Shown: positions 1 through 60,581 of the stretch, one piece after another
Layout of the letters: each line of letters opens with the position of its first letter
Numbering within the stretch: the first letter of the stretch is position 1
Source: Syntrophomonadaceae bacterium
GTDB taxonomy: Bacteria; Bacillota; Syntrophomonadia; Syntrophomonadales; Syntrophomonadaceae
Length of the DNA: 60,581 nucleotides
NCBI GenBank assembly: GCA_028706315.1
Contig: JAQWBP010000008.1
Location: 1-60,581 of the forward strand
Reading direction: 5' to 3'
Position numbers and translations under genes: made by a program
Notes under the pieces: model-generated
Databases searched by the model: none
Seen by the model: the letters and a program-made list of their open reading frames with translations, nothing else
Told to the model about the DNA's origin: nothing

Positions 1-189
1 TATTACTATTGTAAAGATCGTAAGAAGTACTATTATTGCCATCCAGTTAATTCGCGGGCGAAACACTACGACCACCCCCATCTGTTTCAATATATGAAGA
101 GTAGATACATTTGGTGCACATATTTAATAATTTTTAATTGTGAATTACGGTCGAAATGCACCCGCATTTCTATTTATTCCATTAATTAG
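1..189 (+). CDS. Possible 3' end of an unidentified gene cut by the window edge
   Basis: Frame 1 is open from the first base to a TAG at 187-189. It reads as a Tyr/Cys/His/Lys-rich peptide (YYYCKDRKKYYYCHP near its start), then a more hydrophobic stretch. I do not recognise it. The tyrosine- and cysteine-rich composition recalls small spore-coat proteins, but that is only an impression. No start is visible, so it may be the tail of a gene lying to the left or a chance open frame. The last third overlaps AT-rich sequence of the kind seen beside the dispersed repeats. Confidence 0.22.
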   Translation, partial: YYYCKDRKKYYYCHPVNSRAKHYDHPHLFQYMKSRYIWCTYLIIFNCELRSKCTRISIYSIN

Positions 190-389
190 ACGCGGATTGC
201 CGCGGATTTTTAATAGACACAGATTTACGCTGATTTTTTCTTTTGTTTTCAGTAGTTTATGGAAAATCTGCGGTAATCATATAAAATCCGCGTGTGAGCG
301 TTAGCGAACCCGCGTTGAATTATGCTAGCAGGATAAAATAATAAAATATAAATCTGCGTAAGTCATGAAAGTCTGTGTTAGTCTGCGTC
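188..389 (+). repeat. Dispersed fold-back repeat, copy A
   Basis: Intergenic element beginning AGACGCGG and ending GTCTGCGTC, so the two ends are inverted relatives of each other. The right arm (352-389) holds three spaced copies of a TCTGCGT-like core. The left arm (188-235) carries the same core inverted (CGCGGATT, CAGATTTACGC). A central module at 285-316 recurs inverted in copy B (12292-12323), and its 298-330 part recurs in copy C (21720-21752). No coding capacity. It lies upstream of gltX. Confidence 0.7.
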
Positions 390-544
390 CCAAAATCTGT
401 AATGGGGAAAACGGCAGTTTCCCTACCATAATTAAGCATTAAAAATTTATAATTCAAAATTCATACTGCGCCGCAGTATGGTTTGAAAAGGCCAGGTTGG
501 TGAGCTAAACTATGGTTACGTTATTATTAAGGAGTGGATTTAGT

Positions 545-2008
545 TTGGATGATATTCGAGTTCGCTTTGCCCCGAGTCCTACGGGGACTTTACATATTGG
601 TGGAGCAAGAACTGCACTTTTTAACTGGTTATTTGCCCGGAGTCAAGGGGGAAAATTTATACTGCGCCTTGAAGATACTGATACTGAGCGATCTACTGAA
701 AATTCTGCTATCGGTATTCTTGATGGTCTTAAATGGCTGGGCTTAGATTGGGATGAGGGACCAGAATTAGGAGGTCCGTACGGCCCTTATCGCCAGAGCG
801 AGCGTCTGAGTATTTATAGGAAATACCTGCAGCAATTACTTGATGAAGGGAAAGCTTATTACTGTTTCTGCACCCCAGAAGAAATACAAAATGAAAGAAA
901 AAAAGCGCAAGCAGAAAAACGGGATTATAAGTATGTTGGTAAATGCCCGACGCTTAGTAAGGAAGAAGTGGCTCACCGGCTTAGCCAGGGATTGAAACCA
1001 GTTATCAGATTTAAAGTCCCTAAAACTGGATTTACAATTGTTCATGATCTTATCAGGGAAGATGTTGAGTTTAACAATTCTTTGTTTGATGATTTTATTA
1101 TTGCTAAATCAGATGGGTGGCCAACTTACAACTTTGCCGTAGTAGTAGATGATTTTTCCATGAAAATTTCACATGTAATCCGGGCTGAGGAGCACCTTTC
1201 CAATACCCCTAAACAAATTCTTATATATGAAGCACTAGGATTTGATATGCCAAAGTTCGCCCATGTATCTATGATTCTTGCTCCTGACCGCAGTAAATTA
1301 TCGAAACGCCACGGAGCTACCTCAGTACAAGAGTTTCGTGATGATGGGTATCTACCTAGTGCACTTGTTAATTATCTGGCCTTACTCGGATGGTCTACCG
1401 GACAAGATAAAGATATCTGGAGTCTTGATGAAATGATTAGCCAGTTTAGTCTGCAGGATGTATCACGTTCCCCTGCGATATATGATTTACAAAAGTTAAC
1501 CTGGATGAATGGACATTATTTATGTGCAGCTAATATTGACGATATTATGGCGCTCATAGAAGATGGTGCAAAATCCCGGGGCTGGCTAAATGATGACAAC
1601 CGGGCTTACCTTACAAAAACTATTGATCTGGCTCGCACCAGGGTTAAGACAATTAATGAAATTTTTACGGAAGCAGATTATTTCTTTGAGGATATTAAAT
1701 CCTATAATGAAAAAGGAATAAAAAAATATTTCTCTAAGAATACTACTAATGATATCTTTAATGAAGTAATTAGCATAATTGAAAAACTGCAAACATTTAC
1801 TGCTATAGAAATAGAAGAGCAATTACGTAAGAAAGCAGATGATATGCAGATAAAGGCTGGTGAAATTATTCATCCGGTAAGATTAGCTTTATCAGGTCGT
1901 ATCGCTACACCTGGCCTTTTTGAGATAATGGAATTACTTGGTAAAGACAGATGTATTGCCCGACTGAAAAATGCTACTATTTTTATTAAGGATCTGCAAA
2001 ATAAATAA
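545..2008 (+). CDS. gltX: Glutamyl-tRNA synthetase
   Basis: Class I aminoacyl-tRNA synthetase charging tRNA-Glu (in many Firmicutes also tRNA-Gln, followed by amidation). The HIGH-type signature APSPTGTLHIGG is at residues 9-20 and the KMSKS equivalent SKLSKRHG near residue 245; the C-terminal half is the helical anticodon-binding region. I place the start at TTG 545, ten bases after AAGGAG (529-534), giving 487 aa, the usual family length. An in-frame ATG at 512 has no ribosome-binding site and would add 11 residues not typical of the family. The gene is followed by tRNA-Gln and tRNA-Glu genes, the latter a substrate. No T-box leader is visible upstream. Confidence 0.96.
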   Translation: MDDIRVRFAPSPTGTLHIGGARTALFNWLFARSQGGKFILRLEDTDTERSTENSAIGILDGLKWLGLDWDEGPELGGPYGPYRQSERLSIYRKYLQQLLDEGKAYYCFCTPEEIQNERKKAQAEKRDYKYVGKCPTLSKEEVAHRLSQGLKPVIRFKVPKTGFTIVHDLIREDVEFNNSLFDDFIIAKSDGWPTYNFAVVVDDFSMKISHVIRAEEHLSNTPKQILIYEALGFDMPKFAHVSMILAPDRSKLSKRHGATSVQEFRDDGYLPSALVNYLALLGWSTGQDKDIWSLDEMISQFSLQDVSRSPAIYDLQKLTWMNGHYLCAANIDDIMALIEDGAKSRGWLNDDNRAYLTKTIDLARTRVKTINEIFTEADYFFEDIKSYNEKGIKKYFSKNTTNDIFNEVISIIEKLQTFTAIEIEEQLRKKADDMQIKAGEIIHPVRLALSGRIATPGLFEIMELLGKDRCIARLKNATIFIKDLQNK

Positions 2009-2035
2009 AAATTCCAATTTTTTTGCCTTGAACCT

Positions 2036-2064
2036 TTGACAATAATTTTACCCTGTATTATAAT
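2036..2064 (+). promoter_or_regulatory. Consensus sigma-A promoter for the tRNA pair
   Basis: TTGACA at 2036-2041 and TATAAT at 2059-2064 are separated by exactly 17 bases. Both hexamers match consensus, as expected for a stable-RNA promoter. The start of transcription should fall near 2071, about 25 bases before the tRNA-Gln. Confidence 0.9.
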
Positions 2065-2095
2065 AGTTTTCGCGCAGATGATTAGCGTAATACGT

Positions 2096-2169
2096 TGCCG
2101 GTTGGTGTAGAGGTAGCACGACTGACTCTGGATCAGTTCGCCAGGGTTCGAATCCTTGACCGGCAGCCA
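2096..2169 (+). tRNA. tRNA-Gln (anticodon CTG)
   Basis: The 74-nt sequence folds as a cloverleaf: acceptor TGCCGGT/ACCGGCA, D stem GTG/CAC, anticodon stem ACTGA/TCAGT around loop CTCTGGA (anticodon CTG), T stem CAGGG/CCTTG with TTCGAAT, discriminator G and an encoded CCA. The weak U1-A72 first pair is a known glutamine-tRNA identity feature. It is the first gene of a two-tRNA unit. Confidence 0.93.
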
Positions 2170-2179
2170 TTTTATAAGT

Positions 2180-2255
2180 GGCCCCATCGTCTAGTGGCCT
2201 AGGATGCCGCCCTCTCACGGCGGAGACAGGGGTTCGACTCCCCTTGGGGCTACCA
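2180..2255 (+). tRNA. tRNA-Glu (anticodon CTC)
   Basis: A 76-nt cloverleaf with anticodon stem CCGCC/GGCGG around loop CTCTCAC (anticodon CTC), T stem AGGGG/CCCCT with TTCGACT, and encoded CCA. The first acceptor pair is G-U. It lies 10 bases after the tRNA-Gln and is presumably co-transcribed with it. Confidence 0.93.
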
Positions 2256-2295
2256 TTAATTGAAAGTTTCTACCCTTCCTTGAGAAGGTAGTAAA

Positions 2296-2325
2296 AGACC
2301 ACTCCTGTTGGGTGGTCTATTTTTA
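2296..2325 (+). terminator. Rho-independent terminator after the tRNA pair
   Basis: Stem AGACCAC (2296-2302) pairs with GTGGTCT (2312-2318), then ATTTTTAT. It closes the tRNA unit just before the next small gene. Confidence 0.75.
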
Positions 2326-2350
2326 TATATGAACAGGAGTGAAGAATTAC

Positions 2351-2602
2351 GTGCGTACACTGGTAGCTACAGCCTTGTCTAATGCCAAAGGAAGAGATAT
2401 CTATTGTGCCGCCCAAAAAGTAACTGACCAGCAGATTAATATCCTACGTAATACAAGCAGACAGGAACTGATATCTAATGGTTTTACCTTTATAAAGTTA
2501 ATTTCGCTGGACTATCCTAATGTTAAAGGCTATGCAATTTTCTTTGAAGGCCATCTGGACGAAATGAACCGGAGTCTGAAAAGTATTGAAAGAGGCTATT
2601 AG
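2351..2602 (+). CDS. Small conserved-looking protein of unknown function
   Basis: An 83-residue soluble protein, not recognised. I choose GTG 2351 because AGGAG (2335-2339) sits 11 bases before it; an earlier in-frame GTG at 2339 overlaps that same ribosome-binding site. The chain is mixed alpha/beta-looking (VRTLVATALSNAKGRDIY at the start, a short FTFIKLISLDYP strand in the middle) with no membrane segment, cysteine motif or known catalytic signature. It sits alone between the tRNA terminator and a terminator shared with convergent tyrS, so it is probably transcribed by itself or by read-through. Confidence 0.7.
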   Translation: MRTLVATALSNAKGRDIYCAAQKVTDQQINILRNTSRQELISNGFTFIKLISLDYPNVKGYAIFFEGHLDEMNRSLKSIERGY

Positions 2603-2609
2603 AACTGAC

Positions 2610-2638
2610 AGAGCCGTGTAATTTTTTTACACGGCTCT
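2610..2638. terminator. Bidirectional terminator between the small gene and tyrS
   Basis: Stem AGAGCCGTGTAA (2610-2621) pairs with TTACACGGCTCT (2627-2638) around a T run, with flanking T-rich sequence. It serves the convergent genes on both sides. Confidence 0.75.
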
Positions 2639-2645
2639 TAATTTG

Positions 2646-3866
2646 TTACCCGGATATTTTTACTTTTATAAATTTACGTTTACCTACTTGTATAACCATA
2701 CTATCTTCAAGACTCAAGTCTTCATCGCTGTATTTTTCCCCGTTAATCTTAACTGCTCCCTGTTTAATCATTCTTTTGCCCTCACTAGTAGAAGACACCA
2801 TATTTTGATCTTGCAGGAATTTGGGCAGCCAAGTTTCAGTTTCATTTACTATTACCTCCGGGATATCATCAGGGATATCTCCTTTAGAAAAAACTAATTT
2901 GAATTTTTCTTCGGCCTGGTCTGCTGCTTCACTATTATGGTACATAGTGATTAGCTCTTTCGCCAGTCTTATCTTAGCATCGCGGGGATTAATTTTGCCG
3001 CTTTGCATTCCCTTTTTAATATCACTTACTTCCTGCATTGAGACTGTAGTAAGCAACTCGAAATACCTTATTATTAACTCATCCGTGATAGACATGGTTT
3101 TACCGAACATTTCATAAGGCTCTTCGTTAACGCCAATATAGTTACCCAGACTTTTGCTCATTTTTTGGACCCCGTCTGTACCTTCTAAAATAGGCATCAT
3201 GATAGCTATCTGTGGTTCATAACCGTATTCGCGTAGCAGATGTCTTCCTACCAACAGGTTAAATTTCTGGTCAGTTCCTCCCAACTCAACATCGGCTTGC
3301 AGCGCAACGGAATCATATCCCTGCATCAATGGATATAGAAACTCATGAACTCCAATAGGTAACCCTTCTTTATAGCGATTATCGAAATCATCCCGTTCTA
3401 ACATACGAGCAACAGTATATTTTGCTGCCAGGGTTAATACACCTTCCAGATTAAGTTTTGATAACCATTCGCTATTAAAATGAACAACTGTTTTTACGGG
3501 ATCTAAAACTTTAAATATCTGATCCTGGTAAGTAGCTGCATTAATTTGCACCTGTTCTTCAGTTAACTGCTTACGTGTTTCCGATTTACCGCTAGGATCG
3601 CCAATTCGGCCAGTAAAATCACCAATAATAAGATGCACCTCATGTCCGAAATCCTGAAACTGCCGTAACTTATTGAGTACTACTGTATGTCCCAGGTGGA
3701 TGTCAGGTGCAGTAGGGTCTAAACCAAGCTTTACTTTTAAAGGTCGATTCTCTTTTATTGACTTAAAGAGCTTGTCTTTTAGTTCTTCTTCGGGAATAAG
3801 TTCTGCAACCCCCCGCTTGATAATTTCAAGCTGTTCAGTCACCTGATTATTAATGTTTTTTTCCAC
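2646..3866 (-). CDS. tyrS: Tyrosyl-tRNA synthetase (TyrZ-like)
   Basis: Class I synthetase for tRNA-Tyr. HIGH-type motif HLGH lies at residues 57-60 in the [10 protein letters not shown] context of the TyrZ branch. [11 protein letters not shown] is near residue 235, and a C-terminal S4 RNA-binding domain ([20 protein letters not shown]) ends the protein. The start is GTG 3866, seven bases after AAGGAGG, giving 406 aa; the longer open frame to 3920 adds residues with no ribosome-binding site. The leader is short and shows no T-box, unlike many Firmicute tyrS genes. It is a single gene divergent from the penicillin-binding protein. Confidence 0.95.
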
Positions 3867-3890
3867 AAAATAACCTCCTTGCCATAAAAA

Positions 3891-3920
3891 ATGATAGCAT
3901 ATAGACTTAATGATGTGCAA
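3891..3920 (-). promoter_or_regulatory. Probable tyrS promoter
   Basis: Read on the minus strand, TTGCAC (3920-3915) and TATCAT (3896-3891) are 18 bases apart, 25 bases before the GTG start. This leaves no room for a structured leader. Confidence 0.5.
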
Positions 3921-4045
3921 TAATTAGAGCCATAAAGGCGTATATTGAGAAGACAAATTTATACCTGCTTAGATTAAACAGCAGGAAAACAGCCTTAATT
4001 TGTCTAATAATATACTATCATTTATCCAGGAGGCTTAGTTTTTTA

Positions 4046-6454
4046 ATGGCAGAAATTAGAAAAAGAAAAAAGAAAAGTAATCGCTTAAAAAAATTAATTG
4101 TTATTATTGGAGTAATCGCTTTGTTAGGTACAGGCACTGTCGGAGGTATCTTTGCTTATGCAGCTCGCGACCTACCTGTATGGAATCCGGAGCAGCTTTC
4201 AGGTGCTAATACTACTTTTCTCTATGATGATAATGATCAAGTGATGTCCCAACTACATGCAGAGGAAAATCGAACTGAGATTAGCCTTGATAAAGTTCCA
4301 GACAATTTGGTTAAAGCTTTTATTGCTACAGAAGACCAGGATTTTTATGACCACCATGGAGTTAATTTTAAAGGCATAGCCCGGGCATTAGTCCGAAACT
4401 TTCAATCCCGCGATCTTACCGGACAAGGTGCCAGTACCATAACTCAACAGCTGGCCAGAAATGCATTTCTATCATTTGATAAGCAATGGGAAAGAAAAGT
4501 AAAAGAGGTTATTCTTGCTTTCAAACTTGAATCCGCATTTTCTAAAGATGAAATTATGGCCATGTACCTTAATAAAATTTATTTTGGAGCTGGTGCCTAC
4601 GGAGTTCAGGCGGCTGCATCAACTTACTTCGGTAAAGATGTAAGTGAACTTACCCTCCCTGAATGTGCCCTACTGGCAGGTCTGCCGCAAAGTCCAAACG
4701 GGTATAATCCTTTTCAATATTATGACCGCGCTAAAGCCCGGCAAAAAATAGTATTAAATAATATGGTTAACTGCGGCTATATAGACCAGACAAGCGTTGA
4801 TGAGGCCTTTAATACCGAGCTGATCTTTAAGAAGAGTAACATAAGTAATAACAAATACGGTTATTTTGTAGATGCGGTTATAGATGAAGCTCTTACTATT
4901 ATCAGTAAACAGAAAATCTATGATGATCCGGAAAATGCAATATACCGTGCTGGCTTGAAAATCTATACCACTATGGATGCAAGTATGCAGAGTCATGCAG
5001 AAGAACTTTATAGTAATGCTAATAATTTCCCTAATCAAAATGCCAATGGAGAGCCAGTACAATCCGCTATGGTATTAATGGAACATAGTAGTGGTGAAGT
5101 TAAAGCCCTTATGGGAGGAAGGGGATATGAACAGAGACGAGGTTTTAACCGCGCGACAAGTGCATACCGCCAGCCAGGTTCTTCGATAAAACCAATTTCA
5201 GTTTACGCCCCGGCCCTGGAAAATGGTTATATGCCTTTTTACGTTCTGGATGATTCCCCCATCTCTTATAAATCTAGTGGTTCGGTCTGGAGCCCTAAAA
5301 ACTACGATGGTAGCTACAAGGGACTGATAACCATGAGAACTGCTGTACAGTGGTCGATCAATACGTACGCCGTGCAGATGCTTGATAAAGTCGGAGTAAG
5401 AACTGGTTTTGACTATGCGAAAAGTATGGGTCTGGAACTCATTGATACCCCGGGCACTAATGATCTTGGACTTGCTCCCCTTTCCCTAGGTGGATTAACC
5501 CGAGGAGCTACACCTATGCAGATGGCTGGAGCTTACGGTACTCTTGGCAATGGCGGGGTATATGTTAAACCACATTTAATCCGTAAAATAGTTGACAATA
5601 ACGGTATAGAAATATATAAAGCTGCACCTGGTTATAATCGTGCTATGTCAGAACAAAGTGCATGGCTTATGGGCAACATGCTACAGACAGTTGTAAATGC
5701 AGGTACTGGTACCAATGCTAAGGTTCCAGGAGTAGTGACTATGGGTAAAACGGGTACTTCTGAAGAATATAAAGACTCCTGGTTCTGTGGCTATACCCCG
5801 GGTTATTCAGTGGCTGTATGGATGGGTTTTGATAAAGAACATACTATGAATAAAGTGTATGGGGGCGGATATCCGGCCAAAATATTCCGCTCGATGCTGG
5901 TGGTGGCTCACCAGAAAAACAATCCCCATCAACGTCCTATGCCAACGGGGATTACACAAGTATCTGTGTGTTCAAAGTCAGGTAAACTCCCTTCTGAAAG
6001 TTGCCCAGAAGATTTAATAATTACTGAATATTGCCTCAGTGATTCACTACCTAAAGATACTTGTGATGGTCATGAATATGTATATATCTGTCCCGAATCA
6101 GGTAAACTGGCAGGAAAATATTGTCCCAATCCAGAAATGAGGGTGTTGGTAAAAACCGGGGATAATAGCCATACTACTGATAAGATCCCAACGGAGACGT
6201 GTGATATTCATACTGATGTCACCATACCAGGAATGTTTACGAATGAGGTATATGTCTGCAGGGATCCACGTAATGAAGGGCAACTCTACCGGGCGAATGT
6301 ACCCAATCCCATGCAGTCAGGAGGCTGTCCCCAGGAGTATCTGGAAAAAATAATGCTGCGTCCTGGCCAGAAGTTGCCGAAATGCCCGCTGGATGACCAC
6401 CAGTTAGCCACAAGAAAAGCTAAAGATATTATTGATGATGTAAGAGACCACTAA
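4046..6454 (+). CDS. ponA: Class A penicillin-binding protein (transglycosylase/transpeptidase)
   Basis: Bifunctional peptidoglycan synthase anchored in the membrane. A basic N-terminus is followed by one TM helix (about 16-38). The GT51 glycosyltransferase domain shows EDQDFYDHHG at 96-105 and STITQQLARN at 130-139. The transpeptidase has SSIK at 379-382 (catalytic Ser379), SIN in WSINTYA and KTGTS at 568-572. The last 170 residues hold about ten cysteines, with a repeated CxxSGKLxxxxCP pattern seen twice, so the tail is probably disulphide-linked outside the membrane. ATG 4046 follows AGGAGG. The gene stands alone, closed by a strong terminator. Confidence 0.95.
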   Translation: MAEIRKRKKKSNRLKKLIVIIGVIALLGTGTVGGIFAYAARDLPVWNPEQLSGANTTFLYDDNDQVMSQLHAEENRTEISLDKVPDNLVKAFIATEDQDFYDHHGVNFKGIARALVRNFQSRDLTGQGASTITQQLARNAFLSFDKQWERKVKEVILAFKLESAFSKDEIMAMYLNKIYFGAGAYGVQAAASTYFGKDVSELTLPECALLAGLPQSPNGYNPFQYYDRAKARQKIVLNNMVNCGYIDQTSVDEAFNTELIFKKSNISNNKYGYFVDAVIDEALTIISKQKIYDDPENAIYRAGLKIYTTMDASMQSHAEELYSNANNFPNQNANGEPVQSAMVLMEHSSGEVKALMGGRGYEQRRGFNRATSAYRQPGSSIKPISVYAPALENGYMPFYVLDDSPISYKSSGSVWSPKNYDGSYKGLITMRTAVQWSINTYAVQMLDKVGVRTGFDYAKSMGLELIDTPGTNDLGLAPLSLGGLTRGATPMQMAGAYGTLGNGGVYVKPHLIRKIVDNNGIEIYKAAPGYNRAMSEQSAWLMGNMLQTVVNAGTGTNAKVPGVVTMGKTGTSEEYKDSWFCGYTPGYSVAVWMGFDKEHTMNKVYGGGYPAKIFRSMLVVAHQKNNPHQRPMPTGITQVSVCSKSGKLPSESCPEDLIITEYCLSDSLPKDTCDGHEYVYICPESGKLAGKYCPNPEMRVLVKTGDNSHTTDKIPTETCDIHTDVTIPGMFTNEVYVCRDPRNEGQLYRANVPNPMQSGGCPQEYLEKIMLRPGQKLPKCPLDDHQLATRKAKDIIDDVRDH

Positions 6455-6467
6455 AAGTCTCACTAAT

Positions 6468-6499
6468 AAATAAGGAGGGCTTTAAGCCCTCCTTATTTT
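6468..6499. terminator. Bidirectional terminator between PBP and mutS2
   Basis: AAATAAGGAGGGC (6468-6480) pairs with GCCCTCCTTATTT (6486-6498) around TTTAA, giving A-rich and T-rich flanks on both strands. Confidence 0.8.
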
Positions 6500-6510
6500 A
6501 TCTAAATATA

Positions 6511-8850
6511 TTATTTAAATTCTATTATCGTTACTCCAAATCCACCTTCTTCTCTGAGGCCATCCCTAAAAGATTTAACATACCGGTGATCCCGAAGATA
6601 ATTTCTTACCGCTTTTCTTAATGCGCCGGTACCTTTGCCGTGAATTATGCAAACTGAATCTAAGCCTACCAAGTTAGCATCCTCCAGATATTTATCAATG
6701 TCAATTAGTGCATCCTCAGCCAGCTTTCCCCGTACATCTATTTCTTTAGAAATATGGCGGGCTTTTTCAAGAAACGTTTGATTACGCCATTTATAAGTCT
6801 TCTCCTCCGGAGAATCAGTTTTTACTACCTGGCTCTGGTTAACATTCAACTTCATAATTCCTACCTGTACGGTAATATCACCCTGCACATCAGGTCCATC
6901 GAGGATATAACCTTTCTGGTTTATATTCCTTATCAGCACATAGTCTCCAGGCCTTAGTTGATCAGTGGTTAGATCTTCGGCTGCTGTATTCACCGTTTTC
7001 TTTACTGTTATCTGCCTGAGTTTCTGGCGTTTTTTCTCTACTTCGTGCCATTTAGGCGGCTTTTGCTTATCTTTAAGTAATTCTTTTAATTCTTGAACAG
7101 CTTCGTTGGCTTCGTTTTTTACTTCCCGCAGGTATTTTTCTGCCTCAGTCCTGGCCTTGTCAATAATTTCGGCTCGTTCCTGGGAAAAAACTTTTTTTGC
7201 CTCGTCAAGGGCCTGTTTTTCTTGCAGAATTTCCGCGCGCAGGTCTTCTATCTCCCGGTTAGAAGTATCCAACTTAAAGCGGCTCTCTTTTAGATGTCTT
7301 ATCATATCGCCAAGTTCCATTTCCCGGCGAGGTACTAGTTCTCTGGCACGTTCAACCAGCGAATCATCCAGCCCCAGATGGGCAGCAATCTGAAAAGCGT
7401 TACTCTGACCAGGCATCCCTATAGTTAATTTATAAGTTGGCCGCAAGCTTACCGGGTCAAACTCCACACAGGCATTTTCAACCCGCTCATTTTGATAAGC
7501 GTAATTCTTTAATTCACTCTGGTGGGTGGTAACTACCGCTTTAGCTTTTTGACTACGAAGTTCTTCTAATACTACCCTGGCAAGTGCTGCACCTTCTACC
7601 GGATCAGTACCTGCCCCTAATTCATCTAGCAATACCAGCGAACGTTCATCAGCTCTTTTAAGAATATTAATAATATTGTTCATATGCGAAGAAAATGTAC
7701 TTAATGATTGTTCAATACTCTGTTCATCTCCGATATCCACATATATAGAATCAAATATTGATATACAGCTGTTTTCTCTGGCGGGAATAAATAGGCCACT
7801 CATCGCCATTACAGTTAATAAACCTACAGTTTTAAGGACTACTGTTTTTCCACCAGTATTAGGACCGGTTATTACTAAGATATCAAAGCGTTTGCCGATT
7901 TCAATGTTTATAGGTACTGCTTCTTCACCCAGAAGTGGATGTTTACCCCGATTTATCTCAACTATACCCCTAGTGTTTATCTCTGGCCGATATGAATTAG
8001 TCCGATAAGCCAGCCGGGCCCGGGCAAAAATTAAATCAATAATTCCCAAAATGTTCTGGTTGGTTGCCAGTTCATCTGTAAGGGCTGCTACGGCATCACT
8101 AAGCTTTCTAATAATTCTTTCCAGCTCTCTTTTCTCTTCCATTTGCATGCTGCGGATTTTGTTATTATGCTCGACAACTGCCAGCGGTTCGATAAATACA
8201 GTGGCACCGCTGGCGGATTCGGCATGTATTATCCCTTTTATATCATTTCTATGTTCTTGTTTTACCGGAACTACATACCGTCCATCTCGTTCAGTAACAA
8301 TTGCATCTTGTAATAGTTTCTGGTTATTCGCGGAACGAATAAAAGACTGGAGGTAATCCTTAATACGCATCCGGCTGATGTTTATCCCATTACGAACACT
8401 TTTAAGCCCTGGTGAAGCATCATCTCTAATTACGCCATCTTCACTAACCGACTCGTATAAAGTTCTTTCTAGTGAACGATTTTCGCTTATTCCGGCACAT
8501 AAGTTCTGCAACCTGGGATATTTCCCTTCTGCCACGTACTTTCTGGCTAACCGTGATGAGTGTAATAATAGGTATATATCCCATAGTTCTGCTGGATGCA
8601 GTAGCCCATTAACCCGGGCTTTAGCCAGTTGGTGGTCTACCAGTTTAAGCCCGCTCAAAAAAAAGGGTTCATTAAACCGCAAAGCCTCCATGGCTTCTTT
8701 AGTCTCATCCAGGCGCATATTGACAATGTCACAATCCGTAGACGGCATCATCTCCATAGCCAGTTTCCTGCCGCCTTCAAAGCTGGCTAATTCAGCCAGT
8801 TTCTGTTGTATTTTATGATATTCAAGTTTTCTTAACATTTCCTTGTTCAT
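6511..8850 (-). CDS. mutS2: MutS2 family ATPase/nuclease
   Basis: MutS2 proteins suppress recombination and, in Bacillus, act on collided ribosomes (family knowledge). The 779-aa chain has the MutS core with Walker A GPNTGGKT near residue 330 and Walker B LLDELGAGTDP about 80 residues later. A long coiled coil follows (about 510-620, rich in E, K and R). A C-terminal Smr domain holds EIDVRGKLAEDAL and the IHGKGTGAL motif. It lacks the mismatch-recognition domain of true MutS. All expected domains are present. It lies downstream of the U32 gene on the same strand. Confidence 0.95.
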   Translation of the reverse strand: MNKEMLRKLEYHKIQQKLAELASFEGGRKLAMEMMPSTDCDIVNMRLDETKEAMEALRFNEPFFLSGLKLVDHQLAKARVNGLLHPAELWDIYLLLHSSRLARKYVAEGKYPRLQNLCAGISENRSLERTLYESVSEDGVIRDDASPGLKSVRNGINISRMRIKDYLQSFIRSANNQKLLQDAIVTERDGRYVVPVKQEHRNDIKGIIHAESASGATVFIEPLAVVEHNNKIRSMQMEEKRELERIIRKLSDAVAALTDELATNQNILGIIDLIFARARLAYRTNSYRPEINTRGIVEINRGKHPLLGEEAVPINIEIGKRFDILVITGPNTGGKTVVLKTVGLLTVMAMSGLFIPARENSCISIFDSIYVDIGDEQSIEQSLSTFSSHMNNIINILKRADERSLVLLDELGAGTDPVEGAALARVVLEELRSQKAKAVVTTHQSELKNYAYQNERVENACVEFDPVSLRPTYKLTIGMPGQSNAFQIAAHLGLDDSLVERARELVPRREMELGDMIRHLKESRFKLDTSNREIEDLRAEILQEKQALDEAKKVFSQERAEIIDKARTEAEKYLREVKNEANEAVQELKELLKDKQKPPKWHEVEKKRQKLRQITVKKTVNTAAEDLTTDQLRPGDYVLIRNINQKGYILDGPDVQGDITVQVGIMKLNVNQSQVVKTDSPEEKTYKWRNQTFLEKARHISKEIDVRGKLAEDALIDIDKYLEDANLVGLDSVCIIHGKGTGALRKAVRNYLRDHRYVKSFRDGLREEGGFGVTIIEFK

Positions 8851-8946
8851 TTATTTCCCCACAATAATTCCTAATATTTTTAGTGCAAAAAGTTATGATG
8901 CACATGTATAAGTTCTGTGGTTTCTGCAGTGCAATTTTGATTTATC

Positions 8947-11436
8947 TTATAATACGCCCCGATAAAAATGCCCTTTGGTAAATGCAGATGAACTTACTCT
9001 GGCTAGTTCTTTTTTCGAACAGTCTAAATCCGGCTTTTGACCGTTTTTAAGCTGTTCTAAAACCTGCCGATATATTTTTATGACCTGGGTGATTTCCTGT
9101 TCATTGGAGCGCCTGGCTTCTATCCTCAGACTTCCGGCTTTAAGTGACAATAATTGCTGTAAATAACTAAGCATGCAAAGAGTTCGCGAGTTAAATAGAT
9201 AAAAACGGCAATAACTATCAGTTTCAACCGGAAATTCGTAGCCTTTTTCATCTTTAATGAAATAACGGTCTTTTATACAGTGCCCGGGGCATTTCTTCCT
9301 CGGATCGCCTAGCATACCTGATAACATACAGAACTGTGAAACCATGATTACCAGTTCGCCATGAATTACTACTTCGGCTTTATCCATATTATGAAACTTT
9401 TTTAATTGTGTAAAGTTTAATTCAGGAGAGAGGCATATACTTTTTACACCTATTTCCAAAAGGTAATCAAGCGTAACAGGATTAAAAACATTCAGGCTAT
9501 AATCGGCCCTGGTTTTTAGGCCCCTATTAAGGCACCATTTTAAAGCACCATGATTACCTGCCATAATGCTATCAATATTAATGTTTAGCAACTTATCCCA
9601 GTCATGTATTTCGGCATCTTTTTGTATCCGGGGCAGAGCAGGTACTATTTCACAATTGTTCTTGTGCGCCAATTCAATTAAAGTCTCCAACTCATCAATG
9701 TGTACGCATCCATTTTTTGATATACCCTCTAAAGCGATATAGACCCTTTGGGCACCCGATTTCATCGCAGCATATGCCGGTTCTATCCCGCTAACTATTA
9801 TACTAATTACAGGTGTAACCTCGCGATTTTGCCTATAGCCTTTGCTACCCAGCATATCTTTTTTTAGCTGTTGATATTTACCCTTATCAGTAAAAGCAGG
9901 CTGGTATGGCTGCAACAGTAGTTGTTCAAGCTGTTCGCAGCCCCTCCTGCGGGCATCATTAATTTCGCTGAAAGGTATCATCAAATCCCCTTCAGTATAC
10001 AAGCTTAAGCCGTCTAACCTGAAAGGAGTATTGCCCAATCGGTCTATTTTACCTTTGAGACTATGTTTATCTAGTGGATATTTTTCAGCCAACTGAGCTT
10101 TACTATTACTTAATACCTCAACCTGATTACCTTTCTCATCAGTAAAGACTAACCGTAAGGGGGTATCCTGCTTTAAATATGCATCAACAGTAATGCCTAC
10201 CCTGCTGGCAGTATCCAAATGCATATTATTAGCCTCGGTAGATAATAGTTCTTCATCATGAATTTTAAAAACTTTATCATCAGATGCTACTCGAGTTTCA
10301 AGCTGTACAGTAATTACTTCCCCACGGCCAGCTGAATCAACCTTTTTGCCGTTGGTGATAATTTCCTTTAACTCGATAACTGGACCTTTCCCCTGTTTTA
10401 TCCATATTTCTAGATAATCACCCGGCTTTACTGTGTCACTTAGTTGAATATTAGCCATTAAGTCTTGTGTCTGATCTACTACCCTGCCAATATAAACACC
10501 CTGGTTATTAGGTTTTTTACTACTCAAAAAATTGTTTCGCTCCTCGAATAAATACCCGGTGGAAAAATTGCGGTTAAATATTTTGCGCAGGTCGTTTTTA
10601 GCTTCCGGTGAAATTATATATGCTGGATTTTGAGCAAATAAATCCAGGGCTTCACGATAAGTACGGGTAACTATTGCTACGTATTCGGGACGTTTCATCC
10701 TGCCTTCGATTTTTAACGAAGATACCCCCGCTTTTTTTAATAATGGCAGGTTTTCTAATAAGGCTAGGTCTGAGGGACTGAGAAGGTGCTGGCCCCTTCC
10801 CTTTACATCAATACGTTGTTTAGATATTTGCGAATACAGATCATAAGGCAGCCTGCAGGGCTGCGCACAACGACCCCGATTACCACTCCTGCCTCCTACC
10901 ATGCTGCTGAATAGGCATTGTCCAGAATATGAATAACAGAGAGCCCCGTGGATAAATACTTCAAATTCTACATCGCTTAGTTCCTTGCAGATAAATTCCA
11001 GTTCCCTTAAAGACGTTTCCCGGGCCAGAACAATCCTTTTTATCCCCTGCTCCCGTAAAAATAATGCCCCATAAGAATTATGAATGGTCATCTGGGTACT
11101 GGCATGAATTTTCATACCAGGAATTGTTTTTTGGATTGCCTTTACTAGTCCCAGATCCTGGACTATCACTGCATCAACACCAAGAATATGCAGTTCGTAA
11201 ATATAATCGAGTGCTGGTCCGAATTCTTCATAATCAATCAGAGTATTTACCGTAACATATATTTTTCTATCTCTAATATGGGCATAATCTGCCGCTTCCT
11301 TAATTTGTTGCATAGCAAAGTTTTGGGCATACTGGCGGGCACTAAAATTTTGGCCACCCACATACACCGCATCTGCTCCGTTTTGCACAGCAGCAATAAA
11401 TGCGTTCCAGCTGCCTGCCGGTGCTAGAAGTTCCAT
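8947..11436 (-). CDS. U32 family peptidase/hydroxylase-like protein with C-terminal DUF3656-type region
   Basis: The N-terminal MELLAPAGSWNAFIAAVQNGADAVY is the classic U32 opening. The Cys-rich signature around residues 165-200 (GALCYSYSGQC, then GRCAQPCRLPY) matches the Fe-S binding block of U32 proteins such as RlhA, which hydroxylate RNA or assist tRNA modification. The protein is 829 aa, about twice the minimal family length. Its second half resembles the U32-plus-DUF3656 architecture common in Clostridia, and a further Cys-containing segment (CMLSGMLGDPRKKCPGHC) lies near residue 690. GGAGGT precedes ATG 11436. The substrate is unknown; a true peptidase role is doubtful. Confidence 0.88.
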   Translation of the reverse strand: MELLAPAGSWNAFIAAVQNGADAVYVGGQNFSARQYAQNFAMQQIKEAADYAHIRDRKIYVTVNTLIDYEEFGPALDYIYELHILGVDAVIVQDLGLVKAIQKTIPGMKIHASTQMTIHNSYGALFLREQGIKRIVLARETSLRELEFICKELSDVEFEVFIHGALCYSYSGQCLFSSMVGGRSGNRGRCAQPCRLPYDLYSQISKQRIDVKGRGQHLLSPSDLALLENLPLLKKAGVSSLKIEGRMKRPEYVAIVTRTYREALDLFAQNPAYIISPEAKNDLRKIFNRNFSTGYLFEERNNFLSSKKPNNQGVYIGRVVDQTQDLMANIQLSDTVKPGDYLEIWIKQGKGPVIELKEIITNGKKVDSAGRGEVITVQLETRVASDDKVFKIHDEELLSTEANNMHLDTASRVGITVDAYLKQDTPLRLVFTDEKGNQVEVLSNSKAQLAEKYPLDKHSLKGKIDRLGNTPFRLDGLSLYTEGDLMIPFSEINDARRRGCEQLEQLLLQPYQPAFTDKGKYQQLKKDMLGSKGYRQNREVTPVISIIVSGIEPAYAAMKSGAQRVYIALEGISKNGCVHIDELETLIELAHKNNCEIVPALPRIQKDAEIHDWDKLLNINIDSIMAGNHGALKWCLNRGLKTRADYSLNVFNPVTLDYLLEIGVKSICLSPELNFTQLKKFHNMDKAEVVIHGELVIMVSQFCMLSGMLGDPRKKCPGHCIKDRYFIKDEKGYEFPVETDSYCRFYLFNSRTLCMLSYLQQLLSLKAGSLRIEARRSNEQEITQVIKIYRQVLEQLKNGQKPDLDCSKKELARVSSSAFTKGHFYRGVL

Positions 11437-11497
11437 GTAACTACTATACCTCCTGTAAAATTCGGGGGTTTTTTTATTAAAAAAGAGATGTGGGACT

Positions 11498-12184
11498 TTA
11501 TATCATACCGTTATGGTGGGACTTAATTTGCCGGTCAAAGTCATCCATTTTTTCGCATATAAGATCGAGCCTTTTCTCAATGACCTTAAGCTGTTCAGAT
11601 AAAGAAATAGAAGGTTCAGCCTGCCATGATTGCTGTTGTTGACTGGCAAAAAAATCTGCCCGACTGCTCGAACTAATTGTTAATAGCTCACTACGTTCAA
11701 CTGGTCTAATGCCCAGGTCCCGGCGGGTTACTGGTTCATCGCTTTCGTTTAAGATTACACTAAAACCCCCACATGATTCGAGAATACCTTTATCTACTTC
11801 ATCAATATCTCTGATTCCTTGTTTGCGTAACTCCTGCATTAAGTCATCAATATTAAATTTTTCCTGGGCAAGATTTTTCTTTATAATTTTGCCATTATCT
11901 ATCAACACCACTGGTTTGCCCGTTATTATGTTAGATAACATCTGGTTTTTTAAAGCTAGATACCCCATGGCATATTCGAGTCCAGCCAGAGTAAAAAGTA
12001 TAATTAACCCTTCCCAAAAAGGAATACTTTTATCCAGCGCAACTGAGACTACAGTATGGCCTACTCCAGTCATTACCACGAAATCAAAAGGCCCCAGTTC
12101 CCCCAGAGCCCTTTTACCTAAAAGCCGGATCATTAATAAAGCCATGAAATACATTGCTGCTGCCCTGATAACAAAGTCAAGCAT
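11498..12184 (-). CDS. DUF421 (YetF-like) membrane protein
   Basis: A 228-aa inner-membrane protein with about three N-terminal TM helices (MYFMALLMIRLLGKRALGEL, FDFVVMTGVGHTVVSV, FWEGLIILFTLAGLEYA) and a cytoplasmic domain containing NGKIIKKNLAQEKFNIDDLMQ, the usual DUF421 middle. The C-terminal tail (about 170-228) ends in a short coiled coil. YetF-like proteins are conserved in sporulating Firmicutes, and some are spore-membrane proteins linked to germinant channels; no role is proven for this one. Its start has GGGGG upstream. Confidence 0.85.
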   Translation of the reverse strand: MLDFVIRAAAMYFMALLMIRLLGKRALGELGPFDFVVMTGVGHTVVSVALDKSIPFWEGLIILFTLAGLEYAMGYLALKNQMLSNIITGKPVVLIDNGKIIKKNLAQEKFNIDDLMQELRKQGIRDIDEVDKGILESCGGFSVILNESDEPVTRRDLGIRPVERSELLTISSSSRADFFASQQQQSWQAEPSISLSEQLKVIEKRLDLICEKMDDFDRQIKSHHNGMI

Positions 12185-12291
12185 GCTATTGCCCCCATTA
12201 ATGGTTCATGACTTATTATTCCGCCATCTTCCCCGGCATTATTCTTTTACTCCCTAGCTGGAGGAATTTTGAATTTTAAATGCCTATATCC

Positions 12292-12481
12292 AACGCTGGC
12301 TCACTATCGTTCGCACGCGGATTTTATAGGATTACTGCAAATTTTTTTATTAATCATTTATGGAAGAAAAAACAGCGCAAATCATAACAATCAGTTAAAA
12401 TCAGCGTCTAAAAAATCAGTACAATCCAGAATATATAAAAAGGTCTGCGTAAGTCTTAATAATCTGTGATAATCTGCGTCT
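12292..12481 (+). repeat. Dispersed fold-back repeat, copy B
   Basis: Fills the 308-base gap between the DUF421 gene and polX. The right arm 12442-12480 (TCTGCGTAAGTC, TCTGTGATAA, TCTGCGTC) aligns over about 37 bases with the right arm of copy A. The left part 12292-12323 is the reverse complement of the copy A central module with only about six differences. The middle contains further AATCAGCGT-like pieces. An AT-rich GAATTTTGAATTTTAAA stretch lies just to the left. Confidence 0.65.
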
Positions 12482-12492
12482 ACCTATACAAA

Positions 12493-14172
12493 TCAATCCT
12501 TCTTCTTTTGTAAAAATTCGAGGAGTTTGTCTTTATCCCAAGTGTTGATTACATCGTCAGGGGTAAGCCATCCCCGGCGGGCATTTAAAATACCGTATAT
12601 CATAAGATTAAGGTCTTCCTTATGATGTGCGTCACTATTGATAGCTATTTTTATGCCATAATCGCGGGTTTTTCTAGCAACATGTTCATCTATATCAAGA
12701 CGGTCCGGATGAGCATTAATTTCTAAAACCACATTATTTTTAGCAGCTGCTTCAAGCACCTTGTCCAAGTCAAGCTCATAACCTTTTCTCCTGTTTAGCA
12801 GCCTGCCGGTTAGATGACCGATAATATTAACATTTTTATTCTTAATTACTTTTAATACCCGTTCTGTCTGTAGTTCCTTATCAAGTTTAAAATTACTGTG
12901 AATGGACGCTATTACAACATCAAGGCGTTCTAGAATATCATCGGTAAAATCCAGGGTTCCATCTTTTAAAATATCAACTTCAATGCCTCTAAGAATGCAA
13001 AAATCCTTAGCATTCTCATTTAAAGCATTTATGACCCTAGATTGGGCTGAAAGTCTCTCTTCATTGAGCCCACCACTAATAGTCAGAGATTTAGAATGAT
13101 CAGTGATAGCAATATATTGGTAGCCAAGTTTTTGCGCTGCTGCTGCCATATCCTGAATTTTCTCTGCACCATCACTCCATTCCGAATGTACATGCAGGTC
13201 ACCCTTGATATCGCTCTGACTAATTAGTTGGGGTAAATTGCCCTCTTTAGCTGTTTCAAGCTCTCCTCGATCTTCACGCAATTCCGGGGGAATATATTTA
13301 AGCCCCTGGCGGGAAAATAATTCAGATTCGCTAGCTAACCCGGATAATTCTTGTTCGGGAATATTAGTAAAAAACTTGCTGCGGAATGGTTTGGAGCCTG
13401 TGGTCCAAATTAATTTATAGTAATAGTCGCGAGGGGCAACCATAATGACTTCAAATTTTACACTATCCCCCAGTTCACCACTTATCGAGTCTTCTTTTAC
13501 GTCTGTAACTTTCTTAATATATTTATAAGCGCGAGTGTACTCAATTACCCTGGCAAAATTATGCGATGCTACCAGAATATCTATATCACTGACTAGTGGT
13601 TTTCCCCGGCGGATACTACCAACTATGCTGCCACATTCAATATCGGGGGATGTCATAAGATATTCAAGGAATTCTTCGGCCAATGGTAATGCCAGCCCTA
13701 GATTAAATTTACCCGTATTTTCTTTAAGTAATTCAATCCCTTTTTGAATATTATATTCACTTTTTTCACCCATTCCGGGCAGAGTTCTTATTTTTTTATC
13801 ATTTACTGCCTGGACAAGCTCAGCAATGCTGGTAATTCCCAGTTGTTCATAGATGATTTTAACTGTTTTGTGTCCTATCCCAGGTATGGTGAGCATTTCT
13901 AATACACCTGCTGGTACCTGACTCAATAATCCCTCATAATATTCACAGCTGCTTTTTTCAAGCATTTCCTCTATTTTAGCTTTTACCGCTTTACCTACAC
14001 CAGGTATATCACCTATCCGGTCTTTTTGGTAAAGGTTTCTTATATCTTCGTCAAGATGATAAACGGAATCGGCCGCTTTGCGATATGCTCTTATTTTAAA
14101 AAGATTTTCCTCCTGAATCTCAAGGATGTCTGCTATGTTTACCAGCACCCGGGCAATTTCATGATTTGTCAT
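12493..14172 (-). CDS. polX: DNA polymerase/3'-5' exonuclease PolX
   Basis: Family X polymerase fused to a PHP phosphoesterase, used in base-excision-type repair. N-terminal helix-hairpin-helix motifs (GVGKAVKAKIEEML, PGIGHKTVKIIYEQLG) run over residues 50-130. The polymerase signature GSIRRGKPLVSDIDIL is near 185-200, with the two metal-binding aspartates of DID. The PHP domain begins HVHSEWSDG near 327 and includes ITDHSKSL and EINAHPDRLDI. The 559-aa length is normal. It starts 3 bases after zapA stops, so the two are probably one operon, as in other Clostridia. Confidence 0.95.
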   Translation of the reverse strand: MTNHEIARVLVNIADILEIQEENLFKIRAYRKAADSVYHLDEDIRNLYQKDRIGDIPGVGKAVKAKIEEMLEKSSCEYYEGLLSQVPAGVLEMLTIPGIGHKTVKIIYEQLGITSIAELVQAVNDKKIRTLPGMGEKSEYNIQKGIELLKENTGKFNLGLALPLAEEFLEYLMTSPDIECGSIVGSIRRGKPLVSDIDILVASHNFARVIEYTRAYKYIKKVTDVKEDSISGELGDSVKFEVIMVAPRDYYYKLIWTTGSKPFRSKFFTNIPEQELSGLASESELFSRQGLKYIPPELREDRGELETAKEGNLPQLISQSDIKGDLHVHSEWSDGAEKIQDMAAAAQKLGYQYIAITDHSKSLTISGGLNEERLSAQSRVINALNENAKDFCILRGIEVDILKDGTLDFTDDILERLDVVIASIHSNFKLDKELQTERVLKVIKNKNVNIIGHLTGRLLNRRKGYELDLDKVLEAAAKNNVVLEINAHPDRLDIDEHVARKTRDYGIKIAINSDAHHKEDLNLMIYGILNARRGWLTPDDVINTWDKDKLLEFLQKKKD

Positions 14173-14175
14173 CTA

Positions 14176-14454
14176 CTATCCCATCCTATTTTTACGTTCT
14201 TCTTCTAAAGCTTTAACTAGTTCATCATAGTCCTCCTGTAGTTTGTTCAATTCATCGGCCAGGTTGAGGGAAGCTAACACTGCAGTCTTGGTTTTGGAAA
14301 GATTGGGATTGCGCTGTTGAATCATCTTCATGCGCCGGTCAACATAAGTAGCCAACATTTGAATGTACTCGGGGTTTTCATCTCCCTTAACAATATACTC
14401 TTCATTTAGTATTTCCACTGTAACTCTATTTAGCTTATTCTTTTTCTCGTCCAA
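14176..14454 (-). CDS. zapA: Cell division protein ZapA
   Basis: A 92-aa FtsZ-ring stabiliser. The N-terminal strand region (NRVTVEILNEEYIVKGDENPEY) is followed by YVDRRMKMIQQRNP and a long C-terminal coiled coil (LADELNKLQEDYDELVKAL), the normal ZapA order. The start codon is TTG at 14454 after AGGGGGCGG. The gene is directly upstream of polX. Confidence 0.9.
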   Translation of the reverse strand: MDEKKNKLNRVTVEILNEEYIVKGDENPEYIQMLATYVDRRMKMIQQRNPNLSKTKTAVLASLNLADELNKLQEDYDELVKALEEERKNRMG

Positions 14455-14613
14455 ATCTAACCGCCCCCTGTATAAGGAATGATAAACTACTTCTCTATAA
14501 AAACCTGCTTTTCCTGCAATTAGCCCGCTATCTAGAACTTCGTTTCCATTGTTGCATTTTTACTATTGTACTGCAAATTCAGTTATAGATAAAATAAAAA
14601 CATGTAAATAGGA

Positions 14614-14675
14614 CAAATCAGGGGAGGGTTGCATAATTTCCTAAAAAGAAAATCCTGGAACCCTCCCCTGATTTG
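14614..14675 (-). terminator. Strong terminator-like hairpin after phoU
   Basis: A perfect 17-bp stem: 14614-14630 pairs with 14659-14675 around a 28-base loop. It begins one base after the phoU stop and closes the pst operon. On the minus strand the T-rich tract starts some bases after the stem, so RNA-end protection is also possible. Confidence 0.7.
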
Positions 14676-14676
14676 C

Positions 14677-15354
14677 TTATTTTCTTTGGCTGCGTGCCAT
14701 CTTATTTAAATCTAACCGCTCTCCTTTAATGGTGTAAATAACCATTTCTCCAAAGTTAGTAGCATGATCGCCAATACGTTCCAGATGCCCAGCTGCCAGC
14801 AGCAAATCTGTAGCCTGAGGTATATTCTTTGTGTCCTGCATCATATACAAAAGCAGCTCACTAAAAACTTGATTATAAAGTCCATCCATTTCGTTCTCCA
14901 AAGGTATCAATTCCATAGCAAGATTACTTTTTTTATCAGTAAAAGCCTTGATTGCTTTTTGAATCATTTCCGCGGCTATTGCTGCCATCCGCGGGATATC
15001 AATTAACGGTTTGATATAATGTTGGTCATATAAATCAATAGTAATCTGAGCTATGTCTTCAGCATGATCAGCCATTCTCTCCATATCAATAATTATTCGT
15101 AAGGCAGTCCCTATAAAGCGTAAATCACCGGCCATCGGCTGTTTCATGGCAATAAGGCTCAGACACTTTTTTTCAATATCCAGTTGCATCTGATCAATTA
15201 TATCATCCCGGTTAATAACTTCCCGAGCCAGGTTAATATCTTTGTCAATCATCGATTTAACCGAATTGTGTACCTGCTGCTCGAGGAGTCTAGCCATTTT
15301 AAGTAGCTCTTCTTTAAGTTTTTCCAATTCATCTGTAAGAGGCTGGTTTTTCAT
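14677..15354 (-). CDS. phoU: Phosphate transport regulator PhoU
   Basis: A 225-aa all-helical protein built of two PhoU repeats. Each has the metal-binding E/D-rich helix: RIIIDMERMADHAEDIAQI in the first half and HLERIGDHATNFGEMV in the second. PhoU couples the Pst transporter to PhoR and damps the response when phosphate is plentiful. It is the last gene of pstSCAB-phoU, 12 bases after pstB, the standard arrangement. Confidence 0.95.
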   Translation of the reverse strand: MKNQPLTDELEKLKEELLKMARLLEQQVHNSVKSMIDKDINLAREVINRDDIIDQMQLDIEKKCLSLIAMKQPMAGDLRFIGTALRIIIDMERMADHAEDIAQITIDLYDQHYIKPLIDIPRMAAIAAEMIQKAIKAFTDKKSNLAMELIPLENEMDGLYNQVFSELLLYMMQDTKNIPQATDLLLAAGHLERIGDHATNFGEMVIYTIKGERLDLNKMARSQRK

Positions 15355-15366
15355 GTTATCACCTTC

Positions 15367-16128
15367 TTATCCAAATCTACCAGTTATATAATCTTCAGTT
15401 CTCTTGTCCCGCGGATTTACAAATAGCTCATCAGTACGATTAAATTCAACTAAAGCACCATTTAAGAAAAATCCTGTGTAATCAGAAACTCGAGCGGCCT
15501 GCTGCATATTATGAGTAACGATGACAATAGTGTAGCTATTTTTTAATTCGGAGATTAGTTCCTCCAGTTTGGCAGTAGAAATAGGATCCAGAGCAGAAGC
15601 AGGTTCATCCATCAATATTACCTGTGGTTCAACTGCCAGGACTCTGGCCATAACCAGCCTTTGCCGCTGACCACCGGACATCCCGGTAGCTGGCGATTTT
15701 ATCCTGTCCTTTACCTCATTCCAAAGATTAGCTGCTTTAAGGCTTTTTTCAACAATTTCGTCAAGTATAGCTTTATCTTTTACCCCATGAATCCTCGGTC
15801 CATAAGCTACATTATCATAGATTGACATGGGAAAAACTGATGGCTGCTGGAAAACCATGCCTACATTTTTGCGTAGATTTACGGGATCAATGTCCTTATC
15901 ATAAAGTGGTATCTCATCAATATAAATCTGTCCTTTAGTTGACGTTCCCTCTATGAGCTCGTTTAACCGGTTAATTGACCTTAAGAAAGTCGATTTACCG
16001 CAACCGGAAGGACCAATTAAAGCTGTAACGTTGTTTTCCTTAATTTCCATATTGATTTCATAGAGAGCTTGAAAGTCATGGTAAAATACCTTTAGGTCTG
16101 TGCTTTTTATTTTTACATCGTTTGCCAT
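15367..16128 (-). CDS. pstB: Phosphate ABC transporter ATP-binding protein PstB
   Basis: A 253-aa ATPase that powers PstA/PstC. Walker [22 protein letters not shown]-loop [15 protein letters not shown], signature [16 protein letters not shown], Walker [14 protein letters not shown] and switch [16 protein letters not shown] are all intact and match the phosphate subfamily. GAGGTG precedes the ATG. It lies 15 bases after pstA in the pst operon. Confidence 0.97.
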
Positions 16129-16143
16129 AAATTCACCTCAATT

Positions 16144-16980
16144 CTAGCTGCTTAAATGTGATAATCTGCGTAAACTTAAGTGGGCCATGTAGTTGATGAT
16201 TATTATTAAAATAACTATTACGAATGCTGTGCCAAAAGCTCTTTCGAGCGATATTCCCTCCAGGGCCAGGATATAAAGATGTACTGCCATAGTTCTGACC
16301 GGATCACTGAGGCTTAATGGCATCCCCAGTGAACTGCCAGCCGTTAAAATAATTGCCGCAGTCTCTCCCACTACCCGCCCGATAGAAAGTATTATTCCTG
16401 TAATTATGCCGGGCGCAGCAGAGGGGATAGTTATCTTGCTAATCGTCTGCCATTTACTAGCTCCCAGCGCCAGGCTATTTTCCCTGTATTCATGGGGGAC
16501 ATTCAAAATTGCCTCCTGGGCAGTCCGGGTAATGGTCGGCAGTATCATGATAGCCAGGGTCATACCCCCTGAAAGTATTGACCAACCCAAATTTAAAAAT
16601 ATTACAAAAAATACAAACCCAAATAATCCAAAAATAATCGATGGAATACCTGCCAGCGTTTCCGCGGTTAGATTAACCAGACGAGCAAACCTGCTCTTGC
16701 GCCGGGCATATTCCTCCAGATATATAGCCGTGCTCACCCCTAGGGGTACAGCAAAGAGAAGGGCAACTGCGGTCAAGTACACGGTACCTATTATGGTAGT
16801 TGATATTCCGCCCTCTTTACCTGCACGGGTCGGAGCAGTGAAAATAAAATCCAGGTTTACTACAGAAAACCCTTTTACTGCTATATAACCAATAATGATT
16901 ATAAATATACCCGCTATGACTGATGCAGATAACCAAAAACATAGGTTTATTATTTTTTCCAGCCTATTAGTTGCTTTCAT
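16144..16980 (-). CDS. pstA: Phosphate ABC transporter permease PstA
   Basis: A 278-aa inner-membrane permease with about six TM helices. The coupling-loop sequence EYRENSLALGASKWQTISKITIPSA and GRVVGETAAIILTAG are the family hallmarks. Its start overlaps the end of pstC by 14 bases, implying translational coupling. The last few codons (16157-16171) contain TGTGATAATCTGCGT, a 15-base match to the dispersed repeat, so the C-terminus may carry a scrap of that element. Confidence 0.95.
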   Translation of the reverse strand: MKATNRLEKIINLCFWLSASVIAGIFIIIIGYIAVKGFSVVNLDFIFTAPTRAGKEGGISTTIIGTVYLTAVALLFAVPLGVSTAIYLEEYARRKSRFARLVNLTAETLAGIPSIIFGLFGFVFFVIFLNLGWSILSGGMTLAIMILPTITRTAQEAILNVPHEYRENSLALGASKWQTISKITIPSAAPGIITGIILSIGRVVGETAAIILTAGSSLGMPLSLSDPVRTMAVHLYILALEGISLERAFGTAFVIVILIIIINYMAHLSLRRLSHLSS

Positions 16981-17914
16981 TTACTCTACCTGCCTTTGAT
17001 GCCAAATTAGCTATAAAGTTTAAAAGAACAATTAGTATAAATAATACTGTTCCGGTAGCAAACAGAGCTGCCTGGTGGTCACCAGTTGCATATCCCATTT
17101 CCAGGACTATATTACTTGTCATAGTTCTTACCGGAGACAGAATATTGCCGGGTAAAATAGCTGCATTACCTGTCACCATAACTACTGCCATCGTTTCTCC
17201 GATTGCCCGCCCCATCCCTAATATAATAGCGGTAATAATTCCCGATCGTGCTGCTGGTAGTAGAACCCTGCTTATAGTCTGGTAATGAGTTGCACCTAGT
17301 GCCAGTGAGCCTTCCTTATATTCTCTGGGCACCGCCTTTATGGAGTCCCGGGAAATATTAATAATAGTAGGCAGAATCATAATCCCTAAGATTATTGCTC
17401 CTGCCAGTACACTCAGGCCATTACCTCCCAGGTATTCACGGATAAAAGGTACTATTACAATCAACCCGAAAAAACCGTAAACAACTGAAGGTATACCAGC
17501 TAGAAGTTCAAGCAGACTGCCCAGGATTTTATCTATCCTGGGCGGAGCTATCTCCGCCATAAAGATTGAGGTCATAAGCCCCAGCGGTACTGCCCACAAA
17601 AGAGCAGTAAAAGTAACTACCAGCGACCCAACAAACATAGCACCTATGCCAAAGTTACCACTCGTTGGTGCCCATTCGAGATTTAATAGGAAATTACCCA
17701 ATCCAGTTTTTAATATAACTGGTATACCCCGGCTAAAAATAAAAAGTGTTATCAGTAATATAGCTAGTATAGATATTGCAGCACAGAGCATTAAAATCTT
17801 TTCTATAAACTGTTCCCCTGATAACTTGAACCTTTTTTGGGTCTCGGCGAGAATACTGCAACTGCTGGTGGATACCATTGTATTTAATTTTTCCATCATA
17901 AAAGTTCTTTCCAT
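16967..17914 (-). CDS. pstC: Phosphate ABC transporter permease PstC
   Basis: A 315-aa permease partner of PstA. The first TM is near residues 40-65, followed by a periplasmic-side loop (GIPVILKTGLGNFLLNLEW) and the conserved EYKEGSLALGATHYQTISRVLLPAA loop plus GRAIGETMAVVMVTGN. The N-terminal tail of about 38 residues is slightly long. Start ATG 17914 has GGTGA five bases before it; internal ATGs at 17896-17891 are alternatives. Confidence 0.95.
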   Translation of the reverse strand: MERTFMMEKLNTMVSTSSCSILAETQKRFKLSGEQFIEKILMLCAAISILAILLITLFIFSRGIPVILKTGLGNFLLNLEWAPTSGNFGIGAMFVGSLVVTFTALLWAVPLGLMTSIFMAEIAPPRIDKILGSLLELLAGIPSVVYGFFGLIVIVPFIREYLGGNGLSVLAGAIILGIMILPTIINISRDSIKAVPREYKEGSLALGATHYQTISRVLLPAARSGIITAIILGMGRAIGETMAVVMVTGNAAILPGNILSPVRTMTSNIVLEMGYATGDHQAALFATGTVLFILIVLLNFIANLASKAGRVNESN

Positions 17915-17935
17915 TTTGTCACCGACTTTTATAAG

Positions 17936-18799
17936 TTATTGGGGAGATATTGCCCCTTCTTCAACTATAATGGCCTGCCCTTCATCACTTAAAACGAAAT
18001 CAAGATAAGCTTTCGCCAGACCCTCGGGCTGGTTTTTAGTCAAATACAGGAATGGCCTGGATATCTTATAAGTCCCTGCCTTGATGTTATCCACATTAGA
18101 TTTCACTCCATCGATATCCAGGGATTTAATCTGGTTATCAATCATGGCCAAAGATAAATACCCTATAGCGTTTTTATCACCAGCAACAGTCGTTCTAACA
18201 GCTCCGTTGGAATTTTGAATAATGACTTCCTTTGCTATTTCCTGCTTATCCATCACTATATCTTCGAATGCTCCCCTAGTGCCTGAACCAGCTTCCCTGG
18301 ATACTACTGTAATTACTCCGTCCTTACCGCCAACTTCTGACCAGTTAGTAATGTTACCTAAATAAATATTTTTCACATCTTCCATGCTCAGATTAGTAAC
18401 AGGATTGGATGGATGGACTGCGATTGCTACTCCATCTAGGGCCAGTTTAGTTTCAATAAGGTTTTCTTCTAACTCTTCAGGCTTTAAATCACGGGAACTG
18501 GAGCCAATATCAGCTGCACCGGAAATAACTGCTGCCACACCCTGGCTGGAACCTCCACCCTGGACATTAATCTGTACTCCTGGGTGATTATCCATAAATT
18601 TCTCCGCCAGTACTTCACTAAAAGGTTGTACCGAAGTTGAACCAGCAATGGTCAACGTACCGGCTAGCTTAGCTCCATCAGTTTTTTCGCTGCTGTTTGC
18701 CGCGTCCTGCTGCCCACATCCGCTAACGGTAAACGCAGCTGCCATTATGGCTCCGAGTAAAATTAAGATTATAACTGGTTTGCTTTTAATAGATAACAT
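17936..18799 (-). CDS. pstS: Phosphate-binding lipoprotein PstS
   Basis: Extracytoplasmic phosphate receptor of the Pst system. The signal peptide ends in a lipobox (TVSGC, Cys about residue 28). The mature chain opens with TLTIAGSTSVQPFSEVLAEKF, and REAGSGTRGAFED and NGAVRTTVAGDKNAIGYLSL are the phosphate-pocket regions of the family. The length, 287 aa, is normal. AGGAGGAG precedes the ATG. It is the first gene of the operon, behind the PhoP-box promoter. Confidence 0.96.
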   Translation of the reverse strand: MLSIKSKPVIILILLGAIMAAAFTVSGCGQQDAANSSEKTDGAKLAGTLTIAGSTSVQPFSEVLAEKFMDNHPGVQINVQGGGSSQGVAAVISGAADIGSSSRDLKPEELEENLIETKLALDGVAIAVHPSNPVTNLSMEDVKNIYLGNITNWSEVGGKDGVITVVSREAGSGTRGAFEDIVMDKQEIAKEVIIQNSNGAVRTTVAGDKNAIGYLSLAMIDNQIKSLDIDGVKSNVDNIKAGTYKISRPFLYLTKNQPEGLAKAYLDFVLSDEGQAIIVEEGAISPQ

Positions 18800-18886
18800 T
18801 TGATCTCCTCCTAATAATAATTTTTTTAAGGTGTCACCTTATCGTGCCTTTAGATTAGCACCTGATTGTTAAGAGGCAGGCCTTTA

Positions 18887-18927
18887 AATATAAAGACTTC
18901 GTATCCCCAATGTAAATTTTTCGTAAA
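18887..18927 (-). promoter_or_regulatory. pst promoter with PhoP-box-like direct repeat
   Basis: On the minus strand TTTACG (18927-18922) and TTTACA (18916-18911) are separated by five As, an 11-base period like the TTAACA repeats bound by Firmicute PhoP. The second copy doubles as a -35, with TATATT (18892-18887) 18 bases on as the -10. The site lies about 90 bases before pstS. Confidence 0.6.
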
Positions 18928-19013
18928 TCGGAATATATAAGAAGGTGGGCAAATTATGTGATTCTCCTGCGAAAAGTTTTCTAGCGTCCGTTTAGGGTTT
19001 TTCACAAATAAAA

Positions 19014-19035
19014 AACGGGTGATTTCTCACCCGTT
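19014..19035 (-). terminator. Terminator after phoR
   Basis: AACGGGTGA (19014-19022) pairs with TCACCCGTT (19027-19035). On the minus strand a run of Ts follows directly. It separates phoPR from pstS, so pst has its own promoter. Confidence 0.85.
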
Positions 19036-19036
19036 A

Positions 19037-20806
19037 CTATGCTTTTGGGAGCGTAAAATAAAACGTTGCTCCCTCTCCGACAGTACTTTCTACACCTACC
19101 CGGCCTCCATGGTTTTCCACCAGGTGTTTGACGATAGCCAAACCCAGGCCGGTGCCTCCCGTTTTGCGCGATCGCGCCTTATCTACTCGGTAAAAACGCT
19201 CAAATACTCGCTCTTTTTCATTCTCCGGAATTCCCTCACCTTTATCGATTACACTTACTTTAATTTCTTCACCCTGTTCTTCGATTACTACCTTAACCAT
19301 AGTTTCTTCCGGACTATAATTTAATGCATTATCCAGCAGATTAGTCAGCACCTGAATGATTAAGTCCCCATTACACCTGACATATACTGGTTTTTTTATC
19401 GGTTCTAACATAATGTTATTGTTAGTTACATTATTTCGTTTTTGAACGATAGCAACAGCCTCGCTGACTAGTTGGCTCATATCAAGTTTTTCCTGGTTAA
19501 CACCTGACATACCTGACTCAATACTAGACAATTCCAAGAGCCTTTCAATTAGCCTTTTTAGCCTTTGAGCCTCCTGGTATATTATGCTGGAAAATTCCTC
19601 AACGTTAGGATTTTCACTTCCTTCGTTAAGTAACGTTTCTGCAAAACCACTTATAGCTGCTACCGGTGTTTTTAATTCATGAGAAACATTGGCAACAAAA
19701 TCTTTGCGCACTTTTTCCAGGCGTTTTATTTCGGTTATATCATTTATTACTAGCAGGACTCCACCATGTGCTGAAGTTCGGCTATCTTTTATTGGTACAA
19801 CATTTACTTCTACAACTTTATCTTCGTTAGTATGGAGTATTATTTCTTTTTTGACTGGTTCCAGGCTATCTTTTACCTGGTCGATCATTTCGATAATCTC
19901 ATATTCGGTAATAATCTCTACATGTTTTCTGCCTACAATATTCTTACCTGTTGCTAATAGTGTTAAAGCCATGGGGTTGGCATATGTTACCCGGCCACCC
20001 ATGTCAACCATTAAAATTCCATTAACAGTATTATCAAGAAGTGTCTCCAGGCGGTTTTTCACCCGCGATATTTCGTCAATAGTAGTTTCTAGATACTGGG
20101 CCATATTATTAACTGCATATGCCAATACACCAAGTTCATCATCTGCTCTATAGTTTATCCGTCTTTTAAGATTTCCCAGGGCTATATCCTGGACGGCTGC
20201 AGTAACATCCCGTACCGGGCGTGAAAACTTGTTAGCCACTTCCCTACTTATTAAAAATGCTACAATACCTGTAACTAGAATAGCTATTATCAGTATCATT
20301 AAAGCTTTCAGGTAAAAAGACTGAACCTCAGTTAAAGGTTTGGATAGCCTTACTGCCCCGCTGACACTACCATTATCAAATGGAACTGCTACATATAACA
20401 TATTAACCCCGGCAGTAGCACTTTTTCTCACCTTTATGCCAGTATTACCTTGAAGTGCCTGGTAAATTTCCGGACGGTTGTTATGCGGTTCCATATATCT
20501 GGCATCATAACTCGAATCGCCCAGTACTATACCTTTAGAATCAACAATTGTAACCCTAGTATCGGTATCAGTTGCAGTCCGGTTACATATGCTCTGCATG
20601 AAAGGTTCTAGCCCATTGTCATGTTCCGAATTATAATAAATGGTCATTTCGGCTACTAGTATAGATTGACGAGTTAAGTCTGACTTTACATTATTATAAT
20701 AGTAATCTCTAAAACTTAATGAGAAAAATACATAGGTGATAACAAGTATGATCATAATTATAGACAAGTAGGTAAGCGTTAGTCTCCAGCGTAATGAACT
20801 ACGCAT
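19037..20806 (-). CDS. phoR: Phosphate sensor histidine kinase PhoR
   Basis: Membrane kinase that phosphorylates PhoP when phosphate is scarce. Counting from ATG 20806 (589 aa), TM1 is about 8-31 and an extracytoplasmic sensor about 32-155. TM2 is about 158-182 (LIIAILVTGIVAFLIS), followed by HAMP, then PAS (NGILMVDMGGRVTYANPMAL). HisKA carries the phospho-His in VANVSHELKTPVAAI, and the ATPase has LLDNALNYSPE and GLGLAIVKHLVENHGG. The start is ATG 20806, whose first bases overlap the phoP stop; GAGGATG is the ribosome-binding site. Upstream in-frame TTG and ATG codons add up to five residues. Confidence 0.94.
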   Translation of the reverse strand: MRSSLRWRLTLTYLSIIMIILVITYVFFSLSFRDYYYNNVKSDLTRQSILVAEMTIYYNSEHDNGLEPFMQSICNRTATDTDTRVTIVDSKGIVLGDSSYDARYMEPHNNRPEIYQALQGNTGIKVRKSATAGVNMLYVAVPFDNGSVSGAVRLSKPLTEVQSFYLKALMILIIAILVTGIVAFLISREVANKFSRPVRDVTAAVQDIALGNLKRRINYRADDELGVLAYAVNNMAQYLETTIDEISRVKNRLETLLDNTVNGILMVDMGGRVTYANPMALTLLATGKNIVGRKHVEIITEYEIIEMIDQVKDSLEPVKKEIILHTNEDKVVEVNVVPIKDSRTSAHGGVLLVINDITEIKRLEKVRKDFVANVSHELKTPVAAISGFAETLLNEGSENPNVEEFSSIIYQEAQRLKRLIERLLELSSIESGMSGVNQEKLDMSQLVSEAVAIVQKRNNVTNNNIMLEPIKKPVYVRCNGDLIIQVLTNLLDNALNYSPEETMVKVVIEEQGEEIKVSVIDKGEGIPENEKERVFERFYRVDKARSRKTGGTGLGLAIVKHLVENHGGRVGVESTVGEGATFYFTLPKA

Positions 20807-21503
20807 TATAAACATCCTCAAATTTATAACCTAGTCCTCTAACCGTCTTTATATATTGGGGATTTTTTGAGTCTTTTTCAATTTTATCACGCAGTTTACT
20901 GATGTGTACATCAAGAACCCTGGTATTTACCCCCTCTGTATAATCCCATAAATTTTCCAGAAGATAATCTCTTTTTAGTACCCGGCCCTGGTTGCGTAAA
21001 AGTATTTCCAATAGCTCATATTCTTTCAAGGTTAAATCCAGACGCTCTCCTGAAAAATAGATTTCGTAACGTTCCGGCTTAATAGTAAAATCTCCTACAG
21101 TTATCTCTTTATCGTCTTCAGCAAGTTCAGTAACGGTATTTTGCCTCCGCATTACAGCCTTTACCCTGGCAATCAGCTCTCTGACGCTGAACGGCTTGGT
21201 AACATAATCATCAGCCCCTAGTTCCAGCCCGACTACTTTATCGATTTCATCATCCCGGGCGGTAAGCATAATAATTGGTATGCTGATATTGTCCGCTCTT
21301 AATTCCCGGCAAATCTCCAGGCCGTCTTTACCAGGTAACATCAAGTCCAGTATAATTAAATCTGGATTTTCTTTTTTAACCAGATCCCCAACTTCATTGC
21401 CATCATAGGCATATACTGTAGTGAAACCCTCTTTAGTCAAATTATAGGTAATAAGCCTTACCAAAGATTCTTCATCATCTACTACCAATATTTTACCCTT
21501 CAT
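20799..21503 (-). CDS. phoP: Phosphate response regulator PhoP
   Basis: A 234-aa OmpR-type regulator. The receiver domain has DDEE, the phospho-acceptor aspartate in LIILDLMLPGKDG and lysine in YVTKPFSVREL. The C-terminal winged helix holds LTLKEYELLEILLRNQGRVLKRDYLLENLW and RVLDVHISKLRDKI. It overlaps phoR by 8 bases (translational coupling). Adjacency to pst identifies it as PhoP rather than a generic regulator. Confidence 0.94.
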   Translation of the reverse strand: MKGKILVVDDEESLVRLITYNLTKEGFTTVYAYDGNEVGDLVKKENPDLIILDLMLPGKDGLEICRELRADNISIPIIMLTARDDEIDKVVGLELGADDYVTKPFSVRELIARVKAVMRRQNTVTELAEDDKEITVGDFTIKPERYEIYFSGERLDLTLKEYELLEILLRNQGRVLKRDYLLENLWDYTEGVNTRVLDVHISKLRDKIEKDSKNPQYIKTVRGLGYKFEDVYNA

Positions 21504-21606
21504 AATCCACCCACCTTATATCCGTTAGCTCTAATCTATACTTGTCCAGGTAATTATTAAATAGTTTAAACAATATTTTTACCTTTAGCATACATAAAAT
21601 TTACAT

Positions 21607-21815
21607 AGACGCTGATTTTCACTGATTCCTTTTCGACGCAGACTATTATGACATACGCAGATTTTTTCCTTTTCTTTATATTTTACGTGTTAGGAAGAGG
21701 CTACGGTAATTATAAATAAACGTTAGCGACCCCGCATTGAATTATGCTAGCGAACCGAATTCGCATCTATTAATAAGGTCTGTGTAAGTCGTAAAGGTCT
21801 GCGGCAATCTGCGTT
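21607..21815 (+). repeat. Dispersed fold-back repeat, copy C
   Basis: Occupies most of the 369-base gap between the kinase-like gene and phoP. The left arm 21607-21666 (AGACGCTGATTTTC, GACGCAGACT, ACGCAGATTTTTTCC) is the inverted relative of the right arm 21778-21815 (TCTGTGTAAGTC, TCTGCGGCAA, TCTGCGTT). The central module 21720-21752 matches copy A 298-330 at about 29 of 33 bases, in the same orientation. Confidence 0.7.
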
Positions 21816-21833
21816 TTGAAAAAACCGTGGCAT

Positions 21834-21857
21834 AAAAAAACCGGGGCTAAACCCCGG
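21834..21857 (-). terminator. Terminator of the TGS/uridine-kinase-like gene
   Basis: CCGGGGCTAAACCCCGG (21841-21857) folds into a GC-rich stem. On the minus strand it is followed by seven Ts. Confidence 0.88.
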
Positions 21858-21872
21858 CCTGATAAATAATCT

Positions 21873-23546
21873 TTAACTTTTAAACCAACTGCCGCCAATG
21901 AATTCCCTGATAATAGAATTCGGAGGAATGCCATCTGGTGAAGCAGTACGGAAATAGCTTAAAAACTTGAGCAGCCTTTTAGCTTCCACAAACTCTGGAT
22001 GTTCCTGACCTATTGCTTTGAGCAAAGGCTCAGCACAAGGCTTTAAAACTGATAACTCGTATACTAGAGAAGAATTAAACATTACATCAGCACTCTCCTG
22101 GAAGGGGAAGATATTTCTTTCTTCACCTCTTCTTACCGATGGCCATCTTTTCAGGGTATCAATGGCACCATAGCCTCTGGTCCTGCTATCTCTTACCATC
22201 CGGCGAATTAACCGGCTGTCTGTAGTCGGGATGCGATTAGAATAGTCAAGATTTAATTGGGTAAGCGCACTGATATATATTTTAAACTTTTGTTCCCGCG
22301 GTATACGCCAGGTAAGGCGGTCATTAAGTCCATGAATCCCCTCGATAATGATTGGTTCCCCAGCAGGTACTCTGGTCGGTATCCCGATTGGCTCACAGCA
22401 ACCTTTTTTGAAATTATAGACCGGGATTTCCACCTGCTCCCCATGAATTAACTGCTCCAGATGTTCATTGAATAAATCTAGTTTTAAAGCTTCTAATGCC
22501 TCAAAGTCATAGTCGCCTTTTTCATCAAGCGGAGTTAATTCTCTATCAATAAAGTAATTATCCAGGGAAATAGAAACTGGTTTCCTACCATTCACCCGCA
22601 GCTGAATGAGTAAACGCTGGGCAAAAGTAGTTTTGCCTGAGGAAGACGGCCCCGAGATTAAAACGAGTCTAACCTTTTCATCCTGGCAAATCTGGTCAGC
22701 TATAGAAGCAATTTTCTTCTCATGTAAAGCTTCGTTAACCCTGATTATATCATTAATGTCACCGCGCCCAATAATATCATTGAGGGCTGCCACATGCGGA
22801 GTTTGCAGCATATCCGCCCAGTCTTTAGCTTCGCTAAAAATACTAGCTAATTTCCTCTGTTCTATATAAGGCTGTACTTTATCTGGTTCGTTTAATTGGG
22901 GGGTTTGAAGAATGATCCCGGGAGGATATTTAATTACCCTGAACTTATTAACCATACCTGTCCTAGGCACCATATAGCCATAAAAATACTCATAGAAACC
23001 TGCAATAGAATAGACATGAACATCAGACTTATCACGAAACTTAAGAAGTTTAACCTTATCCGTCTGTTCCTGAGTGCTAAATATTTTACAGGCCTCTTCC
23101 CGGAGAACCGTATACTTATTAATTGGTAAGTCAGCAGCTGCTATTTGCTGCATCCTCTTCTCAATTTGCCCAACTTCTTCCTGACTAATACCTGTTTCTG
23201 CAAACTCACAAAGTAAGCCATTCGAAAGGGAATGCTTTATCACGAGCCTTCTTTCCGGGAATAGATCCCTGCAGGCCTTAATTAGGATAAAAGCAACACT
23301 GCGCCGATAAATTCTCAATCCAATCTCATAGCTTAGATCAACTAGTTCAAGTTCACACGAATTAGTAAATCGGTAATGTAAATCTTTAAGATTATTATTA
23401 ATTATCATTGCTACTACCGGATAGCGTAGTTTATGTTTTATTTTCTCTACTAACTCTTCAGCTTTTGTCCCCACCGGGATTTCGTAGAGCCCATAGCTTT
23501 TTATATTAATTTGAATGTTAGCATTCTCCGGATCTAAAAGAGCCAT
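21873..23546 (-). CDS. Nucleoside (uridine) kinase-like protein with N-terminal TGS/ThrRS-like region
   Basis: A 557-aa two-part protein. Residues 1-220 resemble the TGS and second-additional domains of threonyl-tRNA synthetase (YEIPVGTKAEELVEKIKHK at the start, then a region with VLREEACKIF). Residues about 280-480 form a P-loop kinase of the uridine kinase/PRK family, with Walker A ISGPSSSGKTTFAQRL and SLDNYFIDRELTP, then IIIEGIHGLND. This fusion is known in Clostridia and its substrate is uncertain. Start ATG 23546 follows GAGGAGGGG; the longer frame has no ribosome-binding site. Confidence 0.85.
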   Translation of the reverse strand: MALLDPENANIQINIKSYGLYEIPVGTKAEELVEKIKHKLRYPVVAMIINNNLKDLHYRFTNSCELELVDLSYEIGLRIYRRSVAFILIKACRDLFPERRLVIKHSLSNGLLCEFAETGISQEEVGQIEKRMQQIAAADLPINKYTVLREEACKIFSTQEQTDKVKLLKFRDKSDVHVYSIAGFYEYFYGYMVPRTGMVNKFRVIKYPPGIILQTPQLNEPDKVQPYIEQRKLASIFSEAKDWADMLQTPHVAALNDIIGRGDINDIIRVNEALHEKKIASIADQICQDEKVRLVLISGPSSSGKTTFAQRLLIQLRVNGRKPVSISLDNYFIDRELTPLDEKGDYDFEALEALKLDLFNEHLEQLIHGEQVEIPVYNFKKGCCEPIGIPTRVPAGEPIIIEGIHGLNDRLTWRIPREQKFKIYISALTQLNLDYSNRIPTTDSRLIRRMVRDSRTRGYGAIDTLKRWPSVRRGEERNIFPFQESADVMFNSSLVYELSVLKPCAEPLLKAIGQEHPEFVEAKRLLKFLSYFRTASPDGIPPNSIIREFIGGSWFKS

Positions 23547-23625
23547 ACAACCCCTCCTCTTCCCCAAACATATACTATTCATTATATACTATTTTATGAC
23601 ATTACTGTTTAATATGATCTAACTA

Positions 23626-23691
23626 AAACAGAGAGACAGTTCTTGGTATGACCTTTTATAAAAGGTCATACCAAGAACTGTCTCTCTGTTT
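23626..23691. repeat. Perfect 66-bp palindrome
   Basis: Two 33-base arms, 23626-23658 and 23659-23691, are exact reverse complements with no spacer (centre ACCTTTTATAAAAGGT). Outer sequence is AAACAGAGAGACAG. It lies between two minus-strand genes. It may be a strong terminator or RNA-end hairpin, but neither side has a clear T-run. Confidence 0.9.
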
Positions 23692-23717
23692 CACTTAATC
23701 CTTCTTTTGGCTAACAA

Positions 23718-24260
23718 TTATTTCTGTAGTAGTTCAACAAGTTTTTCTTTGATATATTCTTTTATATCTTTGCCGTCTATGGTAGCAACAGTTTCTTCGA
23801 AATCATCAGGTTTCACTCTAAAGAAATTGATTATTACCTTGTTATCTTTAATAATGTATTCATCAAAGTGCAACGGTGAAAAAACTACTTCCAGTTTCTC
23901 ATATTTGTCATTGCCTTTTACCTGCTGTAATTCTGCAACTAGAGATTCCAGATTAAGTAGTTTAAGTGGTTTTACCATCATATCGGTAAACTCAAGATCC
24001 TCAGTCATCCACATATTATTGTTCCAGAAACGCCCTTCTTTTTTGGTTTTTTCTGATAACATTTCCCGATTAGTAATGGCGCTTAATACCTTCCGAACTG
24101 ACTCCGCATTAAACTCATCATCATAACAGGCACTTAAACCAGGCATAGCAGCTACATCATTTAAGTATACTTCCCCAACTTTTTCTTTTTCACCTGTAGC
24201 ATGCCAGAAATACAACATTGATTCAATTTCTTCCAGATTTACTTTAATATTTTTAATCAA
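23718..24260 (-). CDS. Unknown soluble protein, possibly TDE2712-like
   Basis: A 180-aa protein without signal peptide or membrane segment, starting at TTG 24260 after AAGGAG; upstream in-frame codons lack a ribosome-binding site. Visible stretches are EEIESMLYFWHATGEKEKV near the N-terminus, DDEFNAESVRKVLSAITNRE in the middle, and an acidic, strand-rich C-terminal third. It loosely recalls the small TDE2712 family of unknown function, from memory only. It sits alone, divergent from the chemoreceptor. Confidence 0.72.
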   Translation of the reverse strand: MIKNIKVNLEEIESMLYFWHATGEKEKVGEVYLNDVAAMPGLSACYDDEFNAESVRKVLSAITNREMLSEKTKKEGRFWNNNMWMTEDLEFTDMMVKPLKLLNLESLVAELQQVKGNDKYEKLEVVFSPLHFDEYIIKDNKVIINFFRVKPDDFEETVATIDGKDIKEYIKEKLVELLQK

Positions 24261-24437
24261 AATTACCCGCTCCTTTCTTAATAACACTTATTTTTTCGAC
24301 ATTTTATAGTATAAACTGCAATTTACCAGCATGCAAGTCAGTTATATTTTGTGACCCCCCTATCATATAGGACCTTAGTTTTAGGTTATTTGTTTCTAGT
24401 GTATAATTTACGACTATTATCTTATTCATGCAGGAAT

Positions 24438-24467
24438 TTGTTACTAGTTGGCGAATCTTGGTATAAT
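24438..24467 (+). promoter_or_regulatory. Chemoreceptor promoter
   Basis: TTGTTA (24438-24443) and TATAAT (24462-24467) with 18-base spacing and a TGG just before the -10. It lies 60 bases before the chemoreceptor ATG. Confidence 0.55.
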
Positions 24468-24479
24468 GTGCACCAATAC

Positions 24480-24496
24480 ATACATTACTAATGTAT
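24480..24496 (+). promoter_or_regulatory. 17-bp palindrome downstream of the chemoreceptor -10, possible operator
   Basis: ATACATTACTAATGTAT consists of two perfect 8-base arms around one C. It starts 13 bases after the -10 hexamer, close to the expected transcription start, where a bound repressor would block the promoter. It does not fit the GlnR/TnrA pattern. Confidence 0.45.
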
Positions 24497-24527
24497 CATC
24501 TAGTTTTAACAAGGGAGAGGATAAAGT

Positions 24528-27500
24528 ATGCAACATGAAAAAAATAGTAGTTACATTCGTTTAGTTTTTTTTCTATGCTTTCTAGCTGCAGGCCTACTAG
24601 TAATACCTGCAAATATGTTTCTGTGTCGTTATGATACCCTCCAGCTCAAAACCTTCTCAATAGGCGGGGCTATTCTTATTATCCCCTGTTTACTATTATT
24701 CACTTTTTATTTTTCTCGTGTAGCTAATCGGGTGATTAACAATTTGATTGAAGGAAGAGTTGAAAAAACTAATGTACCTAATTTTGCCCAAATACTTATA
24801 CTAGTCGGCGTTTCTGCCCCACTTATTATCGTTATGGCTTATATGTGGATTATAAATATGATCACTTATTACCAGTTCTGGTTTGGTGTATTTATAGCGA
24901 TCATATTTGCCTTCTGGCTGGCATCATTATGTGCTATTCTTTTATCTCGCAAACTAGTTAATGATTTTAAAGATTCCTTATTTGAACATAGCACAGTTGA
25001 TATCGCTAAAAAACTTGTAACCTGCATGCCAGAGAGTATTCTTCGTAGTTGCGGCAGCAACCGGGAAGATAATTTAAACCAATGGGGAAATTACCTCCGT
25101 GTATTTATGGAAAATAATCCTGCTATGCTCAGTGTGTATCTGGCTATGAAAGAGAATTATACGCCTGGTACCAAGCATAATATTATAGCCTGGTTGCGTA
25201 AAGATGGCGGCATCATACCTAATCATTTTAACTATAGTGAGTATGACTATTTTGATGCCAGCGATCCCTTAATGGAATGGTATAATGGGCCCTTACAAGA
25301 TAACGGCATTCATGTCAGCGAACCATACCTGGATACCGGCGGCACAAATCATTGGATTTTATCTGTAACTATTCCAGTTAGAAGTGCTACCGGTGAATTT
25401 ATTGGTGTAGTCGGTGGTGATATAGAACTAAAAGAATCGGAAGTTAAAGCTCACCAAGGTGAGAATGGGCAAAAAGATGATGATATTATTTATAATATCG
25501 GCTACTCCCTACGCTGGAAGATGTTTAGTCTATTTACTATCATTACCGGTCTCTTAGCTATTGCGCTAGTTATAAACTTTAACCAAGCAGCCGACAGGAT
25601 GGAAGATGAAGTACTGGAACGCTGTTCTGCCAGTGCACAGTTAGAGGCAGCTAAAGTCTATAAGCCGGTAGAAAAGGCGGTTAATCTCGTTACATCAATG
25701 CCAGTAGCTGTTTCCAACCTCTCTTCTGGTAATCCTCAGGCTGATGTTAGTGCCTGGAGTCAATTTATGTACGATAACGTAAAAAATAATGATTTTATGC
25801 TCAACTCGTATGTCGCTTTACGGGAAAACTATGTACCAGAACAAAAACATAATATTATCGAATGGGCTAGAAGCGGTAATGATATTACCGAGATAAATTT
25901 CGATTATAGTCAGTATGATTATTTTGATGCGGCCAATAAAGGTATGGGCTGGTATCAGCAGCCTGTAAAAGGTAACGGCTTAGCGATAACTAAACCTTAC
26001 ATGGATACTGGTGCTAATAATCAAATGTTAGTTTCAGTAACGATACCTTTTAAGGATAGAACTGGCCATTTTGCGGGAGTTACCGGCGGAGATCTGGCTC
26101 TTAACTACCTTCAGGATACTGCCAGTAAAGCTGATGTCGGCAAGTATGGCGCTGTATTAGTTATTGATGGCGATGGCGATTTTATCTATACTCCCGAAAA
26201 TCTTAAGATTACAGGAAATCTTAAGGAACATCTAAAAAAAGCTAGTGACTCTTTTAGTACTGCTATGCTAGAGTCTATTGAAAGCAACACCAATTTCAAA
26301 AAAACTGGCACCTCGAGTATTGGCGAGAAACATGTGTTTGCTGCCTCTTGTCCCCTAGGAGAAAGCGGATGGCAGCTTATTATGGAATATGATTATAATG
26401 AGCAGATGAGCAGCCTCAACCAGGTAGCTAATAATACCATAATAGTTATTTTAATCTGTATAGCCTTAAGCTTGCTACTGGCATTTAAGTTCACAGAACT
26501 CCTGAACCGGGGTATATACGCTATAGTCGATGTAACTCGAGGATTATCCAAAGGTGACTTTACCCAGCAAGTTGATACTACTTACAGTGATGAAATCCAA
26601 ATTATTTCTAATAAGGTTAATGATATGGTCGGCAGGTTGAATACCGTACTTAAACAGTCGGTAGCTGCGGCAACACATACAATATCTGCTGCTAACCAGG
26701 TAAAAGAGAACTCGCAAAATGTACAGCAAAAAACTAATACTATTGTTACTGCTACGCAGGAAATATCGGCTGGCATGCAGGAGGCTTCCGCAGCTTCGGA
26801 AGAAATTAATGCAGTTTCAGAAAATATAAAAGCAGCCGCCGAATTTATTGATGAAAAGGCTACTAGTGGACGCGAAGATGCTAATGGTATCAGGGAAGTT
26901 GCCCAGTTAATGAATCGGGAAACCTTAGCAGCCCGGGACGAAGCCATGAATATTTATAATACAACTAGTGACCGACTGCAAAGTGCCATTCAAGAGGCTG
27001 CCGTGGTGGATAAGGTTACACAAATGGTAAATCAAATTACCGGTATTGCTGCGCAAACTAACCTATTAGCCTTGAATGCTGCCATTGAAGCTGCTCGAGC
27101 AGGTGAAGCCGGCAAGGGCTTTGCTGTAGTAGCTGATGAGGTCAGGAAACTAGCCGAACAGTCTTCACAGATTTCCGAAGAAATTCAGGTCATAATTGAT
27201 CAGGTGGGTAAAGCAGTCGGCAATTTAACTGATGACGCTACCAAGATGCTGGATTTCCTGAATACCCGCATAGTTCCTGATTACGATAAAATGGTTAATG
27301 TGGCTTCTAAATATGAAAATGATGCCGATAACATAGTGACCATGATGGAGGAATTTAGCGGTTCTGCATCTGAGCTTACTCAATCTATTGGTGAATCAAC
27401 TATGGCTATTGAAGAAAATGCGATTGTCATATCTCATGGAGCGGCTAAGGCAAGTGAAATTGCCGATGACGCCTGTGCAGTCGCGGAATTACTAGAAGGT

Positions 27501-27578
27501 CTACAGGAGGTTATTAGCGGTTTAATCCAAATATCTGAAACCCTTCAGGCATCAGCTAACACGTTCAAACTGCGCTAA
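24528..27578 (+). CDS. Methyl-accepting chemotaxis protein with duplicated Cache-like sensor
   Basis: A 1016-aa receptor. Four TM helices occur at about 10-33, 43-62, 88-113 and 117-139. A first Cache-like module follows (about 160-300, ending VVGGDIEL), then a fifth TM (332-350). A second module (about 385-525, ending VTGGDLAL) and a membrane-proximal half (538-625) precede a sixth TM (635-653). HAMP and the MCP domain come last, with the hairpin [20 protein letters not shown] at 845-864. The two modules share KHNII.W, YDYFDA, WY..P and YLDTG/YMDTG. By helix counting the first module is cytoplasmic and the second extracellular. The signature identifies signalling to CheA; the ligand is unknown. 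Confidence 0.93.
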
Positions 27579-27587
27579 TCTTAAGGT

Positions 27588-27620
27588 GAAAAAAGAGGGC
27601 CGTCGGCCCTCTTTTTTTTG
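27588..27620. terminator. Bidirectional terminator between the chemoreceptor and pheT
   Basis: AAAAAAGAGGGCC pairs with GGCCCTCTTTTTT around GTC, with A and T runs on the two sides. It serves convergent genes. Confidence 0.88.
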
Positions 27621-27636
27621 CCTTAATAAGTTTAAA

Positions 27637-29691
27637 CTATCTCAGTTGAGCTTGCAGCCTGGTTTTCAGATTCTGCAGTATATTATCTATACTTGTATTT
27701 ATTTCATCTTCAGTAAGGGTTCTTTCCTTGGACTGGAAAGTAAGTTTGAACGCCATACTCTTAAGTCCTTCAGAAATTTGCTCTCCTGTATATATATCAA
27801 AGACAACTATACCAGACAAGAGCTCTTGCTCTGCCTCTTTAATTATGGTTATCGCTTCAGATGCTTTAATTTCTCTATCTAGTAATACTGCTATATCCCT
27901 TTCTACAGATGGATATCTGGTTATTTGCTGGAGCATTTTCTTACCATGGCTTAATTCGAACAAGACTTGAATATCAAGTTCGCAGGCACAGCACCTGGTT
28001 TTGATATCAAAGTTCTGTAAAATCTCTGGATGTACCTCTCCCAAAACTCCGATTTTCTTGTTCCCGCATAGCAGTAAAGCAGTCCTGCCAGGATGATAGG
28101 CATTTTTCTCTGCCTGAACAAATTCACATTTTTCTATTCCCAGCTGTGCTAAAAGGTCTTCGATAATTCCTTTCAAGTAGAAGAAATCCATTTCCACCTT
28201 ATTTTTTAACCAGTTAATTTCACTTGTTCCACAGACAACTGCACCAATTTTTTCTTGTTCAACCGGCAAACTTTCTTGCGAAGGGTAAAACACCTTTCCC
28301 ATCTCGAAAAAGGCCAGATTCTCATTTTTCCTAGCCAGGTTTTTACTTATGTTTTCAAGTAAGCCAGGCAAAAGAAGCGTTCTCATTACGCTCTGCTCCT
28401 CAGAAAGGGGATTGGCAACTTTTATTACTTCACGTAATGAACTGTCGGCAGGAAGTGATAACCGATCAAACGCTACCGGATTTATAAAACTGTAATTAAC
28501 AACTTCATGCAGGTAGTTGGCCAGAATATTTTTTACTGTATCCCTGAATTTTTGGAAAGCACTGAGCCCCCCCTGAGTAGTATTTCCGTACGGTAAGCTG
28601 GAGGGGATATTATCATACCCATATAACCGAGCTACCTCTTCTATTAGGTCTACTTCCATAGTGATATCTGGTCGATAACTGGGGATTTCGACCAGAAATG
28701 TCCCATCGACCTCACTCATTTGTAATCCTAACTTGCGCAGGTAATGTTTAATCTCCTGAGGAGTAATTTCTGTCCCGAGGAGATAGTTTACCCTTTCAGG
28801 CCTGAGGGCTACTTGCAGCTGTTCCTGTAGCTCGGGGTATGCATCGCATATTCCACCGACTACTTCACCCTCAGCAAGCTCCTGCATTAACTGTGCGGCA
28901 CGATTTAGCGCATATACTATCCCGTTAATATCCAGACCTTTTTCAAAACGGACGGATGAATCAGTCCGTAACGCGAGTTTGCGCGAGGTCTTTCTTATAT
29001 TGCCTCCCATAAAATAAGCGGATTCGATTAAAACATCAGTAGTGTCGTCATTGATTTCTGTATTGAGGCCACCCATTATTCCAGCTAGTGCAACTGGTCT
29101 TACTCCATCAGTAATAACCAACATATCCTCATCAAGTTTACGTTCAACTTCATCAAGAGTGGTAAACTTTTCGTTATTTTTTGCCCTTCTTACTAGTATT
29201 CTTTTTTCATCACTGAGCAGGTTATAATCAAAAGCATGTAAGGGCTGATTTGTCTCTAGCAGCACATAGTTGGTTATATCAACAATATTATTTATCGGCC
29301 TGATACCCGAATTTATTAAGGCTTCCTGCAGCCATTCCGGTGAAGGCATAATTTTGCAATTTTTAACCAGCCTGGCTGTATACCTTTTGCATAGATCAGG
29401 TGCATCAATTTCTACCGATATATAGTCATTTATGTTAGCACTGCTCTCGGCAATATTTACTGCTGGTATTTTTAGTTCGGCCGCGGTTAGAGCAGCAACT
29501 TCACGGGCGATATTAATTAATCCCTGACAATCTCCCCGGTTAGGTGTCAAATCCAACTCTAGTATGGCATCGCCATCTATTTTTTCTACCCCTTCAATGG
29601 CAATCCCGCCCATAGTCAGATTGTGGGCCAGTTCTTCCGGGGTCCAATTGAAATCTACATATTTTTTTAACCACTTAACTGATATACCCAT
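27637..29691 (-). CDS. pheT: Phenylalanyl-tRNA synthetase beta subunit, short form without the OB domain
   Basis: Partner of PheS in the tetrameric class II synthetase. At 684 aa it is about 115 residues shorter than usual: GGIAIEGVEKI runs straight into DAILELDLTPNRGD, so the EMAP/OB tRNA-binding domain normally found between them (about residues 40-150) is absent. The B3/4 editing domain (INNIVDITNYVLLETNQPLHAFD), B5 region, catalytic-like core (IEEVARLYGYDNIP) and C-terminal anticodon-binding domain (QITRYPSVERDIAVLLD) are present. GGAGG precedes the ATG. It lies 12 bases after pheS, downstream of the T-box. Confidence 0.94.
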   Translation of the reverse strand: MGISVKWLKKYVDFNWTPEELAHNLTMGGIAIEGVEKIDGDAILELDLTPNRGDCQGLINIAREVAALTAAELKIPAVNIAESSANINDYISVEIDAPDLCKRYTARLVKNCKIMPSPEWLQEALINSGIRPINNIVDITNYVLLETNQPLHAFDYNLLSDEKRILVRRAKNNEKFTTLDEVERKLDEDMLVITDGVRPVALAGIMGGLNTEINDDTTDVLIESAYFMGGNIRKTSRKLALRTDSSVRFEKGLDINGIVYALNRAAQLMQELAEGEVVGGICDAYPELQEQLQVALRPERVNYLLGTEITPQEIKHYLRKLGLQMSEVDGTFLVEIPSYRPDITMEVDLIEEVARLYGYDNIPSSLPYGNTTQGGLSAFQKFRDTVKNILANYLHEVVNYSFINPVAFDRLSLPADSSLREVIKVANPLSEEQSVMRTLLLPGLLENISKNLARKNENLAFFEMGKVFYPSQESLPVEQEKIGAVVCGTSEINWLKNKVEMDFFYLKGIIEDLLAQLGIEKCEFVQAEKNAYHPGRTALLLCGNKKIGVLGEVHPEILQNFDIKTRCCACELDIQVLFELSHGKKMLQQITRYPSVERDIAVLLDREIKASEAITIIKEAEQELLSGIVVFDIYTGEQISEGLKSMAFKLTFQSKERTLTEDEINTSIDNILQNLKTRLQAQLR

Positions 29692-29703
29692 TATCTCGCC
29701 TCC

Positions 29704-30726
29704 CTAGAACTGATTGAGAAATCTCTTGTCATTATCAAAGAATAAACGCAGGTCATTTATACCGTACTTAAGCATGGCGATTCTTTCTACACCCATACCA
29801 AAAGCAAAACCGGTAACTTTTTCCGGATCATAGCCACCGAACTCCAACACCCTAGGGTTAACCATACCTGCGCCAAGGATCTCCAGCCACCCTGTATGTG
29901 AACAGACCCGGCAACCCTTGCCCTTACACATAACACAAGAAATATCCATTTCAGCACTCGGCTCAGTAAAAGGGAAAAAGCTGGGACGATAACGTACCCT
30001 CACATCTTCCCCGAAGATTTTTTGGGCAAATAACATTAGTGTCCCTTTAAGGTGAGCAAAAGTAATTCTTTCATCTATTACCAGACCTTCTACCTGCTGG
30101 AACATAGGTGAATGAGTTGCATCATCATCCCGGCGGTAAACCTTTCCCGGTACAATGATTTTAACCGGAATTTGGGGTGCAGTTTTCTCCATAGTTCTCA
30201 CCTGTACAGGAGAAGTGTGGGTTCTCAATAAAAGATCCTCGCTAATATAAAAAGAATCCTGCATATCCCTGGCAGGATGATCCCGAGGAATATTAAGGGC
30301 TTCAAAGTTATAATAGTCGCGTTCGATTTCAGGTCCTTCGGCAACACTGAAACCTAATCCAGTGAATATATCTCGTATCTCCTCAGTGATTTGAGTAAGC
30401 GGGTGTTTTCCCCCACGCTGCGGTGGTAGCCCTGGCAAAGTAACATCTATTTTTTCCCTGGCCAGTCTGCTATCTAGTTCGCAGTGTTTAATTTCTTCCG
30501 TCTTTTGATTTATCATTTGCTCAAGATGGACTTTGAACTCATTGGCAATCTTACCTATTTCTGACCTTTCTTCCGCGTTGAGATCCTTTAAACCACGCAA
30601 AAGCTGGGTAATTTCACCTTTTCTCCCCAGAGTTTTTACTCGGAGATCGTTAACTTCATCAAGACTGCCTATAGCCGCAATTTTTTCCTCGGCATTCTTC
30701 TTAATTAGTTTAAGTTTTTCTCGCAT
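29704..30726 (-). CDS. pheS: Phenylalanyl-tRNA synthetase alpha subunit
   Basis: A 340-aa catalytic subunit. The N-terminal coiled coil (about 1-85) contacts tRNA. Class II motif 2 [15 protein letters not shown] and motif 3 [14 protein letters not shown] are present, as is [10 protein letters not shown]. The Cys-containing insert [17 protein letters not shown] occurs in many bacterial PheS. I choose ATG 30726, ten bases after AAGGAGG; a TTG codon just before adds one residue. It is the first gene after the T-box leader. Confidence 0.96.
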
Positions 30727-30754
30727 CAACTAGCATCCTCCTTAACCAGAAAAG

Positions 30755-31000
30755 TAAAAAAACTTTCATCCCCCCTAAGGGACGAAAGCAATTATCCGCG
30801 GTACCACCCTGTTTAACTAAACCACAAACGGCTTAGATCACTTGTTGCCAGTAACGGTGGCCACCGGACAGACCTACTCTAATTTCAATCTACTGCTCCC
30901 AGGTGAATTCACTTACCCACCCCTTAGCCGTATTTACAGTCAATGCTACGGCCTCCCTGAAAAGGGGCTACATAGAAGTTACTTGTCCTGTTCATAGCAT
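30755..31000 (-). promoter_or_regulatory. T-box leader sensing tRNA-Phe
   Basis: Minus-strand leader of pheST. The T-box core AGGGTGGTACCGCGG is at 30810-30796. It is followed by a terminator stem CTTTCGTCCC/GGGGATGAAAG and a T run (30788-30755). The 5' side has the stem I sequence GGACAAGTAAC near 30990-30980. A TTC codon at 30907-30905, in context GAATTCA, is the likely Phe specifier. Uncharged tRNA-Phe should favour the antiterminator. A promoter probably lies near 31040-31070. Confidence 0.92.
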
Positions 31001-31164
31001 TTAATTTATTGGGTAACGATAATTTTATATAATAAATAGTATACAATACAGCCGGATTTTTCAAAAAGCTGCCATAAATCATCAGCTTGATTGACCATTT
31101 TCGGTCCACCCTTCAATTTAATTTCAGGGCCGAACTGTGCAGGTATTATATCATACTGGCTATT

Positions 31165-31965
31165 TTAAGACAAGGAAGAGCCCTTTTTCTGTTTCCGTGC
31201 TTCAGCTATTATTATACCACACGCTACCGCAGCATTTAAAGAATCAACTCGGTAATTAATTGGTATTTTAACGAAGTTTTGACAAACATTTCGCACCTCA
31301 GCACTTATCCCCCTGGCCTCATTGCCAATTACAATAATTTTTTTGCCGGTCAATTCCTCTGAGTAATAATCTTGACTAGTATCCATTGATGTACCGGTAA
31401 AATTGTAACCGTGTTTTTTTAACCTGCCCATATCTTCAAGACTAATATTTTCGAAAACAGGCATATGAAATATGCCCCCCATAGTAGATCGCACTACCTT
31501 GGGGCTAAAAGGATCAACACAGCCCGGGGTTAACAGTACCCCACCAACGTCAAAAGCCCAGCTGGTTCTAATAATAGTGCCCAGGTTACCCGGATCAGAG
31601 ATCCGATCAAGCAGTACAAGCAACTCCTCATTTTGCAGTAGGCTATCAAAACTATAATCAGGTTTTTGTACTACGGCTGCTATCCCCTGGGTTTTTTCGG
31701 TATCTGTAAGTAGATTCATCAGCTTTTTGTCAAGCAGACAACAATCAACATCTTCATCTGTCAGGCTTATTTCCTCCTGGAAATCCTCTACTAGGCTTTC
31801 ATCAATAAATAATCGCAGCAGTATGTTTTTACACTCCAGGGCTTCCCGGATCATTTTCCGGCCTTCAATTACAAACATTTTTTCTCTGGTGCGATATTTA
31901 CTATTGTTTATAAGCTTAATAAAGTTTTTAATTTTAGAGTTGTCCCTGGACGAAATACGTCTCAT
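31165..31965 (-). CDS. SpoU/TrmH-family RNA 2'-O-methyltransferase
   Basis: A 266-aa protein likely methylating rRNA with S-adenosylmethionine. The N-terminal substrate-binding domain (KMFVIEGRKMIREAL) precedes the SPOUT knot with motif 1 RISDPGNLGTIIRTS, motif 2 IVIGNEARGIS and motif 3 IPINYRVDSLNAAVACGI. The start is ATG 31965 with AAGGTGG just before it; an upstream ATG at 31986 is also open. It sits between rplT and pheS, the usual clostridial position. Which nucleotide it modifies cannot be told. Confidence 0.92.
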   Translation of the reverse strand: MRRISSRDNSKIKNFIKLINNSKYRTREKMFVIEGRKMIREALECKNILLRLFIDESLVEDFQEEISLTDEDVDCCLLDKKLMNLLTDTEKTQGIAAVVQKPDYSFDSLLQNEELLVLLDRISDPGNLGTIIRTSWAFDVGGVLLTPGCVDPFSPKVVRSTMGGIFHMPVFENISLEDMGRLKKHGYNFTGTSMDTSQDYYSEELTGKKIIVIGNEARGISAEVRNVCQNFVKIPINYRVDSLNAAVACGIIIAEARKQKKGSSLS

Positions 31966-31987
31966 ACCATCCACCTTCATATCCACA

Positions 31988-32288
31988 GTAATTTTAAATT
32001 GTGAATTTTTAATTTTTAATGATTAACACTGAGCTTTTTAAACTAACCCCTCATGACTGCAGGCCACAATCACTAATAAAAATGATAACGTAAGCTTTGT
32101 CAGGAAAGGCTGAAGGGTTACGACCCGCTGCGCTCTTCTTAACCCTTCAACCTCTGAGATAATCTTAGTAATATAAAAAAAATGTTCCCAACTAAAACTT
32201 TATCCTTGAATCAAGATTAGCTAAACAACATAGAAATACCGCCGGGAATCAATTCCCGGCTACTCGATTTTAAAAATAATTAAGAAAA
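31988..32288. other. Gene-free stretch with AT-rich module and two hairpins
   Basis: 31988-32027 is an AT-rich tract (TTTAAATTGTGAATTTTTAA) like those beside repeat copies A and B. TGAAGGGTTA (32111-32120) pairs with TAACCCTTCA (32140-32149). GCCGGGAAT (32241-32249) pairs with ATTCCCGGC (32252-32260). No open frame of note was seen. Confidence 0.55.
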
Positions 32289-32406
32289 AATCTGCGTAAA
32301 TCATATTAAATCCGCGGTAATCCGCGTCTAAAATGGGGTTCACACTAATATTTTCTAATTACTTTAATAGATCAGTGTTAATCATGAAAAATCACTGTGT
32401 TAATAG
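32289..32406 (+). repeat. Dispersed repeat, copy D (incomplete)
   Basis: 32289-32327 (TCTGCGTAAATC, TCCGCGGTAA, TCCGCGTC) aligns over 37-38 bases with the right arms of copies A, B and C. A second degenerate unit at 32371-32406 (ATCAGTGTTAATCATGAAAA) repeats the pattern. The central module and inverted left arm are not recognisable here. Confidence 0.6.
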
Positions 32407-32442
32407 AGTAGCTACTATAGTTGTTTTTATCGTTTAAAGAAA

Positions 32443-32469
32443 AAAGTATGGCTTTACTCACCATACTTT
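32443..32469 (-). terminator. Terminator after rplT
   Basis: AAAGTATGG (32443-32451) pairs with CCATACTTT (32461-32469), followed on the minus strand by a T-rich tract. It ends the infC-rpmI-rplT transcript. Confidence 0.8.
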
Positions 32470-32478
32470 TCAGATAAC

Positions 32479-32838
32479 TTAATTACTAACACTTTTTTTG
32501 GCCAGTTCTGCAAGTTCGGTAAATCCCTGAGGATCACTTATTGCTAGTTCTGCCAGGACTTTACGGTTTATTTCAACCCCGGCAACCTTAAGTCCATGTA
32601 CCATTTTACTATATGTTGTGCCGTTATTACGAGCGGCAGCATTGATACGGGCAATCCATAATTTTCTAAAGTCTCTTTTCTTTAAACGACGGTGAATATA
32701 TGCGTATTGCCCTGATTTCATAACCTGTTCGTTAGCTACACGGTAAAGTTTAGATTTGCTGCCCCGGTAACCTTTGGCCATTTTTAGTATTTTTTTATGT
32801 CTTCTATGTGAAGCCATTCCACGCTTAACTCTTGGCAT
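32479..32838 (-). CDS. rplT: 50S ribosomal protein L20
   Basis: A 119-aa ribosomal protein needed for early 50S assembly, starting [19 protein letters not shown] with the usual highly basic N-terminal extension. [20 protein letters not shown] and [20 protein letters not shown] are typical. It ends the infC-rpmI-rplT operon. L20 is also the likely repressor of this operon through the leader upstream of infC. Confidence 0.98.
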
Positions 32839-32860
32839 AAATAACTACCTCCTGCTATCT

Positions 32861-33055
32861 CTAATACGGAATCAACTTGGAGATTCTTTTAGTCTCCTCA
32901 GGACTTACCAGTCCACCTTTACGAAGATTTCTCTTTCTTTTAGGGCTTTTGGAGCTTAAAAGATGGCCTGCATAAGCTTTCGCTCTTTTTATCTTGCCAC
33001 TGCCAGTTTTCTTAAATCTTTTAGCTGCACCCCGGTGGGTTTTCATTTTAGGCAT
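32861..33055 (-). CDS. rpmI: 50S ribosomal protein L35
   Basis: A 64-aa basic protein beginning [20 protein letters not shown], diagnostic for L35. Its ATG overlaps the infC stop by one base (TAATG arrangement), suggesting coupled translation. It lies 22 bases before rplT. Confidence 0.97.
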
Positions 33056-33588
33056 TAAGCTTCCTCCTTTTTATCATTCTCTGTTTTAGGTACAAGAATA
33101 GCTACCATATTTCTACCTTCAACTTTAGGAGGCTTTTCAACTGCTGAAATGTCAGACAGCTGCTCGGCCATTTTCAAAGTCAATCTTTCTCCCAGTTCTG
33201 GATGAGTAATCTGTCTTCCCCTGAACATAATAGTTACTTTAACTTTATCCCCAGCGTCTAAGAACTTCCTTGCGTTTTTAGCTTTAACCTGAAAATCATG
33301 GTCTTCAATATTAGGCCGCATTTTAACTTCTTTTACAGAAATTACCTTCTGTTTCTTACGGGCTTCTTTTTCCCGTTTGTTCTGTTCAAACTTATATTTG
33401 CCGTAGTCCATAAGACGACATACGGGTGGCCGGGCTGAAGGGGCTACCTCAACTAAATCCAGGCCTTTGTCAAGCGAAAGCTCCAGTGCTTCGCGAATGG
33501 GAACTATTCCGAGTTGCTCTCCTGTATCACTTACCAGTCTCACTTCTTTTACCCGGATTTCCTCATTTACTCTCCAATCTTTACTGAT
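33055..33588 (-). CDS. infC: Translation initiation factor IF-3
   Basis: A 177-aa factor that binds the 30S subunit and proofreads start codons. The N-domain contains [18 protein letters not shown] and [16 protein letters not shown]. The C-domain contains [16 protein letters not shown] and the [12 protein letters not shown] region. By alignment to family N-termini, translation begins at ATC 33588, ten bases after AGGAGG; no ATG, GTG or TTG fits. Infrequent AUU-type starts in infC are a known device by which IF-3 limits its own synthesis, and ATC would act likewise. It is the first gene of the operon under the L20 leader. Confidence 0.96.
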
Positions 33589-33599
33589 AAGAAGTTCAC

Positions 33600-33765
33600 C
33601 TCCTAAAAATATAAAAAGCGAGTTCAAAAACTCGCTTCTCAATAACATTTACATTAAAAACTATACTCCCCAAATAGTAGAGTATGGATAAGGTCTGTTA
33701 CTGAATACCTTACGAACCGTAGTAGTAAGGTGAGAAGTCAAGCTCCTGCTTAGTACACCATGGAG
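33600..33765 (-). promoter_or_regulatory. L20-type leader with attenuator upstream of infC
   Basis: A structured 165-base leader, similar to Firmicute L20 leaders. It ends in stem AAGCGAGTT/AACTCGCTT (33637-33616) followed by a T-rich run, just before the infC ribosome-binding site. Upstream segments such as CTTACTACTACGG and CGTAAGGTATTCAG can pair alternatively. L20 binding would favour termination. Confidence 0.8.
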
Positions 33766-33792
33766 TATAACATATATATATTATACTGGCAA
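33764..33792 (-). promoter_or_regulatory. Promoter of infC-rpmI-rplT
   Basis: On the minus strand TTGCCA (33792-33787) and TATACT (33769-33764) are 17 bases apart. It lies immediately upstream of the leader. Confidence 0.65.
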
Positions 33793-33883
33793 GAACCAAT
33801 TATAATTGATTCCGCTGCGAAAACCCCCTATGCCAATGCAAACTGATAAATACAAGATGGTATTAGATTTGTTTTAACAAAAT

Positions 33884-33918
33884 GGAGCCGCGTACTCCCC
33901 TAAAGGTTCCGCGGGCTC
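33884..33918 (-). terminator. Possible terminator after thrS
   Basis: GGAGCC near 33884 pairs with GGCTCC near 33913-33918, with GC-rich sequence between. On the minus strand ATTTTGTT follows. The stem is imperfect and the T-tract weak. Confidence 0.45.
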
Positions 33919-33970
33919 CGCGTAAAATTGCTCAATCAGTGCATGATTAATAGATGGTAAATGCAATTCT

Positions 33971-35890
33971 CTAGTTGCCAGTATTAGTAGATTTTTCTTT
34001 TATTTCTTGCTTTATTGATTTTATAAAGTCTGCCAGTAGCACGGCCCCCTGGTCACCCTGCTTACGGTGCCGAACAGCTACACTACCAGTTTCGCTTTCT
34101 TTATCACCGACTATTAAAAGGTACGGAATCTTTTGCATTTGACCTTCTCTTATCTTGTAACCAATTTTTTCACTTCGGTTATCAGTTTCGGTTCTTATCC
34201 CTGCCTCTTCAAGTTCGGCAACGACTTTGGCAGCGTATTCCTGATGCCTATCAGTAATAGGTAGTACCCTTACCTGAACAGGTGCTAACCAGGTAGGAAA
34301 TGCACCAGCGAAATGTTCAATAAGTATACCAATAAAGCGCTCAATACTGCCATAAACAACCCGATGAATCATAACCGGACGGTGTTTTTCTCCATCTTCG
34401 CCTACATAAGTAAGGTCAAACTTTTCTGGCATCTGGAAGTCAAGCTGAATAGTTCCACACTGCCAGGTTCTATCCAAAGAGTCTTGGAGATGAAAGTCTA
34501 TCTTCGGTCCGTAGAATGCGCCATCTCCTTCATTAATTAGGTAATCAAGTCCTTTTTCATCTAGTGCTTTTTTCAAAGCATTGGTAGCCATATCCCAAAT
34601 CTCATCTGAACCCATAGCTTTTTCAGGTTTAGTTGAAAGTTCCACATGATAGCTAAACCCGAACAAGCTGTAAAAACGGTCAATTAGATCTATAACTCCC
34701 TTTAGTTCATCGATAATTTGTTCAGGAAGCATAAATATATGGGCATCATCCTGAGTAAACGCCCTTACTCTCATAAGGCCATGTAATACTCCGGACATTT
34801 CATGCCGATGAACAAGTCCCATTTCACCTATTCTCATAGGTAGTTCCTTATAACTATGCAGGTTTTGTTTATAAACCAGGATACCACCTGGGCAATTCAT
34901 AGGTTTAACTGCATAATCCTCTTCATCTATCTTGGTAAAATACATATTCTCTTTATAATGATCCCAGTGCCCTGATCTTTCCCATAATTCCCGGTTAAGA
35001 ATCATAGGGGTACGAACTTCCTGGTAACCTGCTTTTTGGTGTTCTTCTCTCCAGAAACTCTCCAACTCATTGCGTAATATCATCCCTTTAGGAAGGAAAA
35101 AGGGGAACCCTGGTCCCTCGTCAAGGACTACAAAAAGCCCCAGTTCTTTACCTAACCGACGATGATCACGTTTTTTAGCTTCTTCTAATTTATAGAGATA
35201 ATCATCGAGCATAGTTTTTTTAGGAAAAGATGTAGCATATATTCTCTGTAACATCGGATTAGCTTCGCTACCTCTCCAATAAGCTCCGGCAAGGCTCATA
35301 AGTTTCAATGCTTTTAATTTACCTGTTGACGGAACATGGGGACCTGCACAAAGGTCAATAAACTCGCCCTGCTGGTAAGTACTAATAACTGCATCTTCAG
35401 GCAAGTCTTGAATCAATTCCACTTTATAATCTTCAGTGTCTTTAGCAAAAAACTCTATAGCTTCATCCCTGGGCAGTTCTTTACGGATAATAGGATAATC
35501 AGCAGCTATAATCCGATTCATTTCTTCTTCTATTAATTTAAAATCTTCAGGAGTGAAAGTATGCTCACTATCAAAATCGTAATAAAAACCTTTCTCAATA
35601 GCCGGGCCTATAGCCAGCTTACTGTCTGGCCATAAACGCTTAACCGCCTGAGCCATGACATGGGCTGACGAATGCCGGTAGACCTTTTTAGCTCTATCGT
35701 CAGAAAAATCGATGATTTCCAGAATGCCGTCCTCATTTATTTCCGCATTCAAGTCAGTCAATTCATCATTGAAAACAGCAACTACGGCATTTTTAGCCAG
35801 CTTGGAGCTAATATTTTTTGCTACCTCTAAGAGGCTGATGCCTTCGGGATAATCCCGCTTACTACCATCCTTTAAACTAATTGATACCAT
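33971..35890 (-). CDS. thrS: Threonyl-tRNA synthetase
   Basis: A 639-aa class II synthetase. TGS domain 1-62, the editing/SAD domain with HSSAHVMAQAVKRLWP near 75-90, then the catalytic core with zinc ligand region PMNCPGGILVYKQNLHSYKELP. Motif 2 is VHRHEMSGVLHGLMRVRAFTQDDAHIF, and motif 3 lies near RVVYGSIERFIGILIEHFAG. A C-terminal anticodon-binding domain begins at WLAPVQVRVLPITDRH. AGGAGGG precedes the ATG. It follows the DUF445 gene by 32 bases. No T-box is seen directly before it, so any threonine control must act further upstream. Confidence 0.97.
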   Translation of the reverse strand: MVSISLKDGSKRDYPEGISLLEVAKNISSKLAKNAVVAVFNDELTDLNAEINEDGILEIIDFSDDRAKKVYRHSSAHVMAQAVKRLWPDSKLAIGPAIEKGFYYDFDSEHTFTPEDFKLIEEEMNRIIAADYPIIRKELPRDEAIEFFAKDTEDYKVELIQDLPEDAVISTYQQGEFIDLCAGPHVPSTGKLKALKLMSLAGAYWRGSEANPMLQRIYATSFPKKTMLDDYLYKLEEAKKRDHRRLGKELGLFVVLDEGPGFPFFLPKGMILRNELESFWREEHQKAGYQEVRTPMILNRELWERSGHWDHYKENMYFTKIDEEDYAVKPMNCPGGILVYKQNLHSYKELPMRIGEMGLVHRHEMSGVLHGLMRVRAFTQDDAHIFMLPEQIIDELKGVIDLIDRFYSLFGFSYHVELSTKPEKAMGSDEIWDMATNALKKALDEKGLDYLINEGDGAFYGPKIDFHLQDSLDRTWQCGTIQLDFQMPEKFDLTYVGEDGEKHRPVMIHRVVYGSIERFIGILIEHFAGAFPTWLAPVQVRVLPITDRHQEYAAKVVAELEEAGIRTETDNRSEKIGYKIREGQMQKIPYLLIVGDKESETGSVAVRHRKQGDQGAVLLADFIKSIKQEIKEKSTNTGN

Positions 35891-35922
35891 TTTTTTACCC
35901 TCCTGAATGTAAAAGCTCTCTA

Positions 35923-36522
35923 TTATATAGGAAACAGCAACAGTATGCCAACTTGTACAATACCTATTATAAACCCTAGAATTCCACCCAGGAGCTCAAT
36001 AAATCTGAGTTCTGTTGATGAAACTCCCCGGATCATAATTTCCAACTCATCTAAATTACAATTATTTATCTTATCTTCAACAATTTTTTTTACCGAAATT
36101 TCCTGGGTCAGGTACTCATGCCCTAACTCCAGAACATTGCTGATAAAATTCCCCGCCTCCTGGCGCAGTACTTTTTCCAGACTATCTTCTATAAGGTGTA
36201 CTAGTTTATCTGGTATGATGCGTGGCATTACTTCATGTAACCTGTCGTGAAAAACATTACTAATAATAGTAATAATTTTTTCCCGCATCTCATCCGTATT
36301 TATTTTATCGAATAAATCATCGATTGACAAAAGTTGTTCTTCTACCAACTCACCTATACTAGTAGCAATTTCCGCCTGCCTCTTAGGCAAAAGTCCGTGT
36401 AATTTGAACAGTAGCAGGTTAATAGGCTTACGTGGCCAAAATAATAGCTTAATAGCTATTACATTAGTCAAATACCCGATAAAAGCACTTATCACTGGTA
36501 TAGCGATTAACTGATAATTCAT
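35923..36522 (-). CDS. DUF445 family membrane protein
   Basis: A 199-aa protein with an N-terminal TM containing IPVISAFIGYLTNVIAIKLLFWP, the DUF445 opening, a helical middle (about 50-170) and a C-terminal TM (LLGGILGFIIGIVQVGILLLF). Its N-terminal motif and two-ended anchoring match YheB/DUF445 proteins, whose function is not established. It lies between ytxC and thrS on the same strand, comparable to the small membrane gene near thrS in Bacillus. Confidence 0.85.
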   Translation of the reverse strand: MNYQLIAIPVISAFIGYLTNVIAIKLLFWPRKPINLLLFKLHGLLPKRQAEIATSIGELVEEQLLSIDDLFDKINTDEMREKIITIISNVFHDRLHEVMPRIIPDKLVHLIEDSLEKVLRQEAGNFISNVLELGHEYLTQEISVKKIVEDKINNCNLDELEIMIRGVSSTELRFIELLGGILGFIIGIVQVGILLLFPI

Positions 36523-36616
36523 ATAACCACCCTGTTAAATATTACTTACAAAATATATCAAATTTTGGTCAATACCGCAAATAGATTATAGCACGTCCGG
36601 TATTCTGCAACAGAAA

Positions 36617-36639
36617 AAGGCCTGAAAAAAACAGGCCTT
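36617..36639 (-). terminator. Terminator after ytxC
   Basis: AAGGCCTG (36617-36624) pairs with CAGGCCTT (36632-36639) around an A run, with T-rich sequence after it on the minus strand. It separates ytxC from DUF445. Confidence 0.8.
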
Positions 36640-36683
36640 CTTCTTACAGCTTAACATCTTCTATCTATTATATATTCCTGGTA

Positions 36684-37613
36684 TTAGTGATGACGTTTTT
36701 CATTCCCCTCCTGGTATGAACAGCAGCGTTCACACCCGCCACATTCCGTAATTTTTTCTTTAAAAACTTTTTTAATCATTTCTACTGATTCATTATGCGT
36801 AATGCTGTCAGTATTATGCAGAATAATCTTACGGGGAGCGATAGTGATTAAAATGCTAATAAGTACATCATCCAGATTTATTTCTTCCAATAACATATCA
36901 TCCAGATAATAACTCATATAAGTTTCTTCTATCTTAATTCCTGCTTCATCCCAGAGAAAGAATACCCCGCTTTTATCCATTAATAGATTGACAACACAAA
37001 TTTTAGGCACCTGGGTATCTACAAAATAGCGTAATAAATTGACAAATTCGTTATATTCCTTTTCGTTTTTTAACTCTTCGGCAGCAAGTTCTACGGCAAA
37101 CTTTATTTCTGTTAGATAATCCTGGAGACAGAAATTAATAAAACCTTCCACAACTAGTTTCGGACTACTATTAATATGCTCCAGCAATCTGTGGGCAATT
37201 CTATTTTTACGGCCAAAATTCATGAGTAAGTTCAAACTTTCATTGTTGTGACACCTTTTGAGGAAATCGCTTGATTTATCATAGATAATCTGCCGGTCTT
37301 CACGATTAACCCGACGACAGTTTTTTAGTATTTCTTTCCAGAGAAGTTTCGTTTCCCAACCGTTAATAATATGCTCTGCTAGTATTTCTGACATCTGGTG
37401 TTTGAAAATATAAATTATATCTTCATTACGAAATAATTTATCATGATTAGTACCCTGTAATCTAAAAATATAATTAGCAATCTCTTCACTGATAGGTTCT
37501 GTTTCTACATACAATGAATAGCCTCTTTGCTTTAACCACCGCAGGCGATTTTCAAACTCCTCTATAAAATGGGAACTATCATTGGCCGTAATTATCTGGA
37601 ACTGATATTTCAT
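36684..37613 (-). CDS. ytxC: YtxC-like sporulation protein
   Basis: A 309-aa mostly helical, soluble protein resembling YtxC, which lies next to thrS in Bacillus and is linked to sporulation, without a known biochemical role. The central block LTEIKFAVELAAEELKNEKE and EFVNLLRYFVDTQVPK, then VVNLLMDKSGVFFLWDEAG, resemble the family. The C-terminus ends with a compact cysteine cluster (CGGCERCC), which may bind metal. GGAGG precedes the ATG. Confidence 0.8.
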   Translation of the reverse strand: MKYQFQIITANDSSHFIEEFENRLRWLKQRGYSLYVETEPISEEIANYIFRLQGTNHDKLFRNEDIIYIFKHQMSEILAEHIINGWETKLLWKEILKNCRRVNREDRQIIYDKSSDFLKRCHNNESLNLLMNFGRKNRIAHRLLEHINSSPKLVVEGFINFCLQDYLTEIKFAVELAAEELKNEKEYNEFVNLLRYFVDTQVPKICVVNLLMDKSGVFFLWDEAGIKIEETYMSYYLDDMLLEEINLDDVLISILITIAPRKIILHNTDSITHNESVEMIKKVFKEKITECGGCERCCSYQEGNEKRHH

Positions 37614-37834
37614 AAGCGGCCTCCATAATTAAGTTTGATTTATTTATTATATGTCAGGCTGAATTTCATTATTCAATTATAGGTACCATGAAAATAATGC
37701 TAGTTAATACACTTTTTGACCGTATAATTATGCTCCACGATTATACTATCCGCTAGCTAGCTACCTATCCCCGATGATAAATACCTTATTTCAGGTTAAA
37801 ATAAACTACAGCATAGGTCAGGAATATATAGAAA

Positions 37835-37857
37835 AAGGCTGCTTTTTTAGCAGCCTT
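37835..37857 (-). terminator. Terminator after the DUF1657 gene
   Basis: AAGGCTGC (37835-37842) pairs with GCAGCCTT (37850-37857) around a T run, then T-rich sequence on the minus strand. Confidence 0.8.
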
Positions 37858-37882
37858 AACAAATATTGAACTTTATAACAAT

Positions 37883-38080
37883 TTAAACGTCTTGCGTAAT
37901 ACCACCCAAATAATCTAACCGACTATTTAAATAGTTGATATGATTATCAATATCCGTGGACATCTGTTCAAATTGCTGTTTGGCAGACTGATCCTCGGTA
38001 GACTGAGCTGCCATTAGATAAGTACCTTTGGCTGCCTGTGCTGACGCTACAGCTTTTTGCAAATCACTTTTGACGGTCAA
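37883..38080 (-). CDS. DUF1657 small helical protein
   Basis: A 65-aa protein (TVKSDLQKAVASAQAAKGTY, then NHINYLNSRLDYL) matching DUF1657, small helical proteins of spore-forming Firmicutes that are often near SpoVA genes. The start is TTG 38080 after GAGGTG; five further codons upstream have no ribosome-binding site. It stands alone here, ended by its own terminator. Confidence 0.8.
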   Translation of the reverse strand: MTVKSDLQKAVASAQAAKGTYLMAAQSTEDQSAKQQFEQMSTDIDNHINYLNSRLDYLGGITQDV

Positions 38081-38155
38081 TCTATTGCACCTCAACTTTC
38101 TATGTGTTTTTCTTTACTTATTATGCTTAAATTCAAAAATTAATATGTAATTTTT

Positions 38156-38650
38156 TTAATCTTCCACCTTGTCTAGTAGTAAAGTGAATTCGTCTTTACC
38201 GTCTTTGTAATACCCATAGCTTGAATATTTATAGTCTGCTAAATTAGCCACCAAACAGTTGCGCTGAGGATTACTATGTATGTGTTTCTGGATTTTTTCC
38301 AAAGTCTGGTAATCCTTTACTTCATATAAGTAATAATCATCCGCCCAGACCTGAAACGCTTGACCACGAACTTTTTGATAATAGCGGGTATAGTTAGCAC
38401 TGTTTTTCAGTATTATCTCATAAATAGGTACCTTGCCCGGATAATAGATAATATGCAGATGGTCAGGCATAATAACAAAACCGAACACCTTATAATCTAA
38501 AGAATATTTATTGTAAGTAATTACATTTAATAAAAGTTCGCAATTGAATCGTTCCCCGAAATGTGGCTGTTTACCATAGGTAAAAATGGTTAAGTAATAA
38601 GGATGAGTACGAGAGAATAATTCGCAATGTAAATTAGTTTTTTGCTCCAA
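38156..38650 (-). CDS. RAYT-type (REP-associated) HUH transposase, Y1 family, lacking the expected Tyr
   Basis: A 164-aa protein of the IS200-like Y1 transposase fold used by REP-associated tyrosine transposases. The metal-binding HUH motif is intact in VIMPDHLHIIYY. The segment that normally reads DYI.INP, with the catalytic Tyr, here reads KHIHSNPQRNCLV, so histidine occupies that place (alignment from memory to E. coli TnpA-REP). The C-terminal LADYKYSSYGYY is typical. TTG 38650 follows AGGAGG. No flanking terminal repeats were found, so it is a solitary, possibly domesticated gene. Confidence 0.85.
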   Translation of the reverse strand: MEQKTNLHCELFSRTHPYYLTIFTYGKQPHFGERFNCELLLNVITYNKYSLDYKVFGFVIMPDHLHIIYYPGKVPIYEIILKNSANYTRYYQKVRGQAFQVWADDYYLYEVKDYQTLEKIQKHIHSNPQRNCLVANLADYKYSSYGYYKDGKDEFTLLLDKVED

Positions 38651-38854
38651 ACTAACCCTCCTTTACGCTTTTGCCCAGCCTGACCACTAGTTGAAACCTC
38701 CCAATTGTCATGCTGGTTAAAGGAAATTTACTTTCAAAATCAATTTTACAAAATTTTACTGTCAAGTCAAGCAATTCAATAACCTTTAATTCACGACTGA
38801 AGAAGAATCATATTAGTTCACATTAACTAAGCGTCAACACTCATTCCTATTTTT

Positions 38855-38894
38855 GTGAACTATTGTTTATATAGTTCACTATATGTGATATAGT
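38855..38894. promoter_or_regulatory. Two overlapping operator-like palindromes before the repressor remnant
   Basis: GTGAACTAT (38855-38863) pairs with ATAGTTCAC (38871-38879) across seven bases. ACTATATGTGATATAGT (38878-38894) is a second palindrome overlapping the end of the first. Such pairs are typical operators of phage-type XRE repressors. AAGGAGGTG follows at 38903. Confidence 0.6.
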
Positions 38895-38917
38895 ACCTTT
38901 CAAGGAGGTGGTTTTGA

Positions 38918-39108
38918 GTGGCTGACTACTTTAACACCTCCACCGACTATCTCCTGGGCCGCACCCCAAAATTGAAATCATCGCCGCTCACCGAACAGAC
39001 GACCCTATGGATGATTTGCCTCCTGCGGCACGTAAATCTGTAGAAGATTTATTGAGTACATGTATAAAAAATACGGGGAAAAGGACGGTGAATAGGTGTG
39101 AACGATAA
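38918..39108 (+). pseudogene. Remnant of an XRE-family repressor, truncated and frameshifted
   Basis: A GTG after AAGGAGG is followed by ADYFNTSTDYLLGRTP, the end of a cI/XRE helix-turn-helix domain (usually preceded by about 50 residues that are missing). The frame then breaks at the A-run 38968-38971. One more A would restore IEIIAAHRTDDPMDDLPPAA, the usual hinge and tail, ending at 39108. Both the N-terminal deletion and the frameshift indicate a dead gene. It keeps the ribosome-binding site and operators of the parent. Possible remains of a prophage or conjugative element. Confidence 0.7.
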
Positions 39109-39364
39109 GGATTTTCAGACGTTTGTGGTTGAACACTTGATTAAGCTGGGCGAAGGTCAGGAAAAACTGCATCAAGATATAGCTAGGATAGAATTTGAAC
39201 ACAGAGAAAAACTATCGGCTCTCTTTGAAGGCTATCAATCAATCACTGAAACCTTAGCTGACCATACCGACAGGTTACAGCGCATTGATGACAAACTAGA
39301 AATCCATGAAATACAGATTAAGGTTTTAGATTCTACCAAGGCTAATAAGCGCAAGATTAAATAA
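39098..39364 (+). CDS. Small coiled-coil protein downstream of the repressor remnant
   Basis: An 88-aa protein starting GTG 39098, overlapping the remnant's end. MNDKDFQTFVVEHLIKLGEG and the heptad-rich remainder (ITETLADHTDRLQRIDDKLE) form a likely coiled coil. Proteins of this look often follow XRE repressors in mobile elements. There is no catalytic or membrane motif. The ribosome-binding site (AAAAGGACGG) is acceptable. Confidence 0.6.
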   Translation: MNDKDFQTFVVEHLIKLGEGQEKLHQDIARIEFEHREKLSALFEGYQSITETLADHTDRLQRIDDKLEIHEIQIKVLDSTKANKRKIK

Positions 39365-39410
39365 CTAGGAACAAGTCCATATTTACATATCTCATTACCA
39401 TACTAATTAG

Positions 39411-39515
39411 CTGAGAATTGAGCAATTGTTAGAGTACGCAGGCTTAAAAACTTTTGTAACTCGACCTGATGACCATACCATGGAGACTTGTAAGGCCCAA
39501 GCCCTATATTCTTAT
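39411..39515 (+). pseudogene. Possible scrap of an N-acetylmuramoyl-L-alanine amidase
   Basis: The frame LRIEQLLEYAGLKTFVTRPD starts directly after a stop codon. It resembles the middle of Amidase_3 enzymes (LKELLEAAGAKVVMTR-like), then loses similarity after about 30 residues. No start or ribosome-binding site. The identification is from pattern memory over a short stretch. Confidence 0.3.
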
Positions 39516-39532
39516 AGAGCCCCTATACCCAT

Positions 39533-39970
39533 TTATTTAGATGGAATATACGTATCTCCCCTAGACCAAAACAAGGCTTTAGCTGATGGGTGCAGTTTTT
39601 CCCATGCAGGACCGAAATCTTTCATAAGTCTTTTAGTAAGTAAATCCCTTTGTTTTTCTGATAGTCTGTTCCGCTTATGGTCATCAAAATAAGCAATATT
39701 ATTCCCATAAAGTTTATCTCCAAATAGTGCGCGCTCTATTACATACCCAACGTTACGTGCCTCAATTTCATTAATAATATTTCGTCCTTCTTCATCAAAA
39801 GCCATAGAATGCAACTGAAGTCTAGTTATTGATTTAATCCCATTGTCTTCGTTAAAATATACAGTCAATGCAGGAATAGTGTTAGATGCTGCCTCCTTAA
39901 AAATCTTAGTAAATTTTAACCCAATACGGTTTACTGAGTCTTTAAAGACTAGATATACCCGAATTTTCAT
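39533..39970 (-). CDS. Unidentified protein in the accessory patch
   Basis: A 145-aa soluble protein with no recognised domain. ATG 39970 has AAGGTAGGTG upstream. It shows a strand-rich N-terminus (MKIRVYLVFKDS, ALTVYFNEDN) and a charged, helical C-terminal half containing DDHKRNRLSEKQRDLLTKRL. The gap before tRNA-Val and the neighbouring remnants suggest acquired DNA. It may be part of a mobile element's cargo. Confidence 0.55.
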   Translation of the reverse strand: MKIRVYLVFKDSVNRIGLKFTKIFKEAASNTIPALTVYFNEDNGIKSITRLQLHSMAFDEEGRNIINEIEARNVGYVIERALFGDKLYGNNIAYFDDHKRNRLSEKQRDLLTKRLMKDFGPAWEKLHPSAKALFWSRGDTYIPSK

Positions 39971-40156
39971 CTAATCACCTACCTTCTCAAAAATAGCTTA
40001 CCAATCCGGAATACATTAATAGCTAATACTTCGCGGCCTACTGGCTAAATCCTGCCGGGGTATTTATAACCCCCGTTACTCTTCCAATTTTACCCACTCC
40101 AGCAACTCACCTGCTGGGCAATTTTGTGGGCAAGTGCCTTTTTTGGTCTGCCCATA

Positions 40157-40187
40157 AAAATAGCGGGGCTTTCAAAGTCCCGCTATT
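40157..40187 (-). terminator. Terminator after tRNA-Val
   Basis: AATAGCGGG (40159-40167) pairs with CCCGCTATT (40179-40187); on the minus strand TTTTTAT follows. Confidence 0.8.
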
Positions 40188-40199
40188 ACTATCTTCTTA

Positions 40200-40274
40200 T
40201 GGTGGGCCGTATAAGATTTGAACTTATGACTTCTTCCGTGTCAGGGAAGCACTCTCCCACTGAGTTAACGGCCC
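40200..40274 (-). tRNA. tRNA-Val (anticodon GAC)
   Basis: A 75-nt cloverleaf on the minus strand: acceptor GGGCCGT/ACGGCCC, anticodon stem CTTCC/GGAAG around loop CTGACAC (anticodon GAC), TTCAAAT T-loop, discriminator A and encoded CCA. It lies at the edge of the accessory patch; no duplicated 3' end was spotted that would mark an integration site. Confidence 0.92.
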
Positions 40275-40549
40275 ATATCAGATGGTATGATTATACCGCC
40301 ATTTGGAGCCAAAATCAAGAGCCAAAACTGTTAAAAATGGCCTGTATAGATAACTAATACCTGCTCTTATCTTCATATTTTTAAAAAACAATCCATATAC
40401 TTTATTAAATGTATTACCACTCCTAAAAACTCGATGCACTAAAGTCTACTTTTTGCTTTTTGACCATAAGCTATAGCTAGTAAAGATGGGACTTAACTAA
40501 TACTATATTTTTTACTTGTGATGACACCCTTATGAAAGGGAGTTTTATT

Positions 40550-41293
40550 ATGTTCTTTATTATAAAAAAAAGAAGTATTAGTATCTTTTTTACCGGAATT
40601 CTTTTCATTGGATTGTCAGCAGGGGCTTACAATCTAGCACTGCATCCCGCTATGAAAGATTGGGTGGAAGAAAAAGTTGTTATTAATAAAATAGATACAG
40701 ATCGCAAAATAGTTGCCCTCACTTTTGATGATGGGCCGGAGCTTAAAAATACCGCCGTTCTTCTTGATATACTCAAAAAGCATAATGCCAAAGCTACCTT
40801 TTTTTTAATGGGTGCTAAAGCAGAAAAATATCCGATGCTAGTAAAGCGAATAGCTGCAGAAGGACATGAAATCGGCAACCACAGTTATTCTCACCCTGAT
40901 TTTAATAAAAAAAACAAAGAGGCTATTATCAATGAAATAACAAAAACAGATGAAATTATCTACAAATTAACCGGCCAGAAACCATATCTTTTTAGACCCC
41001 CTGGTGGTTATCTTTCTTATGCCCTTGTCGATTACACCAAGCAAAATAATCTTACCATAGCTTACTGGACTTACCAGCAAGATAGTAAAGATTGGAGAAC
41101 TGGGGTGAAAGCATCTAGAATTGCCAGCCATATAGTAAAGCATATTCAACCGGGCCAAATCATAATACTTCATGACGGTTGTCCTAACGGTCTTGAAACT
41201 GCAAAAGCCATGGATATTTTGATACCGAAATTACGCAGTGAGGGATATGAGTTTGTCACCATGAGTGAATTAATAAAGTCAGGAAATAAGTAA
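40550..41293 (+). CDS. Polysaccharide deacetylase (NodB domain)
   Basis: A 247-aa exported or membrane-anchored enzyme, probably removing acetyl groups from peptidoglycan. The N-terminal TM (SIFFTGILFIGLSAGAYNLA) precedes NodB motif 1 TFDDGPELKNT and motif 2 HEIGNHSYSHPDF (metal H..H). Motif 3 is FRPPGG, motif 5 ILHDG. The start is ATG 40550, after AAAGGGAG; an earlier ATG at 40532 overlaps the ribosome-binding site. It lies upstream of a second deacetylase on the same strand. Confidence 0.92.
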   Translation: MFFIIKKRSISIFFTGILFIGLSAGAYNLALHPAMKDWVEEKVVINKIDTDRKIVALTFDDGPELKNTAVLLDILKKHNAKATFFLMGAKAEKYPMLVKRIAAEGHEIGNHSYSHPDFNKKNKEAIINEITKTDEIIYKLTGQKPYLFRPPGGYLSYALVDYTKQNNLTIAYWTYQQDSKDWRTGVKASRIASHIVKHIQPGQIIILHDGCPNGLETAKAMDILIPKLRSEGYEFVTMSELIKSGNK

Positions 41294-41361
41294 TAAAAAT
41301 CCACCCGGGAAAATAAAATGTAACAATATTGAAAAAAGTAATTAGGGGGAGATTAGGAATT

Positions 41362-42102
41362 ATGCCCAAAATCATTGGTTTTTATCAAATTCATCTTAAA
41401 GCCAAGCTGGCATTGATTAGTATTCTAGCAATTGTTCTTCTGGCTAGCAGTGTTGTCTATGTTCAAGCTCATAACCGGCAGAAACCGGTATATGAAATTA
41501 AGACTGATAAAAAGATTGTCGCCTTAACTTTTGATATTAGCTGGGGTAATCAAACCCCTATGCCAGTTATCGAAATCCTTAAGGAAAATAATGTTAAGTG
41601 TACGTTTTTTCTCTCCGGTCCCTGGGTAAAGCAGTACCCTGAAATTGCCACCAGGATTAAAAAAGATGGACATGAAATAGGCAGTCACGGATACCGTCAT
41701 ATAAACTTGAGTAATTTAAGCAAAACTGAAATAAAAGAAGAAGTGATGAAAGCCCATAAGAATATTAAAGAAGTGACTGGAGTAGAAGCTAACCTGATTA
41801 GAACCCCTAATGGGGATTATAATGACCAGGTTGTCGTTGGAATCCGCGAATGCAAGTACGAAGCTATTCAATGGAGTGTTGATTCTCTTGATTGGATGAA
41901 TCCAGGCATAAATACCATCACAGAACGAGTTAGTAAAAGGGTACACCCGGGAGCCATAATACTTATGCATGCGAGCGATACCTGCAAACAGACTACTGAA
42001 GCTCTCCCCACAGTAATTAAAAATCTCAAATCACAAGGATATGAATTTGTAACTGTTTCAGAGCTGCTTAAGGAAAGTGAAAAGAAAAACACCACGGAAT
42101 AA
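41362..42102 (+). CDS. PdaB-like polysaccharide deacetylase
   Basis: A 246-aa deacetylase with an N-terminal TM (LALISILAIVLLASSVVYVQ). The first motif is TFDISWG rather than TFDDGP, the variant seen in the PdaB/YlxY sporulation group. HEIGSHGYRHIN and RTPNGDYND follow, and HPGAIILMHASD is the last motif. Whether the second aspartate change lowers activity is unclear. ATG 41362 follows AGGGGGAG; a TTG at 41329 is an alternative. It is followed by a strong terminator and may share a transcript with the first deacetylase. Confidence 0.88.
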   Translation: MPKIIGFYQIHLKAKLALISILAIVLLASSVVYVQAHNRQKPVYEIKTDKKIVALTFDISWGNQTPMPVIEILKENNVKCTFFLSGPWVKQYPEIATRIKKDGHEIGSHGYRHINLSNLSKTEIKEEVMKAHKNIKEVTGVEANLIRTPNGDYNDQVVVGIRECKYEAIQWSVDSLDWMNPGINTITERVSKRVHPGAIILMHASDTCKQTTEALPTVIKNLKSQGYEFVTVSELLKESEKKNTTE

Positions 42103-42120
42103 GGTTAAGACCAGAATTTA

Positions 42121-42156
42121 AAAAAGCCATTTAAGCTTTTTCTTAAATGGCTTTTT
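42121..42156. terminator. Terminator after the deacetylases
   Basis: AAAAAGCCATTTAAG (42121-42135) pairs with CTTAAATGGCTTTTT (42142-42156). The T run continues into the stop codon of the small minus-strand gene that follows. Confidence 0.88.
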
Positions 42157-42240
42157 TTAGTCCTGCTCATCATTATAACCATCGACATGTTCAAGGCCGA
42201 TATCCTTGAGTATTTGATCGATTAGTTCTTTATCCACCAT
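42157..42240 (-). CDS. Short orphan peptide (27 aa)
   Basis: A minus-strand open frame starting ATG 42240 directly after a near-perfect AAGGAGGTGGT, coding an acidic 27-residue peptide (MVDKELIDQILKDIGLEHVD and seven more). It ends on the deacetylase terminator. The ribosome-binding site is too good to ignore, but there is no homolog I can name. It could be a small regulatory protein or spore component. Confidence 0.5.
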   Translation of the reverse strand: MVDKELIDQILKDIGLEHVDGYNDEQD

Positions 42241-42459
42241 ACCACCTCCTTAATATAATTTATTTCTTTCATGTAGTATCAGGATTTACATATCCTTATT
42301 TAGTATAACAGACAACTGTAAATTTTTCACGGGAAATTTTTACTAAATTAATAATATTCGCAAATTTCTTGCAAATTATGAGTGTTTTATTAGTTAGGCC
42401 CTGTGCGCTCCAGCATTAATATGTAAATACTTTAATTATAATAGTTAAGCAGCTTAAGC

Positions 42460-44031
42460 TTAATCATCATCAGCCATCGCAGCAACGCTCTCTCCGTTAT
42501 CCACAATAGGATTATCGTCAGATAAATACTCATCACATTGTAATTGCCGGGGTATTTTGTCAATAATCTCCATACCCTCTATTTCATTCTGTGTAGCTGC
42601 GCCCATGTCCTTAAACTTACGTGCAGTAACCAGAACTCTATTTTCAAAAGAACCGACCGCCCTATTATAAGCATCTATGGAGCGCTCCATACCTTTACGC
42701 AAATCGACAAAATGATCAGCCATTATTCTAATTCTGTCGTACAAAGTACGCCCAAGCTCACTTATGACTCGCGCATTTTCAGCCATATTCTCCTGATACC
42801 AGCCATAGGCGACTGCGCGTAATAAAGCAATAAGGGTTGTAGGTGTAGCCAGAATAACACCTTGTTCGACCCCGTATTCGATTAATGCTGGATCCTGCTC
42901 CAGCGCAGCACTAAAAAATGATTCGCCTGGCAAAAATAACACCGCAAATTCAGGAGCTGGTTTAAACTGCTCCCAGTACTTTTTACTTCCCAACTGCTGA
43001 ATATGAGTCCGCACCTGACGCGCGTGATCTTTTAGTTTTTGCTGCCGGGTGTGCTCATCTTTAGCCTCAATAGCTTCCAAATATGCCTGCAAAGGTGCTT
43101 TCGAATCAATAATAATATTCTTGTCACCAGGCAATTTAATCAGCATATCAGGACGTAACCGCCCCTCTGAACCCGATGTTGATTCCTGCTCAACAAAATC
43201 ACAGTATTTTACCATGCCAGCAATCTCCACAACACGTTTTAGTTGCATTTCCCCCCACCTGCCCCGGACCTGAGGTTTGCGCAGAGCTGCTACCAGATTA
43301 GCTGTTTCAGCTTCTAGCTTTATGCCGGTACTGGCCATGGATTTAACCTGTTCGCTTAAACTGCCATAAGCTGCATTCCTGGCTTTTTCTATTTCGTGCA
43401 TCTGACTATCAACCTTCTGAAGAGTCTCCTTCATTGGTGCTACCATGTCTGCAATAGCTTTTTTCCTGACTTCTAGATCTGTTCGGGCTCCATCCTGGTA
43501 TTTTTCCAGTACAGTCTTGGCCAACTCTAAAAAGGACTGATTATTATTATTCAAAGCCTCCTGGGAAAGTGCAGTAAAAGAATCTGCCAGTTTCTGCCGG
43601 GCCGCATCAAGGACTGCCAGTTTCTCTGCAGCCATTTTTTGCTCCTCAAGTAATTTAGTACGTAGTTCAGACTGTTTCTCTCTTAACAAAGCATTTTCTT
43701 CATGCAGCACTAAAAGCTGCTTATCCTTTGCTGCAGCCTGCGCTTCCAGCCCAGGAATCAGCTTATTTTTCTCTTCGGCTACAATCCTCATTGCCTGCTG
43801 GTTGTTAAGTTCATTTCTCAAATTAGTAATTTCGCTAGAATATTCTTCAAGTTTCGTGGATATTTCTGTAGCATGGTTTTCTTTAGATTGTAAGCGCTCC
43901 AACAAAACAGCATACTCTGCTTGTCCTTGCGAATGGGCATTGTTATACTTTTCCTTCATAAAAAACCAGCTTATGATAGCCCCGATTATAAGACCCACTG
44001 CCAGCATGATGGCCGGTGAAATGTTCTGCAA
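42460..44031 (-). CDS. rmuC: RmuC family DNA recombination protein
   Basis: A 523-aa protein with an N-terminal TM ([18 protein letters not shown]), a long coiled coil (about 40-240) and a C-terminal nuclease-like core. The core holds [35 protein letters not shown] and the [15 protein letters not shown] block typical of RmuC, which limits DNA inversion events. Start TTG 44031 follows AAAGGGTGATC. It is probably monocistronic. Confidence 0.9.
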
Positions 44032-44238
44032 AAAAATATCTGATCACCCTTTCAACTAATGTATAATATAGAAGGTGAAACGCGAGCATGAAAATAGAGC
44101 TACTAACCCTTTACCAAATACCTTGTAACTTTTCTATCACTCTATATATAACACTTTAGTTAATATTTAACCAAATTATAAGACAAACTAACACTAACAA
44201 TTAGTAATAAATGTAGCATTAATGAAACGGGGTTTTTT

Positions 44239-44457
44239 ATGTTAACACGAGATGGAGTAATAGCTCGCTATATATTAGCATTTTCTTTTTTCTTTTTATC
44301 TGGTTCAGGAATGATTACAGGAACGCTGGCTATGATAAGTGGTGTTCTAGCTATAGTGGAATTAGGTACTGCCATCTTAAAATATTCACCTATTTATGAG
44401 CTTTATGCGATTAGAAAAGCTAAATCCAAGACTCACAGAAAAGATAAGGTTTGTTAA
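44239..44457 (+). CDS. Small two-helix membrane protein, DUF2892-like
   Basis: A 72-aa protein with two hydrophobic segments (about 11-27 and 30-47) and a basic C-terminal tail; SPIYELYAI recalls the CPLY motif of DUF2892/YgaP-type proteins. A possible second family member lies at 48569. GGGG before the ATG is a weak ribosome-binding site. Function unknown. Confidence 0.65.
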   Translation: MLTRDGVIARYILAFSFFFLSGSGMITGTLAMISGVLAIVELGTAILKYSPIYELYAIRKAKSKTHRKDKVC

Positions 44458-44484
44458 TCATTAAATAATTTTTTCTACTAAACC

Positions 44485-44919
44485 TTATTCGGCAGCTTTC
44501 TGCCAGTTATTGTTCTCCCAGTAATACGTTTCGAATTTATTTACTGGGAGTTTGATATTTTCCCACACATCTTTTTGAATGTATTCCAGTCTATCTTTTT
44601 CACCATTGCCATCAGTTTCTACGATAAGATACATTATAGTAAGATAATTTTGTTCATTTTTCATCTCAGCATAAAAAGTATCTCCTGCCTCACCTTTGAA
44701 GTTCTCAGGAAATAATACCGCACTGATTTTGTAGATTTGCTCCGGATTACCAAATTTAATACTATTAAACTTTGGAGACTTAAAATCAGTAAGCAGTTCA
44801 TTTTTGGCGAGCGGTTCTGGACCAGTTAAATATAAAGATGTATTGCCCTCAAATCCTCTGAAAAGTAAAAAAGCAATAATGATTATTGCGGCAATATATA
44901 TTATCCGGCGTATATTCAC
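44485..44919 (-). CDS. Exported or anchored protein of unknown function
   Basis: A 144-aa protein starting at GTG 44919 after GAGGAGAG. One N-terminal hydrophobic helix (IIYIAAIIIIAFLLF) acts as signal or anchor; the rest is a hydrophilic domain with LTIMYLIVETDGNGEKDR near the middle. No lipobox, catalytic motif or known family seen. It is probably its own unit, convergent with the DUF2892-like gene. Confidence 0.6.
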   Translation of the reverse strand: MNIRRIIYIAAIIIIAFLLFRGFEGNTSLYLTGPEPLAKNELLTDFKSPKFNSIKFGNPEQIYKISAVLFPENFKGEAGDTFYAEMKNEQNYLTIMYLIVETDGNGEKDRLEYIQKDVWENIKLPVNKFETYYWENNNWQKAAE

Positions 44920-44983
44920 CTGTAAACACTCTCCTCACAACTGCAAATTTTACCTATTAACCTGTTAAATAATTAAATACAAA

Positions 44984-45003
44984 ACCCGGGTTATAACCCG
45001 GGT
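44984..45003 (-). terminator. Terminator after the acidic protein gene
   Basis: ACCCGGGTTATAACCCGGGT is a perfect 20-base palindrome followed on the minus strand by TTTTG and a T-rich tract. Confidence 0.75.
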
Positions 45004-45024
45004 GATAAGCATTATTTTAAAATA

Positions 45025-45420
45025 TTATTCTAATTTTTCTAGCATCTCCAGAACCATATCGAAAAAGTAACCTATATCGTCCTTATCGTTAATCCCGGCC
45101 TTAAAACCAATTTCCGGGAATCTGCCATTACTGTTGATACTAACATTAACCATGTACATAGATTGATCCATTTCATCTTCTAGACTATCGAAATCTAATT
45201 CATCCCATTCATCTACCGCAGAGGTCTGTTCATCTTCATAACTTTGAGAATAATGACCCATTTCCTCACTATTGTCAACGATCTGGGCGACAATCCACAT
45301 TACGTCGGTGCTACTGATTTCTAACTCTTCACTTAGCTGGAGTATTTCATTAGCTACTGGCGTAATTTTAAGCAAATCGGAAAGATTTACTGGATCTCCT
45401 TTCCCCCATCTCTTTTTCAT
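45025..45420 (-). CDS. Acidic protein of unknown function
   Basis: A 131-aa protein starting ATG 45420 with GGAGGTG just before; nine more upstream codons are open but lack a ribosome-binding site. A basic N-terminus (MKKRWGKGDPVNLSDLLK) and a helical ELSEELEISSTDVMW region precede a strongly acidic stretch (DEWDELDFDSLEDEMDQ) and a short domain. Not recognised. It sits between two small unknown genes. Confidence 0.65.
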   Translation of the reverse strand: MKKRWGKGDPVNLSDLLKITPVANEILQLSEELEISSTDVMWIVAQIVDNSEEMGHYSQSYEDEQTSAVDEWDELDFDSLEDEMDQSMYMVNVSINSNGRFPEIGFKAGINDKDDIGYFFDMVLEMLEKLE

Positions 45421-45739
45421 AGCATCACCTCCGCATCTATTTGCCACAATACCAAACTTGAAATATAACCCTGTATTTCCATTCGTGGGTACTACAATAA
45501 CTTATACCTAATTAATTGTCTATATTAAATTGTACTCTTCTTATTCTGATTATATGAAAAAACAGAACATTTTCAGACCTGGACTAACTACTATCATTTA
45601 TTGGCTTTTTCTTCACTTTTTTGATTAAAATTTTCAGATTTCATATAAGCAGGTCAGTAAGGTTTTATTTTAGCATTAGTATATAATTATTGCAACACTT
45701 GGCTATTATATTCTTGTTATGCTATCTTTTTCTCATTAT
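45421..45739. other. Gene-free stretch with no clear feature
   Basis: About 320 AT-rich bases between divergent genes. I see no RNA gene, long repeat or convincing open frame. The promoter of the next gene follows at 45740. Confidence 0.6.
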
Positions 45740-45769
45740 TTGAATACTTTTGCCGGTATGGTGTATGAT
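45740..45769 (+). promoter_or_regulatory. Promoter of the small membrane gene pair
   Basis: TTGAAT (45740-45745) and TATGAT (45764-45769) are 18 bases apart. The start codon of the next gene lies 57 bases later. Confidence 0.45.
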
Positions 45770-45825
45770 TTAGTAAGGTTTATAAACTGTATTATGGTGA
45801 TATAATTATTTTACGGAGGCAATTA

Positions 45826-45999
45826 ATGAGGACTTTTATGAAAATGCTAGCTTTGATGTTAACTACGGCCCTCCTGGTGGTAATGTATTATGGAATTGCA
45901 CAAAGTTTATTTTTGTCAGAGGCATTCTGGTTAATCTATGTGCTAATAGTTATTACTGATTTGCTATGTATTGCTTATCTTAAAAGAACCACAGAATAG
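45826..45999 (+). CDS. 57-aa two-helix membrane peptide
   Basis: ATG 45826 follows CGGAGG with good spacing. The peptide has two hydrophobic stretches (about 8-25 ALMLTTALLVVMYYGIA and 33-50 FWLIYVLIVITDLLCIA) separated by a short polar turn. Not recognised. An 18-base gap separates it from the next small membrane gene, suggesting a two-gene operon. Confidence 0.6.
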   Translation: MRTFMKMLALMLTTALLVVMYYGIAQSLFLSEAFWLIYVLIVITDLLCIAYLKRTTE

Positions 46000-46017
46000 G
46001 ATTGGGAGTCTGCTAAT

Positions 46018-46203
46018 ATGCACCAAGGTAAAAAATTAATAGTAATTGATAAGAATAAGAAAATAAAAAGTATTACGAGTAAGCTGAACAATTACCCTTT
46101 GAAAAATACTATATCTAGTTTCAATCCTGTTTACAAAAAACCATTAATTATTTCCCTGATTTCCGGAATTATTATCGGAGCTATATTGGCCTTCATAAAA
46201 TGA
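46018..46203 (+). CDS. 61-aa tail-anchored peptide
   Basis: ATG 46018 follows GGGAG. The N-terminal 40 residues are highly basic (KKLIVIDKNKKIKSITSKL) and the C-terminus is a single TM helix (LIISLISGIIIGAILAFI). Topology suggests cytoplasmic exposure of the charged part. It is probably co-expressed with the preceding membrane peptide; function unknown. Confidence 0.55.
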   Translation: MHQGKKLIVIDKNKKIKSITSKLNNYPLKNTISSFNPVYKKPLIISLISGIIIGAILAFIK

Positions 46204-46390
46204 ATATGTCGTAAATCTTTATAAATAAGTGCCTTTCCACCGCTTAATGAGTCTGAAGTTCTCCATACAAACAATCCGCATACCAAACACCCTTCCTGTG
46301 TTGATTTATATTTACATTATTCAATATATCGGTACCTTTTTCCTCCATTTCCAACAAGTTAATAATATTGTTTTTTATCTATATAAATTA

Positions 46391-47701
46391 TTAAAATCTC
46401 CCCAGATAATTGCGAATTTCCCAGTCATGTACAACTGCAGCATACTCATCCCATTCTTTCTGCTTTGCATCTATATAGCTAAAAAAAACATGGTCTCCGA
46501 GAGTTTCCCTGATCAGGGTATCTTTTCGCATCTCTTCAACAGCTTCCTGTAGATCCCGGGGAAATTTACGACCTTCCTGCCCCGCATCGTGACTGTTACC
46601 ATTAATAGGCGCAGGTGGCATAGTTTTGTTTTTTATCCCTTCCAAGCCAGCGCGCAGCATTACAGCAAAAACTAAGTAAGGATTAGCTGTTGGATCTGGA
46701 TTACGCAGTTCTACCCTAGTCGTATTACCTCTGGCAGCTGGTATCCGAATCAGGGTACTACGGCTAGATGTTGACCAAGCTATGTGGGTAGGAGCTTCAT
46801 GACCCGGCTTAAGTCTTTTATAACTATTAACAATAGGATTAGTAATGGCCGCCATTCCTCTTGCATGTTCGAGTAAGCCTCCGATATAGTAAAGAGTAGT
46901 ATCACTCAAACCATTATCCTTTTCGGGGTCATAAAACAGATTATTCTCTCCGGAAAATAGCGACTGGTTGCAGTGCATAGCATTACCATTCTCATGGGCG
47001 AAAGGCTTGGGCATAAACGTTGCATATAGTTCGAATTGTTTGGCCACATTTTTGACCACATCTCTGAAGGTTACCCAATTATCCGCAGTAACAAGTGCTT
47101 CGTCGTATTTAAAATCAATTTCGTGCTGGCCAGGGGCAACTTCATGGTGCGAAGCCTCAATTTTAAATCCCATCTTTTTTAAAGTTAAAATAATATTCCT
47201 TCGCGCATCTTCACCCATATCTACAGGGGCTAGATCAAAATAGCCGGCGGTATCGTGAATATCAAAGGTGGGATGTCCTTTTTCATCAGTGTGAAAAAGG
47301 AAAAATTCTCCTTCTGGACCTATGTTTAAAGCAACACCTAGCGTTTCGGCTTCCTTTAAAGCCTTTTTTAGTATATACCGTGGACAACCCTCAAAAGGAC
47401 GCCCTTCCGGCGTGTAGACGTCACAAATCATTCGAGCAACCCCTTCTTCACTTGGACGCCATGGCATCACTTCGAACGTTGCAGGATCCGGAACAATACA
47501 CTGATCTGATTCTTCAACCTGAGCAAAACCATCTATTGAGGAACCATCAAACATTAATTTCCCCTCAAAAGCTTTATCTAATTCATCCACCATAATTGAT
47601 GTGCTTTTCATAATTCCAAAAATATCAGTGAATTGTAATCGGATAAACTCGATTCCCTGCTCGCTCACCTGCTGGTAAACATCTTCTATTGATAAAATGA
47701 T
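46391..47701 (-). CDS. glnA: Glutamine synthetase type I
   Basis: ATP-dependent synthesis of glutamine from glutamate and ammonium. The N-terminal FIRLQFTDIFGIMK and beta-grasp domain are followed by DGSSIDGFAQVEESD, then GPEGEFFLF (metal site) and HHEVAPGQHEIDF. NGNAMHCNQSLF and AARGNTTRVELRNPDPTANP follow. About 436 aa, the GSI-alpha length. AAGGAGGAG (47716-47708) is six bases before ATC 47701 and nine before ATT 47698; both give the normal N-terminus. The first conventional start, GTG 47668, has no ribosome-binding site and would trim conserved residues. Controlled by the GlnR-like promoter upstream. Confidence 0.93.
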   Translation of the reverse strand: MILSIEDVYQQVSEQGIEFIRLQFTDIFGIMKSTSIMVDELDKAFEGKLMFDGSSIDGFAQVEESDQCIVPDPATFEVMPWRPSEEGVARMICDVYTPEGRPFEGCPRYILKKALKEAETLGVALNIGPEGEFFLFHTDEKGHPTFDIHDTAGYFDLAPVDMGEDARRNIILTLKKMGFKIEASHHEVAPGQHEIDFKYDEALVTADNWVTFRDVVKNVAKQFELYATFMPKPFAHENGNAMHCNQSLFSGENNLFYDPEKDNGLSDTTLYYIGGLLEHARGMAAITNPIVNSYKRLKPGHEAPTHIAWSTSSRSTLIRIPAARGNTTRVELRNPDPTANPYLVFAVMLRAGLEGIKNKTMPPAPINGNSHDAGQEGRKFPRDLQEAVEEMRKDTLIRETLGDHVFFSYIDAKQKEWDEYAAVVHDWEIRNYLGRF

Positions 47702-47737
47702 ATCTAACTCCTCCTTAAGTAATGGTATTCATGCATT

Positions 47738-47766
47738 ATTCTAAGTGTAATAACTTATTACATCAA
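47738..47766 (-). promoter_or_regulatory. glnA promoter with GlnR/TnrA-type operator in the spacer
   Basis: On the minus strand TTGATG (47766-47761) and TAGAAT (47743-47738) are 17 bases apart. TGTAATAACTTATTACA (47746-47762) is a perfect 17-base palindrome that fits the GlnR/TnrA consensus TGTNA-N7-TNACA. It fills the spacer between -35 and -10, so a bound GlnR-like repressor would block initiation. Confidence 0.7.
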
Positions 47767-48051
47767 ACCTTCAGTCAATAGCTATTTAGCCCTAAACCGT
47801 ATCTACAGGCACTGAAAGCTGATAGCAAGCACCATATTTATAATTCCTTAGATATACAGTAAATTTTTGGATAACCAGTTGCTAACAATTAGAACCGCAA
47901 ATAGCGCATTCAAACTAACTTTTTAAAACTTTTGCTCTGCATCATAGTTATATTTTACTTTAACTCGCGAAACGCTTATTATCAGAAGAGAAATCAATAT
48001 TGGATAAGATATGATATTATTAGGCAATTATTTAGCAGAGGTGGTTTAGTT
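47767..48051. other. Gene-free stretch between glnA and the MORN gene
   Basis: About 285 bases of AT-rich DNA. A codon run on the plus strand from 47932 is open into the MORN gene but lacks a ribosome-binding site. Nothing else was recognised. Confidence 0.5.
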
Positions 48052-48477
48052 ATGAATTCGAAAAAAATAGTTTTTTTAACCTGTTTCCTGTTGATCTTTG
48101 CATCAGTTCTATTGGGATGCGGTAATGATGGACCTATAAATATAGAAAAAACCAGTGGCAGTATCACCTATAATGATGGCGAATATACAGGTGATCTAAA
48201 AGACGGCATTCCACACGGTCAAGGGGTTATGTATTACCCAAACGGGAACGAATATTCTGGTAACTGGAATAAAGGAAAAAAGCATGGTACCGGGACTATG
48301 TCGTATCCTAATGGGAATAAATATATTGGTGAATGGAAAAAAGATGTAAGAAATGGGCAGGGAACGATATCCTTTAGCAATGGAACCGTATTTAAAGGAG
48401 AATTTAAGTACGACAATCCCACTTATAACGGAACCTGGTATGATAAAAATGGAGAAATTATCAAACCAAAAAAATAA
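48052..48477 (+). CDS. MORN-repeat lipoprotein
   Basis: A 141-aa exported lipoprotein. ATG 48052 follows AGAGGTGG. The signal peptide ends in lipobox SVLLGC, so the mature protein is anchored to the outer face of the membrane. Three or four MORN units follow (YNDGEYTGDLKDGIPHGQG, YPNGNEYSGNWNKGKKHG, YPNGNKYIGEWKKDVRNG, then SNGTVFKGEF). These beta-hairpin repeats usually mediate scaffolding. A single gene with no clear partner. Confidence 0.85.
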   Translation: MNSKKIVFLTCFLLIFASVLLGCGNDGPINIEKTSGSITYNDGEYTGDLKDGIPHGQGVMYYPNGNEYSGNWNKGKKHGTGTMSYPNGNKYIGEWKKDVRNGQGTISFSNGTVFKGEFKYDNPTYNGTWYDKNGEIIKPKK

Positions 48478-48568
48478 TATCCGCCAAATTTGCGCGTGCC
48501 AAAAAGATATTACTTACTAGTTGGGTATATCTGCCTACGCACCGGGTAAAATAAGATGGGGTGATAAT

Positions 48569-48745
48569 ATGCATTTATCCTTTAAGCAAAACACTGGTAC
48601 TGTAGATAGAATACTACGAATAATACTTGGTGCAATTTTGATTTACCTGGCTGCTTTCCAGCCATTAAACTTGAGTACTTTCTGGAATATTGCCCTCTGG
48701 ATACTAGGTTTAGCATTTATTATCGAAGGGGCCATAGGGTATTGA
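48569..48745 (+). CDS. Small DUF2892-like membrane protein
   Basis: A 58-aa protein beginning MHLSFKQNTGTVDRILRIIL; NTGTVDRILRIILGAILIYL matches the DUF2892/YgaP-type opening, followed by a second TM (FWNIALWILGLAFIIEGAI). ATG 48569 has GGGGTGA before it. A possible relative lies at 44239. Confidence 0.7.
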   Translation: MHLSFKQNTGTVDRILRIILGAILIYLAAFQPLNLSTFWNIALWILGLAFIIEGAIGY

Positions 48746-48837
48746 CTAATTTATGACCTGCTGGGCTGGTCAACTAATGAGACAGAAGAGAAACAGGGCT
48801 AATTATAAAAATACCAGGAGACATCATAGTTTTTGGT

Positions 48838-49692
48838 TTACCATCGTTCAACAGTCTCATAAGCTGTTTTGACAATATCTAAAGGGATAGCCTGGTATAA
48901 GCCACCTGAAGAGCCAAACATATAGCCTGGAACGCTGCTCCAGTTATCTCGCAGTTCCTGAATATCTCTATTAACCTGATCAGCACTTTTAATGCAGTCT
49001 TCACCTTCAAATTCGAAATTACCCCAGAAAACCCAATCCTTAAGTAATTTGTTAGAAAAACTATCCCTGGTAATGCCGGCAGATGGCTGTAAACATTGAA
49101 TCCCCCAGAATCCCGCCGCTTTTAACATAGGTACTATATCCAGCATGTTACCATCCGAATGAAAAACAAATGGGATATCCCTGCTATTTAATTTATCCAA
49201 AAATTCAGTTAATAAAGTAAAATAATGCTCCCGTAAATAAGCGGGAGATATTAGCATTCCCCTGTTTCCGGCCAGGTCATCTGCCAGTATTATCCCTTCG
49301 CAACCAGCAGTTAGGGCGCGATCAGCTATAAGAAAGCTCTTTTGGAGAAAATCTTGCATTATTTTTCGAGTTTTGCCTGGATTTTTAACTATTAAATAGG
49401 AAAGTTCCTGCCATCCTATGCTCTGTAACATTAATGTAAAAGGCCCCTGGAGGAGCCCAAACACAAAATAATCCTGCTGCTGCCAGTAATTCCAGACTGA
49501 ATCATTTACTTGTTCATTAATTGGTAGAGTTACCAGATCAGCATCCAGGTAAGCCAGTATTGCCTCTAAGTTGCCTGCTGGCAACTGCTTTTGTAAAGCC
49601 TGGTCAATAAGGATTTCCCCTTTAGGTGGGCGGTCTATGTTACTCTTCTTAAGCGCTGCCCAAACTCGTCTGCGATGACTAATTTCCTGCAT
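48838..49692 (-). CDS. Uroporphyrinogen decarboxylase (URO-D)-family protein, MtaA-like
   Basis: A 284-aa TIM-barrel protein resembling the corrinoid methyltransferase/URO-D superfamily. DIPFVFHSDGNMLDIVPMLK is the conserved family core. Instead of the HxC zinc motif of MtaA it has HSDGN, so a zinc-thiol methyltransferase role is doubtful; acyl or corrinoid-linked functions are possible. It is shorter than true HemE (about 340 aa), and no heme genes are near. Confidence 0.8.
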   Translation of the reverse strand: MQEISHRRRVWAALKKSNIDRPPKGEILIDQALQKQLPAGNLEAILAYLDADLVTLPINEQVNDSVWNYWQQQDYFVFGLLQGPFTLMLQSIGWQELSYLIVKNPGKTRKIMQDFLQKSFLIADRALTAGCEGIILADDLAGNRGMLISPAYLREHYFTLLTEFLDKLNSRDIPFVFHSDGNMLDIVPMLKAAGFWGIQCLQPSAGITRDSFSNKLLKDWVFWGNFEFEGEDCIKSADQVNRDIQELRDNWSSVPGYMFGSSGGLYQAIPLDIVKTAYETVERW

Positions 49693-49794
49693 TCTACCTC
49701 ACCCATCTTCTAAAACTGTTAACTCATATTATCATGGTCATGTTTTTATTAAAAGTGTGCGGAAAAAGCTGTATCCAGCAGGATATAAATAATT

Positions 49795-49820
49795 ACAGCA
49801 CGCCCCGAAAGACGTGCTGT
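49795..49820 (-). terminator. Hairpin after the YkuS-like gene
   Basis: ACAGCACG (49795-49802) pairs with CGTGCTGT (49813-49820). The T-tract on the minus strand is weak. Confidence 0.5.
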
Positions 49821-49842
49821 TGTATAGTTTAGATTATTAATA

Positions 49843-50079
49843 CTAATACCTTTGAATATCTTCCCAGACTTCCTGGGGTGTTTTGCCACTGGCATTAATT
49901 ACCGGAGCATTGGCAATCATATCCTGCATACCCATTAAGTTTTGATCACAGCCTGAAAGTACTATCACATCAGCCTGTTTACTTTTCGCCTCTTCTACAT
50001 CAACAATCCTGCATCCCCTGGCAGCCAGAAAACTCTTCACCGGAGAAAGGTTGTCTTCTACCGCAATTGTTTTATTCAT
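49843..50079 (-). CDS. YkuS-like (UPF0180) protein
   Basis: A 78-aa soluble protein. FLAARGCRIVDVEEAKSKQA and ADVIVLSGCDQNLMGMQD, then ASGKTPQEVWEDIQRY, match the YkuS/UPF0180 family. ATG 50079 follows GGAGGTG. Function unknown. It is close to the betaine transporter but may be separately transcribed. Confidence 0.8.
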   Translation of the reverse strand: MNKTIAVEDNLSPVKSFLAARGCRIVDVEEAKSKQADVIVLSGCDQNLMGMQDMIANAPVINASGKTPQEVWEDIQRY

Positions 50080-50208
50080 ATTAATCACCTCCGACTGATA
50101 GATCAATAATATTATTATGCTTCAGCCGGAAACTGTTTATGCTTTTATACGATAAGCAAAATATTTTGGTAGTAGGCTCCAGGTATTTAATTTATTAAAT
50201 AACGTAAC

Positions 50209-51060
50209 TTAATTACTTTTAATATGCCATTTCTGAGCAACACCCTGGCTCAGGCGATCAATAATTATGGCCAAAACGACAATAGCCCATCCAGCTTCAA
50301 AACCACGTCCTACATCAATACGGTTTAAAGCTATAATAACCTCTTCTCCCAGGCCACCTGCCCCTACCATGCTGCATATAACTACCATAGATAGAGCCAT
50401 CATGGTAGTTTGGTTAATTCCGGCCAGTATAGATGGTAAAGCCAGGGGTATACGAACTTCACGCATCAGCTGCCAGGAAGTTGCTCCAAAAGCTACTGCT
50501 GCTTCCTGGATAGATGTTGATACCTGCCGAATACCCAGGTTAGTCAACCTCTGCACCGGTGGTACGGCATATATAAAGGTAGCTACTACTGCCGGGACTT
50601 TTCCCAACTCAAAAAACATCATGGCTGGTATCAGGTAAACAAAGCTGGGCATAGTTTGCATAGCATCTAGTACAGGTGTAAATACTGTTTCAACTCGATC
50701 TGAAACTGCCATAGCTATCCCCGAGGGAACTCCAACTATAAGTGAGAGTATTACGGAAATTATTACTATTGCCAGCGTTTCTATAGCTATTTCCCACAAG
50801 CCAAATAACCCAATGGTAAAAATCAGGATACCAGGAGTAATAGTTTTCCATGGATGACGTGTCATTCTCCATGCCAGCAGAGTGACTACTATTATCCACA
50901 GCCACCAAGGAATCGCCAGTAGTAGATGCTCCAGGTTTATAAGCATAATCCTTAAAGAATCAGAAAATGCATTAAAGGTTGGTCCACAAATAAAATTCAA
51001 CCATTCCACAAAATCTTGTATGTATGGTGCAATATGAAATCTACACGTATCGGGAAACAA
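50209..51060 (-). CDS. Glycine betaine/proline ABC transporter permease
   Basis: A 283-aa permease of the ProW/OpuAB type. About six TM helices begin at LLLAIPWWLWIIVVTLLAW; the conserved coupling loop is QEAAVAFGATSWQLMREVRIPLALPSI. TTG 51060 follows GGGAGGTGATAAG. It is encoded 6 bases after the ATPase in the betaine operon. It imports compatible solutes in osmotic stress. Confidence 0.92.
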   Translation of the reverse strand: MFPDTCRFHIAPYIQDFVEWLNFICGPTFNAFSDSLRIMLINLEHLLLAIPWWLWIIVVTLLAWRMTRHPWKTITPGILIFTIGLFGLWEIAIETLAIVIISVILSLIVGVPSGIAMAVSDRVETVFTPVLDAMQTMPSFVYLIPAMMFFELGKVPAVVATFIYAVPPVQRLTNLGIRQVSTSIQEAAVAFGATSWQLMREVRIPLALPSILAGINQTTMMALSMVVICSMVGAGGLGEEVIIALNRIDVGRGFEAGWAIVVLAIIIDRLSQGVAQKWHIKSN

Positions 51061-51066
51061 AACTTA

Positions 51067-51975
51067 TCACCTCCCGAAACCAACGATTATAGGTTCATCT
51101 TGCCCGCTGGCCCGTCTGGGCAGGCTCCTTATTTTGCCTTTCTTGTCAGGGCTATCCTTAACCACACCCCGGGCAATCTGCACAAATTGTTTTACATAAT
51201 CATCCACCGGATTCATAACTATGTCATGTGGCCTACCTTCTTGAATAAAAGCACCATTTTTCATTACAGCCATATGGCTGCCGAGACGTAACGCCTCATT
51301 AAGATCATGGGTAACAAAAATCATGGTTTTTTGAAATTCATGCTGCAACCGTAAAAGTTCATCCTGCATTTCTCTGCGAATTAAAGGATCAAGGCCACTA
51401 AAAGGCTCATCAAGCAGTAATAAATCGGCATCTTGTACTAGTGCCCGTGCAATTCCCACCCTTTGCTGCATTCCACCGGAAAGCTCTGAGGGGTAATGTT
51501 TTTCCCACTGCTTAAGCCCCACCTTTTCTATAACCTCTGCCGCCTTTTGCTCTCTCTCTTTACGTTCTACGCCGCGTAATTTTAACCCAAACGCAACATT
51601 TTCGAGCACAGAACGATGGGGCAAAAGACCGTAATGCTGAAAAACCATCGCTACCCGGGTACGGCGAAATTCTGTTAACTGTCGTTTGTCCATAGCCGTA
51701 ACATCTTTTCCTTCGATTAATGCTGTGCCTGAATCTGGTTCAATTAACCGCAAAAGACAACGAATCAGAGTTGACTTCCCGCTGCCGGAAAGCCCCATAA
51801 TAACATACACTTCTCCTCGTTTTACCTGGAAAGAAACATCATTGACAGCTACAATTTTTCGATCCCTGGCATTAATATTAGTTCTAATTAATTTTCTAGG
51901 TATTATTTTTTTGCTATTACCGAATGTTTTCCATATGTTTTTAACTTCGACCAGATACTCAGAATCATTTTGCAT
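51067..51975 (-). CDS. Glycine betaine ABC transporter ATP-binding protein, without CBS domains
   Basis: A 302-aa ProV/OpuAA-type ATPase. Walker [18 protein letters not shown], signature [15 protein letters not shown], Walker B LLLLDEPFSGLDP and switch VTHDLNEALRLG are present. The tail after VQIARGVV ends quickly; the CBS pair that senses ionic strength in ProV or OpuA is absent, which is notable because the operon has a c-di-AMP riboswitch instead. It lies between the binding protein and permease genes with gaps of one and six bases. Confidence 0.93.
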   Translation of the reverse strand: MQNDSEYLVEVKNIWKTFGNSKKIIPRKLIRTNINARDRKIVAVNDVSFQVKRGEVYVIMGLSGSGKSTLIRCLLRLIEPDSGTALIEGKDVTAMDKRQLTEFRRTRVAMVFQHYGLLPHRSVLENVAFGLKLRGVERKEREQKAAEVIEKVGLKQWEKHYPSELSGGMQQRVGIARALVQDADLLLLDEPFSGLDPLIRREMQDELLRLQHEFQKTMIFVTHDLNEALRLGSHMAVMKNGAFIQEGRPHDIVMNPVDDYVKQFVQIARGVVKDSPDKKGKIRSLPRRASGQDEPIIVGFGR

Positions 51976-51976
51976 G

Positions 51977-53032
51977 CTATTTCACCTCTTTTAATGTCTC
52001 CTCTACTGCATTAGCAACATCCTCCGGTAACCAGGATTTCCAAACATCAGGATAATTCTTCAAGAAATAGATAGCCGCATCTTCTGACTCGCTGTTATTG
52101 TCTTGCATATAGGCTAGAAATTCATTATTTTGCTCCAGAGTTGTTGAGTACTTACTTAAGAATTCAACTATTTCAGGAGCTGTCTTTTCCAACTCGCTAT
52201 TAACCGCTATATAGACTTTAGCCGGAGCATATTCGCAGCCATAGTTTTTTTCAAAGACTTCCTTATCAAATGAAGGCTCCTCCAGCTTAGTCATGTCCAG
52301 CTTACCCATTATCCAGGTAGGCTCCCAATAGTATCCCAGCCAAGCCTCTCCCTTTTCATAAGCACTGACCATCGAAGTTGCCAGGGCTGTGTCTGAGCCG
52401 GTACTAAAAACGTTAAAAGTACTGTCTAATTCGTAGGCTTTAATCTTTCCTTCATTCATATCGGTTACCACCCAACCTGGTGGGCTATTATGAAAACGGC
52501 CCTTATTAGGCACCTCAGAGTCTTTGAATAGTTCCCAGTATTCCGGCAAATCGCTGACCGACTTCAGGTCAGGAGCCATGGCTTCAATACCGCGATCAGC
52601 ATCTCCCTTAATCACATAGGTTGGAATATACCATCCCTGTGGGGCATCTGGATAATTGCTACCCAATTTCTTAACTGAGCCATCATTTATCATTTTCTCC
52701 CAAATGTCCTTGTAGTTATCTGCCCATACTTCCATGTAAATGTCGATACTACCCTGACTAAGGCCCTGCAAAGTCGGCACGGAATCACCAAACCTGTATT
52801 CAGGAGCCGGGTAACCATACCCATGCTCAATTATAAAACTAGCTATACGATTATGAACCTTGATACTATCCCAGCTAACATCAGCAAAAACTAGTACTGG
52901 CTTATTATTATCTGCACTGTTACTGTCATTTCCACCTCCGCAGCCTACTACTAACAAAGCCATAGCTAGCAGTAGGACTAATACTGTCGTCGGCAGTACA
53001 GACCTCCTAAGAAAATATTTAATTTTATGCAT
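51977..53032 (-). CDS. Glycine betaine ABC transporter substrate-binding lipoprotein
   Basis: A 351-aa ProX/OpuAC-type receptor. The signal peptide ends in lipobox ALLVVGC, and the mature start is GGNDSNSADNNKPV. The QAT-like fold has FADVSWDSIKVHNRIASFII near the N-terminus and aromatic boxes (EVWADNYKDIW, GWYIPTYV, LGYYWEPTW) consistent with a quaternary-ammonium cage. It is the first gene after the riboswitch; AGGAGG precedes the ATG. Confidence 0.93.
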   Translation of the reverse strand: MHKIKYFLRRSVLPTTVLVLLLAMALLVVGCGGGNDSNSADNNKPVLVFADVSWDSIKVHNRIASFIIEHGYGYPAPEYRFGDSVPTLQGLSQGSIDIYMEVWADNYKDIWEKMINDGSVKKLGSNYPDAPQGWYIPTYVIKGDADRGIEAMAPDLKSVSDLPEYWELFKDSEVPNKGRFHNSPPGWVVTDMNEGKIKAYELDSTFNVFSTGSDTALATSMVSAYEKGEAWLGYYWEPTWIMGKLDMTKLEEPSFDKEVFEKNYGCEYAPAKVYIAVNSELEKTAPEIVEFLSKYSTTLEQNNEFLAYMQDNNSESEDAAIYFLKNYPDVWKSWLPEDVANAVEETLKEVK

Positions 53033-53180
53033 TATGAAACCTCCTCACCGGCAGGTACAATTGCGGCGAAGCAGGCAATGAAAGGCATTCAACCTACTCT
53101 ATTAAAAAAGCGAGTGGCGCCTAAGCACCATGAATTTATGTATTATTATTTTATGAAAATATAATAATAGCAAGCAAGCA

Positions 53181-53335
53181 AAAAACCCGCTTCGCCTACG
53201 GGGTTAGCTGACGGACTCGGGCTCGGGTATCCCTATTCCAGATTACCAGACTAAGAATTTGTATCTGGAAATTCGCCCCCAAATTGGGTCCCCCGCGTCT
53301 CTTATTTGAGACTTCGGCACCTACCTAAATTATGT
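53181..53335 (-). promoter_or_regulatory. c-di-AMP (ydaO/yuaA) riboswitch controlling betaine uptake
   Basis: The minus strand shows GTGCCGAAGTC, CGCGGGGGACCCAATTTGGG, CCCGAGCCCGAGTCCGTC and AGCTAACCCCGTAGGCG, the characteristic blocks of the ydaO motif. It ends in a terminator stem CCCCGTAGGCGAAGCGGG with a T run (53203-53181). High c-di-AMP should favour termination, reducing osmolyte uptake. It lies about 150 bases before the binding-protein gene. Confidence 0.93.
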
Positions 53336-53351
53336 ATAACACTAATTTATA

Positions 53352-53379
53352 ATTATACATTATCAGATATTATAGTCAA
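53352..53379 (-). promoter_or_regulatory. Promoter of the riboswitch-betaine operon
   Basis: On the minus strand TTGACT (53379-53374) and TATAAT (53357-53352) are 16 bases apart, just upstream of the riboswitch. Confidence 0.7.
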
Positions 53380-53829
53380 ATTCAGTAGTGCCGAACAAGA
53401 GCTCTTAATCTGTCCAATAGGAAAAATAAGGTACAATAGCGCGAGTATGGTTAGTAACACCAGCATATGATAGATAATTCGCTCTCCTATCCCTTAAACT
53501 TAATGTTACCCGGTTGACTTAAAGCTGATTTACGCCGAATAAAACCCTAATTTTCCCCTTTTAGGCATAAAAAGGCCCTGTGGGCAATTAAATGGCGCAA
53601 AATTTTCACACAGGCGAAATTATTAGTAATAAATACCGTAAATATAATAGCAAAGTCTTTTTTATGCCTGCCAGCCTATTTATTAGCTGTAAAAGAGCCC
53701 ATGGTATAAAAGGTTAATCTTAATTATAATAATTATGGAAATTGCACCCATCAAAACTCATGCAGAAGAATTATTAGTTCAACTGATGGTTCTGCTGCAA
53801 GAAGTTATATGACGGTAGTTTAGGGGTTT
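53380..53829. other. Gene-free stretch between the betaine operon and the ABC operon
   Basis: About 450 bases with no RNA motif I recognise. A 25-codon frame (53735-53812, MEIAPIKTHAEELLVQLMVL) lacks a good ribosome-binding site. TTGACT near 53514 lacks a convincing -10. Confidence 0.5.
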
Positions 53830-53874
53830 TTGCAGTGTAATCAACTAATTAATGCTATAAGGAGGCGTTTAACT

Positions 53875-54582
53875 ATTAGTTATGCTATTGAAATACATAA
53901 TCTTCGTAAAGTCTATAAAGTAGGGAGTGAAAAAATAGTTGCCCTTGATAATGTTTCTTTAGATATCACACCAGGAGAAATATGTTGTATTCTGGGCACT
54001 TCAGGTTCTGGTAAATCTACCCTGCTTAACTTAATAGCTGGATTAGAAAAACCTAGTAAAGGAACCATTAAAATTAATGGTAAACATATTGAAAAAATGA
54101 CAGAAAAAGATCTGGCGCGCTTTCGTCAGCGAAATATAGGTTTTGTCTTTCAATCTTACAATCTTCTATCTTCCCTTACCGCTCAAGAAAATGTTAGCCT
54201 GCCTTTAATATTTAGAGGAATAAAAAAACAGGTACGTGATGAATTAGCAGCTGATATTTTGGCAGCGGTAGGCTTAAAAAGACATTTAAAACATAAGCCT
54301 ACCCAGATGAGTGGAGGCCAGCAACAACGAGTAGGCATTGCCCGAGCTTTTGTCAGTAAACCTCCGGTAGTTTTTGCCGATGAGCCAACTGGTAACCTTG
54401 ACTCGCGGACTACGCTAGAAATAATGGAGCTTATGCTAGAAATTGCACATGAAAACCACCAGACATTAATTATCGTAACTCATGATAGCCATGTGGCTAG
54501 TTTTGCTGACCGCATTATTCACATCTTGGACGGAAATATTCAAAAGATTAAAAAAAAGGAGAACGTAATTTATGAGATTTAA
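53875..54582 (+). CDS. MacB/LolD-type ABC transporter ATP-binding protein
   Basis: A 235-aa ATPase. Walker [22 protein letters not shown]-loop [16 protein letters not shown], signature [15 protein letters not shown] and Walker [17 protein letters not shown] are family hallmarks. AAGGAGG (53859-53865) is nine bases before ATT 53875, which gives the normal N-terminus ([17 protein letters not shown]); no ATG, GTG or TTG is nearer. A TTG at 53830 with a weak AGGGG is the conventional alternative, adding 15 residues. It overlaps the next gene by 11 bases. Confidence 0.92.
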
Positions 54583-56257
54583 GTGGATTTATTTTATCGT
54601 TTTTATCTTGACTTGCGCCATGCTTTGCCCGGGGCCTGGGCTAGCAATTGCAGCAGATTCGCAAGTTCTTATCGAGAGACCCCAGGAGGATCCTAATATC
54701 AGAATAGGACGTGATATGAAAATTCCGGAATATAGTGCTGGAGAAAGAGTTAGCCTTTCTATTCCAGTAGATAATTTAAGTGGCACTGCCGCCAAAAATT
54801 TTGTCATCTCTATTGATATTAATGATCCCAAAAAGTTTCCCTTTGAAATTGATAAAATGTCATTTAGCAGGGAACTAAGCTATCTGGGAGGTAACAGCCG
54901 TCAATTAATCAGCTTTTATGCTACAGTTCCGCTTAATGTTGAGCCTGGAGTTTACCCTATTACTGTTAATGCCGTATATACTACTGACTATGGTGCGAGT
55001 GGTAGTGCATCAGGAACTGTATATATAAAAATCGTAAATGACCATAAAAAACCAGCATTGAAACTAAGCGGTGTAGAGTTTACCGGTGACCGTTTGCCAT
55101 CAGGAAAGAGCAGTATTATTAAGCTTATGCTCAAGAATGACGGTGATCTATCCATAAAAGACGTAGAAGTGCATTTGAGCGGTTTCACTACTAATGGAAT
55201 TAATTTAGATAAATGGAATGATACCCAGAATATAAAAAGTATCAAAGCCCAGGAAGTTAAACCCGTAGAATATAAGATTTATGTTGACCCTGAACTGGAG
55301 AGTGGCACTTATACCCTGGACCTAACTATGACTTATCAGGATGAATACGACCTGGAATACACTAAGGAAGATAAAGTCTATTTACCAGTGGCTGGCAAAG
55401 GCGATAAAGATGATTTAACTCCCCGAATTATTCTTGATAATTATTATTACGATGGAGAATATGTGACTGCCGGAGAAAACTTTTCTCTTACTATGTCTTT
55501 TATTAATACCAGCGAAGTTACCACGGTAAAAAATATTAAGATCAGCCTTAGCTCTGAAGGTGATGTATTTTGCCCGGTTGGAAGCAGTAATTCCTTTTTT
55601 ATCAAAGCAATAGAAGCAGGTATTAACACCGGGAAAACAATAGTTTTTAAACCGAAAGCTAATGCGGAATGCCAGACTTATAACATAAATGTTGATATCG
55701 ACTACCAGGATGGGGACGGAACTAAATACAATGAAAAAGAGTTAATTAGTATACCGGTAATGCAGGATACTGATCTTAATATTTCAGCAATTGAGCTCCC
55801 CCCAGAGAGCTATGTTGATGAACCGACCAGCATTTCTATAGATTTTTATAATACTGGCAGGGCTTTAATACGTAATCTGAAAATTAAAACCGAAGGCGAC
55901 TTCGAAATTCGTGATGGTGATATTTACATAGGTAACTTAGAACCAGGTAAAGACGATTATTATGATGTCACCATTATTCCTAATAAAGAAGGAAAACTGG
56001 CCGGAAAAATAATTTTTGAATATGATGATGAAACAGACCTGCACTATATTACGGAAAAGGAATTCAACTTAAAAGTAATGCAACCTGTAGCACCCCCTGA
56101 CCCCACTTTGCCACAAGAAAGCCAGTCACAGGATAAAAATAATTGGCTAAAATGGGCAATCCCGGTTGCTGGTTTACTCCTTCTTAGCTTAGTTGTCATA
56201 TTAGTAATTCGTAAAAAGCGCTTGAAAAAGCAAGAGGAAGTGGACTTTAATGAATAG
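54572..56257 (+). CDS. Surface-anchored COG1361-type (CARDB/NEW3-like) protein
   Basis: A 561-aa exported protein: signal peptide ([19 protein letters not shown]), then about four tandem beta-sandwich units. Each contains a phrase such as AGERVSLSIPVDNLSGTAAKN, SGKSSIIKLMLKNDGDLSIKD or AGENFSLTMSFINTSEVTTVKN, and the last ends PDPTLPQESQSQDK. One C-terminal TM (LKWAIPVAGLLLLSLVVILVI) and a short basic tail finish it. It lies between an ABC ATPase and its permease with overlaps on both sides, so it probably forms the external part of one transport complex. The substrate is unknown. Confidence 0.88.
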   Translation: MRFKWIYFIVFILTCAMLCPGPGLAIAADSQVLIERPQEDPNIRIGRDMKIPEYSAGERVSLSIPVDNLSGTAAKNFVISIDINDPKKFPFEIDKMSFSRELSYLGGNSRQLISFYATVPLNVEPGVYPITVNAVYTTDYGASGSASGTVYIKIVNDHKKPALKLSGVEFTGDRLPSGKSSIIKLMLKNDGDLSIKDVEVHLSGFTTNGINLDKWNDTQNIKSIKAQEVKPVEYKIYVDPELESGTYTLDLTMTYQDEYDLEYTKEDKVYLPVAGKGDKDDLTPRIILDNYYYDGEYVTAGENFSLTMSFINTSEVTTVKNIKISLSSEGDVFCPVGSSNSFFIKAIEAGINTGKTIVFKPKANAECQTYNINVDIDYQDGDGTKYNEKELISIPVMQDTDLNISAIELPPESYVDEPTSISIDFYNTGRALIRNLKIKTEGDFEIRDGDIYIGNLEPGKDDYYDVTIIPNKEGKLAGKIIFEYDDETDLHYITEKEFNLKVMQPVAPPDPTLPQESQSQDKNNWLKWAIPVAGLLLLSLVVILVIRKKRLKKQEEVDFNE

Positions 56258-57596
56258 TATAGATTTAATTAGAATGAGCGTTGGTAACCTTTTTAGAAGA
56301 AAAACGCGAACATTTTTAACTATTCTGGGAGTAGTAATTGGGACGAGTTCCATAATTATTATGTTATCCCTGGGAGTTGCCATGGACAAAAGCTTTAAAG
56401 AAGATCTTTCCCGTATGGGAAGTTTAAACATCATTGAAGTAAATAATTATGGTAGATATTCAGAACCGGGTATGGACCAGCAAAATACACAGACAGTAAA
56501 ACTAGATGATGACGCTGTGAGCAGTTTTGAAAAAATCCCGGGAGTTGAAGCAGTTATGCCGATAAAAAGTTCCTACATGAAAATAGGTACTGGTAAAATG
56601 GTGGGAAATGTAGATGTAATCGGTATTAAACCAGAAATAATGAAATCATTTGATTTTAGTATCGAAGAAGGTAGATTACTATCTGATACAGATAAAAACG
56701 CCATAGTCTTTGGTAAACAGGTAGCTTTTAACTTCTATAATCCCAGATTAAGAAATAGATATGACGGGCAAAATTCAGAACAGCCCCCGGTAGATTTAAT
56801 CAGTAATAAGCTAATATTAACTTCAGACATGGAGTACGGTGAAAGAAAACGAAACAGATCTGACCAGGATTCGGACTATAAACCACCCAAACCTCATGAG
56901 GTTAAAGGTATAGGAATCCTGGCAGAAAGTAATAGTGAAAAAGATTATCAGGCCTATATGAATGTCATCGCATTGGAAAAAATTTTGGAAGAGGATCGCA
57001 AAGTAATCCGCGAAGACCGATCCCGAAGAAGGTCAGATGAAGAAGACAAATATCACAATGTCAAAGTTAAAGTTGCTGATATTGAACAGGTAGAATCAGT
57101 GCAGGAAGCAATAAAAGCCCTAGGGTTTCAGACCTACAGCCTTACTGATATGCGGGATTCTATGAAAAAAACTTCACGGACTATCCAGGCAATTCTTGGT
57201 GGAATTGGCGCGGTCAGCTTATTAGTAGCGGCAATAGGTATTACTAATACCATGATTATGAGTATTTACGAAAGGACTAAAGAAATCGGAATTATTAAGG
57301 TCCTAGGTGCCAACATTGCCGATATTAAAAAGCTCTTTTTATTAGAAGCCGCACTGATAGGATTTGGTGGCGGAGTGATTGGACTTATATTAAGCTATAC
57401 AGTTTCGTTTGCCCTTAATAAAATCGCAGCGGGATTTATGGGCGAAATGGGAACTAGTACACAAATCTCTGTAATTTCTATAGGACTGGCACTGTCAGCT
57501 GTTGCGTTTGCCACCATAGTTGGTATTATTTCCGGATATTCACCAGCTAGGAGGGCAATGAAGCTGAGTGCCCTGGAAGCGATTAGAAATGAATAA
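56250..57596 (+). CDS. FtsX/MacB-type ABC permease
   Basis: A 448-aa permease. TM1 is in the first 50 residues (LTILGVVIGTSSIIIMLSLG), then a large extracytoplasmic MacB_PCD-like domain (about 60-290). This domain has an unusual charged insertion (about 200-275, RKRNRSDQDSDYKPPKPHEV and EDRKVIREDRSRRRSDEEDK). Three C-terminal TM helices follow (IQAILGGIGAVSLLVAAIGI onward). FtsX-type permeases couple ATP use to work on the envelope. It overlaps the previous gene by 8 bases and ends the operon. Confidence 0.9.
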   Translation: MNSIDLIRMSVGNLFRRKTRTFLTILGVVIGTSSIIIMLSLGVAMDKSFKEDLSRMGSLNIIEVNNYGRYSEPGMDQQNTQTVKLDDDAVSSFEKIPGVEAVMPIKSSYMKIGTGKMVGNVDVIGIKPEIMKSFDFSIEEGRLLSDTDKNAIVFGKQVAFNFYNPRLRNRYDGQNSEQPPVDLISNKLILTSDMEYGERKRNRSDQDSDYKPPKPHEVKGIGILAESNSEKDYQAYMNVIALEKILEEDRKVIREDRSRRRSDEEDKYHNVKVKVADIEQVESVQEAIKALGFQTYSLTDMRDSMKKTSRTIQAILGGIGAVSLLVAAIGITNTMIMSIYERTKEIGIIKVLGANIADIKKLFLLEAALIGFGGGVIGLILSYTVSFALNKIAAGFMGEMGTSTQISVISIGLALSAVAFATIVGIISGYSPARRAMKLSALEAIRNE

Positions 57597-57617
57597 TTGA
57601 GGTAGGAGCGCTTGTAA

Positions 57618-57677
57618 ATGTGGCAGAGATCAAATAGCAACCGCATTATTGTGGTAACTGTTTGGTCTCTGCCACAT
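57618..57677. terminator. Long imperfect hairpin between the permease and amino-acid transporter genes
   Basis: A 25-bp stem: 57618-57642 pairs with 57653-57677 (two mismatches and two G-U pairs) around a 10-base loop. The outer ATGTGGCAGAGA/TCTCTGCCACAT is perfect. It lies between convergent genes, where it may act as a terminator; there is no clear T-run. Confidence 0.55.
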
Positions 57678-57711
57678 CTTCTTATCACTATCACCGATAG
57701 TTTCCCATTAT

Positions 57712-59157
57712 CTACTTTATTCCAACCTGTTGGGAATAATTTTTTTTATCGATATTTCCCTTTTTTCTCTTGTCTCTGTTATGATAAACGCCGACCAAGT
57801 AGGTAATTAAAACTACTGGTATACTACAATATAGCATGTTGCGGTACTCTGCTGCCAAGTAAAGAGCGAGAATAGCAACTAGATTAGCAATAAATGCCAT
57901 TATTGGAACCGCCGGGAACAAAGGGGTTCTGAATTTAAGCTGTTCAATTGCTCCTCCCCGGGACAAATATTCCCGACGGAAATTAATCTGGCATACAGCA
58001 ATAACCATCCAAATTAAACACCCTGTAAGACCTGTACTGGAAATTAAGAATAGGTACACAGTATCCGCAGCAACTGCTTTTGTAATCAAAGATGCACAAG
58101 CCACAATAACTGTGATTAGTATTGCATTGTAAGGAACACCACGAGAATTGAGTTTTCCACACCAGGCAGGTGCATTGCCTTCCTGGGACATTGACCATAA
58201 TAAGCGAGATGATGCATATAATCCAGAATTTCCTGCAGAAAGTGCAGCTGTAAGTACAACAACCGTCATAATCATTTTCGCATAAGGAATCCCAGTTATA
58301 CCAAAGACGTGAGCAAAAGGGCTTTCCAGAACCCCTGCTTCAGTAAAAGGAATAGTTGCAGCTAATACGATAACTGCCAACCAGAAAAATACTATAATAC
58401 GAACAACAACCGCTTTCATTACTTTAGGTATGTTTTCCCCCGGATTCTCGCATTCACCTGCAGCTATGCCAACAAGCTCCGTCCCTTGAAATGAATAAAC
58501 TACAAATACCATAGTTAATAATACAGCAGAAATGCCATTAGGAAATAGACCTTTAGTTGTAATAAAATTTGAAGTTCCTAGGGCCTGACCATTGCTAGTA
58601 AATCCAAATATTAACCCGGCACCAGCAATAATAAAAGCAATAATAGCAAAGACCTTAATACTAGCAAACCAGAACTCACTTTCACCATAGGCTCTAACGG
58701 AAAGTAAGTTCAAACTCGAGAGGAACCCTGCGAAAATACCGCACCATATATATATCGGAACTTCAGGATAAAAGTTATTCATTATAATACCCGCAGCAGT
58801 AAAATCAGCTGCTATGCACAAAGCCCAGCTCATCCAGTAAAGCCATCCAGTGGCAAAGCCTGCTGCAGGTGATATAAACCTGGTGGCATACGTTTGAAAA
58901 GAGCCTGCAACTGGCATAGCGGTTGCAAGTTCACCAAGGCACAGCAACACCAGATACATAACCAAACCACCCGCCATGTAAGCCAGCACTGTTCCCAGAG
59001 GTCCTGCCGTATGAATAGTATGACCGATACCTAAAAACAACCCTGTACCAATAGTACCGCCTATGGAGATCATTAACAGATGTCTAGGTTTCATATTTCG
59101 CCTGAGACCTGCATATTCTGGGCAAAACTCGTCTGTATTTATTTCACTCTTTTCCAC
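57712..59157 (-). CDS. Amino-acid permease (APC family)
   Basis: A 481-aa secondary transporter with twelve predicted TM helices. The N-terminal cytoplasmic LRRNMKPRHLLMISIGGTIG and TM1 GTGLFLGIGH contain the APC substrate-binding unwound helix; GELATAMPVAGSFQTYATRF is typical of the AAT subgroup (LysP, ProY, GabP-like). GTG 59157 follows AGGAGG. It lies downstream of the racemase-like gene, so a cationic amino acid such as lysine or ornithine is plausible, by inference only. Confidence 0.9.
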   Translation of the reverse strand: MEKSEINTDEFCPEYAGLRRNMKPRHLLMISIGGTIGTGLFLGIGHTIHTAGPLGTVLAYMAGGLVMYLVLLCLGELATAMPVAGSFQTYATRFISPAAGFATGWLYWMSWALCIAADFTAAGIIMNNFYPEVPIYIWCGIFAGFLSSLNLLSVRAYGESEFWFASIKVFAIIAFIIAGAGLIFGFTSNGQALGTSNFITTKGLFPNGISAVLLTMVFVVYSFQGTELVGIAAGECENPGENIPKVMKAVVVRIIVFFWLAVIVLAATIPFTEAGVLESPFAHVFGITGIPYAKMIMTVVVLTAALSAGNSGLYASSRLLWSMSQEGNAPAWCGKLNSRGVPYNAILITVIVACASLITKAVAADTVYLFLISSTGLTGCLIWMVIAVCQINFRREYLSRGGAIEQLKFRTPLFPAVPIMAFIANLVAILALYLAAEYRNMLYCSIPVVLITYLVGVYHNRDKRKKGNIDKKNYSQQVGIK

Positions 59158-59216
59158 ATTAAAGTACCTCCTGCTAAATATCCTGTATCAATATTGCGCA
59201 GTATATTATGTTTAAT

Positions 59217-59246
59217 AACCCCGGGGGCCGACAAACCCCCGGGGTT
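59217..59246 (-). terminator. GC-rich hairpin after the racemase-like gene
   Basis: AACCCCGGGGG (59217-59227) pairs with CCCCCGGGGTT (59236-59246). ATTAAAC follows on the minus strand, so the T-tract is weak; it may attenuate rather than stop transcription into the permease gene. Confidence 0.6.
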
Positions 59247-59304
59247 GAAGTGCCTATTTATTTGAGGTTACATTATAAAATGGAGGTCATATTTTTAGGT
59301 CAAA

Positions 59305-60411
59305 CTAATCAGTAACAAATGCTTTCTCAATACCAGGTGAATTACATGCCGCCAGAAGACCAGTATAGTCCAGTTCAAAAGCAACTATATCTCCTACCCG
59401 GTATTGGATATCGCAGTCTTCCAGGTCAATTAGAGTATGGTCACTTGTTTGTCCCATAATCTGTACCTGAGGATCTACCGGCCAGATGTTTTCTGATGGA
59501 ATATCCTGTCTTCCAAATGATAGCAAGGCCCGTTTACGCGTACCGTGGTCTTCAAAATGCTTGCTCTGTAAGAAGGCATCCACACCCAGTTCCCCCACCG
59601 GAACAGTAGGTTTACTATTGAGTTCAATGATTTCGCCCTTAAGCACATATAGATTGGATACAGCCCGGTTTATATCCATATCTGAATGATAATATTCATC
59701 CAAATATTTCATGCTTACATATTCCATCCCGTAAAGATGCAGGCCCCCTATACGGAGATGATTTAATCCTTCTGGCCAGATGCCTTTGTCTATCAGATGA
59801 TAACTGGTGCAATTACCGGCAGATAAATACTGGAATTTAACACCGCAGGATTCTTCAATTTCACTGGCTAATTTCCTAAAAGCTACCCCGTTTTTAACCG
59901 TGGGAAGAGCCGTACCGAAACAGTTGAAATTAGTACCTAGGCCATAAATCTCCAGGTTAGGAAGTGCTTTTATTTCATTCACTACAGCCTTAATTTCATC
60001 TTTATTCTCAAACCAGATGCCTTCGCGAATATCGCCCATGTCTATCATTAACAGGATTTTATGAGTCTTTTCCTGTTTTACTGCTTCTTGGGAAAGAGCA
60101 CGAATTACTTCTATTTCCGAGTTAAGAGAGATATCTGCGTATTTAACCGTATCTTCAATATCACTCATGAGCGGGCTACGCAGCAAACATTTTTCACAGT
60201 CAATATTCTCTATTTTCTTAAGGTTGGAAACCCGGGATTCAGCTACGGTTTTAATGCCACCACGTACAATTGCTTCGGCAGTTTCGGGTAGACCGTTGAA
60301 TACTTTGTTAACACCCATAACGGTAACACCGACCTTAGCCAGATTTCTTACCTCTACCCGGGCATTATATTCTAGTTTTCTTACATTTATCTCTAATTTA
60401 GGATAACTCAT
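59305..60411 (-). CDS. orr: Alanine racemase-like PLP protein, probably ornithine racemase
   Basis: A 368-aa PLP enzyme of the alanine-racemase fold. The PLP lysine is K36 in VMGVNKVFNG. ESRVSNLKKIENIDCEKCLLRSPLMSD, VKYADISLNSEIEVI and KTHKILLMIDMGDIREGI resemble the ornithine racemase of amino-acid-fermenting Clostridia, which makes D-ornithine. AGGAGGT precedes the ATG. The nearby amino-acid permease may import the substrate, but a general racemase role cannot be excluded. Confidence 0.8.
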   Translation of the reverse strand: MSYPKLEINVRKLEYNARVEVRNLAKVGVTVMGVNKVFNGLPETAEAIVRGGIKTVAESRVSNLKKIENIDCEKCLLRSPLMSDIEDTVKYADISLNSEIEVIRALSQEAVKQEKTHKILLMIDMGDIREGIWFENKDEIKAVVNEIKALPNLEIYGLGTNFNCFGTALPTVKNGVAFRKLASEIEESCGVKFQYLSAGNCTSYHLIDKGIWPEGLNHLRIGGLHLYGMEYVSMKYLDEYYHSDMDINRAVSNLYVLKGEIIELNSKPTVPVGELGVDAFLQSKHFEDHGTRKRALLSFGRQDIPSENIWPVDPQVQIMGQTSDHTLIDLEDCDIQYRVGDIVAFELDYTGLLAACNSPGIEKAFVTD

Positions 60412-60581
60412 TAAGCTTACCTCCTACTTGGCAATAAACAAACTGTAAATATTACCATATATTTTTTCTAGGGAGAAACCACTCCCCTTTTGTTTTATGC
60501 AACTTTACTTACAGATTTCTGGTTTTTTTGATAGCTCTCAAGTATAACAGATCACCTATAATCCAGGACAATAAACCACCG

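Follow-up and report, generated by a model that had tools for sequence, protein, structure and literature searches.

Cache domains have been reported to be the most abundant extracellular sensor domains in prokaryotes and are described as having evolved for extracellular work; a Cache placed inside the cell is unusual, this sensor type being almost always found outside. In agreement with this view, 78% of Caches were confidently predicted to be extracellular in the survey of Upadhyay et al. (PMC4822843), with the YkuI_C and Diacid_rec families principally intracellular, so that the premise of the sequence-only reading of this DNA (i.e. that Caches are almost always extracytoplasmic) stands, with a few intracellular cases known. 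Our own literature search for cytoplasmic or intracellular Caches found one relevant case, an actinobacterial stand-alone dCache (dCache_1AM) described as intracellular (PMC10104139). Hybrid chemoreceptors with periplasmic and cytoplasmic sensor domains are mentioned in a review (PMC8396549), and the open-access literature searched yielded no account of a chemoreceptor in which sister Caches occupy opposite faces of the membrane. Intracellular Caches and receptors with inner and outer sensors are each known already; the combination described here is new, and rare. It is predicted for a receptor encoded in the window (the whole stretch of DNA analysed, 60,581 nucleotides of a Syntrophomonadaceae contig).

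Domain organisation of the receptor

The open reading frame at 24528..27578 (forward strand, as are all receptor features below) encodes a methyl-accepting chemotaxis protein (MCP) of 1016 amino acids with two duplicated Cache modules, arranged in the order four transmembrane (TM) helices, module 1, TM5, module 2, TM6, HAMP-like segment and MCP signalling domain. The topology model described below places TM1 to TM4 at residues 12-33 (24561..24626), 43-62 (24654..24713), 89-112 (24792..24863) and 117-139 (24876..24944), with corresponding AlphaFold2 helices at residues 2-32, 37-74, 83-108 and 114-151; TM4 passes directly into the helix that forms the stem of module 1. This inner, predicted cytoplasmic module (residues 154-305, 24987..25442) comprises the distal half of a dCache only, and is separated from module 2 by TM5 (residues 332-349, 25521..25574; AlphaFold2 helix 328-373). 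Module 2 contains, from Pfam and the topology calculation, both dCache halves between two TM helices, the membrane-distal half at residues 416-530 (25773..26117) and the membrane-proximal half at residues 531-619 (26118..26384). TM6 (residues 637-653, 26436..26486) leads into the HAMP-like segment (residues 667-705, 26526..26642), which scores 16.5 bits against a Pfam cut-off of 25, the segments after the last TM helix of the G048 and G044 homologues described below scoring 22.7 and 21.7 bits. The signalling domain (26643..27575) matches PF00015 at E 4e-30 (best stretch 821-965), retains the conserved hairpin tip and has solved relatives including 2ch7.

The Pfam family MCP-like_PDC_1 (PF22673) matches the receptor twice, at residues 188-302 and 416-530, and the first match (1.8e-17, 64 bits against a cut-off of 27) identifies module 1 as a member of the Cache family by profile. 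The best dCache_1 stretch is 453-619, and both dCache halves are found in the second module only; the dCache_1 match of module 1 is partial (positions 71-153 of 240) and under the cut-off.

The gene stands alone, with pheT and pheS downstream on the opposite strand. A Shine-Dalgarno sequence, GGGAGAGG, rated good, was read directly 5' of the ATG, and an intrinsic terminator with a strong stem (GAGGGCC-GTC-GGCCCTC followed by T8, 27595..27619) was likewise read between the receptor gene and pheT; it is absent from the pattern-scan list, probably since the stem ran on into the T run. The scan also gave a possible promoter, TTGTTA-18-TATAAT with an extended -10 (24438..24467), sites of this kind being no commoner in the region than in shuffles. 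Elsewhere in the window, an alanine/ornithine racemase-like gene and an APC-type amino acid permease gene, both named by eye, adjoin each other on the reverse strand (59305-60411 and 57712-59157, respectively).

Duplication and fold of module 1

The sequence-only reading had proposed that residues of about 160-300 and 385-525 are duplicates. An ungapped alignment of the two modules spans 148 residues at 42% identity (E 2e-46) and contains the motifs YDYFDA, WY..P, PY[LM]DTG and GV.GGD, common to both, which excludes a chance likeness. Both carry a common insertion of about 20 residues, have lost the arginine that precedes WY, and group in a clade (support 100/100) that leaves out nine other Cache modules from the family; inside this clade, modules 1 and 2 separated (support 82/58) before the window and G044 lineages diverged. 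Between species, module 1 copies are 42-52% identical and module 2 copies 48%, figures that rest on three members only.

Module 1 ends at about residue 302, only some 30 residues before TM5 starts (332), and is therefore a membrane-distal dCache half lacking the proximal half, as had been supposed; a full dCache_1 is found for the second copy only. Structure prediction, which the sequence-only reading had named as a check, was run on residues 1-374 using AlphaFold2 (mean pLDDT 67, three sequences), and gave four helices, a PAS/Cache-type sheet and a long TM5 helix, i.e. a Cache-type fold between the helix bundle and TM5. The module 1 model matched extracellular dCache ligand-binding domains (McpX, Tlp3, the uracil receptor and others) at a Foldseek E of 3e-8, with a Z of about 14 on VIA-align alignment to such domains. 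In this model, which is of moderate confidence, module 1 has a PAS-like Cache fold. For the N-terminal four-helix bundle no convincing PDB or viral match was obtained (E above 0.1 in Foldseek; Z at most 9, among unrelated helical bundles), and no Pfam or NCBIfam family was found, though its fold may still be a known one.

Homologues and distribution

A homologue with the same architecture was sought and found in genome G044 (L014:169-3225, 1018 amino acids), from the same taxonomic family; since the full layout recurs there, an assembly or frame artefact is ruled out as its source. A second homologue, in G048 of the same family (L015:3924-6161, minus strand, 745 amino acids, PF22673 at 186-300), has the order four helices, module 1, TM5, an 18-residue loop, TM6, HAMP and MCP, without the outer dCache. 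The inner module is the sole Cache sensor of this protein, in which TM5 and TM6 form a hairpin and, if both helices cross the membrane, thereby leave that Cache on the cytoplasmic side with the signalling domain. Because the sequences that border the gap can be aligned with those bordering the dCache in the other two proteins, the comparison suggests that the outer dCache was deleted in G048, the direction of change being uncertain with three sequences.

The N-terminal module was present in 3 of the 54 genomes of the family (the window genome and those of the two homologues), with no further member in the whole order/class set (63 genomes), in phylum samples of 348 genomes and of 398 genomes (the latter drawn twice, with overlap), or in the plasmids, phages and viral contigs searched. 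Within these searches the four-helix bundle occurred nowhere outside the family and never without module 1. A scan of genome contigs returned one ordinary two-helix MCP. Cache homologues of about 1000-1040 amino acids were considered as further two-Cache receptors and rejected, those translated being two-helix dCache proteins with other outputs. Two dCache-TM-HAMP proteins of about 1025 amino acids (L065:1705-4785, plus strand, and L067:273-3347, minus strand) run into a CheA-like part with HPt-like and ATPase-like motifs and a C-terminal CheC/CheX-like stretch, as judged by eye.

The window genome (G000) encodes CheA and CheW, the partners of the receptor, together with CheB, CheC, CheD and a flagellar cluster (all but CheA and CheW named by eye), this flagellar and chemotaxis cluster, at C74:106001-126000 (locus L059), looking complete; Flagellin_N had no match in this genome, which is rated 99.9% complete. 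Four MCPs were found in it, the receptor included. Another of the four, a soluble MCP on contig C63 (L062:2585-3733, minus strand), begins with a sensor of its own that is duplicated in tandem (E 1e-19, 32% identity over 102 residues) and matches no Pfam family. Genome G048 contains, on contig C35, a soluble MCP of about 285 amino acids (L066:3-839, plus strand) in which an N-terminal, NAD-binding Rossmann-like part (GFO_IDH_MocA 1.4e-4 and NAD_binding_3 1.7e-4, both just below cut-off) is fused to the signalling domain, and which may possibly be a redox or metabolite chemoreceptor.

Membrane topology

Topology was calculated with a hidden Markov model of our own writing, with hand-set composition tables and with and without a positive-inside term. 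Six helices, at the residues given above in the numbering of the window protein, were computed in the receptor and in both homologues, confirming the earlier count of four helices before the first module and one between the modules. Module 1 was placed inside at P 0.96-0.997 in the three proteins with the C-terminus fixed or free, and at P 0.66-0.999 over 27 runs (three proteins in nine settings, including zero charge bias), the lowest value being that of G044, in which TM5 is the weakest helix, under the harshest setting. Membrane-near lysine and arginine residues number 13, 16 and 14 in predicted inside loops of the three proteins against 3, 4 and 1 in outside loops. As a control, ordinary Cache proteins of the same family gave, in the same calculation, a Cache outside between two helices; module 1, predicted cytoplasmic in all three proteins, departs from this typical extracytoplasmic placement.

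The MCP signalling domain is cytoplasmic; TM6 accordingly puts module 2 outside and TM5 returns module 1 to the inside, whatever number of helices precedes it. An odd helix count ahead of module 1, previously proposed as grounds for placing both modules outside, is thus not decisive, as TM5 and TM6 fix the side from the C-terminal end, and the side of module 1 hangs on TM5. Accommodation of module 1 inside and of module 2 outside is strongly predicted by the model, in line with the sequence-only reading; the prediction is the same for three proteins and is sharpened by the G048 homologue with its missing outer module.

Proposed mechanism and alternatives

The duplication, the fold, the helix count and the conserved architecture are established by calculation. 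The receptor is, on balance, probably a six-helix chemoreceptor with two sensory inputs, the bundle with its predicted cytoplasmic half-dCache and the outer dCache, which share one CheA-controlling output. The N-terminal four-helix bundle would anchor the half-dCache at the cytoplasmic face; TM5 would cross the membrane and carry the full dCache outside, and TM6 would lead back to HAMP and to the signalling domain that controls CheA. The part TM5-dCache-TM6-HAMP-MCP is a classical receptor, with bundle and inner Cache as a front end added to its first TM helix, and we read the whole as the fusion of an inner sensor resembling that of Aer with a classical dCache receptor facing outwards, of which the G048 homologue would be the pure inner-sensor form. 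Below the membrane the inner sensor would be tied to TM5, which would itself run on outside as the long helix that opens the outer dCache.

In such a receptor the inner module would most likely bind a small molecule present in the cytoplasm and belonging broadly to the class of the outer module's ligand, and so bias the same output; for ligand binding by the inner copy our confidence is moderate. The signal route, and any joint reading of inside and outside, we put forward only weakly: the inner module might act by moving TM5 or by docking on HAMP in the manner of the Aer PAS domain. The simplest function would be a metabolic reading added to an environmental one, and a single receptor that combines two inputs is plausible given that only four MCPs were found in the genome, alongside a che and flagellar cluster that looks complete.

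A different possibility, which we consider unlikely, is that module 1 is cytoplasmic but senses no ligand, the bundle instead sensing a lipid, a quinone or the membrane potential whilst the inner Cache dimerises or relays, as in class IIIm. Module 1 has no known ligand, and the bundle, always found with it and only in this family, is a well-defined predicted fold (AlphaFold2 pLDDT 85 and pTM 0.78 when modelled alone); however, bundle identity among members is only 24-30%, below that of module 1 (about 42%), the inner copy is conserved as well as the outer, and its pocket residues W251, Y252, Y267 and D298 do not vary among the inner copies of the three sequences. A pocket tryptophan, aromatic, tyrosine and aspartate are common to modules 1 and 2, whereas the stretch that reads TN.W in every copy of module 1 reads NNQM in both copies of module 2; the modules have therefore diverged near the pocket strand and still share these four residues. 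The dCache_1AA amino-acid sensor motif has R126 (PctA numbering) two residues before WY (PMC10104139), a position occupied by M or F in all five module copies, which thus lack the motif. Traits of dCache_1AM are seen, namely an insertion upstream of the pocket, the lack of R126, the aromatic pair and the final Asp, with equivalents of R103/D133 and M215/S217 not confidently placed.

We are more doubtful of the idea, close to the gradient sensing originally envisaged, that the sister sensors bind one ligand on both faces and report its inside/outside ratio or difference, the cell steering by uptake versus supply.

It is distinctly improbable that both modules are extracytoplasmic, with TM5 not spanning or the N-terminal part inserted otherwise. 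Such an arrangement would suit the placement of Caches in most proteins (PMC4822843), and TM5 of G044 is only moderately hydrophobic (Kyte-Doolittle 19-residue maximum 1.69), but the posterior for TM5 in the window protein is 0.92-1.0 across all settings, the inner end of TM5 is bordered by positive charges in all three proteins (LRWK, MKWK and LRRK), and the TM5/TM6 hairpin of G048 leaves module 1 cytoplasmic. That module 1 is a functionless leftover of an intragenic duplication, as its missing membrane-proximal half (present in module 2) might suggest, is very improbable, since a copy kept in three lineages and conserved as well as module 2 is not a decaying one, and G048 has module 1 without module 2.

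Comparison with known systems

If the two-input reading is correct, an inwardly placed, duplicated Cache that stands alone in a relative would mean that the domain can revert to internal sensing within a transmembrane chemoreceptor, and this natural pair of sister sensors across the membrane would provide a test case for how one kinase complex merges metabolic state and environment. The closest described systems each share part of this arrangement. Class I dCache_1 chemoreceptors (PctA, Tlp3, McpX and the uracil receptor, 9hvj) have the same TM5-dCache-TM6-HAMP-MCP layout, and their membrane-distal half folds like module 1; unlike these, the window protein has a four-helix bundle and a second half-dCache in front, the latter predicted to be inside. 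Aer-type (class II) and class IIIc receptors combine a cytoplasmic PAS-like sensor, a membrane segment, HAMP and MCP, as does the G048 homologue, but here the inner sensor is a Cache rather than a FAD-PAS and follows four TM helices, in place of the cytoplasmic N-terminal sensor and one hydrophobic patch, followed by HAMP and MCP, that define the Aer-like class, and the window protein adds an outer dCache. Hybrid chemoreceptors (PMC8396549) likewise feed sensors on opposite sides into one signalling domain, whereas the sensors here are duplicates of one domain, the inner one a Cache. YkuI_C and Diacid_rec (PMC4822843) and dCache_1AM (PMC10104139) likewise place a Cache inside the cell; as described, none of these belongs to a membrane-spanning chemoreceptor that carries a sister copy on its outer side, which is the arrangement predicted for the window protein.
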